Source: Pseudomonadota bacterium | Lineage (GTDB): Bacteria > Pseudomonadota > Alphaproteobacteria > UBA828 | Direction: 5' to 3' | Assembly: GCA_027624955.1 (NCBI GenBank) | Contig: JAQBTG010000003.1 | Coordinates: 87,163 to 151,162, forward strand | Length of the DNA: 64,000 bases | In this document: positions 1 through 64,000 of the stretch, piece after piece | Position numbering within the stretch: position 1 is the stretch's first letter | How the letters are laid out: every line of letters starts with the position of its first letter | Notes under the pieces: generated by a model | Databases searched by the model: none | Told to the model about the DNA's origin: nothing | What the model saw: only the letters and a program-made list of their open reading frames with translations | Program-made: the position numbers and the translations under genes

Positions 1-2
1 GT

Positions 3-599
3 GCCATGCCGGGCGCCAATGTCGTTTTCGCCGTGGTCGAGCTGTGTGGACTGACCTTCCGCTTCAACGACCGCAGTAAAAGTAACGTGATCGCCACGGC
101 ATTGTTCGGTGATGGCGCCGCCGCCGCGGTCGTGAACACTGAGATGCAGGGGCCGGAAATTTCGGCCTGGGGTGAACATACGTGGCCCGATACCCTCGAA
201 ATCATGGGCTGGCGCATTGAAGATGACGGTTTCGGCGTGCTGTTTTCGCGCGATATCCCCAACTTGGTACGCTCGAAAATGCGCGCAGCAGCCGAGGAAT
301 TTTTGGCAGATCATGACCTTGCGCTCAAGGATATCGACGAATTTGTTTGTCATCCGGGCGGCGCAAAAGTGCTGACGGCTCTCGAAGAGGCGTTTGGTCT
401 GCAATCCGGCGGTCTGGAGCATGGCCGCGAGACGTTGCGCCAATATGGCAACATGTCGGCGGCGACAATCATGTTCGTGCTTGAACGCGCGCTCGCACAT
501 GGTGACGCGAAGGGCGCCGGTAAAAATGGTGGACGGCGCATGATGTCGAGCCTGGGGCCGGGCTTCACCGCCGGATTTCTGGTTCTCGAAGGCGCATGA
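3..599 (+). CDS. Type III polyketide synthase (chalcone/stilbene synthase-like), 5'-truncated by window edge
   Basis: This is the C-terminal part of a type III polyketide synthase, a homodimeric enzyme that extends a CoA-bound starter with malonyl-CoA and cyclises the product, often to alkylpyrones or alkylresorcinols in bacteria. The frame is open to the left edge, so the start codon and the active-site Cys lie outside the window. Two members of the Cys-His-Asn triad are visible: His in a CHPGG motif (codon 351-353) and Asn in YGNMSAAT (codon 450-452). The VELCGLTFR stretch near the left edge is also typical. The stop overlaps the next gene as ATGA, which implies translational coupling to a methyltransferase. 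The product cannot be predicted without the N-terminal half. Confidence 0.9.
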   Translation, partial: AMPGANVVFAVVELCGLTFRFNDRSKSNVIATALFGDGAAAAVVNTEMQGPEISAWGEHTWPDTLEIMGWRIEDDGFGVLFSRDIPNLVRSKMRAAAEEFLADHDLALKDIDEFVCHPGGAKVLTALEEAFGLQSGGLEHGRETLRQYGNMSAATIMFVLERALAHGDAKGAGKNGGRRMMSSLGPGFTAGFLVLEGA

Positions 600-1096
600 T
601 CGCCGCCTGGATAATTCTTCTCGCGGTCCTGGCCCAACGCCTCAGTGAACTTGTTTACGCACGCGCCAACACCCGCCGATTACTGGCCAAAGGCGGCCAG
701 GAGTTCGGCGCCCGCCACTATCCACTATTTGCGCTTCTGCACGGCGCCTGGCTCGTAGCACTGGCGCTGTGGCTGATATTTGTCGATCTGGAGAATGTCA
801 TTTGGCCATTGGTCGCGGTCTATGGCGCGTTGCAGATATTCCGCGCCTGGATCTTAATTAGTCTGGGAGAGCGCTGGACGACCCGAGTAATTATTCTGCC
901 GGATGCGCCGCTAGTCCGCGCCGGACCGTACCGTTTTATCAGCCATCCGAACTATTGGCTGGTATGCGCCGAAATCGCGGTGCTGCCATTAGTTTTCAAC
1001 GCTTGGCCGCTGGCGCTTGTTTTCTCACTTCTCAACGGCGTCCTGCTATTTCATCGTATCCGTGTCGAGAACGATGCGCTTAGCCAACTCAAATAG
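596..1096 (+). CDS. Isoprenylcysteine carboxyl methyltransferase (ICMT)-family membrane protein
   Basis: The 166-residue protein is hydrophobic with about four membrane segments. It ends with the ICMT-family SAM-binding region: a VRAGPYRFISHPNYW stretch (about residues 102-116), a hydrophobic helix and a C-terminal RIRVENDAL stretch. Small bacterial members of this family are commonly encoded beside type III polyketide synthases, where a known member (Bacillus YpbQ/BpsB) O-methylates alkylpyrones. The ATGA overlap with the upstream synthase supports the same job here. The modified substrate is an inference; the family assignment is firm. Confidence 0.85.
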   Translation: MIAAWIILLAVLAQRLSELVYARANTRRLLAKGGQEFGARHYPLFALLHGAWLVALALWLIFVDLENVIWPLVAVYGALQIFRAWILISLGERWTTRVIILPDAPLVRAGPYRFISHPNYWLVCAEIAVLPLVFNAWPLALVFSLLNGVLLFHRIRVENDALSQLK

Positions 1097-1521
1097 ATTC
1101 CGTTGAGTGCCTAATTAAATCGACAGACCGATCAAGCAAAGGAACGTCGCGAATGTGCCGTTGACAACATGACAGGGTGCCACGCGTCTGAATATTCCGC
1201 CCCTGTTTGATACATAGGTTGGCGTTTCCAGACGTGCTGCCCAAGCCGGTCCCAGGGTTGACAGGGCCAGTGCGAAAGTGGCCGGTCTCACGGAACTCCG
1301 CTTTCTCGCCATGATCTTCTTTCCACCAAATGTTTGTCGCTCATCCTTATAAATATTAGATGGGGAGGGATTTAAATTCGCCAAGTGGCGATTGTCAGAA
1401 ATTATTCAAATAGATTTTTCCCGCGCTTAAGTCTGACTCAAATGGCCTAACCCGTGAATTTTGTTTGATGATAAACGGTGGAGAATTGCGTTGCTAAATT
1501 CGAGCGCCCTTGCTCCCCTGT
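1097..1521. other. Intergenic region between convergent genes, no convincing gene
   Basis: These 425 bases lie between the rightward methyltransferase gene and the leftward lipoprotein gene, so both flanking genes end here. A minus-strand reading frame (1115-1384, or 1115-1312 from an internal ATG) has a signal-peptide-like start, but the rest resembles no family I know. A short near-palindrome, TCGCCA-AG-TGGCGA, sits at 1378-1391. The part from about 1340 to 1500 is AT-rich compared with the neighbouring genes. I see no clear terminator or RNA gene. Confidence 0.4.
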
Positions 1522-2259
1522 CTAGGGTTGAGCAGCGGCTCTCAAGCCATCGGGCAGGATCTCGGCGAAAAAGCGGTAATATCCGAGACCAATGTTTTGC
1601 GCGACCGCCGGCCGGGGACGGAATTCCGTTTCTTCTGCGGGCAGGTCGCGTGCTTCAGGCAGCGCGGCCAAGGTGCCGTCAAGCTGTTGCAGGATCTCGG
1701 CGAAGCGAATATTAGCGAATTCCCGCGACGGATGGACCCACACATTGAAGTGAAAACGGCTGCCCTCGCAGGCACTGACCAGCCAATAAAACGAATGGGA
1801 GTCGAGGATCTCACCGACCGGCGGTCTATCGGAAAATCCGCTGGCCTCAAGAGACGTGCGTAGCAATTCCATTTCAACTTCGTTTATTTGGCCGATCGAG
1901 CGCTTTCCCGACCACGGCCAAGACGGAAAACGCACTAGAAAGTCGGGGCTCGCTTCAGATGACATTATTTCGACGTCGATCATGCCTCCGCCGCCATCGG
2001 AAAACCCATTTATCTCGTAGGTCCGAACTTCCTCGGAAAATATCGCATTATAGATGAAGCGATATCGCGGCGGTCCGTGAGTACGACAAGATTCTTTCAA
2101 ATCTTCGCCCGCAAGATAGCTGAACCAAGTGAATCGCCGCTCGACCACATTGTCCGGCCTTTCGACATATTCACACGCGCCCAAGAGCAGCACGACAAAA
2201 CATATGATGAATAGGTTTTGAGCCCGCCCCGGCCAAGAATTGTTCATACCTGATCTCAT
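1522..2259 (-). CDS. Putative lipoprotein of unknown function
   Basis: I do not recognise this 245-residue protein. The N-terminus has a short basic/polar stretch, a hydrophobic core and a lipobox LLGAC (Cys at about residue 29), so it is probably exported and lipid-anchored. The rest is soluble, with many aromatic residues and repeated SPW/FYW-like patches, without repeats or membrane segments. An alternative ATG lies four codons downstream (2247), and neither start has a clear ribosome-binding site. The stop codon of the D,D-carboxypeptidase gene read just before it (2275) is 15 bases upstream, so the two may be co-transcribed, suggesting an envelope role. Confidence 0.65.
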   Translation of the reverse strand: MRSGMNNSWPGRAQNLFIICFVVLLLGACEYVERPDNVVERRFTWFSYLAGEDLKESCRTHGPPRYRFIYNAIFSEEVRTYEINGFSDGGGGMIDVEIMSSEASPDFLVRFPSWPWSGKRSIGQINEVEMELLRTSLEASGFSDRPPVGEILDSHSFYWLVSACEGSRFHFNVWVHPSREFANIRFAEILQQLDGTLAALPEARDLPAEETEFRPRPAVAQNIGLGYYRFFAEILPDGLRAAAQP

Positions 2260-2274
2260 GCCAAAGCGAATTGC

Positions 2275-3543
2275 TTAGGAGGAACGATCAGCCAAGCGGA
2301 AATCTGGATTGGGCACGACCGTGCACGGCATGGTCACGGCCTTGAGAGTGGCGCACGCTTCTTTCGCCTCTCCTTTATAGAGACCGAGGAATCGTGCACG
2401 ATAGAGAATATCGCCGCGTTTCATCTCGATCGGTGTCAGAGCGGCTGACGCATGGCTGAGCAGATCAGGTAGCCGCGAGGATACCGTCCGCAAGGCACTC
2501 TCGGCAGCAGAGACAGTTTGATAAGCGCCGACCTGAATCGCCCACTGGCCGGATTCGGTGCGCTGCACTGGCGGCTTGACGCCGGCCGAGGCCAATTGCA
2601 TTTCGGCTGCAACGGGCTTGAAGACAGGAAGAGGAACCTTGCGACTGTTTAAAACGACGATTCGCTTTACCCCTAAGCGTTGATCGCGCTGCGCCACGCG
2701 TTCGAACCCAAGGTCTAGTAGCTTGACCATATGTTGGTCGCGCGATTTTGCGGTGCGACCGCCAAATACAACGGCGATGATGCGTCGGCCGTCGCGCATT
2801 GCAGACGCCACCAGATTGAAACCCGAGGCACGAATATATCCGGTTTTCATGCCGTCCGCGCCCGGATAGCTGTTCAACAAATTATTGTGGGTGTGATGGG
2901 TCTTTCCATTGAAGCGGAAAGATTTTACTGAAAAATAATCATAATAATGTGGAAAATCCCGGAGAATAGCCATCGCCAGCACGCCCATGTCGCGGGCTGA
3001 GCTGAGTTGCTTTCTATTGGGAAGCCCGGACGCATTCTTAAACCGGGTGTGTTTCATGCCGAGCCCACGTGCCCGCTTAGTCATCGCCACCGCGAATTCC
3101 CATTCCGTACCGCTGATGCCTTCGGCAATGACTGTGGCGACATCGTTTGCCGATTTTGTCGCCAAAGCGAAGATCGCGTGCTCTACCGTGATCGTCGTGC
3201 CGCGCTTTAGGCCCAATTTCGTCGGTGGTTGGCCCGCTGCCCGCTTTGAGACGGCTAACTTGTCACTCAACTGCATGCGTCCTGCGTCAAGTTCGTCGAA
3301 CAGCATGTAGAGGGTCATCATCTTGGTAAGCGATGCGGGATAGTTGCGCGTATCAGCATTGCGCTGGCGCAGCACTTCACCGGTATCGGCGTCGAGAATG
3401 ATTGAGGCGTAACCCGCTTCACTCGATTTAGCGCTCGCGAGCAATACCGCGACGGCAATCAACAAAACTGCGCAGCACAAAACCACAAGCCGCAACGCGT
3501 CGGATCGCCTATTCACGTGTCTGCTCGCCACCAAATTGCCCAT
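2275..3543 (-). CDS. D-alanyl-D-alanine carboxypeptidase (PBP5/6 type) with C-terminal SPOR domain
   Basis: This is a serine-type low-molecular-weight penicillin-binding protein that trims the terminal D-Ala from peptidoglycan pentapeptides in the periplasm. The N-terminus (residues 18-36) is a hydrophobic export or anchor signal. The three catalytic motifs are present: SLTK (S71-K74), SAN (131-133) and KTG (233-235). Residues about 332-412 form a SPOR domain (starting GQWAIQVGAYQT), which binds denuded septal glycan and would bring the enzyme to the division site. A promoter-like sequence lies just upstream. The combination PBP5-like plus SPOR is common in Alphaproteobacteria. Confidence 0.93.
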   Translation of the reverse strand: MGNLVASRHVNRRSDALRLVVLCCAVLLIAVAVLLASAKSSEAGYASIILDADTGEVLRQRNADTRNYPASLTKMMTLYMLFDELDAGRMQLSDKLAVSKRAAGQPPTKLGLKRGTTITVEHAIFALATKSANDVATVIAEGISGTEWEFAVAMTKRARGLGMKHTRFKNASGLPNRKQLSSARDMGVLAMAILRDFPHYYDYFSVKSFRFNGKTHHTHNNLLNSYPGADGMKTGYIRASGFNLVASAMRDGRRIIAVVFGGRTAKSRDQHMVKLLDLGFERVAQRDQRLGVKRIVVLNSRKVPLPVFKPVAAEMQLASAGVKPPVQRTESGQWAIQVGAYQTVSAAESALRTVSSRLPDLLSHASAALTPIEMKRGDILYRARFLGLYKGEAKEACATLKAVTMPCTVVPNPDFRLADRSS

Positions 3544-3577
3544 AATACTGGTTGTCTTGCGAATCAGGAATTATCCC

Positions 3578-3606
3578 TTATGAAGCAGAATTGATTCTCG
3601 CGTCAA
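3578..3606 (-). promoter_or_regulatory. Sigma-70-like promoter for the D,D-carboxypeptidase gene
   Basis: On the minus strand, TTGACG (3601-3606) and TCATAA (3578-3583) are separated by exactly 17 bases, in the 138-base gap before the carboxypeptidase ATG at 3543. The -35 is good and the -10 moderate. The spacer holds the small inverted repeat AGAATnnATTCT, which could be a regulator site or chance. Confidence 0.5.
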
Positions 3607-3681
3607 GTCTAACACCAGATTAAGATTTTTTGTTTCACCAACTGATTCTTGGTTTTTCTTGTAATCAATGCGCATGGAAGA

Positions 3682-5091
3682 TCATGCGACGGAAAAGTTG
3701 GGCGATTTACTGTGCTCTGGATTGGCTGCTTCGAAGGCGTAGGCGGCACGCAAGACACTTATTTCGTCATAGTGCCGTCCGACGATCTGCAGGCCCACCG
3801 GCAGGCCTTTCGAAGTAAAACCACAAGGCACGGTGGCCGCCGGCTGGCCGGTCAAATTGAAGGGATAGGTAAACGGGCTAAAATCGTCCCAGGATGATCC
3901 GTTGGGGCCGATCGGCGTGTCGCTACCGAGCGAAAAGGCCGGCAACGACATCGTCGGCGTGAGCAACAAATCATAGCTTTGGTGAAACTCCCGCATGAGA
4001 GAAGTCAAGTGGCTGCGCGCCATGGCGGCCTTCAGATAAGTCTCCATCGTGATGGCCTCGCCTCTCTCGGCCACTGTCAGCAATCCTGGATCGACCAGTT
4101 CGCGCTGCGCCTCGGTCATTGCGCGCAAGACAAATGCTGCGCCGGCGTACCAATGCGAGCGGAAAATATCTTGCGGATTGTCGAACCCCGGATCGGTTTG
4201 CTCGACCTCGACACCGAGGGCGGCAAGTGATTTTACCCCCGCTGCCACCAGTTCCGCGACTTCCGGATCGACGCTGGCATAGCCAAGGTCTGGGCTGAAC
4301 GCCGCGCGCATACCGCTGACACCGCCCTCAAGCGCTGCGCCGAAATCGCGCGCGTCGAACGGCAAGGCATGAGCGTCGCGCGTATCAGGCTCCGCCATGA
4401 CGGTGAGCATCAACGCCGCATCCGCGACGGTTCTGGTCATCGGGCCAAGATGCGACAAGGTGCCGAACGGACTGGCCGGATAAACTGGCACGCGGCCAAA
4501 ATTCGCTTTGATTCCGAAAATGCCGCTAAACGCGCACGGGATGCGTACCGATCCGCCGCCGTCGGTGCCGATATGAAGTGGCCCCATGCCACATAATGCG
4601 GCGACGGCTGCGCCGCCGCTGCTGCCGCCCGGTGTGTGCGCAGGATTCCACGGGTTCTTTGTCACACCGGTAAGCGGGCTGTCGGTGACACCCTTCCAGC
4701 CATATTCGGGCGTCGTGGTCTTGCCGAGCAGTACGGCGCCGTGCTCGCGCAGGCGGGCAACGGCAGGCGCGTCCTCGTCCCATGGCTGATCGCGCTTCGT
4801 GGTTTTGGAGCCCCGCAATGTCGGCCAACCCTTGGTCAGCACCAGATCCTTGACCGACGCCGGCACGCCGTCGAGGCGCCCTTCGGGTGCGCCAGCGAGC
4901 CAACGTTTTTCCGAACGCCGCGCTGCCGCCAGAGCGCCGTCATCGTCAATCAGGCAAAAGGCATTATAGCTGTCGTTGTGGTCATGAATTCGCTCGAGAA
5001 CGGATTCTGTCGCCTGCACCGGTGAAAGATCACCTGACTCATAGGCGGCCAGCAACTCGGTGGCGGACATGGCGCAAATTTCGCTACTCAC
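3682..5091 (-). CDS. Amidase of the amidase-signature family
   Basis: The 469-residue protein is a full-length amidase-signature hydrolase (same fold as GatA and fatty-acid amide hydrolase). The Ser-cisSer-Lys triad is visible: K81 in SVKDLV, S157 in GGSSGG and S181 in GTDGGGSVRIP, with the 24-residue Ser-Ser spacing expected. The start is GTG at 5091, preceded by GGGAG at good spacing; an ATG at 5070 lacks such a site. The substrate cannot be read from the sequence. It is probably not the GatA subunit, since no gatC/gatB are nearby. It starts 23 bases after the phosphohexomutase gene and may belong to that operon. Confidence 0.9.
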   Translation of the reverse strand: MSSEICAMSATELLAAYESGDLSPVQATESVLERIHDHNDSYNAFCLIDDDGALAAARRSEKRWLAGAPEGRLDGVPASVKDLVLTKGWPTLRGSKTTKRDQPWDEDAPAVARLREHGAVLLGKTTTPEYGWKGVTDSPLTGVTKNPWNPAHTPGGSSGGAAVAALCGMGPLHIGTDGGGSVRIPCAFSGIFGIKANFGRVPVYPASPFGTLSHLGPMTRTVADAALMLTVMAEPDTRDAHALPFDARDFGAALEGGVSGMRAAFSPDLGYASVDPEVAELVAAGVKSLAALGVEVEQTDPGFDNPQDIFRSHWYAGAAFVLRAMTEAQRELVDPGLLTVAERGEAITMETYLKAAMARSHLTSLMREFHQSYDLLLTPTMSLPAFSLGSDTPIGPNGSSWDDFSPFTYPFNLTGQPAATVPCGFTSKGLPVGLQIVGRHYDEISVLRAAYAFEAANPEHSKSPNFSVA

Positions 5092-5114
5092 AGTCAGTTC
5101 TCCCGGTCATGTTC

Positions 5115-6500
5115 TTAGAAATTTGGCGGTTGAATGCCGCTCTCACTCAATTGTGCCACCAGCGCATTTTTCAGGCGCGCCAAACCTGCCGCGTCCTTTG
5201 CTTCACAGCGCGCCACTAACACTGGCTGCGTATTTGAAGCGCGCAATAGCCACCAACCATCTGCGGTGCTGACCCGCACGCCGTCGATCGCATTCACATC
5301 GGCATCGCTGGCTCCCAAACGCCCGCGGACTTCCTCGATGGCGCCGAACTTGCGCGCATCGTCGCACGGAAATCGTAATTCCGGAGTGTTGATGCGCTCC
5401 GGCAGAGAGGCGCGCAGCGCCGCTAGGCTCTGCCCTTCTTCGGCGATCACGCCGAGCATTCGAACGGCGGCATAGAGCGCGTCGTCGTAACCGAAATAGC
5501 GATCGGCGAAGAAAATGTGGCCGCTCATTTCGCCCGCGAGCGGCGCCCCAGTTTCGGCCATTTTAGCTTTGATCAGAGAATGGCCAGTCTTCCACATGAG
5601 AGGCGTCCCGCCGAGCCGCGTGACTTCGTCGAACAACACTTGGCTCGCTTTGACGTCGGCAATGATCGTGGCGCCTGGTTGTTTACGCAGCACCTCGCGC
5701 GACAATAACGCGAGAATTTGATCACCCCACAATATTTCACCATCGCCATCGACGATGCCAATACGGTCGCCGTCGCCGTCGAAGGCAATGCCGAGATCGC
5801 AAGAACCCGCGTGTACCGCTTCAATCAACTGGGTCAAATTCTCGGGCACCGTCGGGTCGGGATGGTGAGCCGGAAAGCTGCCGTCGATGCGCTCGTTGAG
5901 GAGAATATGCTCGCCCGGCAACTTGGCAGTAAGCAAGGCCATGGCCTCTCCGGCTGCGCCGTTTCCAGCGTCCCAGACCACTTTCAACGGCGATAGGGAC
6001 GCGCTTTCCTCCGCCAAGCGGGCGACATAGCGGGCCAACATCGGATCGTCACGCTGTATCCCAGCGCCCACACGGTAGGCGCCCTTCCCGGCCAATGCGC
6101 CAAGCTCCCGGATGCTGGCGCCGAAAAAGGAGCTTTTACCGAGCATAAACTTGAAGCCGTTATTGTCTGGCGGGTTGTGCGAGCCGGTAACCATGATGCC
6201 GCCATCGGCGTTGAGGCTATGAACCGAATAATAAAGCATTGGCGTCGGCCCGAGCCCGACGCGGATCACATTGGCCCCTGCGGCGTTGAGGCCAGCGATA
6301 AGCGCCGCTTCCAATTGCGGAGAACTGACGCGCCCGTCATAGCCGACGCAAATGGTTTTGGTGGCGCCGTCCCGCGCTGCCATGGTGGCGAAGGCGCGAC
6401 CTATCGCCTCGGCATCGTTGCGGCCGAGGGTGCGTCCAACGACGCCGCGAATATCATATTCGCGTAGCACCGTCGGGTCGAAACGGTGACCCCCGTTCAT
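5115..6500 (-). CDS. Phosphomannomutase/phosphoglucomutase (alpha-D-phosphohexomutase)
   Basis: This cytosolic enzyme interconverts hexose-6-phosphate and hexose-1-phosphate, feeding UDP-glucose and GDP-mannose synthesis. At 461 residues it is full length. The phosphoserine loop TGSHNPPDNNG (S107), the Mg-binding DGDGDR (241-246), the sugar-binding GEMSGH and the C-terminal phosphate loop RASNTQP are all present. The ATG overlaps the stop of ugd as ATGA, so the two are translationally coupled. Context with galU and ugd points to supply of glucose-1-phosphate for UDP-glucose and UDP-glucuronate. A dual Man/Glc specificity of the AlgC type is likely but unproven. Confidence 0.93.
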   Translation of the reverse strand: MNGGHRFDPTVLREYDIRGVVGRTLGRNDAEAIGRAFATMAARDGATKTICVGYDGRVSSPQLEAALIAGLNAAGANVIRVGLGPTPMLYYSVHSLNADGGIMVTGSHNPPDNNGFKFMLGKSSFFGASIRELGALAGKGAYRVGAGIQRDDPMLARYVARLAEESASLSPLKVVWDAGNGAAGEAMALLTAKLPGEHILLNERIDGSFPAHHPDPTVPENLTQLIEAVHAGSCDLGIAFDGDGDRIGIVDGDGEILWGDQILALLSREVLRKQPGATIIADVKASQVLFDEVTRLGGTPLMWKTGHSLIKAKMAETGAPLAGEMSGHIFFADRYFGYDDALYAAVRMLGVIAEEGQSLAALRASLPERINTPELRFPCDDARKFGAIEEVRGRLGASDADVNAIDGVRVSTADGWWLLRASNTQPVLVARCEAKDAAGLARLKNALVAQLSESGIQPPNF

Positions 6501-7828
6501 ATGCCGGCAGCGGCGGGTTCAGGCGCGGGGCGGCCGACGCAGATATACTGGAACCCGGCTGCGGCCATGGCACGGGGCTCATAGATATTGCGCAGATCGA
6601 CGATCACCGGGCTGGCAAGCAATTGCTTAACCCGCTCCAGATCGAGAGCGCGAAACTCATTCCATTCGGTCAAGATAACGAGGACGTCCGCGCCTTTCAT
6701 GGTCCCGTACGCATTGGCGCACCACTGGACACCCGGGAGCAATTGTTCGGCTTCCCCCATGGCTTCGGGATCATAGGCATGGATCGAGGCGCCCTCTTGC
6801 TGCAACGCCGGGATAATCGTCAGGCTGGCGCTGTCGCGGACATCGTCGGTATTGGGTTTGAACGCGACGCCGAGCACGGCAATCCGTTTGCCGTCGACCG
6901 TGCCGCCGCTCGCCGCGATGATCTTCTGCGCCATCCGCGCCTTGCGTTTTTCATTGATATCTACCACCGCCTCAACGATATGGCTGGGCGCGCCGCATTC
7001 GCGGGCAATGCGCACGAAGGCGAGCGTATCCTTGGGAAAGCAGGAGCCGCCGTAACCCGGGCCTGGATGCAGAAATTTGTTGCCGATACGGCCATCCAAT
7101 CCGATCCCCTTGGCAACATCATGCACGTCGGCGCCAATCTCTTCGCAAATATCGGCAATCTCATTAATGAATGTGATCTTGGTGGCAAGGAAAGTGTTGG
7201 CGGCATATTTGATTAGTTCGGCGGTTTTGACGCCGGTAAAAACCACCGGTGTTTCGATCAAAAAAAGCGGGCGATACAGTTCTGCCATCAGCGCTTTTGC
7301 GCGTTCAGATTCGACGCCGACAACAACTCTGTCCGGGCGCATGAAATCTGCGATCGCCGCACCCTCGCGCAGGAATTCGGGGTTGGAGACGATGTCGAAC
7401 TCTGCGTCGGGGCGGCGCGAGCGGATGATGCGGGCGATCTCATCGCCGGTGCCGACAGGCACGGTGGACTTCGTCACCACGACCGAATAGCCGTTCATCG
7501 CATCGGCGATCTCCTCGGCCGCGGCGTACACAAACGATAGATCCGCGTGGCCGTCACCGCGCCGGCTGGGCGTGCCGACCGCCAACATGATGACATCGGC
7601 CTGTGGCACCGCTTCGGTGATATCGGTCGTAAAACTCAGCCGGCCGGCGGCAATATTATGTTTGACGAGATCGTCCAACCCGGGCTCAAAAATTGGAATT
7701 TTCCCGGCCTTGAGGCCATCAATTTTGTTCTGCACCTTATCGACACAGACAACATTAACGCCGAACTCGGAGAAACAAGCGGCGGAGACAAGGCCGACAT
7801 AGCCTGTGCCGATCATGGCAACATGCAT
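6497..7828 (-). CDS. ugd: UDP-glucose 6-dehydrogenase
   Basis: The enzyme oxidises UDP-glucose twice with NAD+ to UDP-glucuronate, a precursor for exopolysaccharide, LPS or capsule sugars. The 443 residues show an N-terminal Rossmann motif GTGYVGLVSA (7-16), NPEFLREG (149-156), the catalytic Cys in GPGYGGSCFPKDT (C263) and a C-terminal UDP-binding domain. It sits 23 bases after galU, whose product supplies its substrate, and overlaps the mutase gene by four bases. Order galU-ugd-mutase is a compact nucleotide-sugar operon read leftward. Confidence 0.95.
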   Translation of the reverse strand: MHVAMIGTGYVGLVSAACFSEFGVNVVCVDKVQNKIDGLKAGKIPIFEPGLDDLVKHNIAAGRLSFTTDITEAVPQADVIMLAVGTPSRRGDGHADLSFVYAAAEEIADAMNGYSVVVTKSTVPVGTGDEIARIIRSRRPDAEFDIVSNPEFLREGAAIADFMRPDRVVVGVESERAKALMAELYRPLFLIETPVVFTGVKTAELIKYAANTFLATKITFINEIADICEEIGADVHDVAKGIGLDGRIGNKFLHPGPGYGGSCFPKDTLAFVRIARECGAPSHIVEAVVDINEKRKARMAQKIIAASGGTVDGKRIAVLGVAFKPNTDDVRDSASLTIIPALQQEGASIHAYDPEAMGEAEQLLPGVQWCANAYGTMKGADVLVILTEWNEFRALDLERVKQLLASPVIVDLRNIYEPRAMAAAGFQYICVGRPAPEPAAAGI

Positions 7829-7851
7829 GGTGATATCCTGTTAGATTTTAT

Positions 7852-8730
7852 TCACGAGGCGGACGGATTTTCGAGAAACGCCATAAGGTCGTCGCGCAGA
7901 TCTGGGCGTTCCAGAGCAAAGGCGATGTTGGCTTGGAGAAACCCCGCTTTGGCGCCGCAATCAAAGCGCCGTCCTTCGAAACGCAGGCCGTGGCATGCCA
8001 TCCCGTCATCAACCAATTTGGCCAATGAATCTGTCAGTTGAATTTCGCCACCGACGCCGCGCTCCATGCGTTCGAGATAGCCGAATACCTCAGGTTGCAA
8101 CACATAACGCCCGATAATGCAGAGGTTGGAAGGTGCTTCGCTGGGCGCGGGTTTTTCCACCATCCCCCTGATATCGATGATTTTCCCATCGTCCGCTGCG
8201 ACATCAACGATGCCATATTTATAGGTCTGTTCGTTGGGAATTTCGGCGAGCGCGTAAACGCATCCGCCGCGTTCATTATACACATCGACGACTTGCGTCA
8301 TGCACGGCGTCTTCGAAAGTACGAGTTCGTCAACCAATATCACCGCAAACGGTTCGTCGCCGATTAAATTGCGCGCGCACCACACCGCGTGGCCTAGCCC
8401 AAGCGGCTCCTGCTGGCGGGTAAAGGAGAGCGCGCCGGCCGGCGGAATGAATCTTGTGACGTCCTCCAACTCGGCCGTTTTACCGCGCGCGATCAACTCG
8501 GCCTCAAGTTCATAGGCATGGTCGAAGTGATTCTCGATCGCACTTTTGTCGCGCCCGGTGACGAAAATGAACTCTTCAATCCCTGCCGCAGCCGCCTCTT
8601 CCACCGCATATTGAATGAGCGGCTTGTCGACGACCGGCAACATTTCCTTGGGCATCGCTTTCGTCGCAGGCAAAAACCGCGTGCCCAGACCGGCGACCGG
8701 AAATACAGCCTTCTTGACCGGCTTAATCAT
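7852..8730 (-). CDS. galU: UTP-glucose-1-phosphate uridylyltransferase
   Basis: GalU makes UDP-glucose from UTP and glucose-1-phosphate. The 292-residue protein begins with the nucleotidyltransferase signature FPVAGLGTRFLPATKAMPKE (about 10-29) followed by PLIQYAVEEA, and keeps the VEKPAP sugar-binding region. It is first in a three-gene leftward operon with ugd and the phosphohexomutase. The 126-base gap to the next upstream gene probably holds its promoter, though I could not pick out clear -35/-10 boxes. Confidence 0.95.
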   Translation of the reverse strand: MIKPVKKAVFPVAGLGTRFLPATKAMPKEMLPVVDKPLIQYAVEEAAAAGIEEFIFVTGRDKSAIENHFDHAYELEAELIARGKTAELEDVTRFIPPAGALSFTRQQEPLGLGHAVWCARNLIGDEPFAVILVDELVLSKTPCMTQVVDVYNERGGCVYALAEIPNEQTYKYGIVDVAADDGKIIDIRGMVEKPAPSEAPSNLCIIGRYVLQPEVFGYLERMERGVGGEIQLTDSLAKLVDDGMACHGLRFEGRRFDCGAKAGFLQANIAFALERPDLRDDLMAFLENPSAS

Positions 8731-8856
8731 GCACAGTTAATCCTCGAACTTGGGTCTTCTCGGCGCCGCGTCAGCGCAGTGTTTCTCATCTTTTTTGCCA
8801 TCCGGCAAGGCTTTCGCCTGCATTCGCCCTGCGTTTGCTAAGTCTGCGGAATCGCC

Positions 8857-9573
8857 TTATTTGCCGCCCAACAGGACTTCCTTTGCCTGATTTATTTTTG
8901 CCGCCAAATAATCGGAACCGCCATGGTCCGGGTGATTTTTGAGCTGTAATTTACGGTGGGCTTCGCGAATTTCCACATCGCTGCTTTCCGGCGCGAGTCC
9001 GAGCACTTCAAACGCCTCGTCACGCTTCATCGGACTGGCTGAGCTGCGCGCTGCACGTCCGCTCCGCGTGGTATTTTCACTTTCTCGCCATTCTTCGCCA
9101 AAGACCCTGTCGATATAGCTTTCGATGAGCCGCGCGGATTGCTCGTCATGAGCATGGCACACATCTAGGAGATCTAGAAGTTCGGCCTGTGAAAGTTCGC
9201 GCAATTCGCGCCCCTGGTATTCTCCCCGCAGCACCATGCCGTCCATTTCACCGCTGTCATGATCCAGCATCATTCGTAAATAGTCTGTTTCGACTTCGGA
9301 TTGCTTGCCAGGTGAGGGCGTTCCGCTTTTCCCGGCCGCGCTCGCGCCGCGCATGCCGCGCAGGAGCAGCGGCAGGAATATCAGAGCCAACGGGATCGCG
9401 GCCAAATTCATCTTGCCGGTCACGCCGAGAAAGACCGCAACGGCGCCGCCAAGGCCGATGAAGCCCCACTTCAGGGCTTTGGCGAGGCGCGACGGATTGG
9501 CGCTCTCAAACCAGCGGGCGATGAGCAGAACGGCGACAAGCAGCGCGACTCCGAGTATTAAATATTTCACCAT
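8857..9573 (-). CDS. Membrane-anchored J-domain protein, Pam18/Tim14-like
   Basis: The 238-residue protein has a membrane N-terminus (segments about 4-22, 36-52 and 55-72), a cytosolic linker and a C-terminal J domain (about 183-238) with HPD at 214-216. The end of the domain, [20 protein letters not shown], closely matches the mitochondrial import motor J protein Pam18/Tim14. J domains stimulate the ATPase of an Hsp70. The central stretch 95-160, including [16 protein letters not shown], resembles the TerB-like acidic helical module found in some DjlA-type proteins, but this is weaker. It is 41 bases downstream of the VWA gene, so likely co-transcribed. Confidence 0.85.
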
Positions 9574-9614
9574 GCCTTAGCGAATTCCTCTGAGATGCTC
9601 GACAGCGCTCAAGG

Positions 9615-10328
9615 TTACTTGACCTGATGCGAGATTTGTAGGGCGGCGCCGCCTTGGCGTTTGCCGAGCTTGGCCAGCGCCCGCCGCCCGCCCGCCGCAT
9701 AAACCGCCACCGCGGCGAGAAGGCTCTTGAGTTGCGCCGCGCTATGCGAGTCAAATTGTAGATAAGCGCCGCCGGAGAGTCGGGCTATTTGGCGAAACGC
9801 CAGCGATGCCTGTGTTTCGCCACCCTCATGAAACATGAAAGCAGGCACTTTCAACAGGCCAAGCTCGCCCGCCATCGCACACAGATCGTCGACATTCTCT
9901 TCCATGCAATCGCCAACAAACACCAAAGCACCCAATTTTTCGCGCTTGGCCTCACGAATAGCATGTTTCAGAACTTTACGAATTTGGGTATGCCCGCCGA
10001 GGCAATTAACCGCGCTCATATGACGAACCAGAGCGCGTGAATTATCGAGCCATTTGGTGGCGCGAAACTCACTAAGCCCGCGGTAATAAATCAATTGCAC
10101 GGAAAGGCCGCCAAGTGCAGCGGTAGAGTCGAACATTTCGCCTTGGATTTGGCAGGCATGATCCCAGCTCGGTTCGCGGCTGGCGGTGGCGTCCATAGCG
10201 AACAGCAAGCGTCCCTTACCTTGGCCGCTGACAGGTGCGGGCGTCGTAGCGACCTTGGCCAGGAATCTATCGATGTCCGACTTGGCTTGCTTGCCTTCGG
10301 TCGGCAGTCCGTTCTTCCGTTCTGACAT
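9615..10328 (-). CDS. VWA-domain protein of unknown function
   Basis: The 237-residue protein is almost entirely one von Willebrand factor A domain without signal peptide or membrane segment, so probably cytosolic. A metal-dependent adhesion site appears complete: DATAS (D46-S50), Thr in GGHTQI (T114) and Asp in FVGDCMEEN (D140). Such domains bind partner proteins through a Mg2+ ion. The first 35 residues are polar and low complexity. The adjacent membrane J protein suggests a chaperone-assisted assembly role, which is an inference. I know of no assigned function. Confidence 0.75.
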   Translation of the reverse strand: MSERKNGLPTEGKQAKSDIDRFLAKVATTPAPVSGQGKGRLLFAMDATASREPSWDHACQIQGEMFDSTAALGGLSVQLIYYRGLSEFRATKWLDNSRALVRHMSAVNCLGGHTQIRKVLKHAIREAKREKLGALVFVGDCMEENVDDLCAMAGELGLLKVPAFMFHEGGETQASLAFRQIARLSGGAYLQFDSHSAAQLKSLLAAVAVYAAGGRRALAKLGKRQGGAALQISHQVK

Positions 10329-10529
10329 GTAGTCGTTCTCTTTTCCGCCTGCGATTCTAACGTCATTGCTTGCAGGTAGATAGAGGGCTTAAGGCACCGC
10401 TTCAATGTTCAGCCAGAGGAAGTGGCCGGTAAGCGCAAATGGGTGCCGCATTTTGGCGGCGCCGGTCGGGCCTCGCGTTTGGCTGGCTTAAAGAGGAACT
10501 CGCGCGGCACGAACGGCGCGCGAAACAGT

Positions 10530-10865
10530 TTACTCGCGGAAGAAATCTAGAAAGGAGCGTTTTTGTGGCTTCGCTATCTTCTTTTTCACCGCGTTTCTCG
10601 GCGCTGATTCGATTTTCTTAGGCTCCTGCAACATCGGGCCGCTGGCATCGCCATTGCTGTTGGGCAGGCTAAAAACAGTTGTCTCCCGATAAAGCTTGGC
10701 AGCCTGATCAAACGCCTCTCGTACCACTTTCACCGATTGGAAGTGGCGGGAATCAAACAGACCCCTAGCTTCTGCGACGGCTTCATCTTCGTTGCGGCAA
10801 CGCTGCTCGATCATCCAGCGGCCATCTTTGAGGGTCTGGATTTCAAAGACATTTGGGTTTTCCAT
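10530..10865 (-). CDS. Small conserved-looking protein of unknown function
   Basis: This 111-residue protein has a compact N-terminal half (about 1-70) with a beta-strand/helix pattern: FEIQTLKDGRWMI, then an acidic helix EDEAVAEARGLF, then a strand and an amphipathic helix. A Pro/Lys-rich linker and a short hydrophobic tail, SFLDFF, follow at the very C-terminus. It looks like a soluble protein with a docking tail. I do not recognise the family. It lies 201 bases upstream of the VWA gene on the same strand, so it may belong to the same functional group, but the gap leaves room for a separate promoter. Confidence 0.6.
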   Translation of the reverse strand: MENPNVFEIQTLKDGRWMIEQRCRNEDEAVAEARGLFDSRHFQSVKVVREAFDQAAKLYRETTVFSLPNSNGDASGPMLQEPKKIESAPRNAVKKKIAKPQKRSFLDFFRE

Positions 10866-11052
10866 GTATACCGATCCTTTGGAGGCCCGGTCGGATGAGG
10901 ACCGAGGGCGTATTTATTCACCTTTCCCGCTGCTCAGAAGACGATTGCCCGCCAGTAAGAGCGCTGCCGGACAATCACGCTTCATCGCGCTATTGGCGAT
11001 AATGCCGCTTAGTGGTTAAGAAAGAGTTTCTTTGCCGCATCAATTCAGCGAG

Positions 11053-12009
11053 TTAGCCAGCTTTAGGCAAGCGCGCCAAGCGTTCCCCGAGCAGCGCAAA
11101 AAATCCATCCGCATCGATTTTCTCCAGAACATTCGCGTTCGCTGCCCGGCCGCTTCGGGCATGCTGGTCGCACACGGTGCGCCCGATCGTCAGCGGGCTG
11201 GAGATTTCAATATCGACCCGCATCTCCTGGCCTGTGAACAAGTCGGGCCGAAGGATATAGGCGATGACGCAGGGATCGTGCAGCGGCGCCCCCTCGCCAA
11301 ATGTTTCAATATATTGTGCGCTGTAAAAATCTAGCATGCCGGCAACGCAGATCGCCGCCGGATTGTTGATCGCGCGGATCGCTTTGAGGCGCTCTGGTGT
11401 CGCGCGCGCCTGATGGGTGACATCAAGGCCGATCATCGTCAATTTTATACCCGCCTCAAAAACGATATGCGCCGCATGCGGGTCCGAGTAAATGTTGAAC
11501 TCAGCGGCCGGTGAGATATTGCCGAGCGACAGCGCGCCCCCCATCAAGATCAGCTCGCTGATGTTCTCGATGATGTCCGGCGCCATCACGATGGCCATGG
11601 CGATATTCGTGAGTGGCCCGAGCGTCGCCACGGTAATCGGATTGTCGGCGTGGCGCAGCGTATCGATCAGCCAATCGACGGCATGCGCTGCTTCCACCGG
11701 GCGGCTCGGATCGGGCAGACCGGCGCCGTCGATTCCGCTCTTGCCATGCACATATTCGGCCGTCTCCAAGATCTTCACCATCGGCCGTGGGCAACCGGCG
11801 AAGACCGGTATTTGAGGCCGGCCTGAAACGTCACGAATGCGCCGAGCATTGGCTTCGGTCAGGACCAAAGGGACGTTTCCGGCAACGGCGCAAATGCCGA
11901 GCAAATCCAGTTCCTCCGGTGAAGCCATCGCCAGCATAAGGGCGATGGCGTCGTCCTGACCGGGATCGCAATCGATAATAAGCGGTAGCGCCTTGATGGT
12001 ATTGCTCAC
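11053..12009 (-). CDS. Inosine-uridine-preferring nucleoside hydrolase family protein
   Basis: The enzyme hydrolyses the N-glycosidic bond of nucleosides for salvage. The 318-residue protein has the family's N-terminal Ca2+-binding motif DCDPGQDDA (13-21), the AVAGNVPL stretch, and the C-terminal DPCVIAYILRPDLF region with a Ca-ligating Asp. The start is GTG at 12009 behind GAGGA at good spacing. Neighbours are not nucleoside genes, so the true substrate (purine or pyrimidine riboside, or a modified base) cannot be told from context. Confidence 0.9.
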   Translation of the reverse strand: MSNTIKALPLIIDCDPGQDDAIALMLAMASPEELDLLGICAVAGNVPLVLTEANARRIRDVSGRPQIPVFAGCPRPMVKILETAEYVHGKSGIDGAGLPDPSRPVEAAHAVDWLIDTLRHADNPITVATLGPLTNIAMAIVMAPDIIENISELILMGGALSLGNISPAAEFNIYSDPHAAHIVFEAGIKLTMIGLDVTHQARATPERLKAIRAINNPAAICVAGMLDFYSAQYIETFGEGAPLHDPCVIAYILRPDLFTGQEMRVDIEISSPLTIGRTVCDQHARSGRAANANVLEKIDADGFFALLGERLARLPKAG

Positions 12010-12126
12010 GGTATGTCCTCGCAGATGCGCTGGCCGGAACTGCCGCAGACAATGTGACGGATGAGGTCGAAAATTTCACCCTTCATTTGTGCGTGGCCGC
12101 TAAGCTGGACGGCGGCGCTTCGTGGA

Positions 12127-12921
12127 TTAGGCCATAAGATATCCGCCCGCCGCCATCATCGCTAGGCCGGTAGCACGCGCCACCCAGGGGCCATGCGGAA
12201 AAATTTTCTCGACCGCCACGAATATTGCGATAACGGCGACCCATATCAAATTCATCACGCCGCCGACGAATAGCAGCGCCATAACCGACCAGCAGCAACC
12301 GAGGCAAAAGGCGCCGTGGCCCAAACCCATGCGGAATGCGCCTGCAGTTCCGGGGCGCCAATGGTGCATGACAAATCCTAGGGGCGAGCGGCAATGTTTG
12401 AGACACGCCTGCTTTAAAGGCGTCCACTGATATATTCCTGCGGCGATGAACAATGCGCCGCCAAGGTACTTGCTGGTGCTCACCATCCCCGGCGATAGCA
12501 GTGCGGCATTTTGCAGGCCCCACTGCGCTGCCGTGGCAATCAGGCTGAACAAAATCCACACGACAAGATAGCCAGCGGCAAATATAGCAGTCGGAATATA
12601 GGCATTTCCTTTGTCACGCTGCTTGGCGTTGACGCGGGCGAAGATCAGTAGCATCGGCGCCGCGCTGGGCAACATCATAGCCACCATCATGATCGCCCAC
12701 ATGACGAACATCAGGAGACCATCGGCCACGGTCCACGGCTTCATTTTAACGGCGATATCGCCGATATCGCCCATGCCGCTCATGGCCATTCCCGCGCTAT
12801 CGGTCGCCATACCGCCCATGGCGAGCGCCAAATGGATCAGATAGGCCCAAGCGAGCGATATCAGCACAAAGAGGCTGGCGAGGACGACCAATCGGTCGCG
12901 TTTCAGGACATCTACGAGCAT
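12127..12921 (-). CDS. DUF2182 integral membrane protein (putative metal-binding)
   Basis: The 264-residue protein has about six or seven membrane segments and the DUF2182 signatures: MMVAMMLPSAAPML (near 86-99), a Cys/His-rich loop with LKQACLKHC, and HGAFCLGCCWSVMAL in a later helix. Met, Cys and His crowding inside membrane helices is why the family is annotated as predicted metal-binding; no function is established. It lies 31 bases after two DUF1326 genes on the same strand, a pairing seen in other genomes, so the three probably act together. Confidence 0.8.
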   Translation of the reverse strand: MLVDVLKRDRLVVLASLFVLISLAWAYLIHLALAMGGMATDSAGMAMSGMGDIGDIAVKMKPWTVADGLLMFVMWAIMMVAMMLPSAAPMLLIFARVNAKQRDKGNAYIPTAIFAAGYLVVWILFSLIATAAQWGLQNAALLSPGMVSTSKYLGGALFIAAGIYQWTPLKQACLKHCRSPLGFVMHHWRPGTAGAFRMGLGHGAFCLGCCWSVMALLFVGGVMNLIWVAVIAIFVAVEKIFPHGPWVARATGLAMMAAGGYLMA

Positions 12922-12952
12922 ATTGTCGGCTGACGCGTCTTCTTGGCCTTGT

Positions 12953-13621
12953 CTAGGTTACGGGCCCCTCAGGCGTCATGTGGATCATGGCGAACTGGCC
13001 GTAGCTATCAGTAAAATCGAGCGCGATGGCCGTGCTCGATTTTGTGGTGCCGCTGCCCATTTCGGCCTCGGTAAACTCGAAGCCTCCCGGCATGACAATC
13101 TGGGCGCGGTGCTCGTCGCCAGTGACTGGATTGCGAATCGGCGTGCCGTTCGATTGCACCAGACCCGGCACGTGCACCCGCGCCGTTCGCGCCGCAACAT
13201 CGATTTCAAAATCGATCACCTCGAACAGCGGTTCGTGGGTGGTGTCGATGACGCTGGCGAAAACATTGAACACCGTGGCGCCTGGCTCGCTGTGGTCACC
13301 GGTCTGAAGGGCCACAATTGCGTCGCGCTGCGCCGCGTCGGCGCGCACATCAATAATATTCTGCTTTTCGCCGCCGCCCTCATGCACCGCTCCCGGCCAA
13401 GCATAAAGGGTTATCCAATTGAGGCCGTCCAATCGCACATCGCCGAAATAGCCCTCGTAGATATGCATCACTGCCATGCCCCGGCAATCGCCATATGTCG
13501 GCAGGGAGTTAAACTGGCACGGGCAGCCCCAGGCGCAATTGCAGCTGCCAAATTCCGGACCTTTGATGCGCCAATCCGTGTAGTCCTTGGCGCCGTTGCT
13601 TTGTCTTGTTTTCTGCGTCAT
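12953..13621 (-). CDS. DUF1326 protein, copy 2
   Basis: DUF1326 proteins are soluble, of unknown function and carry an N-terminal Cys cluster. Counting from ATG 13621, the cysteines are C27, C29, C33, C35 (CNCAWGCPC) and C46. I prefer this start over ATG 13633 because it gives an ATGA overlap with the upstream paralogue. The pattern CxC-x3-CxC plus a fifth Cys suggests binding of a soft metal or a redox role, which is an inference. The rest is beta-rich with no signal peptide. It is a diverged tandem duplicate of the next gene upstream. Confidence 0.8.
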   Translation of the reverse strand: MTQKTRQSNGAKDYTDWRIKGPEFGSCNCAWGCPCQFNSLPTYGDCRGMAVMHIYEGYFGDVRLDGLNWITLYAWPGAVHEGGGEKQNIIDVRADAAQRDAIVALQTGDHSEPGATVFNVFASVIDTTHEPLFEVIDFEIDVAARTARVHVPGLVQSNGTPIRNPVTGDEHRAQIVMPGGFEFTEAEMGSGTTKSSTAIALDFTDSYGQFAMIHMTPEGPVT

Positions 13622-14241
13622 GCCGCGGCCCATTCAAATGGTGCGAAATGGCCATTGTGCCCGCCCTCATCGTCGTCCCAGTTGATGCCGAATGCATGCA
13701 TGTGGCTCTTAGTTCCTGTTGCCAGAGCGAGCCGCTTACTCGCCGGGTGCGCGGTATTATCAATGAAGATCGGCACGTTTGGGTCATGCGCGTTTGGCGT
13801 GCCCACCGCCGCATTTTCAAACAGCGCCCCGGCCTTAACGCTGAACGACATAGCCTGTTTGTCGATCTCGATGGCGGCGCGCTCAATGCCAGCAAAATTG
13901 CCGACCAGGGCTGCGGCCAATTCCATCGGGCCGCCAACATCGCCGGAACAAATTTGCCCAACGGCATCGACCTGCGCGTCACTCGCCTTGTCGTCAATGA
14001 TTAGCCCGACGGTCCAGTCGCCGTTTGCCATTGGGCCCTCGACCGAGATGGCGATGATAAAGGCGACACCGTCGAGATCGATATCGCCGAAATTCCCATC
14101 GTTAATTCGCATCACGATGGCGGCAATGCAGATGTCATGAGTCGGCTGCGCCTGCATGTTGGTATAGATGCAAGGGCAGAGATAATCGCAATTGCAGGTC
14201 TCAAAATAATCGCCGGTAATCTGCCAGCTTGTCCCAGCCAT
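13618..14241 (-). CDS. DUF1326 protein, copy 1
   Basis: This 207-residue paralogue of the following gene has the same N-terminal layout: C16, C18, C22, C24 (CNCDYLCPC) and C38. ATG 14241 is preceded by GGGAG at five bases, a strong ribosome-binding site, so I reject the longer frame starting at 14283. The stop overlaps the start of copy 2. Outside the Cys cluster the two copies are clearly divergent, which suggests a heteromeric pair or two substrates and not a recent duplication. Confidence 0.82.
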   Translation of the reverse strand: MAGTSWQITGDYFETCNCDYLCPCIYTNMQAQPTHDICIAAIVMRINDGNFGDIDLDGVAFIIAISVEGPMANGDWTVGLIIDDKASDAQVDAVGQICSGDVGGPMELAAALVGNFAGIERAAIEIDKQAMSFSVKAGALFENAAVGTPNAHDPNVPIFIDNTAHPASKRLALATGTKSHMHAFGINWDDDEGGHNGHFAPFEWAAA

Positions 14242-14301
14242 GTTGCTCCCCCATCCGTTTCGCTCTTGACTAACACCCAGCATGATCGCCCTTGGGCGAT
14301 C

Positions 14302-14724
14302 CTACAAGAGACCGAGCGTCCGAAGTTCGGCCGCCATTTCTGCCGGCATATCGCCGAATTCTTCGATCGACGCGCCTAGATCCGGTGGCGCGCTATCGGC
14401 TTCGAAATAGCGCCAGCCCTGGTGCGGTCGGCGGCGCACCGGAACGGTCAGCACTAACTCGGGATCGAGAACGAAGGCGCATTTGCTCCCTCCTGTTTCC
14501 TCACTTTTAACGACTTGCAAATCGAGAAGTCGCTGCCGTACGCGGATGAAATTGCGCACGACCCAGTACAAGGAGCCGCCATCTAACACTTTTTCGGCGC
14601 GCCGCGGCATGAAGCGGGTGATATGGCACAATTTTCCGCTTTCGGCCAAACGGCGTTCCTGAACTGCTCGCAAATGGCCGACATTCTCTATTCCCACCGC
14701 AAGTTTGAGCAAATGAAGGGCCAT
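14302..14724 (-). CDS. DUF1489 family protein
   Basis: I place the start at ATG 14724, where the protein reads MALHLLKLAVGIENV, the typical N-terminus of the alphaproteobacterial DUF1489 family (about 140 residues). The longer frame adds sequence unlike the family. The protein is soluble, basic in the middle (TRFMPRRAEKVLDGGSLYWV) and has the family's WRYFEADSAPPDL stretch. Function is unknown. It follows the enoyl-CoA hydratase gene by 34 bases. Confidence 0.82.
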   Translation of the reverse strand: MALHLLKLAVGIENVGHLRAVQERRLAESGKLCHITRFMPRRAEKVLDGGSLYWVVRNFIRVRQRLLDLQVVKSEETGGSKCAFVLDPELVLTVPVRRRPHQGWRYFEADSAPPDLGASIEEFGDMPAEMAAELRTLGLL

Positions 14725-14758
14725 CAAAGCACCCGATAGGCGCGCCGCCGCCGGCGTG

Positions 14759-15544
14759 TTATTGCCAACGCGGTTTCCTTTTTTCGAGAAATGCGCCCAT
14801 GCCCTCCTGGGCCTCATCCGATACACGGATACGCGCTATTCGCTTCGCAAGATCGACCAATAAATCGCCTTCCAGCGAGTGCCCCCGCACGTCCTTGATT
14901 AGGGCCTTGGCCTCAGCTTGGGCAACCGGGCCACCTTGCAGAAGCAACTTCACAAATGTTTCTCCGCGCACGGTCAAGGCTTCGTCAGGCACGACTTCAT
15001 GAACCAGCCCAATGCGTTCCGCATCGGTCGAACTTATGCGTTCGCCGGTGAGGAAATATCTGCGTGCGTAACTCTCGCCGATCGTGCTGATGACGAACGG
15101 GCTGATCACGGCGGGAATTAGCCCAAGCCTTACCTCGGTTAACGAAAACTGAGCGCTGCGTGCTGCAATGGCGATATCGCAGGCACAGATCAAGCCGACA
15201 CCACCCGCATACGCCGGGCCTTGAACTAACGCGACAGTGGGTTGTGGAAGTGTATCTAAAACTAGAAGAAGTTCAGCCAAAGCACTGGCATCTTGTAAAT
15301 TATCTGCTTCGGAAAACTCCGATGTTCGCTTCATCCATTTGAGATCTGCGCCGGCGCAGAAGGTCTGGCCGCGGCCCGTTAACAGCACCACTCGGACATC
15401 TCTGTCATCGCCCAAGGTCCGTAATTCACGCGTCAGGCGCTCGATCGTCTCTTCGTCGATCGCGTTGTGCACTTCGGGCCGATTGAGCGTGACCGTGGCC
15501 ACACCCTTGGAGTCTATGGTGACAAGCACACTTCCTTCGGGCAT
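14759..15544 (-). CDS. Enoyl-CoA hydratase/isomerase family, probable methylglutaconyl-CoA hydratase
   Basis: The 261-residue protein (from ATG 15544) is a crotonase-fold enzyme. Oxyanion-hole elements are visible in CAGADLKWMK and in the GPAYAGGVGLICACDI stretch. Starting four bases after mccB strongly suggests that it hydrates 3-methylglutaconyl-CoA to HMG-CoA, the step after methylcrotonyl-CoA carboxylation in leucine degradation. That assignment rests on context; the fold alone would allow other enoyl-CoA substrates. The LKWMK motif is also usual in the leucine-pathway hydratases. Confidence 0.82.
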   Translation of the reverse strand: MPEGSVLVTIDSKGVATVTLNRPEVHNAIDEETIERLTRELRTLGDDRDVRVVLLTGRGQTFCAGADLKWMKRTSEFSEADNLQDASALAELLLVLDTLPQPTVALVQGPAYAGGVGLICACDIAIAARSAQFSLTEVRLGLIPAVISPFVISTIGESYARRYFLTGERISSTDAERIGLVHEVVPDEALTVRGETFVKLLLQGGPVAQAEAKALIKDVRGHSLEGDLLVDLAKRIARIRVSDEAQEGMGAFLEKRKPRWQ

Positions 15545-15548
15545 TTGA

Positions 15549-17156
15549 TTACATCCTGAATATGCCAAATGTTGACTGCTCCACCGGTGCATTCGCCGCC
15601 GCCGCGAGTCCGCGGGCGAGAACGGCTCTGGTATCCACCGGGTCGATTACGCCATCGTCCCACAAGCGGGCCGAGGAATAATAAGGTTGTCCTTGGGTAT
15701 TATATTGCTCGAGGAGCGGCGCCTTGAACTCGGCCTCTTCCTCTTCGGGCCAAATGCCGCCGTCTTCTTCGATGCGGTCGCGCCGGATGCGCGCCAGGAC
15801 GCTTGCCGCCTGCTCACCACCCATTACGGAAATCCTCGCATTGGGCCACATCCACAGGAAGCGCGGATCATAGGCGCGCCCACACATGCCGTAATTGCCG
15901 GCGCCGAAGCTGCCTCCGATGATCACTGTGAATTTCGGCACCGCGGCACAGGCAACAGCCATCACCAGCTTGGCGCCGTCCTTGGCGATGCCACCCTGTT
16001 CATAGCGCTTGCCGACCATAAAGCCGACGATGTTCTGCAGGAATATCAGCGGTATGCCGCGCTGGCAGCAGAGTTCGATAAAATGCGTACCCTTCAGCGC
16101 CGATTCCGAAAATAGGATGCCGTTATTGCCGAGGATTCCAACCAAGCGCCCTTCTATCCGAGCAAATCCGGTCACCAGAGTCTTCCCGTAACGGGACTTA
16201 AATTCGTCGAATTCGCTGCCGTCGACGATGCGCGCAATGACTTCGCGGACGTTAAACATTCGGCGGAGAGACGTCGGGACGATGCCGTAAATTTCTTTGG
16301 CGTCATGCATCGGCGCAACCGGCGGAACCTTATCCTGCGCGCGATTATTGACGCCGTTCAAGCGAGCTACGATGCCGCGCGTGCGTTCCAACGCTGCTAG
16401 ATCGTTGTCCGCCATGTGATCGGCGACGCCGGAGATTCGCGTGTGCACGTCAGCGCCACCAAGATCTTCCGAGGTCACGACTTCTCCGGTTGCGGCCTTT
16501 ACCAGCGGCGGTCCGCCGAGAAAGATCGTGCCCTGTTCTTTGACGATGATGGTTTCGTCCGACATCGCCGGCACATAAGCGCCGCCGGCGGTACACGAAC
16601 CCATGACGACCGCGATTTGCGAAATGCCGTCAGCCGACATCCGTGCCTGATTGAAGAAAATCCGCCCGAAATGGTCGCGGTCGGGAAATACTTCGTCTTG
16701 GTGCGGCAAATTAGCGCCGCCGGAATCCACCAAATAAATGCAGGGCAGCCGGTTTTTCGCGGCGATTTCCTGGGCGCGCAGGTGCTTTTTTACGGTGATC
16801 GGAAAGTAGGTGCCGCCTTTTACCGTCGCGTCATTGACGATCAGCATGCAGTCGCGCCCCGAAATGCAGCCAATGCCGGTGATAATGCCGGCCGCCGGCA
16901 CATCGCCGCCATAGAGGCCATACGCCGCCAAGTGTGAAAATTCGAGAAACTCCGTGCCCGGGTCAATAAGCGCCTGAATGCGTGCGCGCGGCAGCATTTT
17001 CCCGCGCTCTTCGTGGCGCGCCCGAGCTTTTTCTCCACCGCCGCCCCGGATTTCAGCGAGAGTGGCGTTGAGATCATCCACGAGCGATTGCATTGCGCCG
17101 GCATTCTCCGCGAATTCCGGTGAGCCGGTATCGACTTTGCTCGGCAACTGCGCCAT
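15549..17156 (-). CDS. mccB: Methylcrotonoyl-CoA carboxylase beta (carboxyltransferase) subunit
   Basis: This subunit transfers the carboxyl group from biotin to 3-methylcrotonyl-CoA in leucine degradation. From ATG 17156 the protein has 535 residues, the usual length, and reads [15 protein letters not shown]; the 35-residue extension in the open frame upstream is not family-like. Landmarks include [56 protein letters not shown] and [17 protein letters not shown]. The biotin-carrying alpha subunit is not adjacent, which is unusual, and no HMG-CoA lyase is in the window. Confidence 0.93.
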
Positions 17157-17262
17157 GCAGGGACTCCTTCTGAACTCCAAGATTACCCGCCTGCGCACGC
17201 GAATGAAACATGATCGTCGCGCTGTTTCTGCTGGCTGAGCTATAGTGCGTACCGGAGGCAAT

Positions 17263-18228
17263 ATGAGATTACCTGAAATTGGCGAGCTTCAAGCGGCGGG
17301 CGAGCTGGTCCACCGAACGCTGACGCCAACGGCGCAAATATGCTGGCCTCTCCTCAGCCGCCGGGTTGGCGCGGAAGTGTGGGTCAAGCACGAGAATCAC
17401 ACACCGATCGGCGCCTTCAAGGTGCGCGGCGGATTGGTCTATTTGGACACCCTAAAGCGCCAGGGCGCCACCCGCCGAGTACTCGCAGCAACACGCGGCA
17501 ATCACGGTCAAAGCATCGCCTTTGCCGCGGCGCGTGTTGGGCTCGCCGCCACCATCGTCGTGCCACACGGCAACTCACCCGGCAAGAACAAGGCAATGCA
17601 AGCTTTTGGTGCGGAATTGATCGAGCATGGCCGTGATTTTCAGGAAGCGCTGGAACACGCGATGACCCTCGCAGGCGAAGATGGTGTGACACTCGTCCCC
17701 TCCTTCGACATGTCTCTTGTGAAGGGCGTGGCCAGCTACGCTCTAGAGCTGCTCTACATGGTTCCCGACCTGCATACGGTCTATGTGCCGATTGGCCTCG
17801 GTTCCGGTATTTGCGGCGTCATATCGGCACGCGACGCACTCGGCCTGAAAACAAAAATCGTCGGCGTGGTAAGCGAAAACGCCGCCGCCTATGCGCTTTC
17901 CTTTGAGGCCGGCGAACTCATTAGCACCAACAGCGCTGATACCCTCGCGGATGGTATGGCCTGTCGCGTGCCGGTCGCGGAGGCTTTGGAGATCATCCGC
18001 GCTGGCGCGGAGCGCATCGTTAAAGTGAGCGATGACGAAGTCCTCAACGCCATGGCGCATTATCTAACCGACACTCACAATCTTGCCGAAGGCGCCGGCG
18101 CTGCACCGCTCGCCGCGGTGCTCCAGGAAAAAGAGCAGATGGCCGGCAAAAAAGTTGGTCTCATCCTATCCGGCGGCAATGCCGATCCGGATTTGATTCA
18201 AAGGGTTCTGCAACATACGACAAATTGA
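17263..18228 (+). CDS. Threonine/serine dehydratase-like PLP enzyme
   Basis: A fold-type II PLP enzyme of 321 residues. The Schiff-base Lys lies in [10 protein letters not shown] (K53), the substrate loop in [10 protein letters not shown], and the cofactor phosphate loop in GLGSGICG. The C-terminal SGGNADPDL binds the pyridine nitrogen. It lacks the C-terminal ACT regulatory domain of biosynthetic threonine deaminase, so it is of the catabolic type. The start is ATG 17263 behind GGAGG, 18 bases inside the longest frame. It is divergent from mccB and followed six bases later by a PhyH-family gene. Confidence 0.88.
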
Positions 18229-18234
18229 TCGCGC

Positions 18235-19152
18235 ATGACTGGAGCATCGGCAGCCGAATTTACCGCCGACGGTCGCCGGGTGCCGGCCCAGTTGATCGGC
18301 GAGCTCATCGATTCAAGCGATATGCTGGCAGATCCGGAGGCGCTTCGCGCCAGTTTGCTAGAGAACGGATATCTGCTCCTGCGCGGCGCGATCGAACCAG
18401 CAGCGGCATTAGCAGCGCGCCGAGAGGTTTTGCAGCGATTGGCGGCGGCCGGCGAGATTGATCTGCCAGGGGAGACGTTCAGCGGCAATAGCCAACGTCC
18501 GACCAGCGAACCGCAAGCAGGCGAATTTCTGCAATCGGTTTGCGAGGGCCCCCGCCTGCGTGAGGCAATCGGAAACCCGAACCTGGCTGATATCATATCC
18601 ACCGTTTTCGGTGAACCGGCGCGCGGCCAAGATTATGTTTTCCTCCGCGTCGCCGTCGCCGGTCGCGGTACCGCTACCCATTGCGATTTCCCTTTCTTCA
18701 CCCGAGCGACCGAGCGCGTGCTGACCTGTTGGCTCGGCTTGAGCGATTTGTCGTTTGAGCAAGGCGGGCTTTATGTCGTTGAAGGCTCGCATCTCTGGGC
18801 GGATCATGTCGCGGCGATGCGTGGGTTCGATCTCGAACGCGCCAAAGGCGAACGGCGCGCGACGCTCACTGACGATATCGTTAAGTTCGCCGAGGCGCGT
18901 CGCACGCGCTTGCTCACGACGCGGTTTGGCGTCGGCGATATATTATTGTTCAGCATGTATTTGATACACGGCGCCTTCGACAATCGCGCGCCATCGAAGC
19001 CGGTCCGCGTGTCGTGCGATGTGCGCTGGCAACCCATTTCCGAGCCGTTCGACCCGCGCTATATGGCGCCGGGCTTAAGCGGCACCTTCGGTGGCGGCTA
19101 CGGCGAGCTCAACGCCGCCAAGCCGCTAACCGAAGACTGGCACAAGCGCTAG
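18235..19152 (+). CDS. Phytanoyl-CoA dioxygenase (PhyH) family protein
   Basis: A 305-residue Fe(II)/2-oxoglutarate-dependent oxygenase. The HxD iron ligands are in THCDFPFF (H149, D151), the distal His in YLIHGAFDNR (H245), and a following Arg would bind 2-oxoglutarate. The family ranges from fatty-acyl-CoA hydroxylases to halogenases and modifiers of small molecules. HxD, not HxG, argues for hydroxylation. It begins six bases after the dehydratase gene, so the two form an operon; the substrate is unknown. Confidence 0.85.
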   Translation: MTGASAAEFTADGRRVPAQLIGELIDSSDMLADPEALRASLLENGYLLLRGAIEPAAALAARREVLQRLAAAGEIDLPGETFSGNSQRPTSEPQAGEFLQSVCEGPRLREAIGNPNLADIISTVFGEPARGQDYVFLRVAVAGRGTATHCDFPFFTRATERVLTCWLGLSDLSFEQGGLYVVEGSHLWADHVAAMRGFDLERAKGERRATLTDDIVKFAEARRTRLLTTRFGVGDILLFSMYLIHGAFDNRAPSKPVRVSCDVRWQPISEPFDPRYMAPGLSGTFGGGYGELNAAKPLTEDWHKR

Positions 19153-19165
19153 CCGGCACGCGCGC

Positions 19166-19768
19166 CTACCAGCCGCCAGTCTCGAGCCATCTGTCGAGAT
19201 GGTCCATGCGATCGCAGCCCCAAAATTGCTGGTCGCCATAGATGAAGAACGGCGCGCCAAAGACGCCCTTGTCGAGTGCCGCTTCGACTGCGCTACGGAG
19301 CCGCGCTTTGACGTCGCCATCTTGCAAGGCGGCAGTGACGGCGTCTTTGTCGATGCCGAGCGATATGGCAGTTTCAACCACGATGTCGGCCTCACCGAGA
19401 TTGCGGTTGTCGACGAAATAGCCGCGGTAGAGTGCTTGCGCCAATTGTTTGGCCCGCGCCGGGTCGGAAGCTTCAAGCCAGTAATAAGCGCGGCAGGCGG
19501 CCAAGCTGTTGACCGGAAAAGGGTCGGGAATATTGAAGGGGATACCGTAGAGACGCGCCGAGCGCGCCAGGTCGTGGCGCGAATAGGGTCCTTTGACGGG
19601 CTGCGAAATCAACGGGCTGGTGCCGAGCTGTTTGAACACCGCGCCCATCAGGTAGGGCCGCCAAATGACTTCACAATTGTGCTTCGCGGCGAGCGCGTCG
19701 ATACGTTCTGAGCCGAGATAGGCGTAAGGCGAGGAAAAGTCGAAATAGAAATCGATGGCTTGCGGCAT
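19166..19768 (-). CDS. 2-hydroxychromene-2-carboxylate isomerase / DsbA-like (kappa-GST) family protein
   Basis: From ATG 19768 (preceded by AAGAGAG) the protein has 200 residues and starts with the thioredoxin-fold signature FYFDFSSPYAYLG, where S12 replaces the redox Cys and would activate glutathione as in the chromene-carboxylate isomerases. A GAPFFIYGDQQFWGCDRMD motif near the C-terminus is also standard. Members isomerise aromatic catabolic intermediates or act as glutathione transferases. It is the last gene after an acyl-CoA dehydrogenase, without other aromatic genes, so the substrate is open. Confidence 0.85.
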   Translation of the reverse strand: MPQAIDFYFDFSSPYAYLGSERIDALAAKHNCEVIWRPYLMGAVFKQLGTSPLISQPVKGPYSRHDLARSARLYGIPFNIPDPFPVNSLAACRAYYWLEASDPARAKQLAQALYRGYFVDNRNLGEADIVVETAISLGIDKDAVTAALQDGDVKARLRSAVEAALDKGVFGAPFFIYGDQQFWGCDRMDHLDRWLETGGW

Positions 19769-19793
19769 CTCTCTTGATCTCCCGTTCTCTGAA

Positions 19794-20948
19794 TTACTCC
19801 GCCGCGATGGCGCGCCCGATGACGATGCGCTGCACGTCGCTGGTGCCTTCGTAAATCTGACACACCTTGACGTCGCGCCAGTAGCGTTCGACCGGGAAGT
19901 CATTGAGGTAGCCATAGCCGCCTAACGTCTGGATGGCGTTTGAGCACACCCGCTCGGCCATTTCTGAGGCATAGAGCTTTGCCATGCTCGCTTCTTTGAT
20001 GCACGGCAGGCCGGCATCACTCAGGCGCGCCGCATGATGCGTCAACAGCCGCGCTGCTTCGATCTCGGTCGCCATGTCGGCGAGGCGGAAACTCACCGCC
20101 TGATGTTCGATGATCGGCTTGCCGAAGGTCTCGCGTTCCTTGGCATAGGCGAGCGCCGCTTCATAAGCCGCGCGCGCGGCACCCAATGCCTGCGACGCGA
20201 TGGCAATACGCCCGCTTTCAAGATTCGACAGCGCGATGCGATAGCCCTGCCCTGGCTCGCCCAGCATCAAATCCGGCGTCAGGCGGATATCCTCGAAAAC
20301 CAACTGGGCAGTGTCATGCGCCCTCTGGCCGAGCTTTTCCTCAACCTTGAGCACCGTAAAGCCCGGCATATCGGTCGGCACAACAAAACAGCTCAACCCC
20401 TTTTTGCCGGCGTCCGGGTCGGTCACGGCGATGATCAAAGCCACATCTGCCTTAGCGCCATTGGTGATGAATTGCTTGGAGCCGTTGAGAATAAAGGAAT
20501 TTCCGTCCAGCACCGCGCGCGTGCGCAGGGCCGAAGCATCCGAGCCGGTATGTGGCTCGGTGAGGCCGAACGCGCCCAGCATATCGCCCTGTGCGAGAGG
20601 CTTTAAAAACCGGTCTTTCTGGTCCTCAGAGCCAAAGCCGGCCAACCCGGAGCAAACAAGCGAATTGTTGACGCTCATCGCCGAGGCAGTGCCGACATCG
20701 CCGGCGGAGATTTCCTCCATCGCCAACGCATAGGAAAGATGACCAGCCTCTGCGCCGCCATATTCTTCCGGCACCAGCATGCCCATCAGACCGAGCGCAC
20801 CCATGCGCTTGTACATATCTTTCGGAAAGCCGCCGTTCCGGTCCCACTCGGCGGCATGAGGCGCCAACTCGCGAGCGGCGAAATCGCGCGCCATGTCGCG
20901 AATCATGCCTTGTTCTTCGGTCAGAAATAGGCGGCCGTCTGCTGGCAT
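19794..20948 (-). CDS. Acyl-CoA dehydrogenase (short/branched-chain type)
   Basis: An FAD-dependent dehydrogenase of 384 residues (from ATG 20948) that introduces a trans-2 double bond in acyl-CoAs and passes electrons to ETF. The family motifs LTEPHTGSDAS and IYEGTSDVQRIVIGR are present. The catalytic Glu sits in IYEGTSD, as in short-chain and general acyl-CoA dehydrogenases. It differs in this respect from the isovaleryl-CoA dehydrogenase in the same operon. It follows the DUF1989 gene by 14 bases. Isobutyryl- or 2-methylbutyryl-CoA would fit the context, which is an inference. Confidence 0.9.
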   Translation of the reverse strand: MPADGRLFLTEEQGMIRDMARDFAARELAPHAAEWDRNGGFPKDMYKRMGALGLMGMLVPEEYGGAEAGHLSYALAMEEISAGDVGTASAMSVNNSLVCSGLAGFGSEDQKDRFLKPLAQGDMLGAFGLTEPHTGSDASALRTRAVLDGNSFILNGSKQFITNGAKADVALIIAVTDPDAGKKGLSCFVVPTDMPGFTVLKVEEKLGQRAHDTAQLVFEDIRLTPDLMLGEPGQGYRIALSNLESGRIAIASQALGAARAAYEAALAYAKERETFGKPIIEHQAVSFRLADMATEIEAARLLTHHAARLSDAGLPCIKEASMAKLYASEMAERVCSNAIQTLGGYGYLNDFPVERYWRDVKVCQIYEGTSDVQRIVIGRAIAAE

Positions 20949-20962
20949 TGCGGGCTCTCCAA

Positions 20963-21565
20963 TCAGGATAGAATTTCGAAGTGACAATCCTTCGGCACGC
21001 AGTCTGTGCCGTTGATCGGGATCATGTCCTGCGGGCAACAGGAGAACACCACCATGACGTCGCGCTCAGCGCGCAGCACAACGTGATCTCCCGGGCGGCT
21101 TACCGGCGGCTCGAAACTGACCGATCCGTCCGCCGCAACGGGGATGTTCATCCACATATTCCACGGCGCCGGGGTCTCCGGTGGCACCATGCCCAATTCG
21201 CCGAGCGCCGCGGCGAGATTGTCGGTGCAGCTATCGTGATGGCCTTTGCAACCAAGTTTTTCATAGCGGTAGCGGTCGCAGGCAGCGATCAGCGTGTCAT
21301 GAATGCCGGGCGAGCTATCCTCAACAAGAGTCAGGATAGGCTCGCGTCGGTTGCTCACCATGGTGTCGCCAACATGAGGGAAAATGCCGCCGATGGCGGT
21401 ACGGCTATGTTCCATGGACATGAATTCGCTCAAATCGGAAACACTGAAGGCCCAGGTGTCGACCACTTGGGAGCCATGCGTATTGATCAACTTGATGCTT
21501 TGCCCAGTGTCCAGCCGCACGGCTTTGCCGAGGCGTGCCGGTATCGTGACCCGAGTCGCGCTCAT
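20963..21565 (-). CDS. DUF1989 (urea carboxylase-associated) family protein
   Basis: The 200-residue protein belongs to the DUF1989 family, whose members often sit beside urea carboxylase or transporters. Recognisable stretches are VVDTWAFSVSDLSEFMSMEHSR-like, GCKGHHDSCTDNL, PAPWNMWMNI and VFSCCPQDMIPING. Conserved His and Cys positions (HHDSC, CCPQD) suggest a metal site. Here it overlaps the thiolase stop as TAATG and lies within an acyl-CoA operon, with no urea genes in the window. That points to a role unrelated to urea, but the function is unknown. Confidence 0.82.
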   Translation of the reverse strand: MSATRVTIPARLGKAVRLDTGQSIKLINTHGSQVVDTWAFSVSDLSEFMSMEHSRTAIGGIFPHVGDTMVSNRREPILTLVEDSSPGIHDTLIAACDRYRYEKLGCKGHHDSCTDNLAAALGELGMVPPETPAPWNMWMNIPVAADGSVSFEPPVSRPGDHVVLRAERDVMVVFSCCPQDMIPINGTDCVPKDCHFEILS

Positions 21566-22752
21566 TAGTGCACGCGCTCGACGGCGATGGCGGTCGCTTC
21601 GCCGCCGCCGATGCAGAGCGCGGCGAGCCCTTTATCCTCGCCATATTTCTCCATCGCCGCCAACAGGGTGACGATCAGGCGCGCGCCCGAGGCGCCAATC
21701 GGGTGACCGAGGGCACAGGCGCCGCCATGCACGTTGACTTTGTCATGCGGGATGTCGCAATCGCGCATCGCCGCCATGGTGACGACGGCAAACGCCTCGT
21801 TGATTTCGAACAGCCCGACGTCGTCCTTCTGCCAGCCCACTTTATCCAAAAGGTTGGCTATCGCCGGCCCCGGCGCCGTGGTGAACCAGGCCGGCTCATG
21901 CGCATGGGTGGCGTGGCCGCGAATAATGCCAAGCGGAGTCAGGCCGCGCTTCTCGGCCTCGGAGCGGCGCATCAAAACAAGCGCCGCGGCACCATCGGAA
22001 ATTGAACTCGAATTGGCCGCCGTCACCGAGCCGTCCTTGGCAAAGGCCGGGCGAAGTTGCGGGATTTTCTCGAGATTGGCCTTGGGCGGCTGCTCGTCCT
22101 GTGTGATCTCTGTCTCGCCTTTGCGTGACTTGACGGTTACCGGCGCGACTTCGCTGTCGAACGAGCCATCTTCGATGGCGGTGCGGGCTCGTTTGAGCGA
22201 GGTAATCGCGAACTCGTCCTGCTGCTCGCGGGTGAATTGGTATTTTTGCGCCGTCGCTTCAGCAAACACGCCCATCAAGGTGCCTTTGTCATAGGCGTCT
22301 TCAAGACCGTCCAAGAACATATGGTCTTTCACCTCGCCGTGCCCCATGCGATAGCCCTGGCGCGCACGGTCGAGCAGATAGGGCGCCTGGCTCATATTCT
22401 CCATGCCGCCCGCCACCATGATGTTGTTGGCGCCGGCGGTAATCAGGTCATGCGCGAGCATCGCTGCTTTCATGCCCGAGCCGCACATCTTGTTGATCGT
22501 GGTGCAGCCGACAGACTGCGGGATGCCACCGCCGATGGAGGCTTGCCGGGCCGGCGCCTGGCCCTGCCCGGCTGAAAGAATGTTTCCCATGATGACCTCA
22601 TCGACATCGCTGCCGGCGAGCCCGGCGCGCGCCAATGCCGCTCGGATTGCAACAGCGCCCAATTCTGACGCCGTGACATTCTGCAAATCGCCCTGAAATC
22701 CGCCCATGGGTGTGCGCGCCATGCCGACAATAACGATGGGATCGTCATTCAT
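21565..22752 (-). CDS. Acetyl-CoA C-acetyltransferase (thiolase)
   Basis: A 395-residue thiolase that condenses two acetyl-CoA or cleaves acetoacetyl-CoA. The acyl-accepting Cys is C90 in NKMCGSGMKA; the NEAFA, GHPIGASGAR and CIGGGEATA motifs complete the active site. The biosynthetic/degradative type cannot be separated by sequence here. As the first gene of a thiolase-DUF1989-acyl-CoA dehydrogenase-isomerase operon beside isovaleryl-CoA dehydrogenase, it plausibly finishes leucine/isoleucine breakdown. Three palindrome-like sites lie just upstream. Confidence 0.92.
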   Translation of the reverse strand: MNDDPIVIVGMARTPMGGFQGDLQNVTASELGAVAIRAALARAGLAGSDVDEVIMGNILSAGQGQAPARQASIGGGIPQSVGCTTINKMCGSGMKAAMLAHDLITAGANNIMVAGGMENMSQAPYLLDRARQGYRMGHGEVKDHMFLDGLEDAYDKGTLMGVFAEATAQKYQFTREQQDEFAITSLKRARTAIEDGSFDSEVAPVTVKSRKGETEITQDEQPPKANLEKIPQLRPAFAKDGSVTAANSSSISDGAAALVLMRRSEAEKRGLTPLGIIRGHATHAHEPAWFTTAPGPAIANLLDKVGWQKDDVGLFEINEAFAVVTMAAMRDCDIPHDKVNVHGGACALGHPIGASGARLIVTLLAAMEKYGEDKGLAALCIGGGEATAIAVERVH

Positions 22753-22799
22753 TTTGAAATCCTCTCTATTGCAGACCGCCTACCGGTCCATTTGGGCAT

Positions 22800-22879
22800 A
22801 TTCTATTATTTTGCAATTGCGAAATCCAGGTGAGCTTAGGTGTGCAATCGCAATAAATTAATTTATCTGTGCAATTGCA
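22800..22879 (-). promoter_or_regulatory. Triple TGCAATYGCR operator-like array before the thiolase operon
   Basis: Three near-identical dyad sites occur in the 132-base gap: 22812-22821 (TGCAATTGCG), 22843-22852 (TGCAATCGCA) and 22870-22879 (TGCAATTGCA), 31 and 27 bases apart. Between the last two is the perfect 14-base palindrome ATAAATTAATTTAT (22853-22866). A -10-like TAGAAT (minus strand, 22800-22805) directly abuts the first site. The arrangement resembles a repressor array. The TGC-gap-GCA half-sites recall PhaR-type regulators of acyl/polyhydroxyalkanoate metabolism, from memory and unproven. Confidence 0.5.
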
Positions 22880-22884
22880 GCGAG

Positions 22885-24066
22885 TTAGATTGTGTCATTA
22901 AACAATTCTCTGCCGATCAACATGCGACGAATTTCGCTAGTACCGGCGCCTATTTCGTAAAGCTTGGCATCCCGTAGCAGACGGCCGGTGGGCGATTCGT
23001 TGATATAGCCGGTGCCGCCCAGCGCCTGTATCGCCTCAAGCGCCATCCAAGTCGCCTTCTCCGCAGCATAGAGAATAGCGCCGGCAGCATCCTTGCGACT
23101 TGTCTCGCCGCGGTCGCACGCCCGTGCCACGGTATACACATAGGCCCGGGCCGCATTCATGGTGGTATACATGTCGGCGAGTTTGCCCTGCATCAATTGA
23201 AATTCGCCGATCGGCTTGCCGAATTGCTTGCGCTCATGAACATAGGGCAGCACGACATCCATACAGGCCTGCATGATGCCGAGCGGGCCCGCAGCGAGCA
23301 CCGCGCGTTCATAATCCAGCCCGCTCATCAGCACGTTCACACCGTTGTTCAGCCCACCAAGGATATTCTCTTCCGGCACGTCGCAATCCTCGAACACCAA
23401 TTCGCAGGTGTTTGAGCCGCGCATACCGAGCTTGTCGAGTTTTTGCGCCGTCGAAAACCCGGCCATACCCTTCTCAATGAGAAACGCTGAGATACCTCGA
23501 CTACCGGCCTCTGGGTCGGTTTTGGCGTAGACCACCAGGACTTCAGAATCCGGCCCATTTGTGATCCACATCTTGCTACCGTTCAGCACGTATCGGCCGT
23601 CTTTCTTTACCGCCCGCGTGCTCATGCCGACAACGTCAGATCCGGCGCCGGTCTCGCTCATGGCAAGCGCGCCGACATTCTCGCCGGAAATCAGTTTGGG
23701 CAAATATTTTTGCTTTTGCGCGTCCGTTCCGTTGCGCCGGATTTGATTGACGCAGAGATTCGAATGGGCGCCGTAGCTGAGGCCGACCGAAGCCGACGCA
23801 CGGCTAATCTCCTCCATGGCGATGGTATGTTCGAGATATCCCAGGCCCGAGCCGCCAAGCTCCTCCTCCACGGTGATGCCCAATAGGCCGAGCTCGCCGA
23901 GGCGCGGCCAGAGATCGCGCGGAAACTCGTTGCTGCGGTCTATTTCCTCGGCGCGGGGGGCGATTTCCGTAGCAGAAAAGCTCTCCACCGTATCGCGGAT
24001 CATGTCGGCAGTTTCACCCAGGCCAAAATTAAGCCCGGGCCACCGATTGGGGATCATGTTCGCCAT
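22885..24066 (-). CDS. ivd: Isovaleryl-CoA dehydrogenase
   Basis: The FAD enzyme oxidises isovaleryl-CoA to 3-methylcrotonyl-CoA in leucine degradation. The 393-residue protein is highly typical. The catalytic Glu is in GLDYERAVL (E253), the position unique to isovaleryl-CoA dehydrogenases. [31 protein letters not shown] and [19 protein letters not shown] are also recognisable. Its product would feed the methylcrotonyl-CoA carboxylase encoded by mccB about 6 kb away. The 30-base gap to mgtE suggests possible read-through from that gene. Confidence 0.95.
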
Positions 24067-24096
24067 CTGCTACCTCTTCTGGAATTTGCCGGATTA

Positions 24097-25497
24097 TTAA
24101 AGCAAAAACATACCGGCCAAGCCAAGAAAGGCGAGAAAACCGATTACATCGGTAACGGTCGTCAACAGCACCCCCGCCGCCGTCGCCGGATCGATTTTGA
24201 GGCGCCACAAGACGACCGGAATGATCAGGCCGAACATGCCTGCGACCAGCATATTGATGACCATCGCGCCGCCGACCACAAAGCCAAGCACTGGATTCTT
24301 ATACCAGGCGGCGGCGACCCCACCCGTCAGAACTGCGAAAACAACTCCGTTCAACAAGCCGACAATTGTTTCCTTGCCCAATACCCGTCGGATGTTGCCG
24401 ATGGCCAGGTCCTTGGTGGCGATAGCGCGCACCGCGACCGTCAAGGTTTGGGTTCCGGCATTGCCGCCCATCGACGCGACGATCGGCATCAGCACGGCTA
24501 GCGCCACCATCTCGTGAATCGTGCCTTCAAACTGGTAGATCACGAAAGAAGCGAGAATGGCGGTTCCAAGATTGACCAGCAGCCAGACAAAGCGCCCGCC
24601 GGCGGTATGTAGGGCAGCGCGATAGATATCGGCTTCCGGCACACCGCTAAGGCGAAAAATATCCTCTTCGGCCTCTTCACGGGCGACATCCATCACGTCG
24701 TCGACGGTAATCACGCCGATCAAGCGGCCGCTGGCGCCGACCACCGGCGCCGAAATCAAATCATATTGATCGAACAAATAGCCGACTTCCTCCTGGTCGG
24801 TATCCGCTGAAATGATGTACAGCTCCTGTTTTGCAATATCGCGCAGCCGGACCGGACGGCGGGTGCGCAGCAGGCTATTTAGTGGCACGGTGCCGATCGG
24901 CTCCTGGCGCGGATTGACGACATAAATTTCGTAAAACTGGTCTGGCAAGTCCTCGCTTTCGCGCATGAAATCGATGGTCTGGCCGACCGTCCAAAAATCT
25001 GGAAGGCTGATGAATTCGCGCTGCATCAGTCGCCCGGCACTGTTTTCCGGGTAGTTCAGGCTTTGTTCAACGCCCAGGCGATCTACCTGATCTGACATCG
25101 CGTCCAGGACTTCACGCTGCTGCGGTGGATCGAGATCTTCGATAACGGCCACCGCGTCATCGGTATCGAGTTCGGAAATGGCCGCGGCGACGTCGCGCGT
25201 ATCCAATTGGCGAATAATCGCCTCGCGGACATCGTCCTCAATGAAGGCAAACACTTCGCCGCTAACTAGGCTACCTGCCATGGCGACGAAGCGATGACGC
25301 TCTTCGCCGCGTAGGCGCTCTATCAAATCGGCGAGATCGGCGGGATGCAGCGGCGTAATCAATTCTTGCAGGCGGCCCTCATCGCCACCGTCGAGCGCAT
25401 CCCTGACTGCCCGCAACAAAGCCGTTGTCAGGCCATAGAGGCCCTCATCCTTGCCAGCCTCGGGGGGCGTCTCTCGCCTGGGCGCCCCGTTTGTCAT
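24097..25497 (-). CDS. mgtE: Magnesium transporter MgtE
   Basis: An inner-membrane Mg2+ channel of 466 residues. The order is the usual one: an acidic helical N domain (about 25-140, with repeats such as DLADLIERLRGEERH), two CBS domains (about 145-265) acting as Mg2+ sensors, a connecting helix, then five membrane segments beginning at about residue 300. MPIVASMGGNAGTQTLTVAVR in the pore region is the family hallmark. It begins six bases after the malic enzyme gene, so the two are probably co-transcribed; malic enzyme needs a divalent metal. Confidence 0.93.
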   Translation of the reverse strand: MTNGAPRRETPPEAGKDEGLYGLTTALLRAVRDALDGGDEGRLQELITPLHPADLADLIERLRGEERHRFVAMAGSLVSGEVFAFIEDDVREAIIRQLDTRDVAAAISELDTDDAVAVIEDLDPPQQREVLDAMSDQVDRLGVEQSLNYPENSAGRLMQREFISLPDFWTVGQTIDFMRESEDLPDQFYEIYVVNPRQEPIGTVPLNSLLRTRRPVRLRDIAKQELYIISADTDQEEVGYLFDQYDLISAPVVGASGRLIGVITVDDVMDVAREEAEEDIFRLSGVPEADIYRAALHTAGGRFVWLLVNLGTAILASFVIYQFEGTIHEMVALAVLMPIVASMGGNAGTQTLTVAVRAIATKDLAIGNIRRVLGKETIVGLLNGVVFAVLTGGVAAAWYKNPVLGFVVGGAMVINMLVAGMFGLIIPVVLWRLKIDPATAAGVLLTTVTDVIGFLAFLGLAGMFLL

Positions 25498-25503
25498 GGA
25501 AAA

Positions 25504-27813
25504 TCAGCCTGCCTGGGCGTCAAGCGCCCGGGCGATATTATGCTCGATCGAGCGGGTCTGCGCTTCGACCACCGATACGGCAGTCATATTGAGAATGCTG
25601 CGGACGGTCGCCGAGCCGTGCAACACATGCGCCGGCGCGGAGAGGCCAAGCAGAAGCGGCCCGACGGAGATGCCGTTCGACAGCGTCTTGACCAAACTAT
25701 AGGCGATGTTGGCTGAGGTCAGATCAGGCATGATCAACGTGTTGGCCTGTCCATGGAGGCGAGAATTCGGAAACATTTCGTTGCGGATATCTTCGTCGAG
25801 CGCCGTATCGCCATGCATCTCGCCTTCGACTTCAAGCGCCGGCGCGCGCTCATGCAGGATTTGCAGCGCCTTTCGCATCTTCACTGAAAGTTTGAAATCA
25901 TTGCTGCCAAAATTAGATGAAGACAGCAGTGCAATTTTGGGCTCCAAGCCGAAGCGTTTCACTTGCTCCGCCGCCAATACTGAAGATTGATAGATTTCCT
26001 CCGGCGTCGGGTCCTCAGTAACATGCGTGTCGGTGATGAAATAGACACCCTTGTCGAGGATCAGGACTTGCATGGCGGCGGCGGCGATGACGCCCGGTTG
26101 CAGAGGGATCACGTCCAACACATGCATCAGTTCAGGGCGGTAGAGGCTGACCGGTCCGGAGATCATGGCGTCGGCATCGCCGAGGCGCACCATCATCGCG
26201 GCAATGACGGTGTTTTGCGAACGCAGCGTTATACGTGCGGTTTTTGGCGAGGCGCCAGCACGGCCCATCAAATCGTGATAGGAGCTGGAATAATGATCAT
26301 AGTTCTCGTAGTTAGCGGGGTCGACGATCGTCACATCTGTGTCGATCCGCAGACGCAGAGACAAATCATCAATCTTTTCCTGGATTCGAAACGGGCGGCC
26401 GATCAATATCGGCCTGGCGATGCCCTCATCGATTGCTTGTTGCGCCGCGCGCAGTACACGGTCGTCCTCGCCGTTCGCATAAACGACACGCTTGCGCTCC
26501 CGTTTGGCCTGGTCAAACACGCTCTTCATCACGTAGCCGGTGCGATAAACCAGTCCCGAGAGTTTCTCCGCATAGGCGCTTAGGTTCTCGATCGGGCGTG
26601 TGGCCACGCCGCTCTTCATCGCGGCTTCGGCGACGGCGACCGGAACAGTGCTGATCAGACGCGGATCGAACGGTTTCGGAATGATGTATTCGCGGCCAAA
26701 TTTAAGTGAATGGTCGCCGTAAGCGTTGGCGACAATGTCGCTCGATTCGGCTTTGGTGATATCGGCAATGGCGTGCACGCAAGCCAGCTTCATGTCCATA
26801 TTTATCTCCGTCGCGCCGCAATCGAGCGCGCCACGGAAGATGAACGGAAAGCACAGAACATTATTGACCTGGTTCGGATAGTCCGAGCGCCCCGTAGCGA
26901 TGATGGCGTCGGGGCGGACAGCCCGAGCATCCTCGGGCATGATCTCGGGGACAGGGTTGGCGAGCGCCAGAATAATTGGGTCGCGCGCCATGATCTTTAC
27001 CATATCGGCGCTTAGCGTGCCGGGCCCAGAGAGGCCGAGAAACACATCGGCATCCTTCATCACCTCGGCAAGGTCGCGCGCCGGCGTGTTGACGGCAAAG
27101 CGCGTCTTTTCGATGTTGAGATCGTTGCGTCCGCTGTGAATAACACCCTTGCTGTCGCAAACACGAATATTCTCAAGTGCAACGCCGAGGCCGATCAGCA
27201 TATCGAGACAGGCAATGGCGGCCGCGCCGCCGCCGGAACAAACGATCTTTATGTCGCCTGCGTTTTTGTTAACGATGCGCAGGCCATTCAGGGTCGCCGC
27301 AGCGACACAAATCGCAGTGCCGTGCTGGTCGTCGTGAAACACCGGAATATTCAGGCGTTCCTTTAATTTGCGTTCGATCTCAAAACATTCCGGCGCCTTG
27401 ATATCTTCCAAATTGATGGCGCCGAATGTTGGTTCCAGACGGGCGACGGTATCGACGAAGGCGTCGACATCCAGTTCGTCCACTTCGATATCGAAGACAT
27501 CGATATTGGCGAACTTCTTAAAGAGGACGGCTTTGCCCTCCATGACCGGCTTGGCCGCCAAAGCGCCAATTGCGCCCAGGCCAAGGACCGCCGTCCCGTT
27601 GCTGATCACGGCAACGAGGTTGCCGCGCGCCGTGTATTCAAATGCCGCTGCTGGATCGGCGGCGATCTCCTCGCAGGCATAGGCCACGCCCGGAGAATAG
27701 GCGAGCGCCAGATCACGCTGATTGGCGAGCGGCTTGGTCGCCCGAATTTCGAGCTTGCCCGGTTTTGGCGAGCGGTGAAACGCCAGCGCGGCCTCTCTCA
27801 GATCCTGCGGCAT
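25504..27813 (-). CDS. maeB: NADP-dependent malic enzyme with C-terminal phosphotransacetylase-like domain
   Basis: The enzyme decarboxylates malate to pyruvate with formation of NADPH. From ATG 27813 it has 769 residues. Residues about 1-420 form the malic enzyme part ([51 protein letters not shown]). About 430-769 form a phosphotransacetylase-like domain, which in this class does not catalyse acetyl transfer but mediates acetyl-CoA inhibition. A GTG one codon upstream is possible. A shorter malic enzyme lies directly upstream, giving two isoenzymes in tandem. Confidence 0.93.
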
Positions 27814-27902
27814 CACATACCCTTACTTGTTGTTGTGAAACCGCAGTATATCCGAGCCTGCGCAACTTGCACTCGCGCAGCGCGGCAAACGAGAAAGTAG
27901 CG

Positions 27903-29081
27903 TTACAACGAAGCCTTCGCTGCGGCGCGAACTTTCTTGGCGATATTGGGTGCGACGGTGCGATCGAGCGGATGCGGCAGAATCATCTCGGCTGTTGGCT
28001 CGTCGACATCCGCGGCGAGAGCGGCGGCGGCGGCGATTTTCATTTCGCCGTTGATGACCGGCGCACCGGCATCCAAGGCGCCGCGGAAAATGCCCGGGAA
28101 AACCAGCACATTATTGACCTGATTGGGAAAATCGCTGCGCCCGGTGCCGATAATGGCGGCCCCACCCTTGCGCGCCTCATCCGGCATGATTTCCGGTGTC
28201 GGGTTGGCCATCGCGAGAATGATTGAACCCTTGGCCATGTTTTTGACATCGTCCGCGCCAATCACATTGCCGCGTGAGACACCGATGAAAACGTCAGCCC
28301 CCTTGATCACTTCCTGAAGCGTACCCGAGCGATTGTTGACATTGGTGTATTCGAGCATGCCTTGCTTAGAAGAGTTGAGGTCGTCGCGATTGGCGCTGAT
28401 CGCTCCCTTGGAATCGCAGATGATGACGTCCGCCACCGGCTGAATTTCACTTTTCGGGATGCCGACGCCACGAATGAGCTTGGCGATTGCGGAGCCCGCT
28501 GCGCCGGCACCGTTGATAACCACCTGAAGCTCGTTCAACTTCTTGCCGGTGACCTTCGATGAATTTATCAGGGCCGCCAGCAAGACAATGGCCGTGCCAT
28601 GCTGATCATCATGAAAGACGGGAATGCCGAGATCCTGCAATGCATCCTCGATCTCGAAGCAGCGCGGTGCCGAAATATCTTCCAGATTGATGCCGCCGAA
28701 GACCGGTTCGATCAGCCGGCATGTCTCGATGATCTTTGCCGGATCCTTGGTGTTGAGGCAAATCGGCCAGGCGTCGATCTTGGCAAATTCGCGGAACAAA
28801 AGGGCTTTGCCTTCCATCACCGGAAGCGCCGCCAAGGGGCCAATGTCGCCAAGCCCGAGCACCGCCGAACCGTCGGTGACGACCGCCACGGAATTTCCTT
28901 TAATGGTGAGCTTGCGGGCCTGTTCGGGGTCCGCCGCGATAACCTCGCAAGGCCGCGCAACACCCGGTGTATAGGCAAGCGATAGATCGTCACGACTACC
29001 GATGGGGAGTTTGTTACTGACGCTAATCTTGCCACGAAGTTGTTCATGCAGAATGAGCGAGCGCTCGAAATAGTCGGTCAT
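27903..29081 (-). CDS. Short-form malic enzyme (no phosphotransacetylase domain)
   Basis: This 392-residue protein covers only the malic enzyme core: an N-terminal AYTPGVARPCEVIA, the metal/substrate [11 protein letters not shown], the nucleotide-binding NGAGAAGSAIAKLI and a C-terminal [21 protein letters not shown]. It matches the short bacterial NAD(P) malic enzymes and lacks the acetyl-CoA sensing domain of its downstream neighbour, so it should be regulated differently. It is clearly homologous but not a recent copy. Cofactor preference cannot be settled by eye. Confidence 0.92.
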   Translation of the reverse strand: MTDYFERSLILHEQLRGKISVSNKLPIGSRDDLSLAYTPGVARPCEVIAADPEQARKLTIKGNSVAVVTDGSAVLGLGDIGPLAALPVMEGKALLFREFAKIDAWPICLNTKDPAKIIETCRLIEPVFGGINLEDISAPRCFEIEDALQDLGIPVFHDDQHGTAIVLLAALINSSKVTGKKLNELQVVINGAGAAGSAIAKLIRGVGIPKSEIQPVADVIICDSKGAISANRDDLNSSKQGMLEYTNVNNRSGTLQEVIKGADVFIGVSRGNVIGADDVKNMAKGSIILAMANPTPEIMPDEARKGGAAIIGTGRSDFPNQVNNVLVFPGIFRGALDAGAPVINGEMKIAAAAALAADVDEPTAEMILPHPLDRTVAPNIAKKVRAAAKASL

Positions 29082-29177
29082 AATTAGTTCTCCCCTGCGG
29101 AATAAGACGTTTGATTTGATAATAGTGCCAGATAGCGCACTGCATTACATTCTCTATTCAATACGAAAGGATTTACC

Positions 29178-29840
29178 TTGCCGCAACCCGAGAATACGAA
29201 TGCCGCGCCGCCTGCTATCGAATGGAAAACCAGTGTGGCGCCGATTGCCTATGGGGAAGCCGTGCAGGAGATGGAGCTGCGGGTGGCGCAGATTCGCGCT
29301 GCCGGCGCGCCGGAGTTGATCTGGCTGCTCGAGCACCCGCCGCTCTATACGGCAGGCGCCAGCGCCAACGAGGGCGATTTGCTGGACCGCGACGCGTTTC
29401 CGGTGCATCGCACCGGGCGCGGTGGCCAATATACCTATCATGGCCCCGGCCAGCGGATTGTTTATACGATGCTGGATCTGCAGCGCCGCGGCGCCGATTT
29501 GCACCAGTTCGTGCGCAATCTGGAACAATGGTTGATCGATACCTTGGCCCTATTCGGCGTCACCGGTGAACGACGCCAGGGTCGGGTCGGTGTTTGGGTC
29601 TCACTCGGCCAAGGCAAGGAAGCGAAAATCGCGGCAATCGGCATCCGCGTGCGCCGTTGGGTGACGTATCATGGCGTTTCGCTGAATGTGGCCCCAGATC
29701 TCAGCCATTATGATAGCATCATCGCTTGCGGCGTCCCTGAGCATGGCGTGACATCACTCGAAGCACTGGGCGTCCAAGTCGATATGAGCGAAGTCGATGC
29801 CGTACTGAAGAAAAACTTTGATACTCTGTTCGGCGCCTGA
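29178..29840 (+). CDS. lipB: Octanoyl-[acyl-carrier-protein]:protein N-octanoyltransferase
   Basis: LipB moves octanoyl from ACP to lipoyl domains, the first step of lipoate assembly on dehydrogenase complexes. The 220-residue protein begins with TTG at 29178 behind AAAGGA. RTGRGGQYTYHGPGQ (78-92) is the LipB signature; catalytic K150 (EAKIAAIG) and C184 (IIACGVPEHG) are present. Usually the Cys motif reads PCG; here it is ACG. It is convergent with the acylphosphatase gene and ends one base away from it. Confidence 0.95.
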   Translation: MPQPENTNAAPPAIEWKTSVAPIAYGEAVQEMELRVAQIRAAGAPELIWLLEHPPLYTAGASANEGDLLDRDAFPVHRTGRGGQYTYHGPGQRIVYTMLDLQRRGADLHQFVRNLEQWLIDTLALFGVTGERRQGRVGVWVSLGQGKEAKIAAIGIRVRRWVTYHGVSLNVAPDLSHYDSIIACGVPEHGVTSLEALGVQVDMSEVDAVLKKNFDTLFGA

Positions 29841-29841
29841 A

Positions 29842-30144
29842 TTATTCCGCCGACGGGCGCTGTTCGAAGCCGCCCTGGCCCGGCGTGTCCGCCGCCTCTA
29901 CCTCAATTTTTACAACTTCTGCGGCAGGTGGCCCCTGCCAGCAGGCTTTGATCATTTGCTCGACAGAACCGACGGGGCCAGCGAACAGCGCCTCGACGCT
30001 ACCGTCAACGCGATTGCGCACCCATCCCCTCAAGCCGCGCTGAACCGCCTCGTCGCAATTCCAACCGCGATACCACACTCCCTGCACGCGACCGGTAATA
30101 CGCACCGAATAGGCGATTTCACCGTCTTCGGGAACCACGGACAT
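29842..30144 (-). CDS. acyP: Acylphosphatase
   Basis: A 100-residue enzyme that hydrolyses carboxyl-phosphate anhydrides such as acetyl phosphate. The signature GRVQGVWYR with catalytic Arg (R26) and the catalytic Asn in WVRNRVDGSVE (N44) are intact. It is the last gene of the leftward string, five bases after pccA. A role in clearing acyl phosphates near acyl-CoA metabolism is an inference from position. Confidence 0.9.
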   Translation of the reverse strand: MSVVPEDGEIAYSVRITGRVQGVWYRGWNCDEAVQRGLRGWVRNRVDGSVEALFAGPVGSVEQMIKACWQGPPAAEVVKIEVEAADTPGQGGFEQRPSAE

Positions 30145-30149
30145 GAGCT

Positions 30150-32144
30150 TTAGGCAAATTCCATGATCACTTGATCGACGCGGAGACTGTCGCCCTGGGC
30201 GACCTTGATATGCGCGACCACGCCATCGCGCTCGGCGCGCAGCACATTTTCCATTTTCATCGCGTCGACCACCGCGAGCGCCTGGCCAACGCGCACTTCA
30301 TCGCCCACATTGACGGCCAGAGAAACCATGAGGCCGGGCATCGGTGAGAGTAGAAAGCGCGAGAGGTCTGCGGGCTCACGTTTCGGTATGCGCGCCGCCA
30401 GTTCAGCCGCGCGCGGACTCTGCACTGTGATGTGCGCTTCCGCGCCGCGCCACGCCAAATGCAGGCGGGTGCCGCGTTGCGCCACCTGAACGGTGACTGC
30501 GGCGCCGTCCAATGCAGCGCAAAATATAGTTTCACCGGGCCGCCAATCGCTTTCGAGCAGCATTTCCCGGCCGTTCCAGGCGATCACCATAGCTGCGCCG
30601 GATGGGGTCCCGGATGGGGTCAATGTCACGGCGTGATCTTCCGCCTCAATGGACACGACCAGTTCCTCGGGTCCGGCAAAAGAGCGCTGACCAGTTTGGC
30701 CAGATATCTTTGCCCGACGCGCGCGCAAGCGATACTCGATCGCTGCGGCGACCGGCACCAGCACTGCCAATTCAGATTCGCCGGCCAGCGGTGTGAAGCC
30801 ATCGGGATATTCTTCTTCGATGAAGGCCGTGCTGAGTTCGCCTTTTGCAAAGCGCGGGTGACCCATGATGGCGGCAAGAAACGTCAAGTTGTTGGAAATG
30901 CCCTGTACTTGATACGCGTCTAGTGCTTCCAGCATGGTGGCGATGGCGCCGGCCCGGTCAGCCCCGTGACTGACCAGTTTTGCAATCATCGGATCGTAGT
31001 ACATCGAGATTTCGCCGCCCTCGAAGACGCCGCTATCGACCCGAACATTTGTGCTCGGCACCGGCTCGCGGTAGCGAACCAAGCGTCCAATTGACGGCAT
31101 GAAGCCACGCACCGGGTCTTCCGCGTAAAGCCGGCACTCCATTGCCCAGCCGTTCAGCTTTATGTCGCCCTGGGTTACAGCAAGTTTTTCACCGGCAGCG
31201 ACTTTGATCTGCTGTTCGACCAAGTCGATGCCGGTGACATATTCAGTAACCGGATGCTCAACCTGAAGGCGCGTATTCATCTCAAGAAAATAGAAATTGC
31301 GCTGTTGATCGGCGACGAACTCGACCGTCCCGGCGGAGACATAGCCCACCTCCCGCACCAGTGCGCAGGCCTGCTCTCCCATGGCTTGGCGTGTCGCGTC
31401 GTCAAGCAATGGGCTCGGCGCTTCCTCAATGATCTTCTGATGGCGGCGCTGAATGGAGCATTCGCGCTCACCGAGATGCACAATATTACCGTGGCTGTCG
31501 GCGAGAATTTGGATTTCTATGTGGCGCGGTTCCTCGATGAATTTCTCGATGAAAACGCGACCGTCGCCAAATGCCTGGCTAGCTTCGTGGATAGCCGAAG
31601 CGATGCTCTCGGCAAACATATCCGGTGAGGTCGCGACGCGCATGCCCTTGCCACCGCCGCCAGCTGCCGCCTTGATCATCACCGGATAGCCAATGCTCAG
31701 GGCAATCGCTTCTGCCTCTTCCCCGGCCTCAATCGCTTCGCTATGCCCGGGGATAATGTTGACACCGGCCTTCTGCGCTATTTTCTTGGCCGCGATCTTG
31801 TCGCCCATTGCGGCGATGGCTGCTGCCGGCGGGCCGATAAAAACAATGCCCTCCGCCGCCAAGCGCTCGGCAAAGTTGGGGTTCTCAGATAAGAAACCAT
31901 AGCCCGGATGTACCGCATCGGCGCCACTCTGCTTGGCCGCCGCGATAATCGTTTCGATCTTCAGATAGCTTTCGTTCGCCGCCGCCGGTCCGATCGCGAT
32001 GGCTTCATCGGCCTCGCGCATGTGCAGAGCACCATTATCGGCATCGGAATAAACCGCAACGCTGGCGATTCCCATCGCCCGCGCCGAACGAATAACGCGG
32101 CAGGCGATTTCGCCCCGGTTGGCAATCAGGATTTTTTTAAACAT
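30150..32144 (-). CDS. pccA: Propionyl-CoA carboxylase alpha subunit (biotin carboxylase + BCCP)
   Basis: The 664-residue subunit carboxylates its own biotin with ATP and bicarbonate. Residues 1-450 form the biotin carboxylase (KILIANRGEIACRV, the ATP-grasp loop AAGGGGKGMR, FIEEPRHIEIQ, FLEMNTRLQVEHPVTE). A middle region (about 500-585) is the subunit-interface domain. The C-terminus is a biotinyl domain with the biotin Lys in AMKMEN (K630). FIEEPRHIEIQ and the pccB neighbour favour propionyl-CoA over methylcrotonyl-CoA. It is the only biotin carboxylase in the window. Confidence 0.93.
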   Translation of the reverse strand: MFKKILIANRGEIACRVIRSARAMGIASVAVYSDADNGALHMREADEAIAIGPAAANESYLKIETIIAAAKQSGADAVHPGYGFLSENPNFAERLAAEGIVFIGPPAAAIAAMGDKIAAKKIAQKAGVNIIPGHSEAIEAGEEAEAIALSIGYPVMIKAAAGGGGKGMRVATSPDMFAESIASAIHEASQAFGDGRVFIEKFIEEPRHIEIQILADSHGNIVHLGERECSIQRRHQKIIEEAPSPLLDDATRQAMGEQACALVREVGYVSAGTVEFVADQQRNFYFLEMNTRLQVEHPVTEYVTGIDLVEQQIKVAAGEKLAVTQGDIKLNGWAMECRLYAEDPVRGFMPSIGRLVRYREPVPSTNVRVDSGVFEGGEISMYYDPMIAKLVSHGADRAGAIATMLEALDAYQVQGISNNLTFLAAIMGHPRFAKGELSTAFIEEEYPDGFTPLAGESELAVLVPVAAAIEYRLRARRAKISGQTGQRSFAGPEELVVSIEAEDHAVTLTPSGTPSGAAMVIAWNGREMLLESDWRPGETIFCAALDGAAVTVQVAQRGTRLHLAWRGAEAHITVQSPRAAELAARIPKREPADLSRFLLSPMPGLMVSLAVNVGDEVRVGQALAVVDAMKMENVLRAERDGVVAHIKVAQGDSLRVDQVIMEFA

Positions 32145-32169
32145 AGGCGTGACGCCGTTCTCTTATTAG

Positions 32170-33702
32170 TTAGAGCGGAATATTGCCGTGTTTTTTCCAC
32201 GGATTTTCGAGCTTCTTATTGCGTAGCATGGCGAAGGCGCGGCCCAGGCGCCGGCGTGTATTATGCGGCATGATAATGTCGTCGATATATCCGCGATGGG
32301 CTGCGATGAACGGGTTTGCGAACTTGTTGCGGTATTCTTCTGTCTGGCGCTCCACCGCCTCGGGATCATCCAGCGCGCCGCGGAAGATGATTTCGACCGC
32401 GCCCTTCGAGCCCATAACGGCGATTTCGGCGGTTGGCCAAGCATAGTTGACGTCGCCTCTGAGATGCTTGGAACTCATCACGTCATAGGCGCCGCCATAG
32501 GCTTTGCGGGTGATCAACGTGACCTTGGGCACCGTCGCCTCGGCATAGGCATAAAGCAGTTTTGAGCCATGGGTGATAATGCCGTTATGCTCTTGATCGG
32601 TGCCCGGCAGGAAGCCCGGCACATCGACCAGGGTGAGAATTGGAATGTTGAAGCAATCACAAAATCGGACGAATCGTGCGGCTTTCCGCGACGAGGCGAT
32701 ATCGAGGCAGCCGGCCAGAACCATGGGCTGATTAGCGACGATGCCGATTGTCGCGCCGCCCATGCGGGCGAAGCCGGTGATGATGTTTTGTGCATGATTT
32801 GGCTTGGTTTCGAAAAAATCGCCTTCATCGGTGATCTTTCCAATCAGCTCCTTCATATCATAGGGTTTTTGCGGATCGGCCGGGATCAACGTGTCGAGCG
32901 ATGGATCGGGGCGATCGATCGGATCTTCGCTCGGCCATGTCGGCGCTTGCTCGCGGTTGGAGGCCGGCAGAAAGTCGATAAAACGGCGCACTTCGGCGAG
33001 CGTCTCCACATCGTCACCAAATGCCCGGTCGGCAACGCCGGAAGTGGCTGTATGGGTGATGGCGCCGCCCAATTCCTCATGGCTGACTTGTTCATGGGTG
33101 ACGGTTTTCACCACGTCGGGGCCGGTGACGAACATGTAGGAACTGTTTTCGACCATGAAGATAAAGTCGGTCATCGCCGGAGAATAGACCGCCCCACCGG
33201 CGCATGGCCCCATGACTACGGAAATTTGCGGCACCACGCCGGAGGCCAACACGTTGCGCTGAAATACTTCGGCATAGCCGCCAAGTGAGGCAACGCCCTC
33301 ATGGATGCGCGCGCCGCCGGAATCGTTAAGCCCGATCACCGGCGCGCCGACTTTCATCGCCTGATCCATGATCTTGCATATCTTTTCGGCATGGGCTTCG
33401 CTGAGCGAGCCACCAAAGACTGTGAAGTCCTGGCTGAACACAAAGACCAGCCGCCCGTTCACGGTTCCGTGGCCGGTCACGACACCGTCACCAGGGATGA
33501 CGCTGTCGGCCATGCCGAAATCGCTGCAGCGATGCTCGACGAACATGTCATATTCCTCGAACGATCCGCTATCGAGCAGCAGTTCCAACCTTTCGCGCGC
33601 CGTTAGTTTGCCCTTCGCATGCTGCGCGGCAATGCGTTTTTCGCCGCCGCCTTGGCGCGCCGCTGCCCGCTTTTCCTCCAATTGCCGGATGATATCCTGC
33701 AT
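32170..33702 (-). CDS. pccB: Propionyl-CoA carboxylase beta (carboxyltransferase) subunit
   Basis: The 510-residue subunit transfers CO2 from biotin to propionyl-CoA, giving methylmalonyl-CoA. The N- and C-terminal carboxyltransferase halves are complete: [65 protein letters not shown] and [11 protein letters not shown]. It sits 25 bases upstream of pccA. Methylmalonyl-CoA epimerase and mutase, needed to reach succinyl-CoA, are not in the window. Confidence 0.94.
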
Positions 33703-33726
33703 TCAAATTCCCTTACGCTCGCCGAC

Positions 33727-34425
33727 TCAAGAGCGTGACAATGCCAGAAATTCGCCCGCAGCGGAAATTTCCCTTCGCAGTCCTTCCAGACGCTCAAAAA
33801 GCTCCTCATCCTCGCCCCAGCGCTCGAGTTGCCAACGCTCATCGATATGAGAAGTCGCCCAAGCGTGCTGCGAATCGATTTCCCGTTCCAACAGCGCCAG
33901 AGCAACTACAAGGGAGCCGCTTGCCGCGGTCGCGACATGTAAACCGGTCAAGGTAAGGTCACTCTCAGCCTCGACTGCCGCGCGCAGACGCGCCAAAGAA
34001 GCTTCATCCTGGGCAATAGGCGTCAGCCCCGTTGTCGTGTTGAGACCGGCGCCGTAATGGGTTTCAGCCCAATCAAGAAGTGGTTGCCAATGCTCCAGCT
34101 GACGCCGCGCCAGTTCTTCCGGCTGTGCCGCCCGATAACAGAGCAGATCAGTCTCAGCAAATTTAATCGTCTCAAGGATCACCGCCGCTCGGCTGGGCGT
34201 AACCCGGTCAAGCGCGGTGCAGACAAATCGCATCATTGGCATGGTCTCATGGCGAATTTCGCCGTTTTGCGCACGCCACTCCGCCGCCACCGCCTCGGCT
34301 AACTCTTCAATGCTGATCACCAGAGGTAGTTTGGCCGGCGTTTTTATGGAGCGGCCATCGAGCGCCACTGTAAAGCCGTCATCCAGTTTCTCTACCGCGG
34401 CGTTCTTGTAGAAGCGCTTTTTCAT
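33727..34425 (-). CDS. ATP12-family F1-ATPase assembly chaperone
   Basis: From ATG 34425 the protein has 232 residues and starts MKKRFYKNAAVEKLDDGF, then VALDGRSIKTPAKLPLV, the family's most conserved stretch. RFVCTALDRV, TDLLCYRAAQPEEL and WQPLLDWAETHYGA follow. ATP12 binds the alpha subunit of F1 during assembly in mitochondria; bacterial homologues are largely restricted to Alphaproteobacteria. The 42-residue extension in the open frame upstream is not family-like and overlaps the AsmA gene. It begins four bases after the AsmA stop. Confidence 0.9.
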   Translation of the reverse strand: MKKRFYKNAAVEKLDDGFTVALDGRSIKTPAKLPLVISIEELAEAVAAEWRAQNGEIRHETMPMMRFVCTALDRVTPSRAAVILETIKFAETDLLCYRAAQPEELARRQLEHWQPLLDWAETHYGAGLNTTTGLTPIAQDEASLARLRAAVEAESDLTLTGLHVATAASGSLVVALALLEREIDSQHAWATSHIDERWQLERWGEDEELFERLEGLRREISAAGEFLALSRS

Positions 34426-34429
34426 TCCG

Positions 34430-36454
34430 CTAATCGAAGATGCCGAGAACGCCGTCCAACAGCTCTTCGACAGCTTTGGCGGGCGTCTCTTTGGCGCCTT
34501 GTTCATTTTGGGCGGGTTGCTCAAGCGCCGTAATACACGGATTTTCGTCACCGGAGCCCGCGCTGACCAAGGGGATCAAGATGCCAAACGGTCCCATTAA
34601 CGCCGTTCCCAACACAGTACCCGCGAGGCCGAGAAGCGCTTCTTCTTTCTTGAGATTATAACTGAGATCAAGAAGCGGTCCATCGATGACGACCGGAATG
34701 GCGAGACTCAAGAGCGACGGATCTTTCGGACGCGGCACGACGGTTAGATCGGCCAACTCGCGACCAAGGTCGATTTGTCCTTTCCCCGCAGTCGTTGTGA
34801 GAGCGGTATCGAACAGTAGGGCCGTATTGAGGGCCACACCATTCTTCACGTCAAAGCGGGCGACAAAGCAATTCAGTTGCGCTGCATCGCCCTCAGCGCC
34901 GGGCACGATAAAGCGCAACAAATCGGCAGCAATGAGATCGACATAGGCGTTGGGGATGGTGCCGGCGCCAATCTCCAGATTGACCCGGCCACCGAGAGTC
35001 GCAGCTATTTCGTGCGCCGAACGGCCCTGTCCGGCAAGCACAATCTCCAGATCGAGCGGCCCACTGATGATATCGCTAAGGTCGAACAGCGGTTTGACGG
35101 CGGCGAGATCCACGTCAATTAAGCCAAATTCGAGCTGCAATTCTGGACGTGCAGAGCGGCTTTGAAGCTCGATCCGTGCCACCACGTCGCCGTCGCCTAG
35201 GCCCGCCTGCACGGGTTCGATTCGCAATAATCCTTGTTCCAGCTCAAGATCGAGCTTCGCATCCCGCAAAGACAAGCCGCGATAGCGTAGTTCCGAAACT
35301 TTCAGAGACACCCGCGCGTCTGCCTCGTCGAGCGCGGCAAAATTTAGCGGCTCTTCCGAGAACACCCGCTTCTGCCCGGCATCCTCAGGCGAGGTGCCGG
35401 CCTCGCCCGTTGCGTCAGCGTCGCTAACGTCTGAGCTTGGCACTGGCGCATCGCCATTAGCTTTCGCCAGCAACGCATCGAGGTCGAGTAATGCTGAAGT
35501 CAAATCGGCCGTGAGACGTGGCCGCTTGCCGGACGAAAGTTCGAGCCTGCCGGCCAGATCATTCTCCGCAATTTGCGCCTTAAAATTCTCTAGTATGTAT
35601 GTGCCATTCGCACCGTCCCGCAGGTCGGCTTGAAGTGCATACGGGCCGACAGCAGGGAGAGACCCGGCGATCACATTGAGATCAGATAGTTTTTCGCCGG
35701 CCACGCGGACATGCAACGCTACGTCCTCGAATTCGTCCAACTCGCCAACCGTACCCGACATCTCTGTTTTGGCGCCGAACATCTCAATCACGAACGCCAC
35801 CGCAACATTCTCATCGCCGGGGCCAATGCTGCCAGAGGCATCGATGGGACTGTTGTTCCACACGCCTTCCAAGGCAAAATTCCCGCCGCTCGCGCCGCCA
35901 CCATCGGCTTCGGCGTGGGCGATCATAACCACATGGCGCTCACCAGTCTGACCGTCGCGATAATGCACCAACGCATTATCAATACGGAGGTCATCGATGA
36001 CCGGGAGATCGCCGCCCGAATCATCTTCTCCGTCGTCTCTGTCTTCGTGTCGCTTGTCGCCGAAAACCCAATTACCGACGCCGTCTTCATTGGTTTCGGC
36101 CAGTAGATCCATATCTTCAAGAATAAGGCGTTCGATTTCGATATCGCCACTCAGCATGGGGAACAACGCGACCTTGGCCTCCACATGGCCGAGTTTCAGC
36201 ATTTCGGGGCGCGTGCCCCAGGCGGCATTTTCAAACGTCACATTGTCCGCCGTGATCGACGGGCTGAAAGATATCGATAGGTCGAAATTTCCGGCGATCG
36301 TGAGTTCACGGCCGGTTTTTTCACTCACTTTGCGGGCCAGCAGGTCTTTAAATTTGTTAACATCCTGAACGCTCAACAAAACGACGCCAACGACCACGAC
36401 TAGGAAGATCAGTCCGATAATTCCTACAACGCCATGCCACCATCGAATCCGCAT
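34430..36454 (-). CDS. AsmA-family protein
   Basis: The 674-residue protein has one N-terminal membrane anchor (about 9-29) followed by a large periplasmic beta-rich region. The AsmA N-domain features are visible: GRELTIAGNFDLSISFSPSITADNVTFENA, then LGHVEAKVALFPMLSGDIEIERLILEDMDL. The C-terminal AsmA_2 region is near 490-620. An acidic stretch (DKRHEDRDDGEDDSGGD) at about 133-150 is unusual. AsmA-like proteins are thought to form bridge-like lipid carriers or affect outer-membrane assembly. It is three bases after the HAD gene. Confidence 0.85.
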   Translation of the reverse strand: MRIRWWHGVVGIIGLIFLVVVVGVVLLSVQDVNKFKDLLARKVSEKTGRELTIAGNFDLSISFSPSITADNVTFENAAWGTRPEMLKLGHVEAKVALFPMLSGDIEIERLILEDMDLLAETNEDGVGNWVFGDKRHEDRDDGEDDSGGDLPVIDDLRIDNALVHYRDGQTGERHVVMIAHAEADGGGASGGNFALEGVWNNSPIDASGSIGPGDENVAVAFVIEMFGAKTEMSGTVGELDEFEDVALHVRVAGEKLSDLNVIAGSLPAVGPYALQADLRDGANGTYILENFKAQIAENDLAGRLELSSGKRPRLTADLTSALLDLDALLAKANGDAPVPSSDVSDADATGEAGTSPEDAGQKRVFSEEPLNFAALDEADARVSLKVSELRYRGLSLRDAKLDLELEQGLLRIEPVQAGLGDGDVVARIELQSRSARPELQLEFGLIDVDLAAVKPLFDLSDIISGPLDLEIVLAGQGRSAHEIAATLGGRVNLEIGAGTIPNAYVDLIAADLLRFIVPGAEGDAAQLNCFVARFDVKNGVALNTALLFDTALTTTAGKGQIDLGRELADLTVVPRPKDPSLLSLAIPVVIDGPLLDLSYNLKKEEALLGLAGTVLGTALMGPFGILIPLVSAGSGDENPCITALEQPAQNEQGAKETPAKAVEELLDGVLGIFD

Positions 36455-36457
36455 CGC

Positions 36458-37126
36458 TTACACTTTCCGTCGCCGTTGTTTCAAAACAGGTGGTAAATCA
36501 ACCAATTGATCAAGTACCAGATCGGCTCCGGCTGCTTTCAGCTCGACCACGTCATGATAGCCCCAGGCCACGCCGAACGCACTGGCACCGGCATTTAAGG
36601 CCATTTCGATGTCATACACCGTATCGCCGATAAGCACGGTTTCATCCTTGTCCATGCCGGTTTCAGCCATCGCACGCTCCAACATGCCGGGATGCGGTTT
36701 GCTGGGCGCATCATCCGCAGTTTGCAAAGTTGCAAAATGCCTGGCGAGACCATGGGTTTCCAAGATCGCGGACAAGCCGCGTCGGGATTTCCCGGTGGCA
36801 ATGCCAAGAACGTATCCGGTCTCTTCCAGAAGCGTGAGCGTCTCGACGACATCGGCAAATAACGGCTCGTGCAGGTTGGGGCTGGCACGCAATTCAAGAA
36901 AACATTCCTTATAGGCCGCCACTAGGCTTTCGATTGTCGTGACATCTGCGTCGCCGTGCAGTTGGCCGATGGCTTGCGGCAAAGACAATCCAACGATCCT
37001 TTTTACTGCCTCGGGCGCCGGTGGCGCGACGCCGTGCGCGCGAAAGGCGGCTTGCATGGAATCGATGATGACGTACTGGCTATCAACCAACGTGCCGTCA
37101 CAATCAAACATGACGAGCTGCGTCAT
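36458..37126 (-). CDS. HAD-superfamily phosphatase (phosphoglycolate phosphatase-like)
   Basis: The 222-residue protein has all four HAD motifs: FDCDGTLVDS (nucleophile D8, acid D10), a Thr in GIATGKSRRG, the Lys region KPHPGMLERAM, and the metal pair in VLIGDTVYDIEMA. The helical cap type matches Gph and beta-phosphoglucomutase. The natural substrate is uncertain; phosphoglycolate is the default. It overlaps the pseudouridine synthase stop as ATGA, so it is translationally coupled. Confidence 0.88.
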   Translation of the reverse strand: MTQLVMFDCDGTLVDSQYVIIDSMQAAFRAHGVAPPAPEAVKRIVGLSLPQAIGQLHGDADVTTIESLVAAYKECFLELRASPNLHEPLFADVVETLTLLEETGYVLGIATGKSRRGLSAILETHGLARHFATLQTADDAPSKPHPGMLERAMAETGMDKDETVLIGDTVYDIEMALNAGASAFGVAWGYHDVVELKAAGADLVLDQLVDLPPVLKQRRRKV

Positions 37127-38133
37127 GTGTTCAGTTCGGCAAAGGGATCGCCGTCCGTGCCCGGATCGAATCCCAAATGTTGCCAGGTTCTTGCCATGTG
37201 CGGCGGCAGCGGCGCCACCAGAACAAGGCGCGCGCGCCGTGCGCCGGCGCCACCCGGATGTGGCAGACTCAGTGACCGGGCGTGGAGGTGCAAGCCGGCA
37301 CCAAATCCGATCGTTTCCAACGGGTCTGATTCGGCGGGATATTTCTTATCGCCAAGAATTGGGCAGTTTAGAACTTCCGCGCAATGCACGCGCAATTGAT
37401 GGGTGCGCCCAGTTCGCGGCGAGAGCGCCAGCCAGGCCATGCTGCTTCCTGCGGCCTCAACCGTCGCGTAAAAAGTCGTCGCGTCGGCCCCGTCCGGCGC
37501 TGGAACAACGCGTTCAACTCCTGTTGGGGTGGTTTTCTTGGCGATCGCCGCATCGATACGTCCGCGCCCAGGATCGGGCCGGCCGATAGTCAGCGCCCAA
37601 TACACCTTGCGTAGTTCCTGGTCGCGGAACCATTTTGTCAAATGACGTGCGGCGGCGGCAGTGCGCGCCAGCAACAGCACGCCGCTGGTGTCCTTGTCGA
37701 GCCGGTGCACCAGCCGAGGGCGGTCGTCGGCGCCGAAGCGCAGGCCATCCAGCAAAGCATCGACATGGTGTGTTACGCCCGAGCCGCCCTGCACGGCGAG
37801 ACCCGCGGGTTTGTTGATCGCCAGCATCATTTCGTCGCGGTAGATGACCCATTCCTGGGCCGCCGCTAAATCCGCGTCACTCGGCGCGGGCGCGCTGGAT
37901 CTGCCTCTTGCGGGGGCACCTGTTTCGGCCGCGAGCGGCGGTATCCGCACCTCACTTCCAACGACGAGACGCAGACTCGCCTTGGCGCGGCGCCCGTCGA
38001 CTCGGATTTGGCCGGTGCGTAAAAGCTTCTCAAGTCTGCCATGGCTGAGGCCTGGATAACGGCTTCGAAACCACCGGTCGAGCCTGATATCGGCGTCGTC
38101 AGCGGCCACCAAAAGGGTTTTTACACCGCTCAT
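37123..38133 (-). CDS. RluA/RluD-family 23S rRNA pseudouridine synthase
   Basis: From ATG 38133 the protein has 336 residues: an S4 RNA-binding domain (about 16-62) and a pseudouridine synthase domain with HRLDKDTSGVLLLA (catalytic D146) and GRTHQLRVHC. It would isomerise specific uridines in 23S rRNA; RluC-like specificity is likely but not certain. The longer reading frame upstream is not homologous and runs over crcB. Starts and stops overlap both neighbours by four bases. Confidence 0.9.
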   Translation of the reverse strand: MSGVKTLLVAADDADIRLDRWFRSRYPGLSHGRLEKLLRTGQIRVDGRRAKASLRLVVGSEVRIPPLAAETGAPARGRSSAPAPSDADLAAAQEWVIYRDEMMLAINKPAGLAVQGGSGVTHHVDALLDGLRFGADDRPRLVHRLDKDTSGVLLLARTAAAARHLTKWFRDQELRKVYWALTIGRPDPGRGRIDAAIAKKTTPTGVERVVPAPDGADATTFYATVEAAGSSMAWLALSPRTGRTHQLRVHCAEVLNCPILGDKKYPAESDPLETIGFGAGLHLHARSLSLPHPGGAGARRARLVLVAPLPPHMARTWQHLGFDPGTDGDPFAELNT

Positions 38134-38522
38134 GCGAGGATCAATCGCAATAGACGAAGTCCAACAAAAAAGGCACCCAGGGATATGGCGACCGAAATGA
38201 AAATATAAAGCAGTGCCCTTCCGGTCTCGCCACGCTCCAGCAACAAATAACTGTCCGATGAGAAGGCCGAAAAGGTCGTGAACGAGCCGAGGACACCGAC
38301 AAATACCAATGCCCGAATCTCGGCGCTGGGCATCAATGTTACGGCAAAACTTTCGATCAAAGCACCGAATATGAATGAGCCCAGCACATTGACCACGACC
38401 GTGCCGTAGGGAAAACCGGTACCCAGGAATGAAGCAAACCAACGCTCCGCGAGGTCAGCGACATAATAGCGACCGACAGAGCCGACGGCGCCACCGAACG
38501 CGATCGCTAGAACTAACTTCAT
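38130..38522 (-). CDS. crcB: CrcB/Fluc fluoride channel
   Basis: A 130-residue inner-membrane protein with four helices, which dimerises into a fluoride exporter. From ATG 38522 the sequence shows FGGAVGSVGRYY, PYGTVVVNVLGSFIFG (pore Asn) and GVLGSFTTFSAFSSDSYLL (Phe box and TTFS), all typical. No fluoride riboswitch could be present, because the start overlaps rarA as ATGA. Expression therefore follows rarA, which is unlike the riboswitch-controlled crcB genes. Confidence 0.92.
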   Translation of the reverse strand: MKLVLAIAFGGAVGSVGRYYVADLAERWFASFLGTGFPYGTVVVNVLGSFIFGALIESFAVTLMPSAEIRALVFVGVLGSFTTFSAFSSDSYLLLERGETGRALLYIFISVAISLGAFFVGLRLLRLILA

Positions 38523-39841
38523 TCGCTTCTCCGGCCCTGCTCGCCGCCATCGTCGCGCAGCTTGTTCCAATAATCGAGGCGTTTCTTGATTTCACGTTCA
38601 AATCCGCGCTCCACCGGGCGGTAAAATTCTTGGCGCGGCAAATCGTCGGGGAAATAATTCTGGCCGGAAAATGCGTCTTCTGTTTCATGATCATAGACAT
38701 AGCCGTCGCCATATCCCAAATCCTTCATCAAGCCAGTCGGGGCGTTGAGGATGTGCTTCGGTGGCATGGTCGAGCCGCTTTCCCGTGCTGTGCGCATGGC
38801 CGCACTCAAGGCCTTATACGCAGCGTTGGATTTGGGCGCTGTCGCCAGATAGAGCACGGCCTGGGCAAGCGCCAACTCCCCTTCGGGCGAACCCAGGCGC
38901 TCATAGGCCTGCCACGCCGCCATGGTTTGCGGCAGCGCACCGGGTTCGGCCAGGCCAACATCCTCTGACGCAAAGCGCACCAAACGCCGCGCGATATAGT
39001 TGGGGTCCTCGCCGCCTGCCAGCATGCGGGTCAGCCAATAAAGCGCAGCGTCCGCATCTGAACCGCGCAGAGATTTGTGCAGCGCGCTGATCAAATTGTA
39101 ATGGCTCTCCTGCGCCTTGTCGTAAAGCGGAGCGCGGCGTTGGACCGCCTCGGCCAGCGCCTTGTTGTCCATCCTGTCCCGTACCCCTGACGCGAAGAGC
39201 TCCTCAACCATGTTGAGCAGGAAGCGGCCATCTCCGTCCGCCATGGCGCGCAGGGCAACGCGGGCCTGATCGTCGAGCGGCAGGGGCCTCTCTTCCGCCG
39301 CCTCGGCGCGCTCCATCAATTCGGCCAGGGCCTCATCATCGAGGCGGCGCAGAACCAGCACCTGGCAACGTGACAGGAGTGCGCCGTTCAGCTCGAACGA
39401 TGGATTCTCCGTGGTCGCGCCGACGAGGGTCACCGTGCCGTCTTCGACAACCGGCAGGAATGCATCCTGTTGCGCGCGGTTAAAGCGATGTATTTCATCG
39501 ACGAACAACATCGTACCCTGCCCGGACTGGCGGCGTTCACGGGCGCGCTCGAAAATTTTGCGTAAATCAGCGACACCGGAGAAAACGGCGCTCAGGGGTT
39601 CAAACTCAAGATCCGAATGGGTCGCAAGGAGACGGGCAATAGTCGTTTTTCCGCAGCCCGGCGGGCCCCACAGGATGTGAGAGGCGAGCCGCCCTGCAGC
39701 GACCATACGGCCGAGAACCCCTTGCTCGCCCAACAGGTGATCCTGGCCGACAACCTGATCGAGCTGACCGGGGCGCATGCGCTCCGCCAGAGGTCGTGGC
39801 GCATCTTTGTCGAATAAAGAAGGGGCGGCCTGTTTTGCCAT
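38519..39841 (-). CDS. rarA: Replication-associated recombination protein A (AAA+ ATPase)
   Basis: RarA (MgsA) is a tetrameric AAA+ ATPase acting at stalled replication forks with SSB. From ATG 39841 it has 440 residues: Walker A GPPGCGKTT (59-67), Walker B MLFVDEIHRFN, a sensor in GATTENPSFELN, then the C-terminal MgsA domain with SLRGSDADAALYWLTRML and the zinc-free tail YPDDL-like region. A TTG ten codons upstream is less likely. It opens a chain of genes joined by 4-base overlaps. Confidence 0.93.
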   Translation of the reverse strand: MAKQAAPSLFDKDAPRPLAERMRPGQLDQVVGQDHLLGEQGVLGRMVAAGRLASHILWGPPGCGKTTIARLLATHSDLEFEPLSAVFSGVADLRKIFERARERRQSGQGTMLFVDEIHRFNRAQQDAFLPVVEDGTVTLVGATTENPSFELNGALLSRCQVLVLRRLDDEALAELMERAEAAEERPLPLDDQARVALRAMADGDGRFLLNMVEELFASGVRDRMDNKALAEAVQRRAPLYDKAQESHYNLISALHKSLRGSDADAALYWLTRMLAGGEDPNYIARRLVRFASEDVGLAEPGALPQTMAAWQAYERLGSPEGELALAQAVLYLATAPKSNAAYKALSAAMRTARESGSTMPPKHILNAPTGLMKDLGYGDGYVYDHETEDAFSGQNYFPDDLPRQEFYRPVERGFEREIKKRLDYWNKLRDDGGEQGRRSE

Positions 39842-39871
39842 CTTTGTCAATCTAACGCTGCACAACGACAA

Positions 39872-39896
39872 AGGGCAGCCCCATTGGGGCCGCCCT
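39872..39896 (-). terminator. Terminator after rplQ
   Basis: On the minus strand the stem AGGGCGGCCCC / GGGGCTGCCCT closes on an AAT loop with a single mismatch, followed by TTTGTCGTT. It lies 33 bases after the rplQ stop and would end the ribosomal supercluster before rarA. The T-tract is short, so read-through is possible. Confidence 0.75.
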
Positions 39897-39928
39897 GTAT
39901 ATCTGCGGAGCTAAAATTTCTCGCCTGT

Positions 39929-40360
39929 TCAGGCAGAAACTTTTTCCTCCTCCATCTCATCGAGGCTCATGTCCGGCCCGGAATCGAGGCCTTTGGCATC
40001 TTCATCTCGGTCCACTAATTCGATATAGGCCATGGGCGCTGAATCGCCATACCTGAAGCCCGCCTTAAGCACTCGGGTATAGCCCCCTGCCCGGCTTTCA
40101 TAGCGTTCGGCCAAACCGTCGAACAATTTGCGGACGATCGCCTCGTCCATGAGGTAGCTAAGCGCCTGGCGTCGGGAATGTAAGCTTCCGCGCTTTCCGA
40201 GCGTAATCATTTGTTCCACTACCGGGCCAAGTTCTTTGGCCTTCGGTAGGGTCGTTTTGATCTGCTCATGTTTTAACAACGCCGTTGCCATATTGCGAAG
40301 CATCGCCCTACGGTGACTCGATGTCCGGTTTAGTTTGCGCCCACTATTGCGATGCCGCAT
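39929..40360 (-). CDS. rplQ: Ribosomal protein bL17
   Basis: The 143-residue protein begins [20 protein letters not shown], the bL17 signature, and binds 23S rRNA near the exit tunnel. The conserved [19 protein letters not shown] stretch is present. The last 25 residues form an acidic tail ([14 protein letters not shown]) common in Alphaproteobacteria. It is the last gene of the alpha operon, 30 bases after rpoA. Confidence 0.97.
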
Positions 40361-40390
40361 CTCTCTCTCCTTGCGCCGTGGCGCCTCTTC

Positions 40391-41407
40391 TTAATAAGGC
40401 TCTTCCAGCCTTTTTGCCATCTCTTCGATATTTTCTGGCGGCCAGCTGGCCACTTCCATGCCCAGATGCAGCCCCATATGGCTGAGCACTTCCTTGATCT
40501 CGTTTAAGGATTTACGGCCAAAATTAGGGGTGCGTAGCATTTCTGATTCGGAATGCTGAATCAAATCTCCGATATAAATAATGTTGTCGTTCTTGAGACA
40601 GTTGGCGGAGCGTACGGAAAGCTCCAACTCGTCGACCTTTTTCAACAGGTTGGGATTGAATTCCGGCTCGACCGCATGCTCCTCGCGATGAGCTTCGCGC
40701 GGCTCTTCGAAATTGATAAAAAGCTGCAGTTGGTCCTGAATAACACGGGCGGCCAGTGCGATGGCATCTTCCGGCGTGACCGTGCCGTTGGTTTCGATGG
40801 TCATCGACAGCTTGTCATAATCGGTGACTTGCCCAACACGTGTATTCTCAACCTTGTAAGCGACTTTCTTCACAGGGCTATAAAGCGCATCGACGGGGAT
40901 GAACCCAATCGGAGCGTCTTCCGGCCGGTTCTGTACCGCCGCGACATATCCCTTGCCGGTTTGCACGGTCAATTCCATGCTCAGATTTGCCGCTTGGTCT
41001 AGCGTGCAGATCACCAGATCCGGGTCCATGATTTCAACGTCATGGCCGGTTTCGATCATGCCAGCTGTTACTTCACCGGGCTTTGTTGCCTTGAGCGTAA
41101 GTCGTTTTGGACCCTCGCCGTGCATCCGCAGCGCCAGAGATTTAATGTTGAGGACGATGTCAGTGAGATCCTCGCGCACGCCCGGGATGGTCGAAAACTC
41201 GTGCAGTACGCCCTCAACCTGAATGGCCGTGACTGCGGCACCCTGTAACGATGACAACAGAACACGCCTGAGGGCGTTACCGAGCGTCACGCCAAAGCCG
41301 CGCTCGAGCGGTTCGGCGACTAGGATTGCTATGTTTTTACTGTCTCCGTCGGGTGAAATAGCTAATTTCGACGGCTTGATAAGTTCCTGCCAGTTTTTCT
41401 GGATCAC
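40391..41407 (-). CDS. rpoA: DNA-directed RNA polymerase subunit alpha
   Basis: The 338-residue protein has the dimerising N-domain (about 1-235, with [13 protein letters not shown]) and the DNA/activator-binding C-domain (about 250-335, with [12 protein letters not shown] and HLGMEV). The start is GTG at 41407, eight bases after GAGG. It sits between rpsK and rplQ as in most bacteria, so polymerase supply is tied to ribosomal protein output. Confidence 0.97.
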
Positions 41408-41521
41408 GGATACGACCTCACAGAATAGGTGAGCGGAAAATCGCTCGGAAATTGCGGTTTGCTACTTAATTGCCGTCTTCGACGGCGCTCATAAGTGCGC
41501 CGGAGCGCACCCATTTATTCG

Positions 41522-41908
41522 TTAGACGCGGCGGCGTTTGCGCGGCCGGCAGCCATTATGCGGGATTGGTGTGACATCACGGATTGCAGTGACGATAAAA
41601 CCCGCTGTTTGCAGCGCACGGAGCGCCGATTCTCGACCGGACCCCGGCCCCTTCACTTCGACTTCAAGCGATTTCATACCATGTTCCGCCGCCTTCTTTG
41701 CGGCATCCTCTGCGGCCATTTGAGCGGCATAGGGGGTCGATTTGCGTGACCCGCGAAAGCCCATTCCGCCTGCCGATGACCAGGAAATTGTGTTTCCCTG
41801 CACGTCGGTGATGGTGATCATGGTGTTATTGAAGGTGGAATTAACATGTGCGACGCCGGAAGAGATATTCTTCCGTTCGCGCTTGCGGACGGATGTTGGT
41901 TTGGCCAT
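41522..41908 (-). CDS. rpsK: Ribosomal protein uS11
   Basis: This 128-residue small-subunit platform protein shows [33 protein letters not shown] and the basic C-terminal [13 protein letters not shown] that contacts 16S rRNA and mRNA near the E site. It follows rpsM by nine bases in the alpha operon. Confidence 0.97.
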
Positions 41909-41917
41909 GGTTCAGTC

Positions 41918-42286
41918 CTACTTCTTCTTGCCGGCGATTGCGCGCGCCGGGCCTTTGCGCGTTCTCGCATTGGTATGGGTGCGTTGGCCGCGCACCGGTA
42001 GTCCGCGGCGATGGCGGATGCCACGATAAACGCCTAAATCCATCAGACGTTTGATATTCATCGCGGTGGCGCGGCGCAGATCACCCTCGACCGTGTAATC
42101 CCGGTCGACGATTTCGCGCACTTTGGCGACATCGGCGTCGCTCATCTCGTTCACCCGGCGATCTGCCGGAACGCCGGCAGTTGTCAGAATTTCGAGCGCT
42201 TTGGTACGGCCGATCCCGAATATATAGGTCAACGAGATGCCGACCTGCTTGTTTGTTGGGATGTTGACGCCAGCAATTCGGGCCAA
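41918..42286 (-). CDS. rpsM: Ribosomal protein uS13
   Basis: The 122-residue head protein starts [20 protein letters not shown] and ends with the basic [16 protein letters not shown] tail that reaches the P-site tRNAs. The start codon is TTG at 42286 behind GAGGAG with eight bases between, so initiation may be deliberately modest. It is the first gene after a strong promoter downstream of adk, so it leads the alpha operon. In other bacteria uS4 regulates this operon; rpsD is not in the window. Confidence 0.96.
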
Positions 42287-42311
42287 GATCAGTACTCCTC
42301 GCAGAACAAAA

Positions 42312-42340
42312 GGCGCGCCACGGAAAACTCCCGGGGCGCG
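42312..42340 (-). promoter_or_regulatory. Leader hairpin of the alpha operon
   Basis: In the leader between the promoter and the rpsM start, CGCGCC and GGCGCG arms (42335-42340 and 42314-42319) can pair around a 15-base loop and are followed on the minus strand by CCTTTTGTT. A second small hairpin, GCCCA-GTT-TGGGC, precedes it. It might be an attenuator or a ribosomal-protein binding site; chance cannot be excluded. Confidence 0.35.
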
Positions 42341-42357
42341 TGCCCAAACTGGGCGGG

Positions 42358-42386
42358 ATTATCGACAAACCATGCCGCTAAGTCAA
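42358..42386 (-). promoter_or_regulatory. Strong sigma-70 promoter of the rpsM-rpsK-rpoA-rplQ operon
   Basis: TTGACT (42381-42386) and GATAAT (42358-42363) are spaced by exactly 17 bases on the minus strand, 15 bases beyond the adk stop. Both boxes are one base from consensus. The predicted leader to rpsM is about 65 bases. This would uncouple the alpha operon from secY-adk. Confidence 0.75.
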
Positions 42387-42400
42387 TCACCTCTAGCACC

Positions 42401-43042
42401 TTATAAAAGAGCCAATATGGCGTCGCCGACGGTGTTGATTTCAGCCATCCCATCGACTCGCACAAGGCGGCCATTTAGCTCGTAATAGGGTATAATCGGT
42501 GCAGTTTGCTGGTGGTAGGTGCGCAATCGCGCTTCAACGGTTTCCCTGTTGTCATCCTTGCGGCGCTCAAAATTTGCGCCGCCGCATTTATCACACACAC
42601 CCTCGGCAACCGGTTGTTTAAACGAATCGTGATATCCAGTGCCGCAATCGGCGCAGCTGAAGCGTCCGGAAATGCGCTCGATCAACGCTTGTTCGTCGAC
42701 CGCAATCGCGATCACCTTGTCCAATTGTAATTTCCGCTCGGCCAACATTTCGTCGAGCGCCTCAGCCTGAGCAGTGGTGCGCGGAAATCCGTCAAGAATG
42801 AACCCATTTGCACAATCATCGCGTCCAATACGCTGCGAAATAAGTTTGATCATAAGATCGTCCGGCACCAGATCGCCAGCTTCCATGATTGATTTCGCCT
42901 GTTTGCCCAATTCACTTCCTTCGGCCACAGCAGCGCGCAGCATTTCACCAGTAGAGAGTTGTGGGATGCCGTAATGCGCCATCAGACGCTGTGCTTGAGT
43001 GCCTTTACCGGCTCCTGGGGGGCCCAGAAGTATGAGATTCAC
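42401..43042 (-). CDS. adk: Adenylate kinase with zinc-type lid
   Basis: Adk converts AMP and ATP to two ADP. The 213-residue protein has the P-loop GPPGAGKGT (7-15) and the long lid with two CxxC pairs (CADCGTGY and CDKCGGANF), which in this subtype bind Zn2+. The start is GTG, overlapping the secY stop as GTGA. Location after secY is standard. Confidence 0.95.
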   Translation of the reverse strand: MNLILLGPPGAGKGTQAQRLMAHYGIPQLSTGEMLRAAVAEGSELGKQAKSIMEAGDLVPDDLMIKLISQRIGRDDCANGFILDGFPRTTAQAEALDEMLAERKLQLDKVIAIAVDEQALIERISGRFSCADCGTGYHDSFKQPVAEGVCDKCGGANFERRKDDNRETVEARLRTYHQQTAPIIPYYELNGRLVRVDGMAEINTVGDAILALL

Positions 43043-44382
43043 CGCCGCGAACCCCGCAATTTGGACTTCTTGATCAGTCCTTCATACTGATGTGCCAGCA
43101 AATGGGATTGAATTTGGCCGACCGTATCCATGGTCACCGTCACCACGATCAATAGGCTGGTGCCACCGAAATAGAACGGCACTGCATATTGTGAAATCAA
43201 TAGCTCGGGCAGAAGGCTGACGGCGGTCAAATAGAGTGCGCCAGCAACCGTCAGGCGCGTGAGCACATAATCGAGATAGGCCGCGGTATTCTTACCCGGG
43301 CGAATGCCCGGAACAAAGCCGCCATTCTTCTTGAGGTTATCCGCCGTATCCGTCGGATTGAAGACGACGGAGGTATAGAAAAACGTAAAAAAGATAATTG
43401 CCGCAGCATAGAGCAGCATATACATCGGCTGGCCGCGCCCGAGGAAGCCCGCCACATCCGTTAGCCAGCCAGGGCCCTGTCCCGCATTCATGCTGATTGC
43501 GGTGATCGGCAGAAGTAGGATGGAACTAGCAAAAATTGGCGGAATCACGCCGGCGGTATTGAGCTTCAACGGCAAATGTGAATTTTCGCCGCCGAACATG
43601 CGCCGTCCAACCTGGCGCTTGGGATATTGCACGACGATTCGGCGCTGCGATCGTTCGATGAAAACGATGAAACTAATCACGCCCAGCACCATGACGATAA
43701 GAACGACCAATATACCGCCAGAGAGTACGCCGGTCCGGCCTAATTCCAACGTATTCACTAGGGAGCGCGGCAATTCGGAGACAATGCCGGCAAAGATAAT
43801 CAGTGAAATGCCATTGCCGATACCGCGCGCGGTTATTTGCTCACCCAGCCACATCAGAAATATGGTGCCGCCGGTGAGCGTCACCACGGTAGTCAGACGG
43901 AAAAACATGCCCGGTTCCAACACGGCACCGCCGGTTTGACCCTGGAAACTCTCGAGGCCGACGGCAATTCCATAGGCCTGTATGGCGGCCAGAAAAACGG
44001 TGCCATAGCGGGTATATTGATTGATCTTCTTGCGCCCGGCCTCCCCATCCTTTTTCAATTGCGCGAGGGAGGGGACCACCGCAGTGCCCAACTGGATAAT
44101 AATTGCGGCAGATATGTATGGCATGATGTTGAGAGCGAAAATCGTCATGCGCCCGAGAGCACCGCCGGCGAACATGTTGAACATGCCGAGAATGCCATCG
44201 GCCTGCTGCTCAAATACTTCGGCAATTACATTGGTATCAATCCCAGGCAGCGGGATATAGGTGCCCAGGCGATAAACGACCAACGCGCCAAACGCAAAGA
44301 GCAGACGCTTTTGAAGTTCTTTCGCTTTTGCAAAAGCGCCGAAATTCAAATTTGCCGCGAGTTGTTCGGCTGCTGACGCCAT
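43039..44382 (-). CDS. secY: Protein translocase subunit SecY
   Basis: The 447-residue protein has ten membrane helices and forms the Sec channel with SecE and SecG. The N-terminus (ASAAEQLAANLNFGAFAKAKELQKR) is cytosolic. LGTYIPLPGID, the plug region and the cytosolic loop PKRQVGRRMFGGENSHLPLKLN are recognisable. It follows rplO by 31 bases, the usual spc-operon position. Confidence 0.97.
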   Translation of the reverse strand: MASAAEQLAANLNFGAFAKAKELQKRLLFAFGALVVYRLGTYIPLPGIDTNVIAEVFEQQADGILGMFNMFAGGALGRMTIFALNIMPYISAAIIIQLGTAVVPSLAQLKKDGEAGRKKINQYTRYGTVFLAAIQAYGIAVGLESFQGQTGGAVLEPGMFFRLTTVVTLTGGTIFLMWLGEQITARGIGNGISLIIFAGIVSELPRSLVNTLELGRTGVLSGGILVVLIVMVLGVISFIVFIERSQRRIVVQYPKRQVGRRMFGGENSHLPLKLNTAGVIPPIFASSILLLPITAISMNAGQGPGWLTDVAGFLGRGQPMYMLLYAAAIIFFTFFYTSVVFNPTDTADNLKKNGGFVPGIRPGKNTAAYLDYVLTRLTVAGALYLTAVSLLPELLISQYAVPFYFGGTSLLIVVTVTMDTVGQIQSHLLAHQYEGLIKKSKLRGSRR

Positions 44383-44413
44383 TGATTATCCGTGGTTATC
44401 CGTCTGTCGGACC

Positions 44414-44992
44414 TTAACTAGCTTTGCCGTCTCCGGTTTGTGTCTTGGCCGGCGCTGCGGCTTCATCATCGGTTTTATATATCTTTCTAGCGGCTCTCCG
44501 TATGGATTTTTTTGAATCCGCGGGCAGTATTTTGGCGGGCCGGACAGTAATCTTGCCACCGGCATTTTCGATTGCCGCCATTGCCGCTTTCGAAGCGCCG
44601 GCAACGTCAATCTGTAGTGCAACGGTAAGCTCGCCCTTCGCCAAGATGCGCACGCCATCGCTGGAGCCACGCACCAGCTTGGAGGCTTTTAGCGCAGCTT
44701 CATCGACCATGTTCTTTGCGTCCAATTGGCCGTCATCTACAGCCTTCTGAAGCTGCCCGACATTGAGAATTTCATATTCTTTGCGGAAAATATTTGTGAA
44801 ACCGCGCTTTGGCATACGGCGGTAAAAAGGCATTTGACCGCCTTCAAACCCGTTAAGGCTGACGCCCGAGCGAGAATTTTGACCCTTATGGCCGCTTCCT
44901 GCTGTCTTGCCTTTGCCCGACCCGATGCCGCGGCCGACACGCCGTTTGGCTTTCGTCGCGCCCGGCCGTGCGGATAGTTCATTTAGCTTCAT
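44414..44992 (-). CDS. rplO: Ribosomal protein uL15 with C-terminal extension
   Basis: The N-terminus is typical: [22 protein letters not shown], then [16 protein letters not shown]. The core ends at about residue 150 ([12 protein letters not shown]). A further ~40 residues, Lys/Ala-rich and ending [11 protein letters not shown]-like, make 192 residues against about 145-160 in most bacteria. Its stop overlaps nothing; its start overlaps the rpmD stop by four bases. Confidence 0.96.
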
Positions 44993-45201
44993 GATCCGCT
45001 TCCTTCGTTCACCGGTTCAATCCGCACAAGATGGCGGATCTTCAACGCCATACCACGCACCGAAGGAGTATCTTCCAGCACCCGCGTACGGTTCATTTTG
45101 TTGAGGCTAAGCCCGATTAGCGTCGCTCGCTGTGATTTTAGGCGGCCGATTGGGCTGCCTATCTGAGTAACGCGGATTTTACCGCTTGTCGGTGAAGACA
45201 T
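44989..45201 (-). CDS. rpmD: Ribosomal protein uL30
   Basis: The small 70-residue protein has the uL30 core [28 protein letters not shown] followed by [14 protein letters not shown]. It lies between rpsE and rplO, four bases after rpsE, as in the standard spc operon. The short N- and C-terminal extensions are ordinary for the class. Confidence 0.95.
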
Positions 45202-45205
45202 GATT

Positions 45206-45760
45206 CTAGCCCGTCTGTTCCGCGGGCTCTTCGCGCCCGAAAATTTCGCTTACCTTTTTGCCGCGTTTGGCGGCAATGCTGCGCGGTGACACGCAGCGTT
45301 CAAATCCGTCAAATGTCGCCTGGACCATATTATGTGGGTTCGATGTCCCGATTGATTTGGCCACGACGTCCTTCATTCCGGCCATCTCAAAAACCGCACG
45401 CATTGGTCCACCGGCAATAATACCTGTGCCTGCCGGGGCGGAGCGCATCACCACCCGGCCAGCGCCGAAACGCCCTTCGATATCGTGATGCAATGTACGT
45501 GCCTCGCGCATCGGTACCCGTATCAATTTGCGTTTGGCCTGTTCGGTCGCCTTGCGGATGGCCTCCGGTACTTCGCGCGCCTTGCCGGTGCCGAATCCAA
45601 CGCGACCGCGCCGGTCACCGACGATGACAAGCGCTGAAAAACTGAAGCGCCGGCCACCCTTGACCACTTTTGAGACGCGGTTGATATAAACCAACTTATC
45701 CGCAAACTCTGGATCTTCCCGATCGCCCCTTAAACGGGCGCCCATGTCCGGTCGTGCCAT
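45206..45760 (-). CDS. rpsE: Ribosomal protein uS5
   Basis: The 184-residue protein has the RNA-binding N-domain ([28 protein letters not shown]) and the C-domain with [17 protein letters not shown]. uS5 helps mRNA unwinding and decoding fidelity. It is 11 bases after rplR. Confidence 0.97.
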
Positions 45761-45771
45761 AAAACTACTTC

Positions 45772-46134
45772 CTAAAAGTTCAGCCCGCCATCGCGGGCGG
45801 CTTCGGCCAGGGCTTTGACCCGACCATGATATCTGTAAGCACCACGGTCGAAAACGACCGCGGTTACGCCGGCTGCGAGAGTCCGCTCTGCGATCGTCTT
45901 GCCAATTCTGCCTGCCGCTTCTTTGTTGGACCCGTTCTTCAATTCAGAACGGGTATCTTTTTCAACCGTTGAAGCAGCCGCGACGATCTTTCCCTGGTCC
46001 TCGTCTATAACTTGCGCATAGATATGCTTTCCAGATCGGAATACCGAAAGGCGTGGGCGGTCGTTGCCCAATCGACGCAGTCTGGTGCGCGAGCGTGTTT
46101 TTCGACGTTCGTGTAGTTCTTGTTTTCGTAACAT
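45772..46134 (-). CDS. rplR: Ribosomal protein uL18
   Basis: The 120-residue protein binds 5S r[33 protein letters not shown]-like sequence and the C-terminal [24 protein letters not shown] are the family signature. It is eight bases after rplF in the spc order. Confidence 0.97.
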
Positions 46135-46142
46135 GTCCTTGC

Positions 46143-46676
46143 CTACTTCTTCTTGCCTTCTTTGCGCCGCACATACTCGCCCACATAACGAATACCTTTG
46201 CCCTTATAGGGTTCAGGTTTACGAAATGAGCGAATATCTGCCGCCACTTGGCCGACAATCTGTTTATCCCGGCCGGTTACGGCAATATCGGTTGGTTTTT
46301 CACACGTGATGGTGATGCCATCCGGGATGTCATAAAGAACGGAATGGCTATACCCGAGATCGAGCTTCAATCGCTTGCCTTGAATCGCAGCGCGGTAGCC
46401 GACGCCTTGTATTTCGAGACTCTTGGTAAAGCCAACGCTGACGCCCTGAACCATATTGTTCACGTTCGCCCGGTAGAAACCCCATAGCTGACGAGCTCGA
46501 TTGGAATCGTCTTTTGGTTCAAACAAAAGCTGATCATTTTCTCTGGTGATGCGTACTTCAGACGCAATCGCCATATGCAGCTCACCCAATTTGCCTTTAA
46601 CCGTAATGTCGTTCTCCGCGATACGGACCTCGACGCCACTAGGCACTGCAACCGGACTTTTCCCGATGCGAGACAT
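46143..46676 (-). CDS. rplF: Ribosomal protein uL6
   Basis: The 177-residue protein begins [17 protein letters not shown] and ends with the conserved [24 protein letters not shown], which contacts the sarcin-ricin loop region. It has the usual two similar domains. It is 17 bases after rpsH. Confidence 0.97.
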
Positions 46677-46693
46677 TACGCCCTCCTAGGCCT

Positions 46694-47092
46694 CTAAAAC
46701 ACGTGGCAGAGAACTTCTCCGCCGATATGCTGTTTGCGAGCTTCGATATCCGACAATACACCGCGCGATGTCGAAATAATCGATATGCCGAGGCCGTTAT
46801 AGATCCGGGGGATATCCCCGACGCCTGAATATACCCGCCGTCCAGGACGTGAGATTCGCTTAATCTCAACAATCACCGGTTGGCCCTCACTATATTTCAG
46901 CTCGACCTCGAAACTCGGCTTCCCGGCCACGGATTCGTCTTTGGTATAGCCGCGAATGTAGCCTTCTTTTTGCAGTACATCCAAAACTGCGCCGCGCATA
47001 TTCGAAGCGGGTGTGCTGATCGAGCTTTTATGCGCCCGCTGGCCGTTACGAATGCGGGTGATCATGTCGGAAATTGGGTCACTCATTGTCAT
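46694..47092 (-). CDS. rpsH: Ribosomal protein uS8
   Basis: The 132-residue protein starts [20 protein letters not shown] and ends with the uS8 signature [26 protein letters not shown]. In other bacteria uS8 is the repressor of the spc operon, binding near rplE; a similar role here is untested. An internal ATG two codons in is equally possible as start. Confidence 0.97.
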
Positions 47093-47101
47093 AAAGCGCC
47101 C

Positions 47102-47407
47102 TCACCAGCTCGATTTGACCATGCCCGGAATATATCCAGACGAGGCAAGGTCGCGCATCGCAATGCGGGAAAGTTCAAACTTACGGTAGACGGCACGCGG
47201 GCGTCCGGTCAAAGCGCAGCGATTGCGGACCCGTATTTTGGCACCATTTTTCGGCAAGCTCGACAATTTGAGCATCGCTGAAAAACGTTCCTCACCGGGA
47301 ATCGTCAGATCGCGCATGATGGCTTTTAATGCCGCGCGCTTCTCGGCATCGCGCGCAACGATCCGTTTTCGCCTATTGTTCTTCTGTATGGCGCTTTGTT
47401 TGGCCAT
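47102..47407 (-). CDS. rpsN: Ribosomal protein uS14 (zinc-independent form)
   Basis: At 101 residues this is the long form without CxxC zinc motifs. The C-terminal [40 protein letters not shown] is the standard signature. It is 13 bases after rplE. Confidence 0.97.
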
Positions 47408-47420
47408 TCTACTCTCTCTT

Positions 47421-47990
47421 CTATTGTGTGCTATTTACAATGATCGGCAGCTGGAAGGCGGTCAGCAATGCACGGCCTTCCTCGTTCGTCGCGGCAGTCG
47501 TACAAATAACGATATCCATGCCGCGCACTTCATCCACCTGGTCATATTCGATTTCAGGAAAAACGATCTGCTCCTTTAGCCCGAGCGCATAGTTGCCCCG
47601 ACCGTCAAAACTCCTTGCTGGTAGGCCGCGAAAATCGCGAACCCGAGGCAGTGCGATCGTCACCAGACGATCAAGAAATTCATACATTCTGGTGCGCCGC
47701 AACGTAACCATGCATCCGACATCCATGCCCTCGCGAACCTTAAATGTCGAGATCGATTTCTTAGCCTTGGTCACAACCGGCCTCTGCCCAGCGATCAGTG
47801 TCATTTCGCGGACGGCCGCTTCAATTTTCTTTTTGTCCGCCGACCCTTCGCCAACGCCCATATTGATGACGATTTTCTCGAGTTTTGGCAGTTGCATGCG
47901 GTTTTTATAGCCAAACTGCTCCATCAATTTCGGGCAAATTTCGGTCTCGTAAACGACTTTTAAACGTGGCATTGCGCTTTTGTCAGGCAT
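47421..47990 (-). CDS. rplE: Ribosomal protein uL5
   Basis: uL5 binds 5S rRNA. I choose ATG 47990 (189 residues), which has GGAGGT five bases upstream and overlaps the rplX stop by eight bases; another ATG six codons on (47972) is possible. The 70-residue extension in the open frame is the rplX gene read in another frame. [29 protein letters not shown]-like and [19 protein letters not shown] are typical. Confidence 0.96.
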
Positions 47991-48306
47991 CGATGACCTC
48001 CCCCGAACGCTTGGCGAAACGGACCTTTCGGCCATCGTCCAAGATGCGGTAACCGACGCGAGTGTGGGTGTTTTCCACCGGATCAATAAGCGCCACATTG
48101 GATATATGAATAGCGGCTTCACGTTCTTGAATGCCGCCCTGTGGGTCGGTCTGTGATGGCCGAACATGGCGTTTGACCATGTTGATGCCATCGACCACAA
48201 GCCGACTATCCTTCACGTTCACCTTCTTGACCGTGCCGCGCTTCCCTTTGTCGCGACCGGTGAGGACGATCACTTCATCGTCCTTTTTTATTTTACGCTT
48301 TGCCAT
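47983..48306 (-). CDS. rplX: Ribosomal protein uL24
   Basis: The 107-residue protein has the KOW motif in [23 protein letters not shown] and the following [20 protein letters not shown]. It initiates 50S assembly. Its end overlaps the rplE start and its start is 29 bases after rplN. Confidence 0.97.
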
Positions 48307-48335
48307 CGTTTCCTGCTCAATTTCGTCCCGCGCGC

Positions 48336-48704
48336 CTAGAGAACTTCGGGCGCCAGCGAGATAATCTTCATATAATTTCTGGTCCGCAATTCACGAGTTA
48401 CCGGGCCAAAGATACGTGTGCCGATGGGCTCACCCTGGGGGTTCAGCAATACGGCCGCATTGCGATCAAAACGGATTGCGGTGCCGTCGTTACGCCTGAT
48501 CTCCTTGGCGGTCCGTACGATAACCGCACGATGAACTTCGCCTTTTTTAACTTTGCCGCGCGGAATAGCTTCTTTCACGGACACCACGATCTGATCTCCG
48601 ACCGATGCAAATCTCCGCTTCGAGCCACCAAGCACCTTAATACATTGGACACGCCGAGCACCGGAGTTATCGGCAACGTCCAAATTTGTTTGCATCTGGA
48701 TCAT
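48336..48704 (-). CDS. rplN: Ribosomal protein uL14
   Basis: The 122-residue protein starts [31 protein letters not shown] and ends [23 protein letters not shown], the family signature. It forms part of the subunit interface. It starts 38 bases after rpsQ; in E. coli the spc operon begins here, but I see no clear promoter in this gap. Confidence 0.97.
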
Positions 48705-48742
48705 GGTTCAACAATCCTTGTCTGTAATCTACCGCCGGGTGC

Positions 48743-48991
48743 TCAAGTCGAGCTACCGGAGGTATCGCCGATTACTTCCCAGCGCTTGCGCTTCGAGATG
48801 GGCCGGCATTCACGAATTCGCACAACATCGCCAACGCTATGAGTATTGGCTTCGTCATGCGCGGTATAGCGCTTAGAACGACGAATAACTTTCTTATACA
48901 GGCTGTGCATAAAGCGCCGGTCGACACGAACGACAACCGTTTTCTCGGCCTTATCGCTCACGACCGTCCCCTGCATGATCCTCTTTGGCAT
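48743..48991 (-). CDS. rpsQ: Ribosomal protein uS17
   Basis: The 82-residue primary 16S rRNA-binding protein shows [22 protein letters not shown] and the [23 protein letters not shown] stretch. The short C-terminal extension is ordinary. It is 18 bases after rpmC. Confidence 0.97.
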
Positions 48992-49009
48992 GCTTCTTTC
49001 CTTTCCCGA

Positions 49010-49213
49010 CTACGATGCAGCGCTGCTGCGTCGCTGATCACCCAGAACCATCTTCACTCTGGCGATATCGCGTCGCACTTCGCGCATGCGCGCGGTATTT
49101 TCCAATTGGCCAATAGCCTGCTGAAAACGCAGGTTAAAGGCCTCTTTCTTCAATGTCAGCAATTCGCCCTTCAATTGGTCCGGGGTCATGCTTCGGGTGT
49201 CTTCAATTTTCAC
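49010..49213 (-). CDS. rpmC: Ribosomal protein uL29
   Basis: A 67-residue two-helix protein at the tunnel exit, next to uL23. [44 protein letters not shown]-like sequence is the family pattern. It is three bases after rplP. Confidence 0.96.
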
Positions 49214-49216
49214 GTC

Positions 49217-49636
49217 TCAGACCCCTTCTATAACGCGTGCGACCAACTTGGTCTTAACCCGAAGCTTTGCCGCTGCCAGACGAAACGCCTCTGCCGCAAC
49301 TTCCTCGGTTACGCCGTCGATCTCATAAAGAATGCGGCCCGGCTTAACCCGTGCGATCCAAAATTCTGTGCTGCCCTTGCCTTTGCCCATGCGGACTTCA
49401 GCTGGTTTGCTGGATACAGGAACATCTGGAAACACACGAATCCAAACGCGACCAGTACGTTTCATGTGGCGTGTGATCGCTCGCCTGCCAGCTTCCAGTT
49501 CACGCGCGGTCATGCGGCCCGGGGTTAGCGCCTTCATGCCGAAGGCGCCAAAATTTAACTGAGTTCCGCCCTTAGCCAGGCCGTGAATACGGCCTTTGTG
49601 CGCCTTGCGGTATTTAGTTGATTTCGGTTGTAGCAT
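49217..49636 (-). CDS. rplP: Ribosomal protein uL16
   Basis: The 139-residue protein starts [21 protein letters not shown] and contains [29 protein letters not shown] and [21 protein letters not shown]. It supports the A-site tRNA elbow. It is 18 bases after rpsC. Confidence 0.97.
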
Positions 49637-49654
49637 GATCTTTACACTCGTTCT

Positions 49655-50332
49655 CTAGCGCGGCGTCGCATGTTCCTGGGCGCGTTTGTCCTGCGCCATA
49701 GGGTCGTGGGCAAGAATTTCACCCTTGAAAATCCAAACCTTAACGCCGCAGATTCCGTACGCGGTTAACGCCGACGCACAGCCATAATCGACATCGGCGC
49801 GCAGCGTGTGTAACGGCACACGACCTTCGCGATACCATTCTGTGCGGGCAATTTCTGCGCCGCCAAGACGGCCGCCGCAATTGATACGAATACCCTCCGC
49901 TCCGAGCCGCATTGCCGATTGAACGGCGCGCTTCATGGCACGACGAAAAGCGACCCGGCGCATCAACTGCTGGGCAATATTTTCGGCTACCAGCTTCGCT
50001 TCGATCTCGGGTTTGCGGATTTCGACGATATTCAAATGCACTTCGCTGCCGGTCAATTTACTGACATCGAGGCGCAGTTTGTCGATATCGGCGCCCTTCT
50101 TGCCAATGACCACGCCCGGGCGCGCGGTGTGAATTGTAATGCGCGCCTTTTTCGCCGGTCGCTCGATCACAATTCTGCCGATTCCAGCCTGGCTTAGCTT
50201 ATCGAACAGAAATTTGCGGATATTCAAATCCTCAAACAACAGCCGGCTATAGTCGGAGTCCGCGTACCAGCGGGAATCCCACGTGCGGTTGATTCCGAGC
50301 CGAAGCCCGATTGGGTTTACCTTTTGACCCAT
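49655..50332 (-). CDS. rpsC: Ribosomal protein uS3
   Basis: The 225-residue protein starts [22 protein letters not shown] and contains the KH motif [14 protein letters not shown]; it lines the mRNA entry tunnel and has helicase function. The C-terminal [28 protein letters not shown] is standard for Alphaproteobacteria. It is 27 bases after rplV. Confidence 0.97.
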
Positions 50333-50359
50333 TATGTCCTCTCCGCGTGCTCGCGCACG

Positions 50360-50740
50360 TTATGTACTCTCGGCGCGCTCGCGCACGACAATGGTCAGGT
50401 GGCTGTAAGGTTTCAAGATGCGTCCGGTTCGCCCACGCGCTCTCGGACGCCAGCGTTTCATCACCAATCCCTTGCTGACATTTGCCTCAGCCACGATGAG
50501 ACGGTCAACATCGAGTTCGTGGTTGTTTTCTGCGTTGGCGATAGCCGATTGCAGGCACTTTTTCACGGCGCCGGATATCCTGCGCCGGGAAAAGGTCAAG
50601 CTGCTCAACGCGACGTCGGCATTCTGACCGCGGATCGTTTCAGCAACCAAGCCCAATTTCTGTGGGCTGATGCGAATATTGCGAAGCACAGCGCTGGCTT
50701 CATTTTCCGCTAAAGAACGTTTGCGTGCTGGCTTACCCAT
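50360..50740 (-). CDS. rplV: Ribosomal protein uL22
   Basis: The 126-residue protein lines the exit tunnel through a long hairpin, here the region of [36 protein letters not shown] and [17 protein letters not shown] are conserved. It is two bases after rpsS. Confidence 0.97.
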
Positions 50741-50742
50741 GA

Positions 50743-51021
50743 TTAAGCCCTTTTCGCCCGTTTGTCGCCGGCATGGCCAAAAAATGTCCGCGTCGGGGAA
50801 AATTCGCCCAATTTGTGACCGACCATGTTTTCGTTGATCAAGACAGGTAGAAATTTGCGGCCGTTATAGACGCCGAACGTCAAGCCGACGAATTGCGGCA
50901 AGATTGTTGAGCGCCGCGACCAGGTTTTGATAACATCTTTGCGGCCGGAAGCGCGGGCTACTTCTGCTTTCTTTAGCAGATAGCCATCGACAAACGGGCC
51001 TTTCCATAAGGAACGTGACAT
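50743..51021 (-). CDS. rpsS: Ribosomal protein uS19
   Basis: The 92-residue head protein begins [18 protein letters not shown] and contains [22 protein letters not shown] and [20 protein letters not shown]. It is 17 bases after rplB. Confidence 0.97.
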
Positions 51022-51038
51022 TTTTACTCTCCCCGTCG

Positions 51039-51863
51039 CTACGGACGCCGGCGCCGCAGAATGTAGCGGTCGGTCTCTTTATTGCTGCGTGTGCGCTTGC
51101 CTTTGGTCGGTTTGCCCCAAGGCGAAACAGGATGGCGACCACCTGAGGTGCGGCCTTCGCCGCCGCCATGGGGATGGTCAACCGGGTTCATCGCCACGCC
51201 GCGCACATGCGGGCGTTTGCCAAGCCACCGAGAGCGGCCGGCCTTTCCACTGTTTTCGTTTTGATGATCGGGATTAGACACTGCGCCAACCGTTGCCATG
51301 CAGTCTGCGCGCACCATACGCTGCTCGCCGGAGCACATTTTAAGGAGCGCATAGCCCTGATCCTTGCCGACCAGCTGCACATAACTGCCGGCTGCGCGAG
51401 CGATCTGGCCGCCCTTGCCTGGCTTCATCTCAATATTATGAATAATTGTGCCGACCGGAATGTTTTTCATCGGCATGGCATTGCCGGGTTTAATATCGAC
51501 CTGATTTCCGGAGATAACCTTATCCCCTGGCGCCAAGCGTTGTGGCGCCAAAATATAGGCGTTCTCACCATCTTCATATCGTACAAGGGCGATAAACGCC
51601 GAACGGTTCGGATCATATTCAAGCCGCTCGACCGTCGCCCAAACATCATGCTTCGTGCGCTTAAAATCGATGAGTCGGTAGCGCCGTTTGTGCCCACCGC
51701 CGCGATGATCAGCGGTGATGCGGCCCATATTATTCCGCCCGCCCTTCTTGTGCAGACCTTCGGTAAGTTCTTTAAGCGGCCTACCTTTCCACAACGCAGA
51801 ACGGTCAACGAGCACCAGTTCGCGGCGGCTCGGAGTGGTCGGATTGAAGGTTTTCAGCGCCAT
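51039..51863 (-). CDS. rplB: Ribosomal protein uL2
   Basis: The 274-residue protein is essential for peptidyl transferase and subunit joining. [36 protein letters not shown] includes the conserved His near the active site. The N-terminal [19 protein letters not shown] is standard. It is two bases after rplW. Confidence 0.97.
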
Positions 51864-51865
51864 GC

Positions 51866-52168
51866 TCAGACCCCAGTCATCATATCGATCGTCTCGCCTT
51901 CAGCGAGCGATACGACTGCTTTCTTCCAGTTTGACCGTTTACCCAGATGGCCTTTGAAGCGCTTGACCTTGCCCTTCATACGAATTGTGTTCACCTGTTT
52001 GACTTTGACCTCAAACAGGCTCTCGACAGCCTTCTTGATTTCCGGCTTGGTCGCATCTAGCGACACTTTAAACGTTACTTGATTGTTCTCGCTGCCTTGC
52101 GTGGATTTCTCCGTCACAAGGGGGCCGAGAATTATATCGTACCAGCGCTCCTTGACGTCCTTGCTCAT
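51866..52168 (-). CDS. rplW: Ribosomal protein uL23
   Basis: The 100-residue exit-site protein provides the docking point for trigger factor and [18 protein letters not shown] and [37 protein letters not shown] are family signatures. Its start overlaps the rplD stop by four bases. Confidence 0.97.
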
Positions 52169-52788
52169 GTCAGGCGTGCCTCCAAATGCTCTATGGCAGC
52201 CCGGGTCAAAACCAAAATATCGCGCCGTAAAATGTCGTAAACGTTCGCACCCTGCTGCGGCAAAACATCAAAACCGACAAGATTGCGCGCCGCGAATGCC
52301 AAATTTTTATCGATCTCTGGTCCGTCAATAAGGAGGACGGTAGAAGTCATTTTAAGCTTCGTTAAATGACGCGCCAGAGCGGCCGTCTTGCCATCTTTCA
52401 TAGATGCAGAATCGAGAACGTGAAGTTTGCCCTCGGCTTGCTTACTCGAAAGCGCTGAAAGGAGAGCCAAACGGCGAACCTTTTTTGGAAGCTTATGTGC
52501 GTGACTGCGAGGGGTCGGGCCAAAGATGACCGCGCCGCCGCGGAACTGCGGTGATCGCAGGGAACTGGCGCGCGCACGACCCGAGCCCTTCTGATTCCAC
52601 GGCTTGCGTGTGGTGCCACTGATCTCGCCGACAGTCTTTGTGCTGTGCGTACCGGCCTGGCGTTTGGCCAACTGCCAGCGAACGGCGCGATGCAAGAGGT
52701 CAGACCGTACAGCAACGCCGAACACACTGTCGGAGAGTTCGATCTCTCCGGCATCCTTGTTTTCTAAATCTGTGACTTTGACCTTCAT
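52165..52788 (-). CDS. rplD: Ribosomal protein uL4
   Basis: The 207-residue protein has the tunnel loop with [33 protein letters not shown]. In gammaproteobacteria uL4 also represses the S10 operon by attenuation; whether it acts on the hairpin before rpsJ here is unknown. It is four bases after rplC. Confidence 0.97.
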
Positions 52789-52792
52789 CGGG

Positions 52793-53644
52793 TCAGACCT
52801 TCTCTTCGTCGGCGGGTGGGCTCGTGGTCTCTTTAGATGCAGTCTCTTCGGCAGCCTCAGGGGCTGCTTCTCCAGCTATAACTGATTCCTCAGGGCCTGC
52901 GCTCTCTTCACCCCCCGCACTTGCCGGGTCCGATTCGCTCGAACCGGAATCCCGTACAGAAGCCGGAAAGGGTGCATCTTTCGGCGGATCCAACTTGACC
53001 GCATCAGACACAAACACGATTCCAGATTCTGGTCCCGGCACACCGCCACGAACGAGAATCAAGCCGCGGTCGCTGTCTGTCGAAATGATTTCCAAATTTT
53101 GAACCGTGTTCCTAACCGCGCCCATATGCCCGGCCATTTTCTTGCCCTTGAATACCCTACCGGGATCCTGGCAATGGCCGGTCGAGCCTAACGAACGATG
53201 CGAAACCGAGACGCCGTGGCTGGCCCGGAGGCCGGAAAAATTATGGCGCTTCATGGCACCGGCGAAACCCTTGCCGATGGAGGTGCCAACAACGTCAACA
53301 AATTGGCCCGTGGCGAAATGATCGGCAAGAAGTTCTTGGCCAACATCTATGAGCGCATCTTCGCTAACCCTGAATTCAACAACAGTGCGCTTTGGTTCAA
53401 CACGTGCTTTGGCAAAGTGACCGCGCATGGCGCCACTAACATTCTTGACTTTGGCCTTGCCGGCGCCGAGTTGCAGCGCGGTATAGCCATGACTTTCCTG
53501 TGTCCGCTGCGCCGTCACCTGGCACGCATCCATCTTAAGAACTGTAACCGGAACATGCCGGCCGTCATCGGTGAAAATGCGCGTCATGCCCATTTTCTGC
53601 GCGATCACCCCGGTGCGTCGGCGTGCTGTTTGAGGCCCAGACAT
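52793..53644 (-). CDS. rplC: Ribosomal protein uL3 with long acidic C-terminal tail
   Basis: Residues 10-222 are a normal uL3: [14 protein letters not shown], then [37 protein letters not shown] with the methylated-Gln region near [20 protein letters not shown]. From about 223 to 283 follows a low-complexity tail rich in Glu, Ala, Ser and Pro without a basic patch. The total of 283 compares with about 205-240 in relatives. The start ATG 53644 has AGGA eight bases upstream. Confidence 0.96.
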
Positions 53645-53655
53645 TTCTTCGCTTC

Positions 53656-53970
53656 CTAAAGTCTAATCTCGACGTCGACACCGGCGGCAAGGTCGAGTTT
53701 CATCAACGCATCGACGGTTTGCGGTGTCGGGTCGATAATGTCGAGCAAGCGCTTATGTATACGGATTTCGAACTGTTCACGTGATTTTTTATCAATATGC
53801 GGTGAGCGCAGCACACAATATTTCTCAATCCGTGTCGGTAGCGGGATTGGGCCACGAACCTGTGCACCAGTGCGCTTCGCGGTATTGACGATTTCACCCG
53901 TTGAAGAATCCAAGATTCGATGATCGAACGCTTTCAATCGGATGCGTATATTTTGGCTATCTATGGCCAT
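53656..53970 (-). CDS. rpsJ: Ribosomal protein uS10
   Basis: The 104-residue protein (ATG 53970, AGGA eight bases upstream) starts [18 protein letters not shown] and contains [31 protein letters not shown]. It is also the NusE partner of NusB in antitermination. A TTG two codons earlier is less likely. It is the first S10-operon gene and lies only 23 bases beyond a terminator-like hairpin. Confidence 0.97.
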
Positions 53971-53993
53971 ATTCAAGGTCCTGTTGTGAAACC

Positions 53994-54018
53994 AAAAACG
54001 GCCACCCTGGGGTGACCG
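53994..54018 (-). terminator. Terminator or attenuator between tuf and rpsJ
   Basis: On the minus strand CGGTCACC-CCAG-GGTGGCCG (one G-T pair) is followed directly by TTTTTGG, a good intrinsic terminator shape, just 11 bases after the tuf stop. The rpsJ ATG is 23 bases past the T-tract, leaving little room for a separate promoter. Partial read-through or regulated attenuation is therefore likely. Confidence 0.7.
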
Positions 54019-54029
54019 CGGCTGGTATT

Positions 54030-55220
<1,191 letters not shown>

Positions 55221-55338
55221 TTTCTTTCGTCCTAAATACCGCTGTCTTCAAACTGTTGTCTTCGCGATTTTCGCCTTTGGGCCGTCTCACCTTCGCGTCC
55301 TTCGCCTCGGCACCTCTGCAGGCCGAGATCGGAATTTT

Positions 55339-55412
<74 letters not shown>

Positions 55413-55483
55413 CTGAAAATTCTTTAACCCTCCATTTCGCCGTCCAACGCCGAACTTACTCTCTTCATCAGGTCATCACGGCC

Positions 55484-55569
55484 TGGTGGAGGGGGTAGGA
55501 TTCGAACCTACGTAGACGTACGTCGGCAGATTTACAGTCTGCTGCCTTTAACCACTCGGCCACCCCTCC
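55484..55569 (-). tRNA. tRNA-Tyr(GTA)
   Basis: An 86-base class II tRNA with long variable arm and encoded CCA. The acceptor GGAGGGG pairs with CCCCTCC; the anticodon loop CTGTAAA gives GTA. The variable arm reads CCGACGTACGTCTACG. It is the first gene after a clear promoter. Confidence 0.97.
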
Positions 55570-55604
55570 GCGCAAGCGAGGAATTCCCCAGAATACGGAA
55601 CAGC

Positions 55605-55634
55605 GCATAATGGGCAGAAACGTTAGTTTGTCAA
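55605..55634 (-). promoter_or_regulatory. Promoter of the tRNA-Tyr/tRNA-Gly/tuf unit
   Basis: On the minus strand a perfect -35 TTGACA (55629-55634) and a -10 TTATGC (55605-55610) are separated by 18 bases. The tRNA begins about 36 bases after the -10. The divergent rlmB gene starts about 100 bases away on the other side. Confidence 0.65.
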
Positions 55635-55733
55635 CGCACAATCCGGGCGTACGGCACCCGCCGTCTGCCCGTCAAATCGACGCCTCGGAATAGTTAGAAT
55701 GATGTTCTGTTGGGCAATATAATAGCCACCAAC

Positions 55734-56537
55734 ATGACCCGCAATAGACGAATAAACCATCGTGCCAAAAATCCGCAGGAAAAGACCGCCAAATCGGCGG
55801 CGGCGGAACAAATATACGGCTTTCATCCAGTGGTGGCGGCGCTCACCAACCCGGCGCGGCGAAATCGACGTCTGCTGATCACCCCCGAAGCGCGAAATTC
55901 GCTCGCAAATAACGCTGAGTTGCCCGAATTGTCGGAGTTGGAAAGCGGCGTGAAAGAGTGCCGGACCGTGGCACGCCCGGAAATCGACGCCATGTTGCCT
56001 TCAGGAGCCGTGCATCAGGGCCTTCTCCTCGAATGCGCGCCTTTACCCGCTCTTTCCCTGAATGAAGCTTGCTCACGCGACGGCGGCAGAGCACCCGTGC
56101 TGCTACTCGATCAGGTGAGCGATCCGCACAATGTCGGAGCGATATTGCGTTCCGCCGCCGCCTTCGGCGCGCGCGCCGTGATCCTTCAAGAGCGCCATTC
56201 CCCTGCCGCTACCGGTGCACTGGCCAAGGCGGCCTCCGGAGCGCTCGAAACCGTACCTCTGGTGAGAGTCACCAATCTGTCACGCGCCATGCGCCAGTTA
56301 CAGGATATGGGGTATTGGCTAATCGGCCTCGATTCGGCAGCCGGCATACGGCTTGGCGGAGAATCGGTGAGACATCCGGTGGCACTGGTGTTGGGCGCTG
56401 AAGGCAGCGGTCTGAGACGCTTAACACGCGAGAATTGTGACACCCTGGCAGCGATAAAACTGACCGATTCCATGCACAGCCTGAACGTTTCCAACGCCGC
56501 CGCAGTGGCGCTTTACCAGCTAACACAAAGTGATTAA
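55734..56537 (+). CDS. rlmB: 23S rRNA (guanosine-2'-O-)-methyltransferase, SpoU/TrmH family
   Basis: A 267-residue SPOUT methyltransferase (ATG 55734; a TTG eight codons upstream is possible). The N-terminal substrate-binding domain begins EQIYGFHPVVAAL. The knotted SAM domain shows LLLDQVSDPHNVGAILRSAAAFGA, LVLGAEGSGLRRL and LNVSNAAAVALYQL, the three SpoU motifs. It probably methylates G2251 of 23S rRNA. It is divergent from tRNA-Tyr/tuf, a frequent arrangement. Confidence 0.92.
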   Translation: MTRNRRINHRAKNPQEKTAKSAAAEQIYGFHPVVAALTNPARRNRRLLITPEARNSLANNAELPELSELESGVKECRTVARPEIDAMLPSGAVHQGLLLECAPLPALSLNEACSRDGGRAPVLLLDQVSDPHNVGAILRSAAAFGARAVILQERHSPAATGALAKAASGALETVPLVRVTNLSRAMRQLQDMGYWLIGLDSAAGIRLGGESVRHPVALVLGAEGSGLRRLTRENCDTLAAIKLTDSMHSLNVSNAAAVALYQLTQSD

Positions 56538-56591
56538 TCTATTTGTTATTCAATGGTTTAAAAAATTTTTCGAATATTTTAGATAAGATTT

Positions 56592-57062
56592 TTAGTATGC
56601 CTTTCCAAGCTTGTCAGTGAATATTCCTTCGTCACCCAGATAGACCAAGTCGATATCCGGGTAACTCACCACATCGCCGGCGACCCGGCTGCCAATTTCG
56701 AGATATCGGGCATCTTCTGAACCCAGGTTCACGAGATGATGGCCATCCGCGGTGCCGGCAGGAAATCCCGCCGTATCGCCAGCCTTGAGGGTCTGCTCAC
56801 CGCTGTCGCTGATCAGCACGACTTCGCCGTTCAGAATTATCACGAATTCATCCTCTTTGCTGTGCCAGTGGCGTTGCGCTGAGGCCGCTCCCGGCGCCAA
56901 CATCACCAAATTCACACCGAATTGTTGCAATCCAACTGCGTCCCCAAGCGCCCGACGTGCCCGCCCCGCGACAATATTTTTAAACTCCCCCGGGTAGTCG
57001 GGTTCCCGCCTGTTGGCGACGGTCATCGGATCCAACGCCGGCAAGCGCAACGAATCAGCCAT
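56592..57062 (-). CDS. Cupin-domain protein
   Basis: A 156-residue single-domain cupin (ATG 57062, GAGGA eight bases upstream; longer frame rejected). The metal-binding motif RHWHSKEDEFVIILNGEV and the second motif GDTAGFPAGTADGHHLVNLG with the His cluster are visible. A middle position with Gly-rich turns fits a sugar- or acid-binding cupin. The function is unknown. It is convergent with rlmB across an AT-rich 54-base gap (56538-56591). Confidence 0.82.
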   Translation of the reverse strand: MADSLRLPALDPMTVANRREPDYPGEFKNIVAGRARRALGDAVGLQQFGVNLVMLAPGAASAQRHWHSKEDEFVIILNGEVVLISDSGEQTLKAGDTAGFPAGTADGHHLVNLGSEDARYLEIGSRVAGDVVSYPDIDLVYLGDEGIFTDKLGKAY

Positions 57063-57124
57063 GGCTTCATTCCTCATCCCTCGTTCAGCGCCACTATCTC
57101 TCACCAGCCCCGCTTCATCCACGC

Positions 57125-57153
57125 TTGTCGGCGCACCGAGGGACGATTATCTT
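57125..57153 (+). promoter_or_regulatory. Possible promoter of tRNA-Thr
   Basis: TTGTCG (57125-57130) and TATCTT (57148-57153) with a 17-base spacer precede the tRNA, which begins ten bases later. Both boxes are moderate; the short leader fits a tRNA gene. Confidence 0.4.
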
Positions 57154-57162
57154 CCGCCCAGT

Positions 57163-57238
57163 GCCGGCTTAGCTCAGTTGGTAGAGCGCGTGATTTGTAA
57201 TCACGAGGTCGCGGGTTCGACCCCTGCAGCCGGCACCA
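57163..57238 (+). tRNA. tRNA-Thr(TGT)
   Basis: A 76-base cloverleaf with encoded CCA: acceptor GCCGGCT/AGCCGGC, D-arm AGCTCAGTTGGTAGAGC, anticodon loop TTTGTAA giving TGT, and T-arm GGTTCGACC. It reads ACA/ACG codons. tRNA-Thr near tRNA-Tyr/tRNA-Gly/tuf recalls the tufB neighbourhood of other proteobacteria. Confidence 0.97.
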
Positions 57239-57258
57239 AATGAGCGGCGGCGTGGGCG

Positions 57259-57546
57259 ATGAATATATCTGAATTCAAACAGTCGGTTGGCGGCAATGCA
57301 CCGCCGGCAGAGATCGCCGATCTGGGGCTACAAGCCTTGTGGTTCGCCGCGAAAGGCGAATGGGTCCGTGCGCATGAACTGGCCCAGGCGGCCAAGGGCA
57401 AGTCCGGCGATTGGGTACATGCCTATTTACACCGCGTCGAAGGCGATCTTTCGAACGCCAAATATTGGTATCGCCGCGCCGGCGAACCGGTTCATACCGG
57501 CGACCTCTCTTTGGAATGGGACGAGATCGCCGCCGCTCTACTTTGA
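57259..57546 (+). CDS. Small helical protein of unknown function
   Basis: A 95-residue soluble protein with alternating amphipathic helices: APPAEIADLGLQALWFAAKG, WVRAHELAQAA, WVHAYLHRVEGDLSNAKYWYRRAG. The ALW-FAAKGEW-AHELAQ and DLSNAKYWYRRAG stretches resemble single TPR/Sel1-like helical pairs, so it may bind a peptide. It begins 20 bases after tRNA-Thr and may share its promoter. I do not know the family. Confidence 0.7.
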   Translation: MNISEFKQSVGGNAPPAEIADLGLQALWFAAKGEWVRAHELAQAAKGKSGDWVHAYLHRVEGDLSNAKYWYRRAGEPVHTGDLSLEWDEIAAALL

Positions 57547-57573
57547 TCCGAATCAATAAAACTCCCGATCAAA

Positions 57574-57598
57574 TGGTTTATCTACGGCGTGTAAACCA
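57574..57598. promoter_or_regulatory. Inverted repeat before the beta-grasp gene
   Basis: TGGTTTA (57574-57580) and TAAACCA (57592-57598) are perfect inverted arms with an 11-base gap, ending 18 bases upstream of the next ATG. It could be an operator or a leader hairpin. Confidence 0.35.
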
Positions 57599-57616
57599 CG
57601 CGAAGCGGGAGGATTT

Positions 57617-57940
57617 ATGAGTACGCCGTCGATCGGCCACAATCGGCCCAGCCTGATTATTCAAACTGAAGTGAGATTGTTCAATTCCTTGGCGCATCAC
57701 AATGACGCGCCGTTGGAGCCACAAACCCTGAGCATGGCCGCCGGCAGCACGCTTGGCGATTTGCTGCGCGAAATCGCATTGCCGGCAGGGCGGGTACATA
57801 TCGCCATGGTCAATGGTCGCGACGTGACGCCTGACCTGAACGGCGGCATCGAAATCGGGCACCTGCTGAAGGACGGCGACGTCGTGGCGCTCTCTGGACC
57901 GGTGCCCTACAGCTGGGGTTATGGCTCGCCGGTGGTGTGA
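57617..57940 (+). CDS. MoaD/ThiS-like beta-grasp protein lacking the terminal Gly-Gly
   Basis: A 107-residue protein with a ubiquitin-like beta-grasp pattern: an initial strand VRLFNSLAHHN, then MAAGSTLGDLLREIALP, then VHIAMVNGRDV and a final LKDGDVVALSGPV. MoaD and ThiS end in GG, which is adenylated and becomes a thiocarboxylate. Here the chain continues to PYSWGYGSPVV with no diglycine. It therefore is not a standard sulfur carrier unless processed. GGAGGA three bases before the ATG is a strong ribosome-binding site. Confidence 0.75.
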   Translation: MSTPSIGHNRPSLIIQTEVRLFNSLAHHNDAPLEPQTLSMAAGSTLGDLLREIALPAGRVHIAMVNGRDVTPDLNGGIEIGHLLKDGDVVALSGPVPYSWGYGSPVV

Positions 57941-57957
57941 AATGCGCCGAAGCAGCG

Positions 57958-58410
57958 CTATTTCGGCGGCTGGATGAATTCCACGGTGATGCCGTCGGCG
58001 TCGCGCGTATAAACAACCCGGCCACCCTTGTTCGGCCCGTGATGGAGATCCTGCGGCGGCCCAAGTGGCCTGACGCCGGCCTTCTCGGAAGCGGCGATAA
58101 CCGCGTCGATATCATCGACATCGAAGGCGACATGGGCGAAGCCGGTATCACAGGGGCGTGATTCCACCTGACGGCGGCCGTCCGGTGCGCGATATTCGAT
58201 TAATTCCAAGCGATGACCAGGCGCCTGGACATAAGCGACCTCGATATCGGCACCGGGAATCGCCACGACGCGTTCGATAAAGGCAATATCGCGCGGCGAG
58301 CGGTTCAATAGCTCAAACCCGAGCACATCGCAGAAATAGCCCAATGAACGATCCATATCGGACACTGTGAAGCTGGTGTGATTGGTTGCCACGATGTTGA
58401 AGCCGGTCAT
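57958..58410 (-). CDS. VOC-superfamily (glyoxalase/dioxygenase-like) protein
   Basis: A 150-residue protein of two beta-alpha-beta-beta-beta modules. Metal-ligand candidates are H11 in NHTSFTVSD, E74 in RLELIEY, H92 in FAHVAFDV and E145 in ITVEFIQPP, the usual H/E-H/E pattern. Members include lactoylglutathione lyases, methylmalonyl-CoA epimerase and extradiol dioxygenases. DIDAVIAASEKAGVRPLG-type sequence favours lyase or isomerase activity. Specific substrate unknown. Confidence 0.85.
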   Translation of the reverse strand: MTGFNIVATNHTSFTVSDMDRSLGYFCDVLGFELLNRSPRDIAFIERVVAIPGADIEVAYVQAPGHRLELIEYRAPDGRRQVESRPCDTGFAHVAFDVDDIDAVIAASEKAGVRPLGPPQDLHHGPNKGGRVVYTRDADGITVEFIQPPK

Positions 58411-58420
58411 GAATGTTCCC

Positions 58421-59287
58421 CTAGTTATTGATTTGAGCGATTTCTTCGGCCGCGCCCTTGACGCCTTGTGCTGCCGCGTATTCGAGCCAGACCAGCGCTT
58501 TCTCCCGATCGAGCGGCACGCCGCGACCTTGCAGATAGAGGCGCCCTAATTCGTACTGTGCAGAACCTAGCCCCGAGCTCGCGGCATCAGCAAACCACAA
58601 AGCCGCCGCTACCGCATCGCGCTCAAATTCTCCGGCCCCGAGCAGATATACTTTGGCGATCCAATATTGTGCCGCGGTGCGTATGTCGATCGCAGCGCGA
58701 TCGTCGTTGTTTCCCTCGCCGTCCATCTTCAGGGCGCTCCGGCAGAGGCGCACAACCTGCGCATAGGTAGCGCGCGCCGTGGCGGTGTCGGTGGTGCCGC
58801 CCATGCCGTTTGACAACATGTCCGCGGCTGCGAACAGCGCCTCAACGTGACCAGCCTCGCCTGCCCAAAGGAAGGCTTGCCGCGCCTTATCTAAGTCGCG
58901 CGGCACGCCGAGGCCGTCACGGTTAAGCACACCCAAGGCATAAAACGCCGCGCCGTCGCCCTCGCTGGCGAGATAGCGCAGGCTTTCCAATGCCGCCGCA
59001 TGGCCCCGCGACGCTGCCGCTTGGTACCAGTGCCGCGCCTGATTCATGTCAGCGGGAATACCAGAGTCGCCGCGAAAAAGGATAGCCAGCGCGTACTGCG
59101 CCTCGGCAGAACCCTGCATGGCCTGATCGAGCAGGATCATTTGGCCTTCTGAGGTGCCGCTTTCGGCCAGCCTGCGCAGCCAATCCGTCGATGCAGCCTG
59201 TTCGTCGGCCGATTCGGCGCCAAGCGGATTGGCGATCAGCATTACAACGGCAAGCCACAATGCAAAGCGGGACAATCGGGTGAACAA
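58421..59287 (-). CDS. Exported Sel1-repeat (SLR) protein
   Basis: I place the start at TTG 59287, giving MFTRLSRFALWLAVVMLIANPLGAES, a good signal peptide, eight bases after the neighbour's stop; a TTG at 59320 would overlap that gene. About five Sel1 repeats follow (for example AQYALAILFRGDSGIPADMNQARHWY, FYALGVLNRDGLGVPRDLDKARQAF, AQYELGRLYLQGRGVPLDREKALVWLEYA). Sel1 proteins are adaptor scaffolds for protein interactions. The length is about 288 residues. Target unknown. Confidence 0.85.
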   Translation of the reverse strand: MFTRLSRFALWLAVVMLIANPLGAESADEQAASTDWLRRLAESGTSEGQMILLDQAMQGSAEAQYALAILFRGDSGIPADMNQARHWYQAAASRGHAAALESLRYLASEGDGAAFYALGVLNRDGLGVPRDLDKARQAFLWAGEAGHVEALFAAADMLSNGMGGTTDTATARATYAQVVRLCRSALKMDGEGNNDDRAAIDIRTAAQYWIAKVYLLGAGEFERDAVAAALWFADAASSGLGSAQYELGRLYLQGRGVPLDREKALVWLEYAAAQGVKGAAEEIAQINN

Positions 59288-59294
59288 TTTACCG

Positions 59295-60026
59295 TCAGGC
59301 AGCAGCGGAAAAACCGGCAAACATCTTGCCCCAGCCGGTGATACGCGCCGGATTTGCGCCAGCCAGCCTCATCGTATCCCAGAGCGAGGCCGAAATGCTG
59401 TCGACCAACGGGATTCCGGTTTCGCGTTCCATAGGCTCGGCCAAAGGTGCGCCGCTGATATTGGTACACATGGTGGTAATTGCCTGCGGCCCGCTCGCGG
59501 CGACCTCGCGAATCAACCTGCTCCACGTGTCGTCTTCGATCTGGGCGAAATTATAGCCGTCATCGCGGCCAAGATGCGCTTCACCGACACATTCGAATCC
59601 GGCGTCAGAATATTTGGCGACGATCTGGCGCTGCAATTCGTCAACATAGGGCGTGACCAGGCCAAATTTCGTTACTCCAGCTTCGCGGAACAGGCCGGTT
59701 ACGGCCTGGGTAGCGCTGGTTACCGGAACACCAACCGCCTCGCTGATCGTCGCACAGAGCGCGGCATCGTTCTCAACGCCGAGCCAACCGCCGGCGGTGC
59801 CATTCCAGCAGATGGCATCGACATGGGCGTCCATCAGCAGGCGCGCCGCCTCGATCATCGGCGCCGCCGCGAACTGATCGGCACAATTTTCATCAAGCGA
59901 GATTTGCGTCACCCGGACACGGCTGAAATGCGCGCTCACATCGGGTAAATCATGCAGCAACCCATACGTCACCGGCTCCAAGACGGTGTTGAGCGACGGT
60001 GTAATCATACCGAGGCGAATTCCCAT
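59295..60026 (-). CDS. Asp/Glu racemase-superfamily enzyme resembling arylmalonate decarboxylase
   Basis: A 243-residue protein (ATG 60026, AGGAG upstream). MITPSLNTVLEP, ATQAVTGLF and FGLVTPYVDELQ match the maleate isomerase/arylmalonate decarboxylase branch. The two catalytic positions read G76 (in CWNGTAGG) and C187 (in ITTMCTNISG). Racemases and maleate isomerases have Cys at both; arylmalonate decarboxylase has Gly and Cys. This one therefore has a single catalytic Cys. Substrate unknown; hydantoin or malonate-type substrates are possible. Confidence 0.8.
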   Translation of the reverse strand: MGIRLGMITPSLNTVLEPVTYGLLHDLPDVSAHFSRVRVTQISLDENCADQFAAAPMIEAARLLMDAHVDAICWNGTAGGWLGVENDAALCATISEAVGVPVTSATQAVTGLFREAGVTKFGLVTPYVDELQRQIVAKYSDAGFECVGEAHLGRDDGYNFAQIEDDTWSRLIREVAASGPQAITTMCTNISGAPLAEPMERETGIPLVDSISASLWDTMRLAGANPARITGWGKMFAGFSAAA

Positions 60027-60187
60027 TAGGCGTGCTCCTGATCTAAGCCCTACGTCCGATAACGGCCCGCACCATAGCAAATTTGACCGCTCAGGGGGAG
60101 CGTCAGCTTAAGGGAAAGCGCTTTACCCTGTTTCTCAGCGCTCTTACGGCGCTATAAACCTTTTTTCTCCTATCAACCGGAGTGCAT

Positions 60188-60895
60188 ATGGCCCTCAATC
60201 TCACAACATTTTCCATTTCCGCGCGGGACCCCCACGACGGCACCCTCGGCGTCGCGGTTTCCACCAAAGTTCCAGCTGTCGGCAGTCTGTGCCCGTTTGT
60301 TCGCTTTGGCGCCGGCGCTGTTTCCACCCAAGCTTGGGTCAATCCCAGTCTCGGACCGCTGATTCTCGACCGCATGGCGCGAGGGGAAAGCGCGGACCAA
60401 GCGCTTGACCATGTGATTTCCGAAGAAACCGATGCCGAACTGCGCCAACTGGGGGTAGTGGATGTCAACGGCGGCTCGGCCGCCTTTACCGGGCGCGATA
60501 CCGACGGCTGGTCCGGCCACCGGACGGGGGCGGACTACAGCGTGCAAGGCAATATGTTGGTCGGCGAGGACACCCTTGCTGCGATGGAAAGAGTGTTTTT
60601 ATGCGCCACCGCGCCAACTCTTGGGGAGCGTCTCTTAATGGCGCTCGAGGCCGGCCAAGCGGCCGGCGGCGACCGCCGCGGCCGCCAATCCGCCGCAGTA
60701 ATCGTCCGCGGACCGGAAGTCTTCCCGCTTGTTGATTTACGAGTCGATGAGCATCCCGACCCGGTTAAGGAGTTGCGGCGTATTTTTGAGGTCGCCAAAA
60801 TCGAACTTTTCCCGTTCGTAAAGGCGCTTCCCTCATCGCAGAATCCGCGCGGCGATTTTGCTGCCGTTCGTGCCACGATGGCCCCTAAGGATTGA
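60188..60895 (+). CDS. DUF1028 family protein
   Basis: A 235-residue protein (ATG 60188 behind GGAG) with the DUF1028 start TFSISARDPHDGTLGVAVSTK and then GAGAVSTQAWVNPSLGPLILDRM. The fold has been grouped with Ntn hydrolases, where a Thr/Ser/Cys after processing would be nucleophile; I cannot verify a cleavage site. A central GRRSAA-type region and a C-terminal VDEHPDPVKELRRIFE helix follow. It is divergent from the racemase-fold gene across 161 bases. Confidence 0.8.
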   Translation: MALNLTTFSISARDPHDGTLGVAVSTKVPAVGSLCPFVRFGAGAVSTQAWVNPSLGPLILDRMARGESADQALDHVISEETDAELRQLGVVDVNGGSAAFTGRDTDGWSGHRTGADYSVQGNMLVGEDTLAAMERVFLCATAPTLGERLLMALEAGQAAGGDRRGRQSAAVIVRGPEVFPLVDLRVDEHPDPVKELRRIFEVAKIELFPFVKALPSSQNPRGDFAAVRATMAPKD

Positions 60896-61074
60896 GTTCC
60901 GAACGAAGTTTTCGCAGAAGATTTGACGGCGAATTGGCCGGTGCCCGGGTCACGCAAGAGCGAAATTTATTCTAAAAGTCTCGAAAGCCAATGATAAAAA
61001 TAACTCAGTCTTGAATATTAAAGCAATTTATCGGATGATTCGGTTATTGAACATTTATGATGAGGCGCAATTCC

Positions 61075-61248
61075 ATGAGCTCTCAAGAACCGGAATCTTC
61101 TTCCAACTACGGCTGGCGTGAGTCCGACGGTGACTCAAAGCCCGGCGGGAATAGAAAAAAATTAATCTTCGCGGTCATCGCGATGGTCATCATCATGGGC
61201 TCGCCCTGGTGGATGACCGCCATACCCCAGTTCGGTTTCTCCAATTAA
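61075..61248 (+). CDS. Small single-pass membrane protein of unknown function
   Basis: A 57-residue protein from ATG 61075 (GAGG nine bases upstream; ATGs at 61057 and 61060 lack a site). A polar, Ser/Asn-rich N-terminus (about 1-28) is followed by RKKLIFAVIAMVIIMGSPWWM, one membrane helix, and a short tail. I do not recognise it. A bidirectional terminator follows four bases later, supporting a real transcript end. Confidence 0.5.
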   Translation: MSSQEPESSSNYGWRESDGDSKPGGNRKKLIFAVIAMVIIMGSPWWMTAIPQFGFSN

Positions 61249-61251
61249 AAA

Positions 61252-61285
61252 AACCGGGTTGCCGGAACAGTCCGACAACCCGGTT
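61252..61285. terminator. Bidirectional intrinsic terminator
   Basis: AACCGGGTTG and CAACCCGGTT are perfect 10-base arms around a 14-base loop. The run AAAAAAA to the left makes a T-tract for leftward transcription (of the 61379-61624 gene); CTCTC to the right is a weak tail for the rightward small gene. Confidence 0.85.
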
Positions 61286-61303
61286 CTCTCGTCTGTAACT
61301 CGG

Positions 61304-61348
61304 CTTCCGCCTCATGCACCGCAATAAAAGTCGCGCGGTGCACGGAAG
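61304..61348. repeat. Imperfect long inverted repeat in the 3' region of the small membrane gene
   Basis: CTTCCG (61304-61309) and TGCACCGC (61315-61322) pair with GCGGTGCA (61335-61342) and CGGAAG (61343-61348), leaving a 5-base bulge and a 12-base loop. The plus strand continues with CTTTTCTTTG. It may be part of a terminator or a small structured RNA. Confidence 0.5.
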
Positions 61349-61378
61349 CGAGCAGCCTTTTCTTTGTGTCGCCTAGCC

Positions 61379-61624
61379 TCAGCTGGACAGTGTTTTACGC
61401 CGCCAGAAGAGCCAGATGACGATACCTAAGGCAATCAGTCCGGCCAATCCATCGTCGCCCATTTCGCCCACAACACGCGTGATGTTGCCGACAATATCGC
61501 CCGGTAAGAAGGCCACAGTTCTTCCAAACAGGATTTGAAGAACTATGCCGAGCGCGATGAGCAACATGCCCACTTCGACAAGTTGTCCCATCCATTTCTT
61601 TACAGTATCTAATACGTCAGGCAT
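61379..61624 (-). CDS. Small two-helix membrane protein of unknown function
   Basis: An 81-residue protein with helices about 14-33 (LVEVGMLLIALGIVLQILFG) and 58-75 (LAGLIALGIVIWLFWRR) joined by a polar loop FLPGDIVGNITRVVGEMGDDG. Positive residues at both ends suggest both termini are cytosolic. AGGGAAG stands upstream of the ATG. It ends about 95 bases before a strong leftward terminator. I do not recognise the family. Confidence 0.7.
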   Translation of the reverse strand: MPDVLDTVKKWMGQLVEVGMLLIALGIVLQILFGRTVAFLPGDIVGNITRVVGEMGDDGLAGLIALGIVIWLFWRRKTLSS

Positions 61625-62086
61625 GCCCCTACTTCCCTCGTTAATTCCAAGGTAATCGGATGATGATCAGAATAATCTAGACCCGATGATTGATCCGACA
61701 TCATCTCGTTCGATTTGTAAACAAGCTATCTGCGATGGAATTTCTAAGCCTGTGGATGGCAAGTATTTCAACAAATTTCTGTTTTGCCCGAAAAAGTCGT
61801 AAATTTTCCAGACAAAATTCTGATAACCCATTTTCTTTCAGATAGTTACAGTTTATTTCGCAGGAAAGATTAAGGCCTTAATATACGCCGTCGTGGTTCA
61901 TATGTGATGCCAACAACGCGTTTACATCGGATATGGCATATATGCACTGATGGGTGTCTTGCGGGCAGAAGTTAACCGATTTCGATTCACTTTTGCCAAT
62001 TGGATGTTCATCGAGTCGGCGCGCCGACACCCGTATCACGACCCGTTAGCCGACCGTGATGGCCGCGCCTATCAGGCCGGATTTGG
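61625..62086. other. AT-rich intergenic region, no gene seen
   Basis: These 462 bases lie between the small membrane gene, whose promoter must be here, and the end of the carbamoylase gene. The part 61650-61900 is AT-rich with several TTT/AAA runs and the perfect 14-base palindrome ATTAAGGCCTTAAT (61869-61882). A short plus-strand reading frame (61950-62138) overlaps the carbamoylase end and has no family resemblance. I see no RNA gene. Confidence 0.45.
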
Positions 62087-63034
62087 TTATTTTTCGGGCG
62101 GTGGAATGGCGCCCGTGCGTTCAGTAATGAGACCGTAATGCTCGATTCGGCGATGGGCGTCGAAGTTAAAAATCGTCTCGCGGATATATTTGCCGCGGTC
62201 GAGATCGCATTCGGCGGTGATCACCTCGTCGCCCTCGGTCGCCGTCAGTGCAACGATTTCCCCGGTCGGAGAAATAATGCAGCTGCCGCCCATATGATGG
62301 ATGCCCTCTTCGATTCCAGCCTTGGCGCTGGCCAGCACCCAGGTGCCGTTCTGATAGGCGCCAGCTTGCATGGAGAGATGATTGTGGAACATGCCCAGAT
62401 GCGGCGCTTCGGTCTTGGCGAACGGATTGGTGCTCGGCGTGTTGTAGCCGAGCATTACGACCTCAACGCCTTGTAAGCCGAGGACCCGGTAAGTCTCCGG
62501 CCATCTGCGATCGTTGCATATGCACATGCCCATGATTCCATCCATCGAACGGAACACTGGAAATCCTAGATCACCGACTTCAAAATAGCGTTTCTCCAAA
62601 TGCTGGTGCGATTGGCCGGGCTGCGGTTCGGAATGGCCGGGCAGATGCACTTTTCTATATTTGCCGGCAATCTCGCCTTTTTCATCAACCAAAATAGCGG
62701 TGTTGAAATAATGCGTCGCGCCGTCGTCGCCGGTCAATTTTTCGGCATATCCAAGATGAAACCCAATACCCAGTTCTTTGCCGACTTCAAACAACGGCTG
62801 GGTCTCGTTTGACGGCACCTCGGTCTCGAAATAGCTGTCTATTTCTTCTTGGCTATCCAATAACCAGCGAGGAAAGAAAGTGGTAAGCGCCAGTTCGGGA
62901 AAAACGACAAGTTTAGCGCCGCGCCCATGCGCCTCGCGCATTAGCGCAATCAACCGGTCAACAACGTGGACGCGGCTTTCATCCCGAGCGACTGGGCCCA
63001 TCTGGGCCACGGCGGCGATCATAGTTCTGGTCAT
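62087..63034 (-). CDS. N-carbamoyl-D-amino-acid hydrolase-like nitrilase-superfamily enzyme
   Basis: A 315-residue carbon-nitrogen hydrolase that would split N-carbamoyl-D-amino acids into amino acid, CO2 and ammonia. The catalytic Glu-Lys-Cys triad is at E47 (FPELALTT), K128 (KYRKVHLPG) and C173 (CICNDRRWPE), almost the exact numbering of the Agrobacterium D-carbamoylase. CNDRRWPETYR and GMFHNHLSMQAGAYQNGTWV are specific for that branch. No hydantoinase gene is in the window. Confidence 0.88.
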   Translation of the reverse strand: MTRTMIAAVAQMGPVARDESRVHVVDRLIALMREAHGRGAKLVVFPELALTTFFPRWLLDSQEEIDSYFETEVPSNETQPLFEVGKELGIGFHLGYAEKLTGDDGATHYFNTAILVDEKGEIAGKYRKVHLPGHSEPQPGQSHQHLEKRYFEVGDLGFPVFRSMDGIMGMCICNDRRWPETYRVLGLQGVEVVMLGYNTPSTNPFAKTEAPHLGMFHNHLSMQAGAYQNGTWVLASAKAGIEEGIHHMGGSCIISPTGEIVALTATEGDEVITAECDLDRGKYIRETIFNFDAHRRIEHYGLITERTGAIPPPEK

Positions 63035-63124
63035 GCGTTTTCCCCAATTTGGATGAAAATCTAATCTACCGCCATGCTAACGGAATATGCGGTTTGAGGG
63101 CAAACGCGGTGCCATGGGACTGGA

Positions 63125-64000
63125 TTATTCCTGTCTTTGGCACAGCAGTCGAAACATGCCGCCGCTTATCTCAGAATTTTGACGCATGAACGCCTCATAC
63201 TTTGCCAAGTCCTTTATGTCGGGGTCGTCGGGGCGACCAGTTTGATATTCCGCGCGCAAAGCCGAAGATGCGAACTGCCCAACGAGCAGCAAATCTTCTT
63301 GGGACAGCGCATCGGCTAATTCTTCTGCGCCCGCCCCGCCCTGTTCAGCCTCAGCGATGAGGCCAAAACACCCGCTCAAGTCATAAAACTCTCTCCGCCG
63401 CTGTAAAAATACGCTGGCACTACCGCTATCCCGCAGAATATCCCGGCGCGCAGCCTGCAAGCTGCCTTGCGCATGCTGGGCACCAAACTCGAATGCCGAT
63501 CGCAACATTGCACTGCGCTCCGTGCAGGCCACGTCAAATCGCAGCAGACCGCCAGGCAGCAATAGACCGGCCAGAATGCGGAGCGACGCAAAGCTGTTGC
63601 CTCGGCGCGCATCGATAAAATGGTATTTTTGCCCAGCCGCCGCCGATATCGCGTCTTCCGCGGAAAACACAATGTTGCCGACGCCGAGCTTGAGCGCCCG
63701 ATGGGCGCCATAGGCAAGCGCTTCGATATTGGCGTCGACGGCTGATATCCGGCAACCCGGCATGGCCAATGCCGTGCCGACAGCTTCCTGGCCGGAGCCA
63801 CAGCGCGGATACAGAATGTCGCACGCTCCGGCACTCCACTCTGGCGGTGTAAACCGGGGAACCCGGTGGCGTAGGAAGGACATTAGTAACCCCGGCTGCG
63901 GCCGCGTGATATGCAGCCAGGGAAGTACCGCCGGCTCCGGTACCCTCTGTGCCCGGCTCACAGAGGGGCATGATGCTTCTATGCGCGCGGCCTCAGCCGC
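63125..64000 (-). CDS. Class I SAM-dependent methyltransferase, C-terminal part; continues past window edge
   Basis: The frame stays open to the right edge, so the N-terminus is missing. The visible 290 or so residues start with the linker AQRVPEPAVLPWLH, then a Rossmann SAM domain: DILYPRCGSGQEAVG (motif I), ISAVDANIEALAYGAHRALKLGVGNIVF (motif II region). This layout matches bacterial TPR-repeat methyltransferases (the IDLSRASLAYA class), so TPR repeats would be expected beyond the window. Motif I is degenerate (YPRCGSG). Target unknown. Confidence 0.7.
   Translation of the reverse strand, partial: AAEAARIEASCPSVSRAQRVPEPAVLPWLHITRPQPGLLMSFLRHRVPRFTPPEWSAGACDILYPRCGSGQEAVGTALAMPGCRISAVDANIEALAYGAHRALKLGVGNIVFSAEDAISAAAGQKYHFIDARRGNSFASLRILAGLLLPGGLLRFDVACTERSAMLRSAFEFGAQHAQGSLQAARRDILRDSGSASVFLQRRREFYDLSGCFGLIAEAEQGGAGAEELADALSQEDLLLVGQFASSALRAEYQTGRPDDPDIKDLAKYEAFMRQNSEISGGMFRLLCQRQE

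Follow-up and report, generated by a model that had tools for sequence, protein, structure and literature searches.

In the window (the whole stretch of 64,000 nucleotides that was analysed), two minus-strand genes, for an acyl-CoA dehydrogenase (22885-24066) and for a thiolase (21565-22752), are separated by a region with three copies of the decamer TGCAATYGCR. These are TGCAATTGCG at 22812-22821, TGCAATCGCA at 22843-22852 and TGCAATTGCA at 22870-22879, spaced by 31 and 27 bp, and they are accompanied by ATAAATTAATTTAT at 22853-22866, a perfect 14-bp AT palindrome. The three dyads with their two spacings and the palindrome had been reported in an initial annotation of this DNA, and all were recovered in place. 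The features of the region, from upstream to downstream of the thiolase operon, are the following.

22885-24066, minus strand: acyl-CoA dehydrogenase (isovaleryl-type by context; PF00441, PF02770, PF02771), ending just upstream of the operator region
22867-22882, minus strand: third dyad, with core TGCAATTGCA, 27 bp upstream of M; present in this genome only
22853-22866, no strand: AT palindrome ATAAATTAATTTAT; absent from relatives
22840-22855, minus strand: predicted operator M, with core TGCGATTGCA, 31 bp upstream of P; arms and spacing kept in 5/5 species of the genus
22823-22828, minus strand: putative -35 hexamer TGGATT; invariant in 5/5 species and in the sister-genus genome G008
22809-22824, minus strand: predicted operator P, promoter-proximal, TTTCGCAATTGCAAAA on the minus strand; arms kept in 5/5 species of the genus and also in G008
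22800-22805, minus strand: putative -10 hexamer TAGAAT, 17 bp from TGGATT; TAGAAT, TAAGAT or TATAAT within the genus
21565-22752, minus strand: acetyl-CoA C-acetyltransferase (thiolase; PF00108, PF02803), first gene of the operon
20963-21565, minus strand: DUF1989 (urea amidolyase-associated-like) protein (PF09347), second gene
19794-20960, minus strand: acyl-CoA dehydrogenase (PF00441, PF02770, PF02771; ORF listed from 21038), third gene
19166-19768, minus strand: DSBA-fold (2-hydroxychromene-2-carboxylate isomerase-like) protein (PF01323), probable fourth gene

The thiolase has NF005404 as its nearest NCBIfam model, with a score under the cut-off of that model, and it is the sole homologue at E<1e-100 in the window's genome. 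On the minus strand, TGGATT and TAGAAT stand 17 bp apart, and dyad P occupies this spacer. The TAGAAT hexamer had initially been described as abutting a dyad; its place is in fact on the minus strand (22805-22800), separated by 6 bp from the decamer and by 3 bp from the 16-bp dyad. Because both hexamers are conserved but weak, and the TGGATT/TAGAAT promoter was not called in a consensus promoter scan, their assignment as -35 and -10 elements is to be taken as putative. In the sister genus g6, the thiolase promoters carry TGGATA, 17 bp from TATGTA.

In simulations of the 64-kb window under a dinucleotide Markov model, TGCAATYGCR was expected 2.0 times on average, and three decamers within 132 bp were obtained in 0 of 300 runs (Poisson probability about 1.5e-5), which bears out the original impression of an order beyond chance. 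As a motif, the decamer fared less well. When up to one mismatch was allowed, the window contained 31 matches for 42 expected, i.e. no enrichment, and most of its 54 matches across the genome (strands counted separately) were uninformative.

The upstream regions of thiolase orthologues were then compared among relatives, with a genus set made of the window's genome (G000) and G001 to G004. In these five species, the P block TGGATTTCGCA-NN-TGCA is kept, as is the M block TTGC(A/G)-NN-TGC (CTGC in one of them), and the distance between P and M is exactly 31 bp in all five, while the intervening sequence and the two centre bases vary. In G008, the first site is kept and the second is shortened. 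The conservation in relatives that had been named as a check of the sites was thus found for P and M. As for the third dyad, the 27-bp spacing and the AT palindrome, they were absent from the orthologous promoters compared and occur only in the window's genome; the observation is therefore reduced to two operators, P and M. Of the multi-site regulator first envisaged, two sites at a fixed 31-bp spacing remain, and the three-site phasing was rejected. The AT palindrome is probably incidental, judging by its lack of conservation.

The comparison also corrected the consensus. The central AT of TGCAATYGCR is not conserved and the arms are, so the decamer was rejected in favour of TTTYGCA-NN-TGCRAAA, a 16-bp inverted repeat with a free two-base centre. 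Over the thiolase and methylmalonyl-CoA mutase (mcm) sites, the arms are constant around centres as different as AT, CT, AG, TC, CC, GT, AC and GC. Both marks of a repressor operator, an overlap with the core promoter and arms evolving more slowly than the centre, are present here, and P and M are conserved sites predicted to bind a regulator.

A position weight matrix built from the sites was scanned over 2.29 Mb (64%) of the window's genome. The only comparable second match was found in the mcm promoter; the two top scores were 27.2 and 25.9, the next being 18.6. The mcm promoter reads TTGACC-17-CATAAT, followed at once by TTTTGCAGTTGCGAAA, a dyad identical to P in 15 of 16 letters, the exception being one centre base. 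A search of all 3.58 Mb of the genome with the strict pattern TTTYGCANNTGCRAAA gave two places, thiolase P and mcm, for about 0.03 expected from base composition, and 0 with the reversed control. The mcm dyad is kept, with a variable centre, in G001, G004 and G005 of the genus, and is also present in five genomes of other genera and families (G006, G007, G021, G022 and G028), as well as before mcm in Magnetovibrio blakemorei and in one Rhodospirillaceae MAG. Most mcm loci of the 80 named genomes are without it, and it is lost in G003. In the mcm promoter of the latter (L216), the start codon follows almost directly after the -10 (CATAATTTTTTAATG), as if by deletion, and the transcript may be leaderless.

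Among 387 alphaproteobacterial genomes, the pattern TTTYGCANNTGCGAAA was matched in 72, while its reversed control matched about a dozen. In four genera of family f36 (G055, G166, G313 and G374), the dyad lies 143-155 bp before the first electron-transfer-flavoprotein gene match, and in G055 it is found again 77 bp before a phaA-type thiolase adjoining phaC. In the window's genome, a weaker version, TTGTTGCGAATGCGAAA, stands before etfB (L191). Some of the class-wide matches, e.g. those near glpD in one genus, may belong to unrelated regulators; for the matches of family f39, a GlpR-like regulator was considered on account of L258, which lies upstream of glpD. The proposal of a regulated acyl-CoA catabolism is supported by the recurrence of the dyad at mcm in several families and, in f36, at etfBA and the phaA-type thiolase. 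The companion suggestion to look for the site upstream of mcc and pcc found no counterpart in the window, where the dyad was not seen at the pccB, pccA, mcc or ivd promoters. A propionyl-CoA carboxylase-like pair at 30150-33702 on the minus strand (an alpha subunit with a PCC_BT domain and a carboxyltransferase) is without a dyad upstream.

These comparisons bear on another explanation, namely that the repeats are a by-product of a promoter element and AT-rich intergenic drift, with no regulator involved. The lack of conservation of the third dyad and the AT palindrome, together with the absence of decamer enrichment in the window, would fit such an origin. It is opposed by symmetric arms kept round variable centres, by the fixed 31-bp spacing, by the presence of the same 16-mer at mcm and by its recurrence at etfB in another family. 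A chance origin is unlikely for P and M, and we give this explanation as a whole very little weight.

The regulator PhaR, a PHB-responsive repressor, deserves closer attention. The thiolase dyads could be PhaR boxes with a two-base centre, the thiolase being co-controlled with phasin and PHB synthesis genes and the mcm dyad belonging to another regulator. A phaR gene is present in the window's genome (PF07879 match on contig C20). When the comparison was confined to family genomes more than 85% complete whose thiolase promoter is whole and whose upstream gene is unchanged, the thiolase dyads were absent exactly where PhaR was not found, in G005, G009 and G012, the first of which is also without phasin. 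Furthermore, thiolase P is asymmetric in relatives (TTTCGCANNTGCARCA), and its right arm, TGCARCAT, is the PhaR half-site of phasin promoters. The thiolase promoter of g6 carries TGCTGCAGTGCAGCA, a textbook PhaR box, and the PhaR motif on record is TGC-rich (PMC10888616).

The geometry of the sites argues against this assignment. PhaR boxes at phasin and phaR in the genus all have a one-base centre, as does the S. meliloti consensus YGCRNYGCR (PMC12542648), whereas in nearly all genomes two bases form the centre of the conserved dyads at thiolase and mcm, the shortened M of G008 excepted. In addition, the mcm dyad, to which the window's P is identical in 15 of 16 letters, is kept perfect in G005, where no phaR is detectable; as this genome is only 86% complete, the absence of PhaR from it is uncertain. 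Within the family, the thiolase sites track PhaR, and the mcm site, to judge from this one genome, would not. Given the one-base PhaR centres and the mcm dyad of G005, PhaR was rejected as the sole regulator, and the link to PhaR contained in the initial annotation is not supported as a general answer. As an explanation of the thiolase promoter only, PhaR is still the main rival, and we regard it as rather improbable. Features shared with the PhaR/AniA regulon are TGC-rich inverted repeats over -35/-10, a setting in acetyl-CoA and PHB metabolism and a PhaR-type box at the g6 orthologues of the thiolase. The present system differs from it by the two-base centre, the outer arm TTTYGCA, the mcm and etfBA targets and a site in a genome without detectable phaR.

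Several observations were made on PhaR sites themselves. The phasin promoters of the genus (L110-L114, from G000-G004; L112 is that of the window's genome) contain two to three PhaR boxes TTGCASTGCAACA with a one-base centre, one of which ends at the -10 hexamer. In the g6 thiolase promoters (L010-L016 and L018), a TGCTGCAGTGCAGCA-type palindrome is found near the transcription start and the TTCGC..GCA block is mostly decayed, so that a regulator swap is possible there. Between phaR and phaC, many alphaproteobacterial families (L061-L090) have TTTGCGCAATGCAGCA in common; in the genus, it adjoins a GCAGCAATTGCTGC palindrome that is perfect in three species. The apparent lack of phaR in G005, G009 and G012 (and of phasin in G005), along with AT-rich intergenic DNA in at least the two g5 genomes among them, suggests a repeated loss of PHB storage.

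A regulator of the ScfR family (PccR/PrpR/RamB type) was the other obvious candidate. Members of this family sense short-chain acyl-CoA and control propionyl-CoA genes in other bacteria (PMC6765138, PMC12632250), PccR in particular controlling propionyl-CoA carboxylase genes (PMC12632250), and the ScfR boxes are TTTGC(A/G)AA (PMC6765138). Most of the family has ScfR, and a truncated match lies at a contig end of the window's genome. The likeness to PccR, PrpR/MccR and RamB extends to the control of propionyl-CoA and acetyl-CoA assimilation and to TTYGCAAA-like letters in the boxes. The distribution of the gene is not that of the site. Three genomes of 92-100% completeness (G166, G313 and G374) possess the etfB dyad and no ScfR (PF09856), and G001 and G021 have the mcm dyad with no ScfR match. 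Conversely, the 3-kb loci around scfR in those f1 genomes that encode a full ScfR contain no strong dyad. The geometry differs as well: ScfR sites are pairs of separate 8-bp boxes, and no paired TTTGC(A/G)AA boxes as defined in PMC6765138 were found at the dyads, which are single 16-bp inverted repeats with a free centre. Finally, PccR is an activator, while the positions observed here fit repression. Since G166, G313 and G374 carry the etf site without ScfR, ScfR as a general regulator is contradicted, and we consider binding of the sites by a member of this family highly improbable.

PhaR and ScfR, the two obvious regulators, therefore do not explain the motif as a whole. The LiuR, PsrA and FadP regulons, which serve the degradation of branched-chain amino acids and of fatty acids (PMC5343134), belong to the same pathway area. 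The motifs of these three regulators are not known to resemble TTTYGCANNTGCRAAA.

The reading that we favour, and that we hold to be probable, is that P and M form the operator region of the thiolase/acyl-CoA dehydrogenase operon and are bound by a dimeric regulator recognising TTTYGCA-NN-TGCRAAA. A dimer would be expected from the symmetry of the site, two inverted arms over 16 bp around a free centre of two bases. At the thiolase promoter, P would be the main operator, placed between -35 and -10, where a bound dimer or a cooperative pair would exclude RNA polymerase. The 31 bp from P up to M amount to three helical turns, which would presumably place M on the same face of the DNA, an arrangement that could allow cooperative binding. 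At mcm, the same operator would act from directly behind the -10. As the operator is located in the thiolase spacer in one case and right after the mcm -10 in the other, both positions would suit a repressor. The predicted targets, thiolase, acyl-CoA dehydrogenase, methylmalonyl-CoA mutase and, in other families, etfBA, suggest an acyl-CoA as the inducer, which is the natural guess from such genes. Between them, they would supply the thiolytic step, an acyl-CoA dehydrogenase, the carrier that takes up electrons from such dehydrogenases and the route by which propionyl-CoA leaves. The scans brought up no gene for the regulator: no transcription factor was found among the Pfam-scanned genes of the window, and no transcription-factor gene bearing the dyad was found in 2.29 Mb (64%) of the window's genome.

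The two thiolase sites are conserved, the mcm site is nearly identical and the motif recurs at etf, so the dyads would mark a small uncharacterised circuit for the breakdown of short acyl-CoA. On a wider scale, it is conceivable, and we propose it only tentatively, that an undescribed factor, neither PhaR nor ScfR, recognises TTTYGCANNTGCRAAA in several alphaproteobacterial families; thiolase, methylmalonyl-CoA mutase and electron-transfer flavoprotein would make up the small core of its regulon, and entry into short-chain acyl-CoA oxidation would thereby be coupled to the exit from it. Conserved operators that serve a small regulon are already a known kind of thing. In the literature searched (open papers), no match was found for a motif of the dyad form with its target set. 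The predicted regulon is small and testable, and it would link the thiolysis of acetoacetyl-CoA with the disposal of propionyl-CoA and with the transfer of electrons from acyl-CoA dehydrogenases. The motif gives the search for the regulator a concrete footing in a field, the balance of carbon storage and short-chain acyl-CoA oxidation, where usually only PhaR and ScfR are considered.

Two minor observations concern other occurrences of the motifs. In G030 (L260, position 1501), the strict dyad TTTCGCATTTGCGAAA stands directly after the stop codon of a TetR-type gene, beside a phasin-like gene, and could be either an operator or a terminator stem. In the window, the two other exact decamers are TGCAATTGCG matches at 13534 and 14187, which fall in the coding sequences of a Cys-rich protein and of its neighbour, respectively. 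These neighbouring, related Cys-rich ORFs on the minus strand (12953-13633 and 13618-14283), with the motifs ETCNCDYLCPC and GSCNCAWGCPC, adjoin a copper chaperone-type gene (PF09948) and look like a candidate duplicated DUF1326-type pair.
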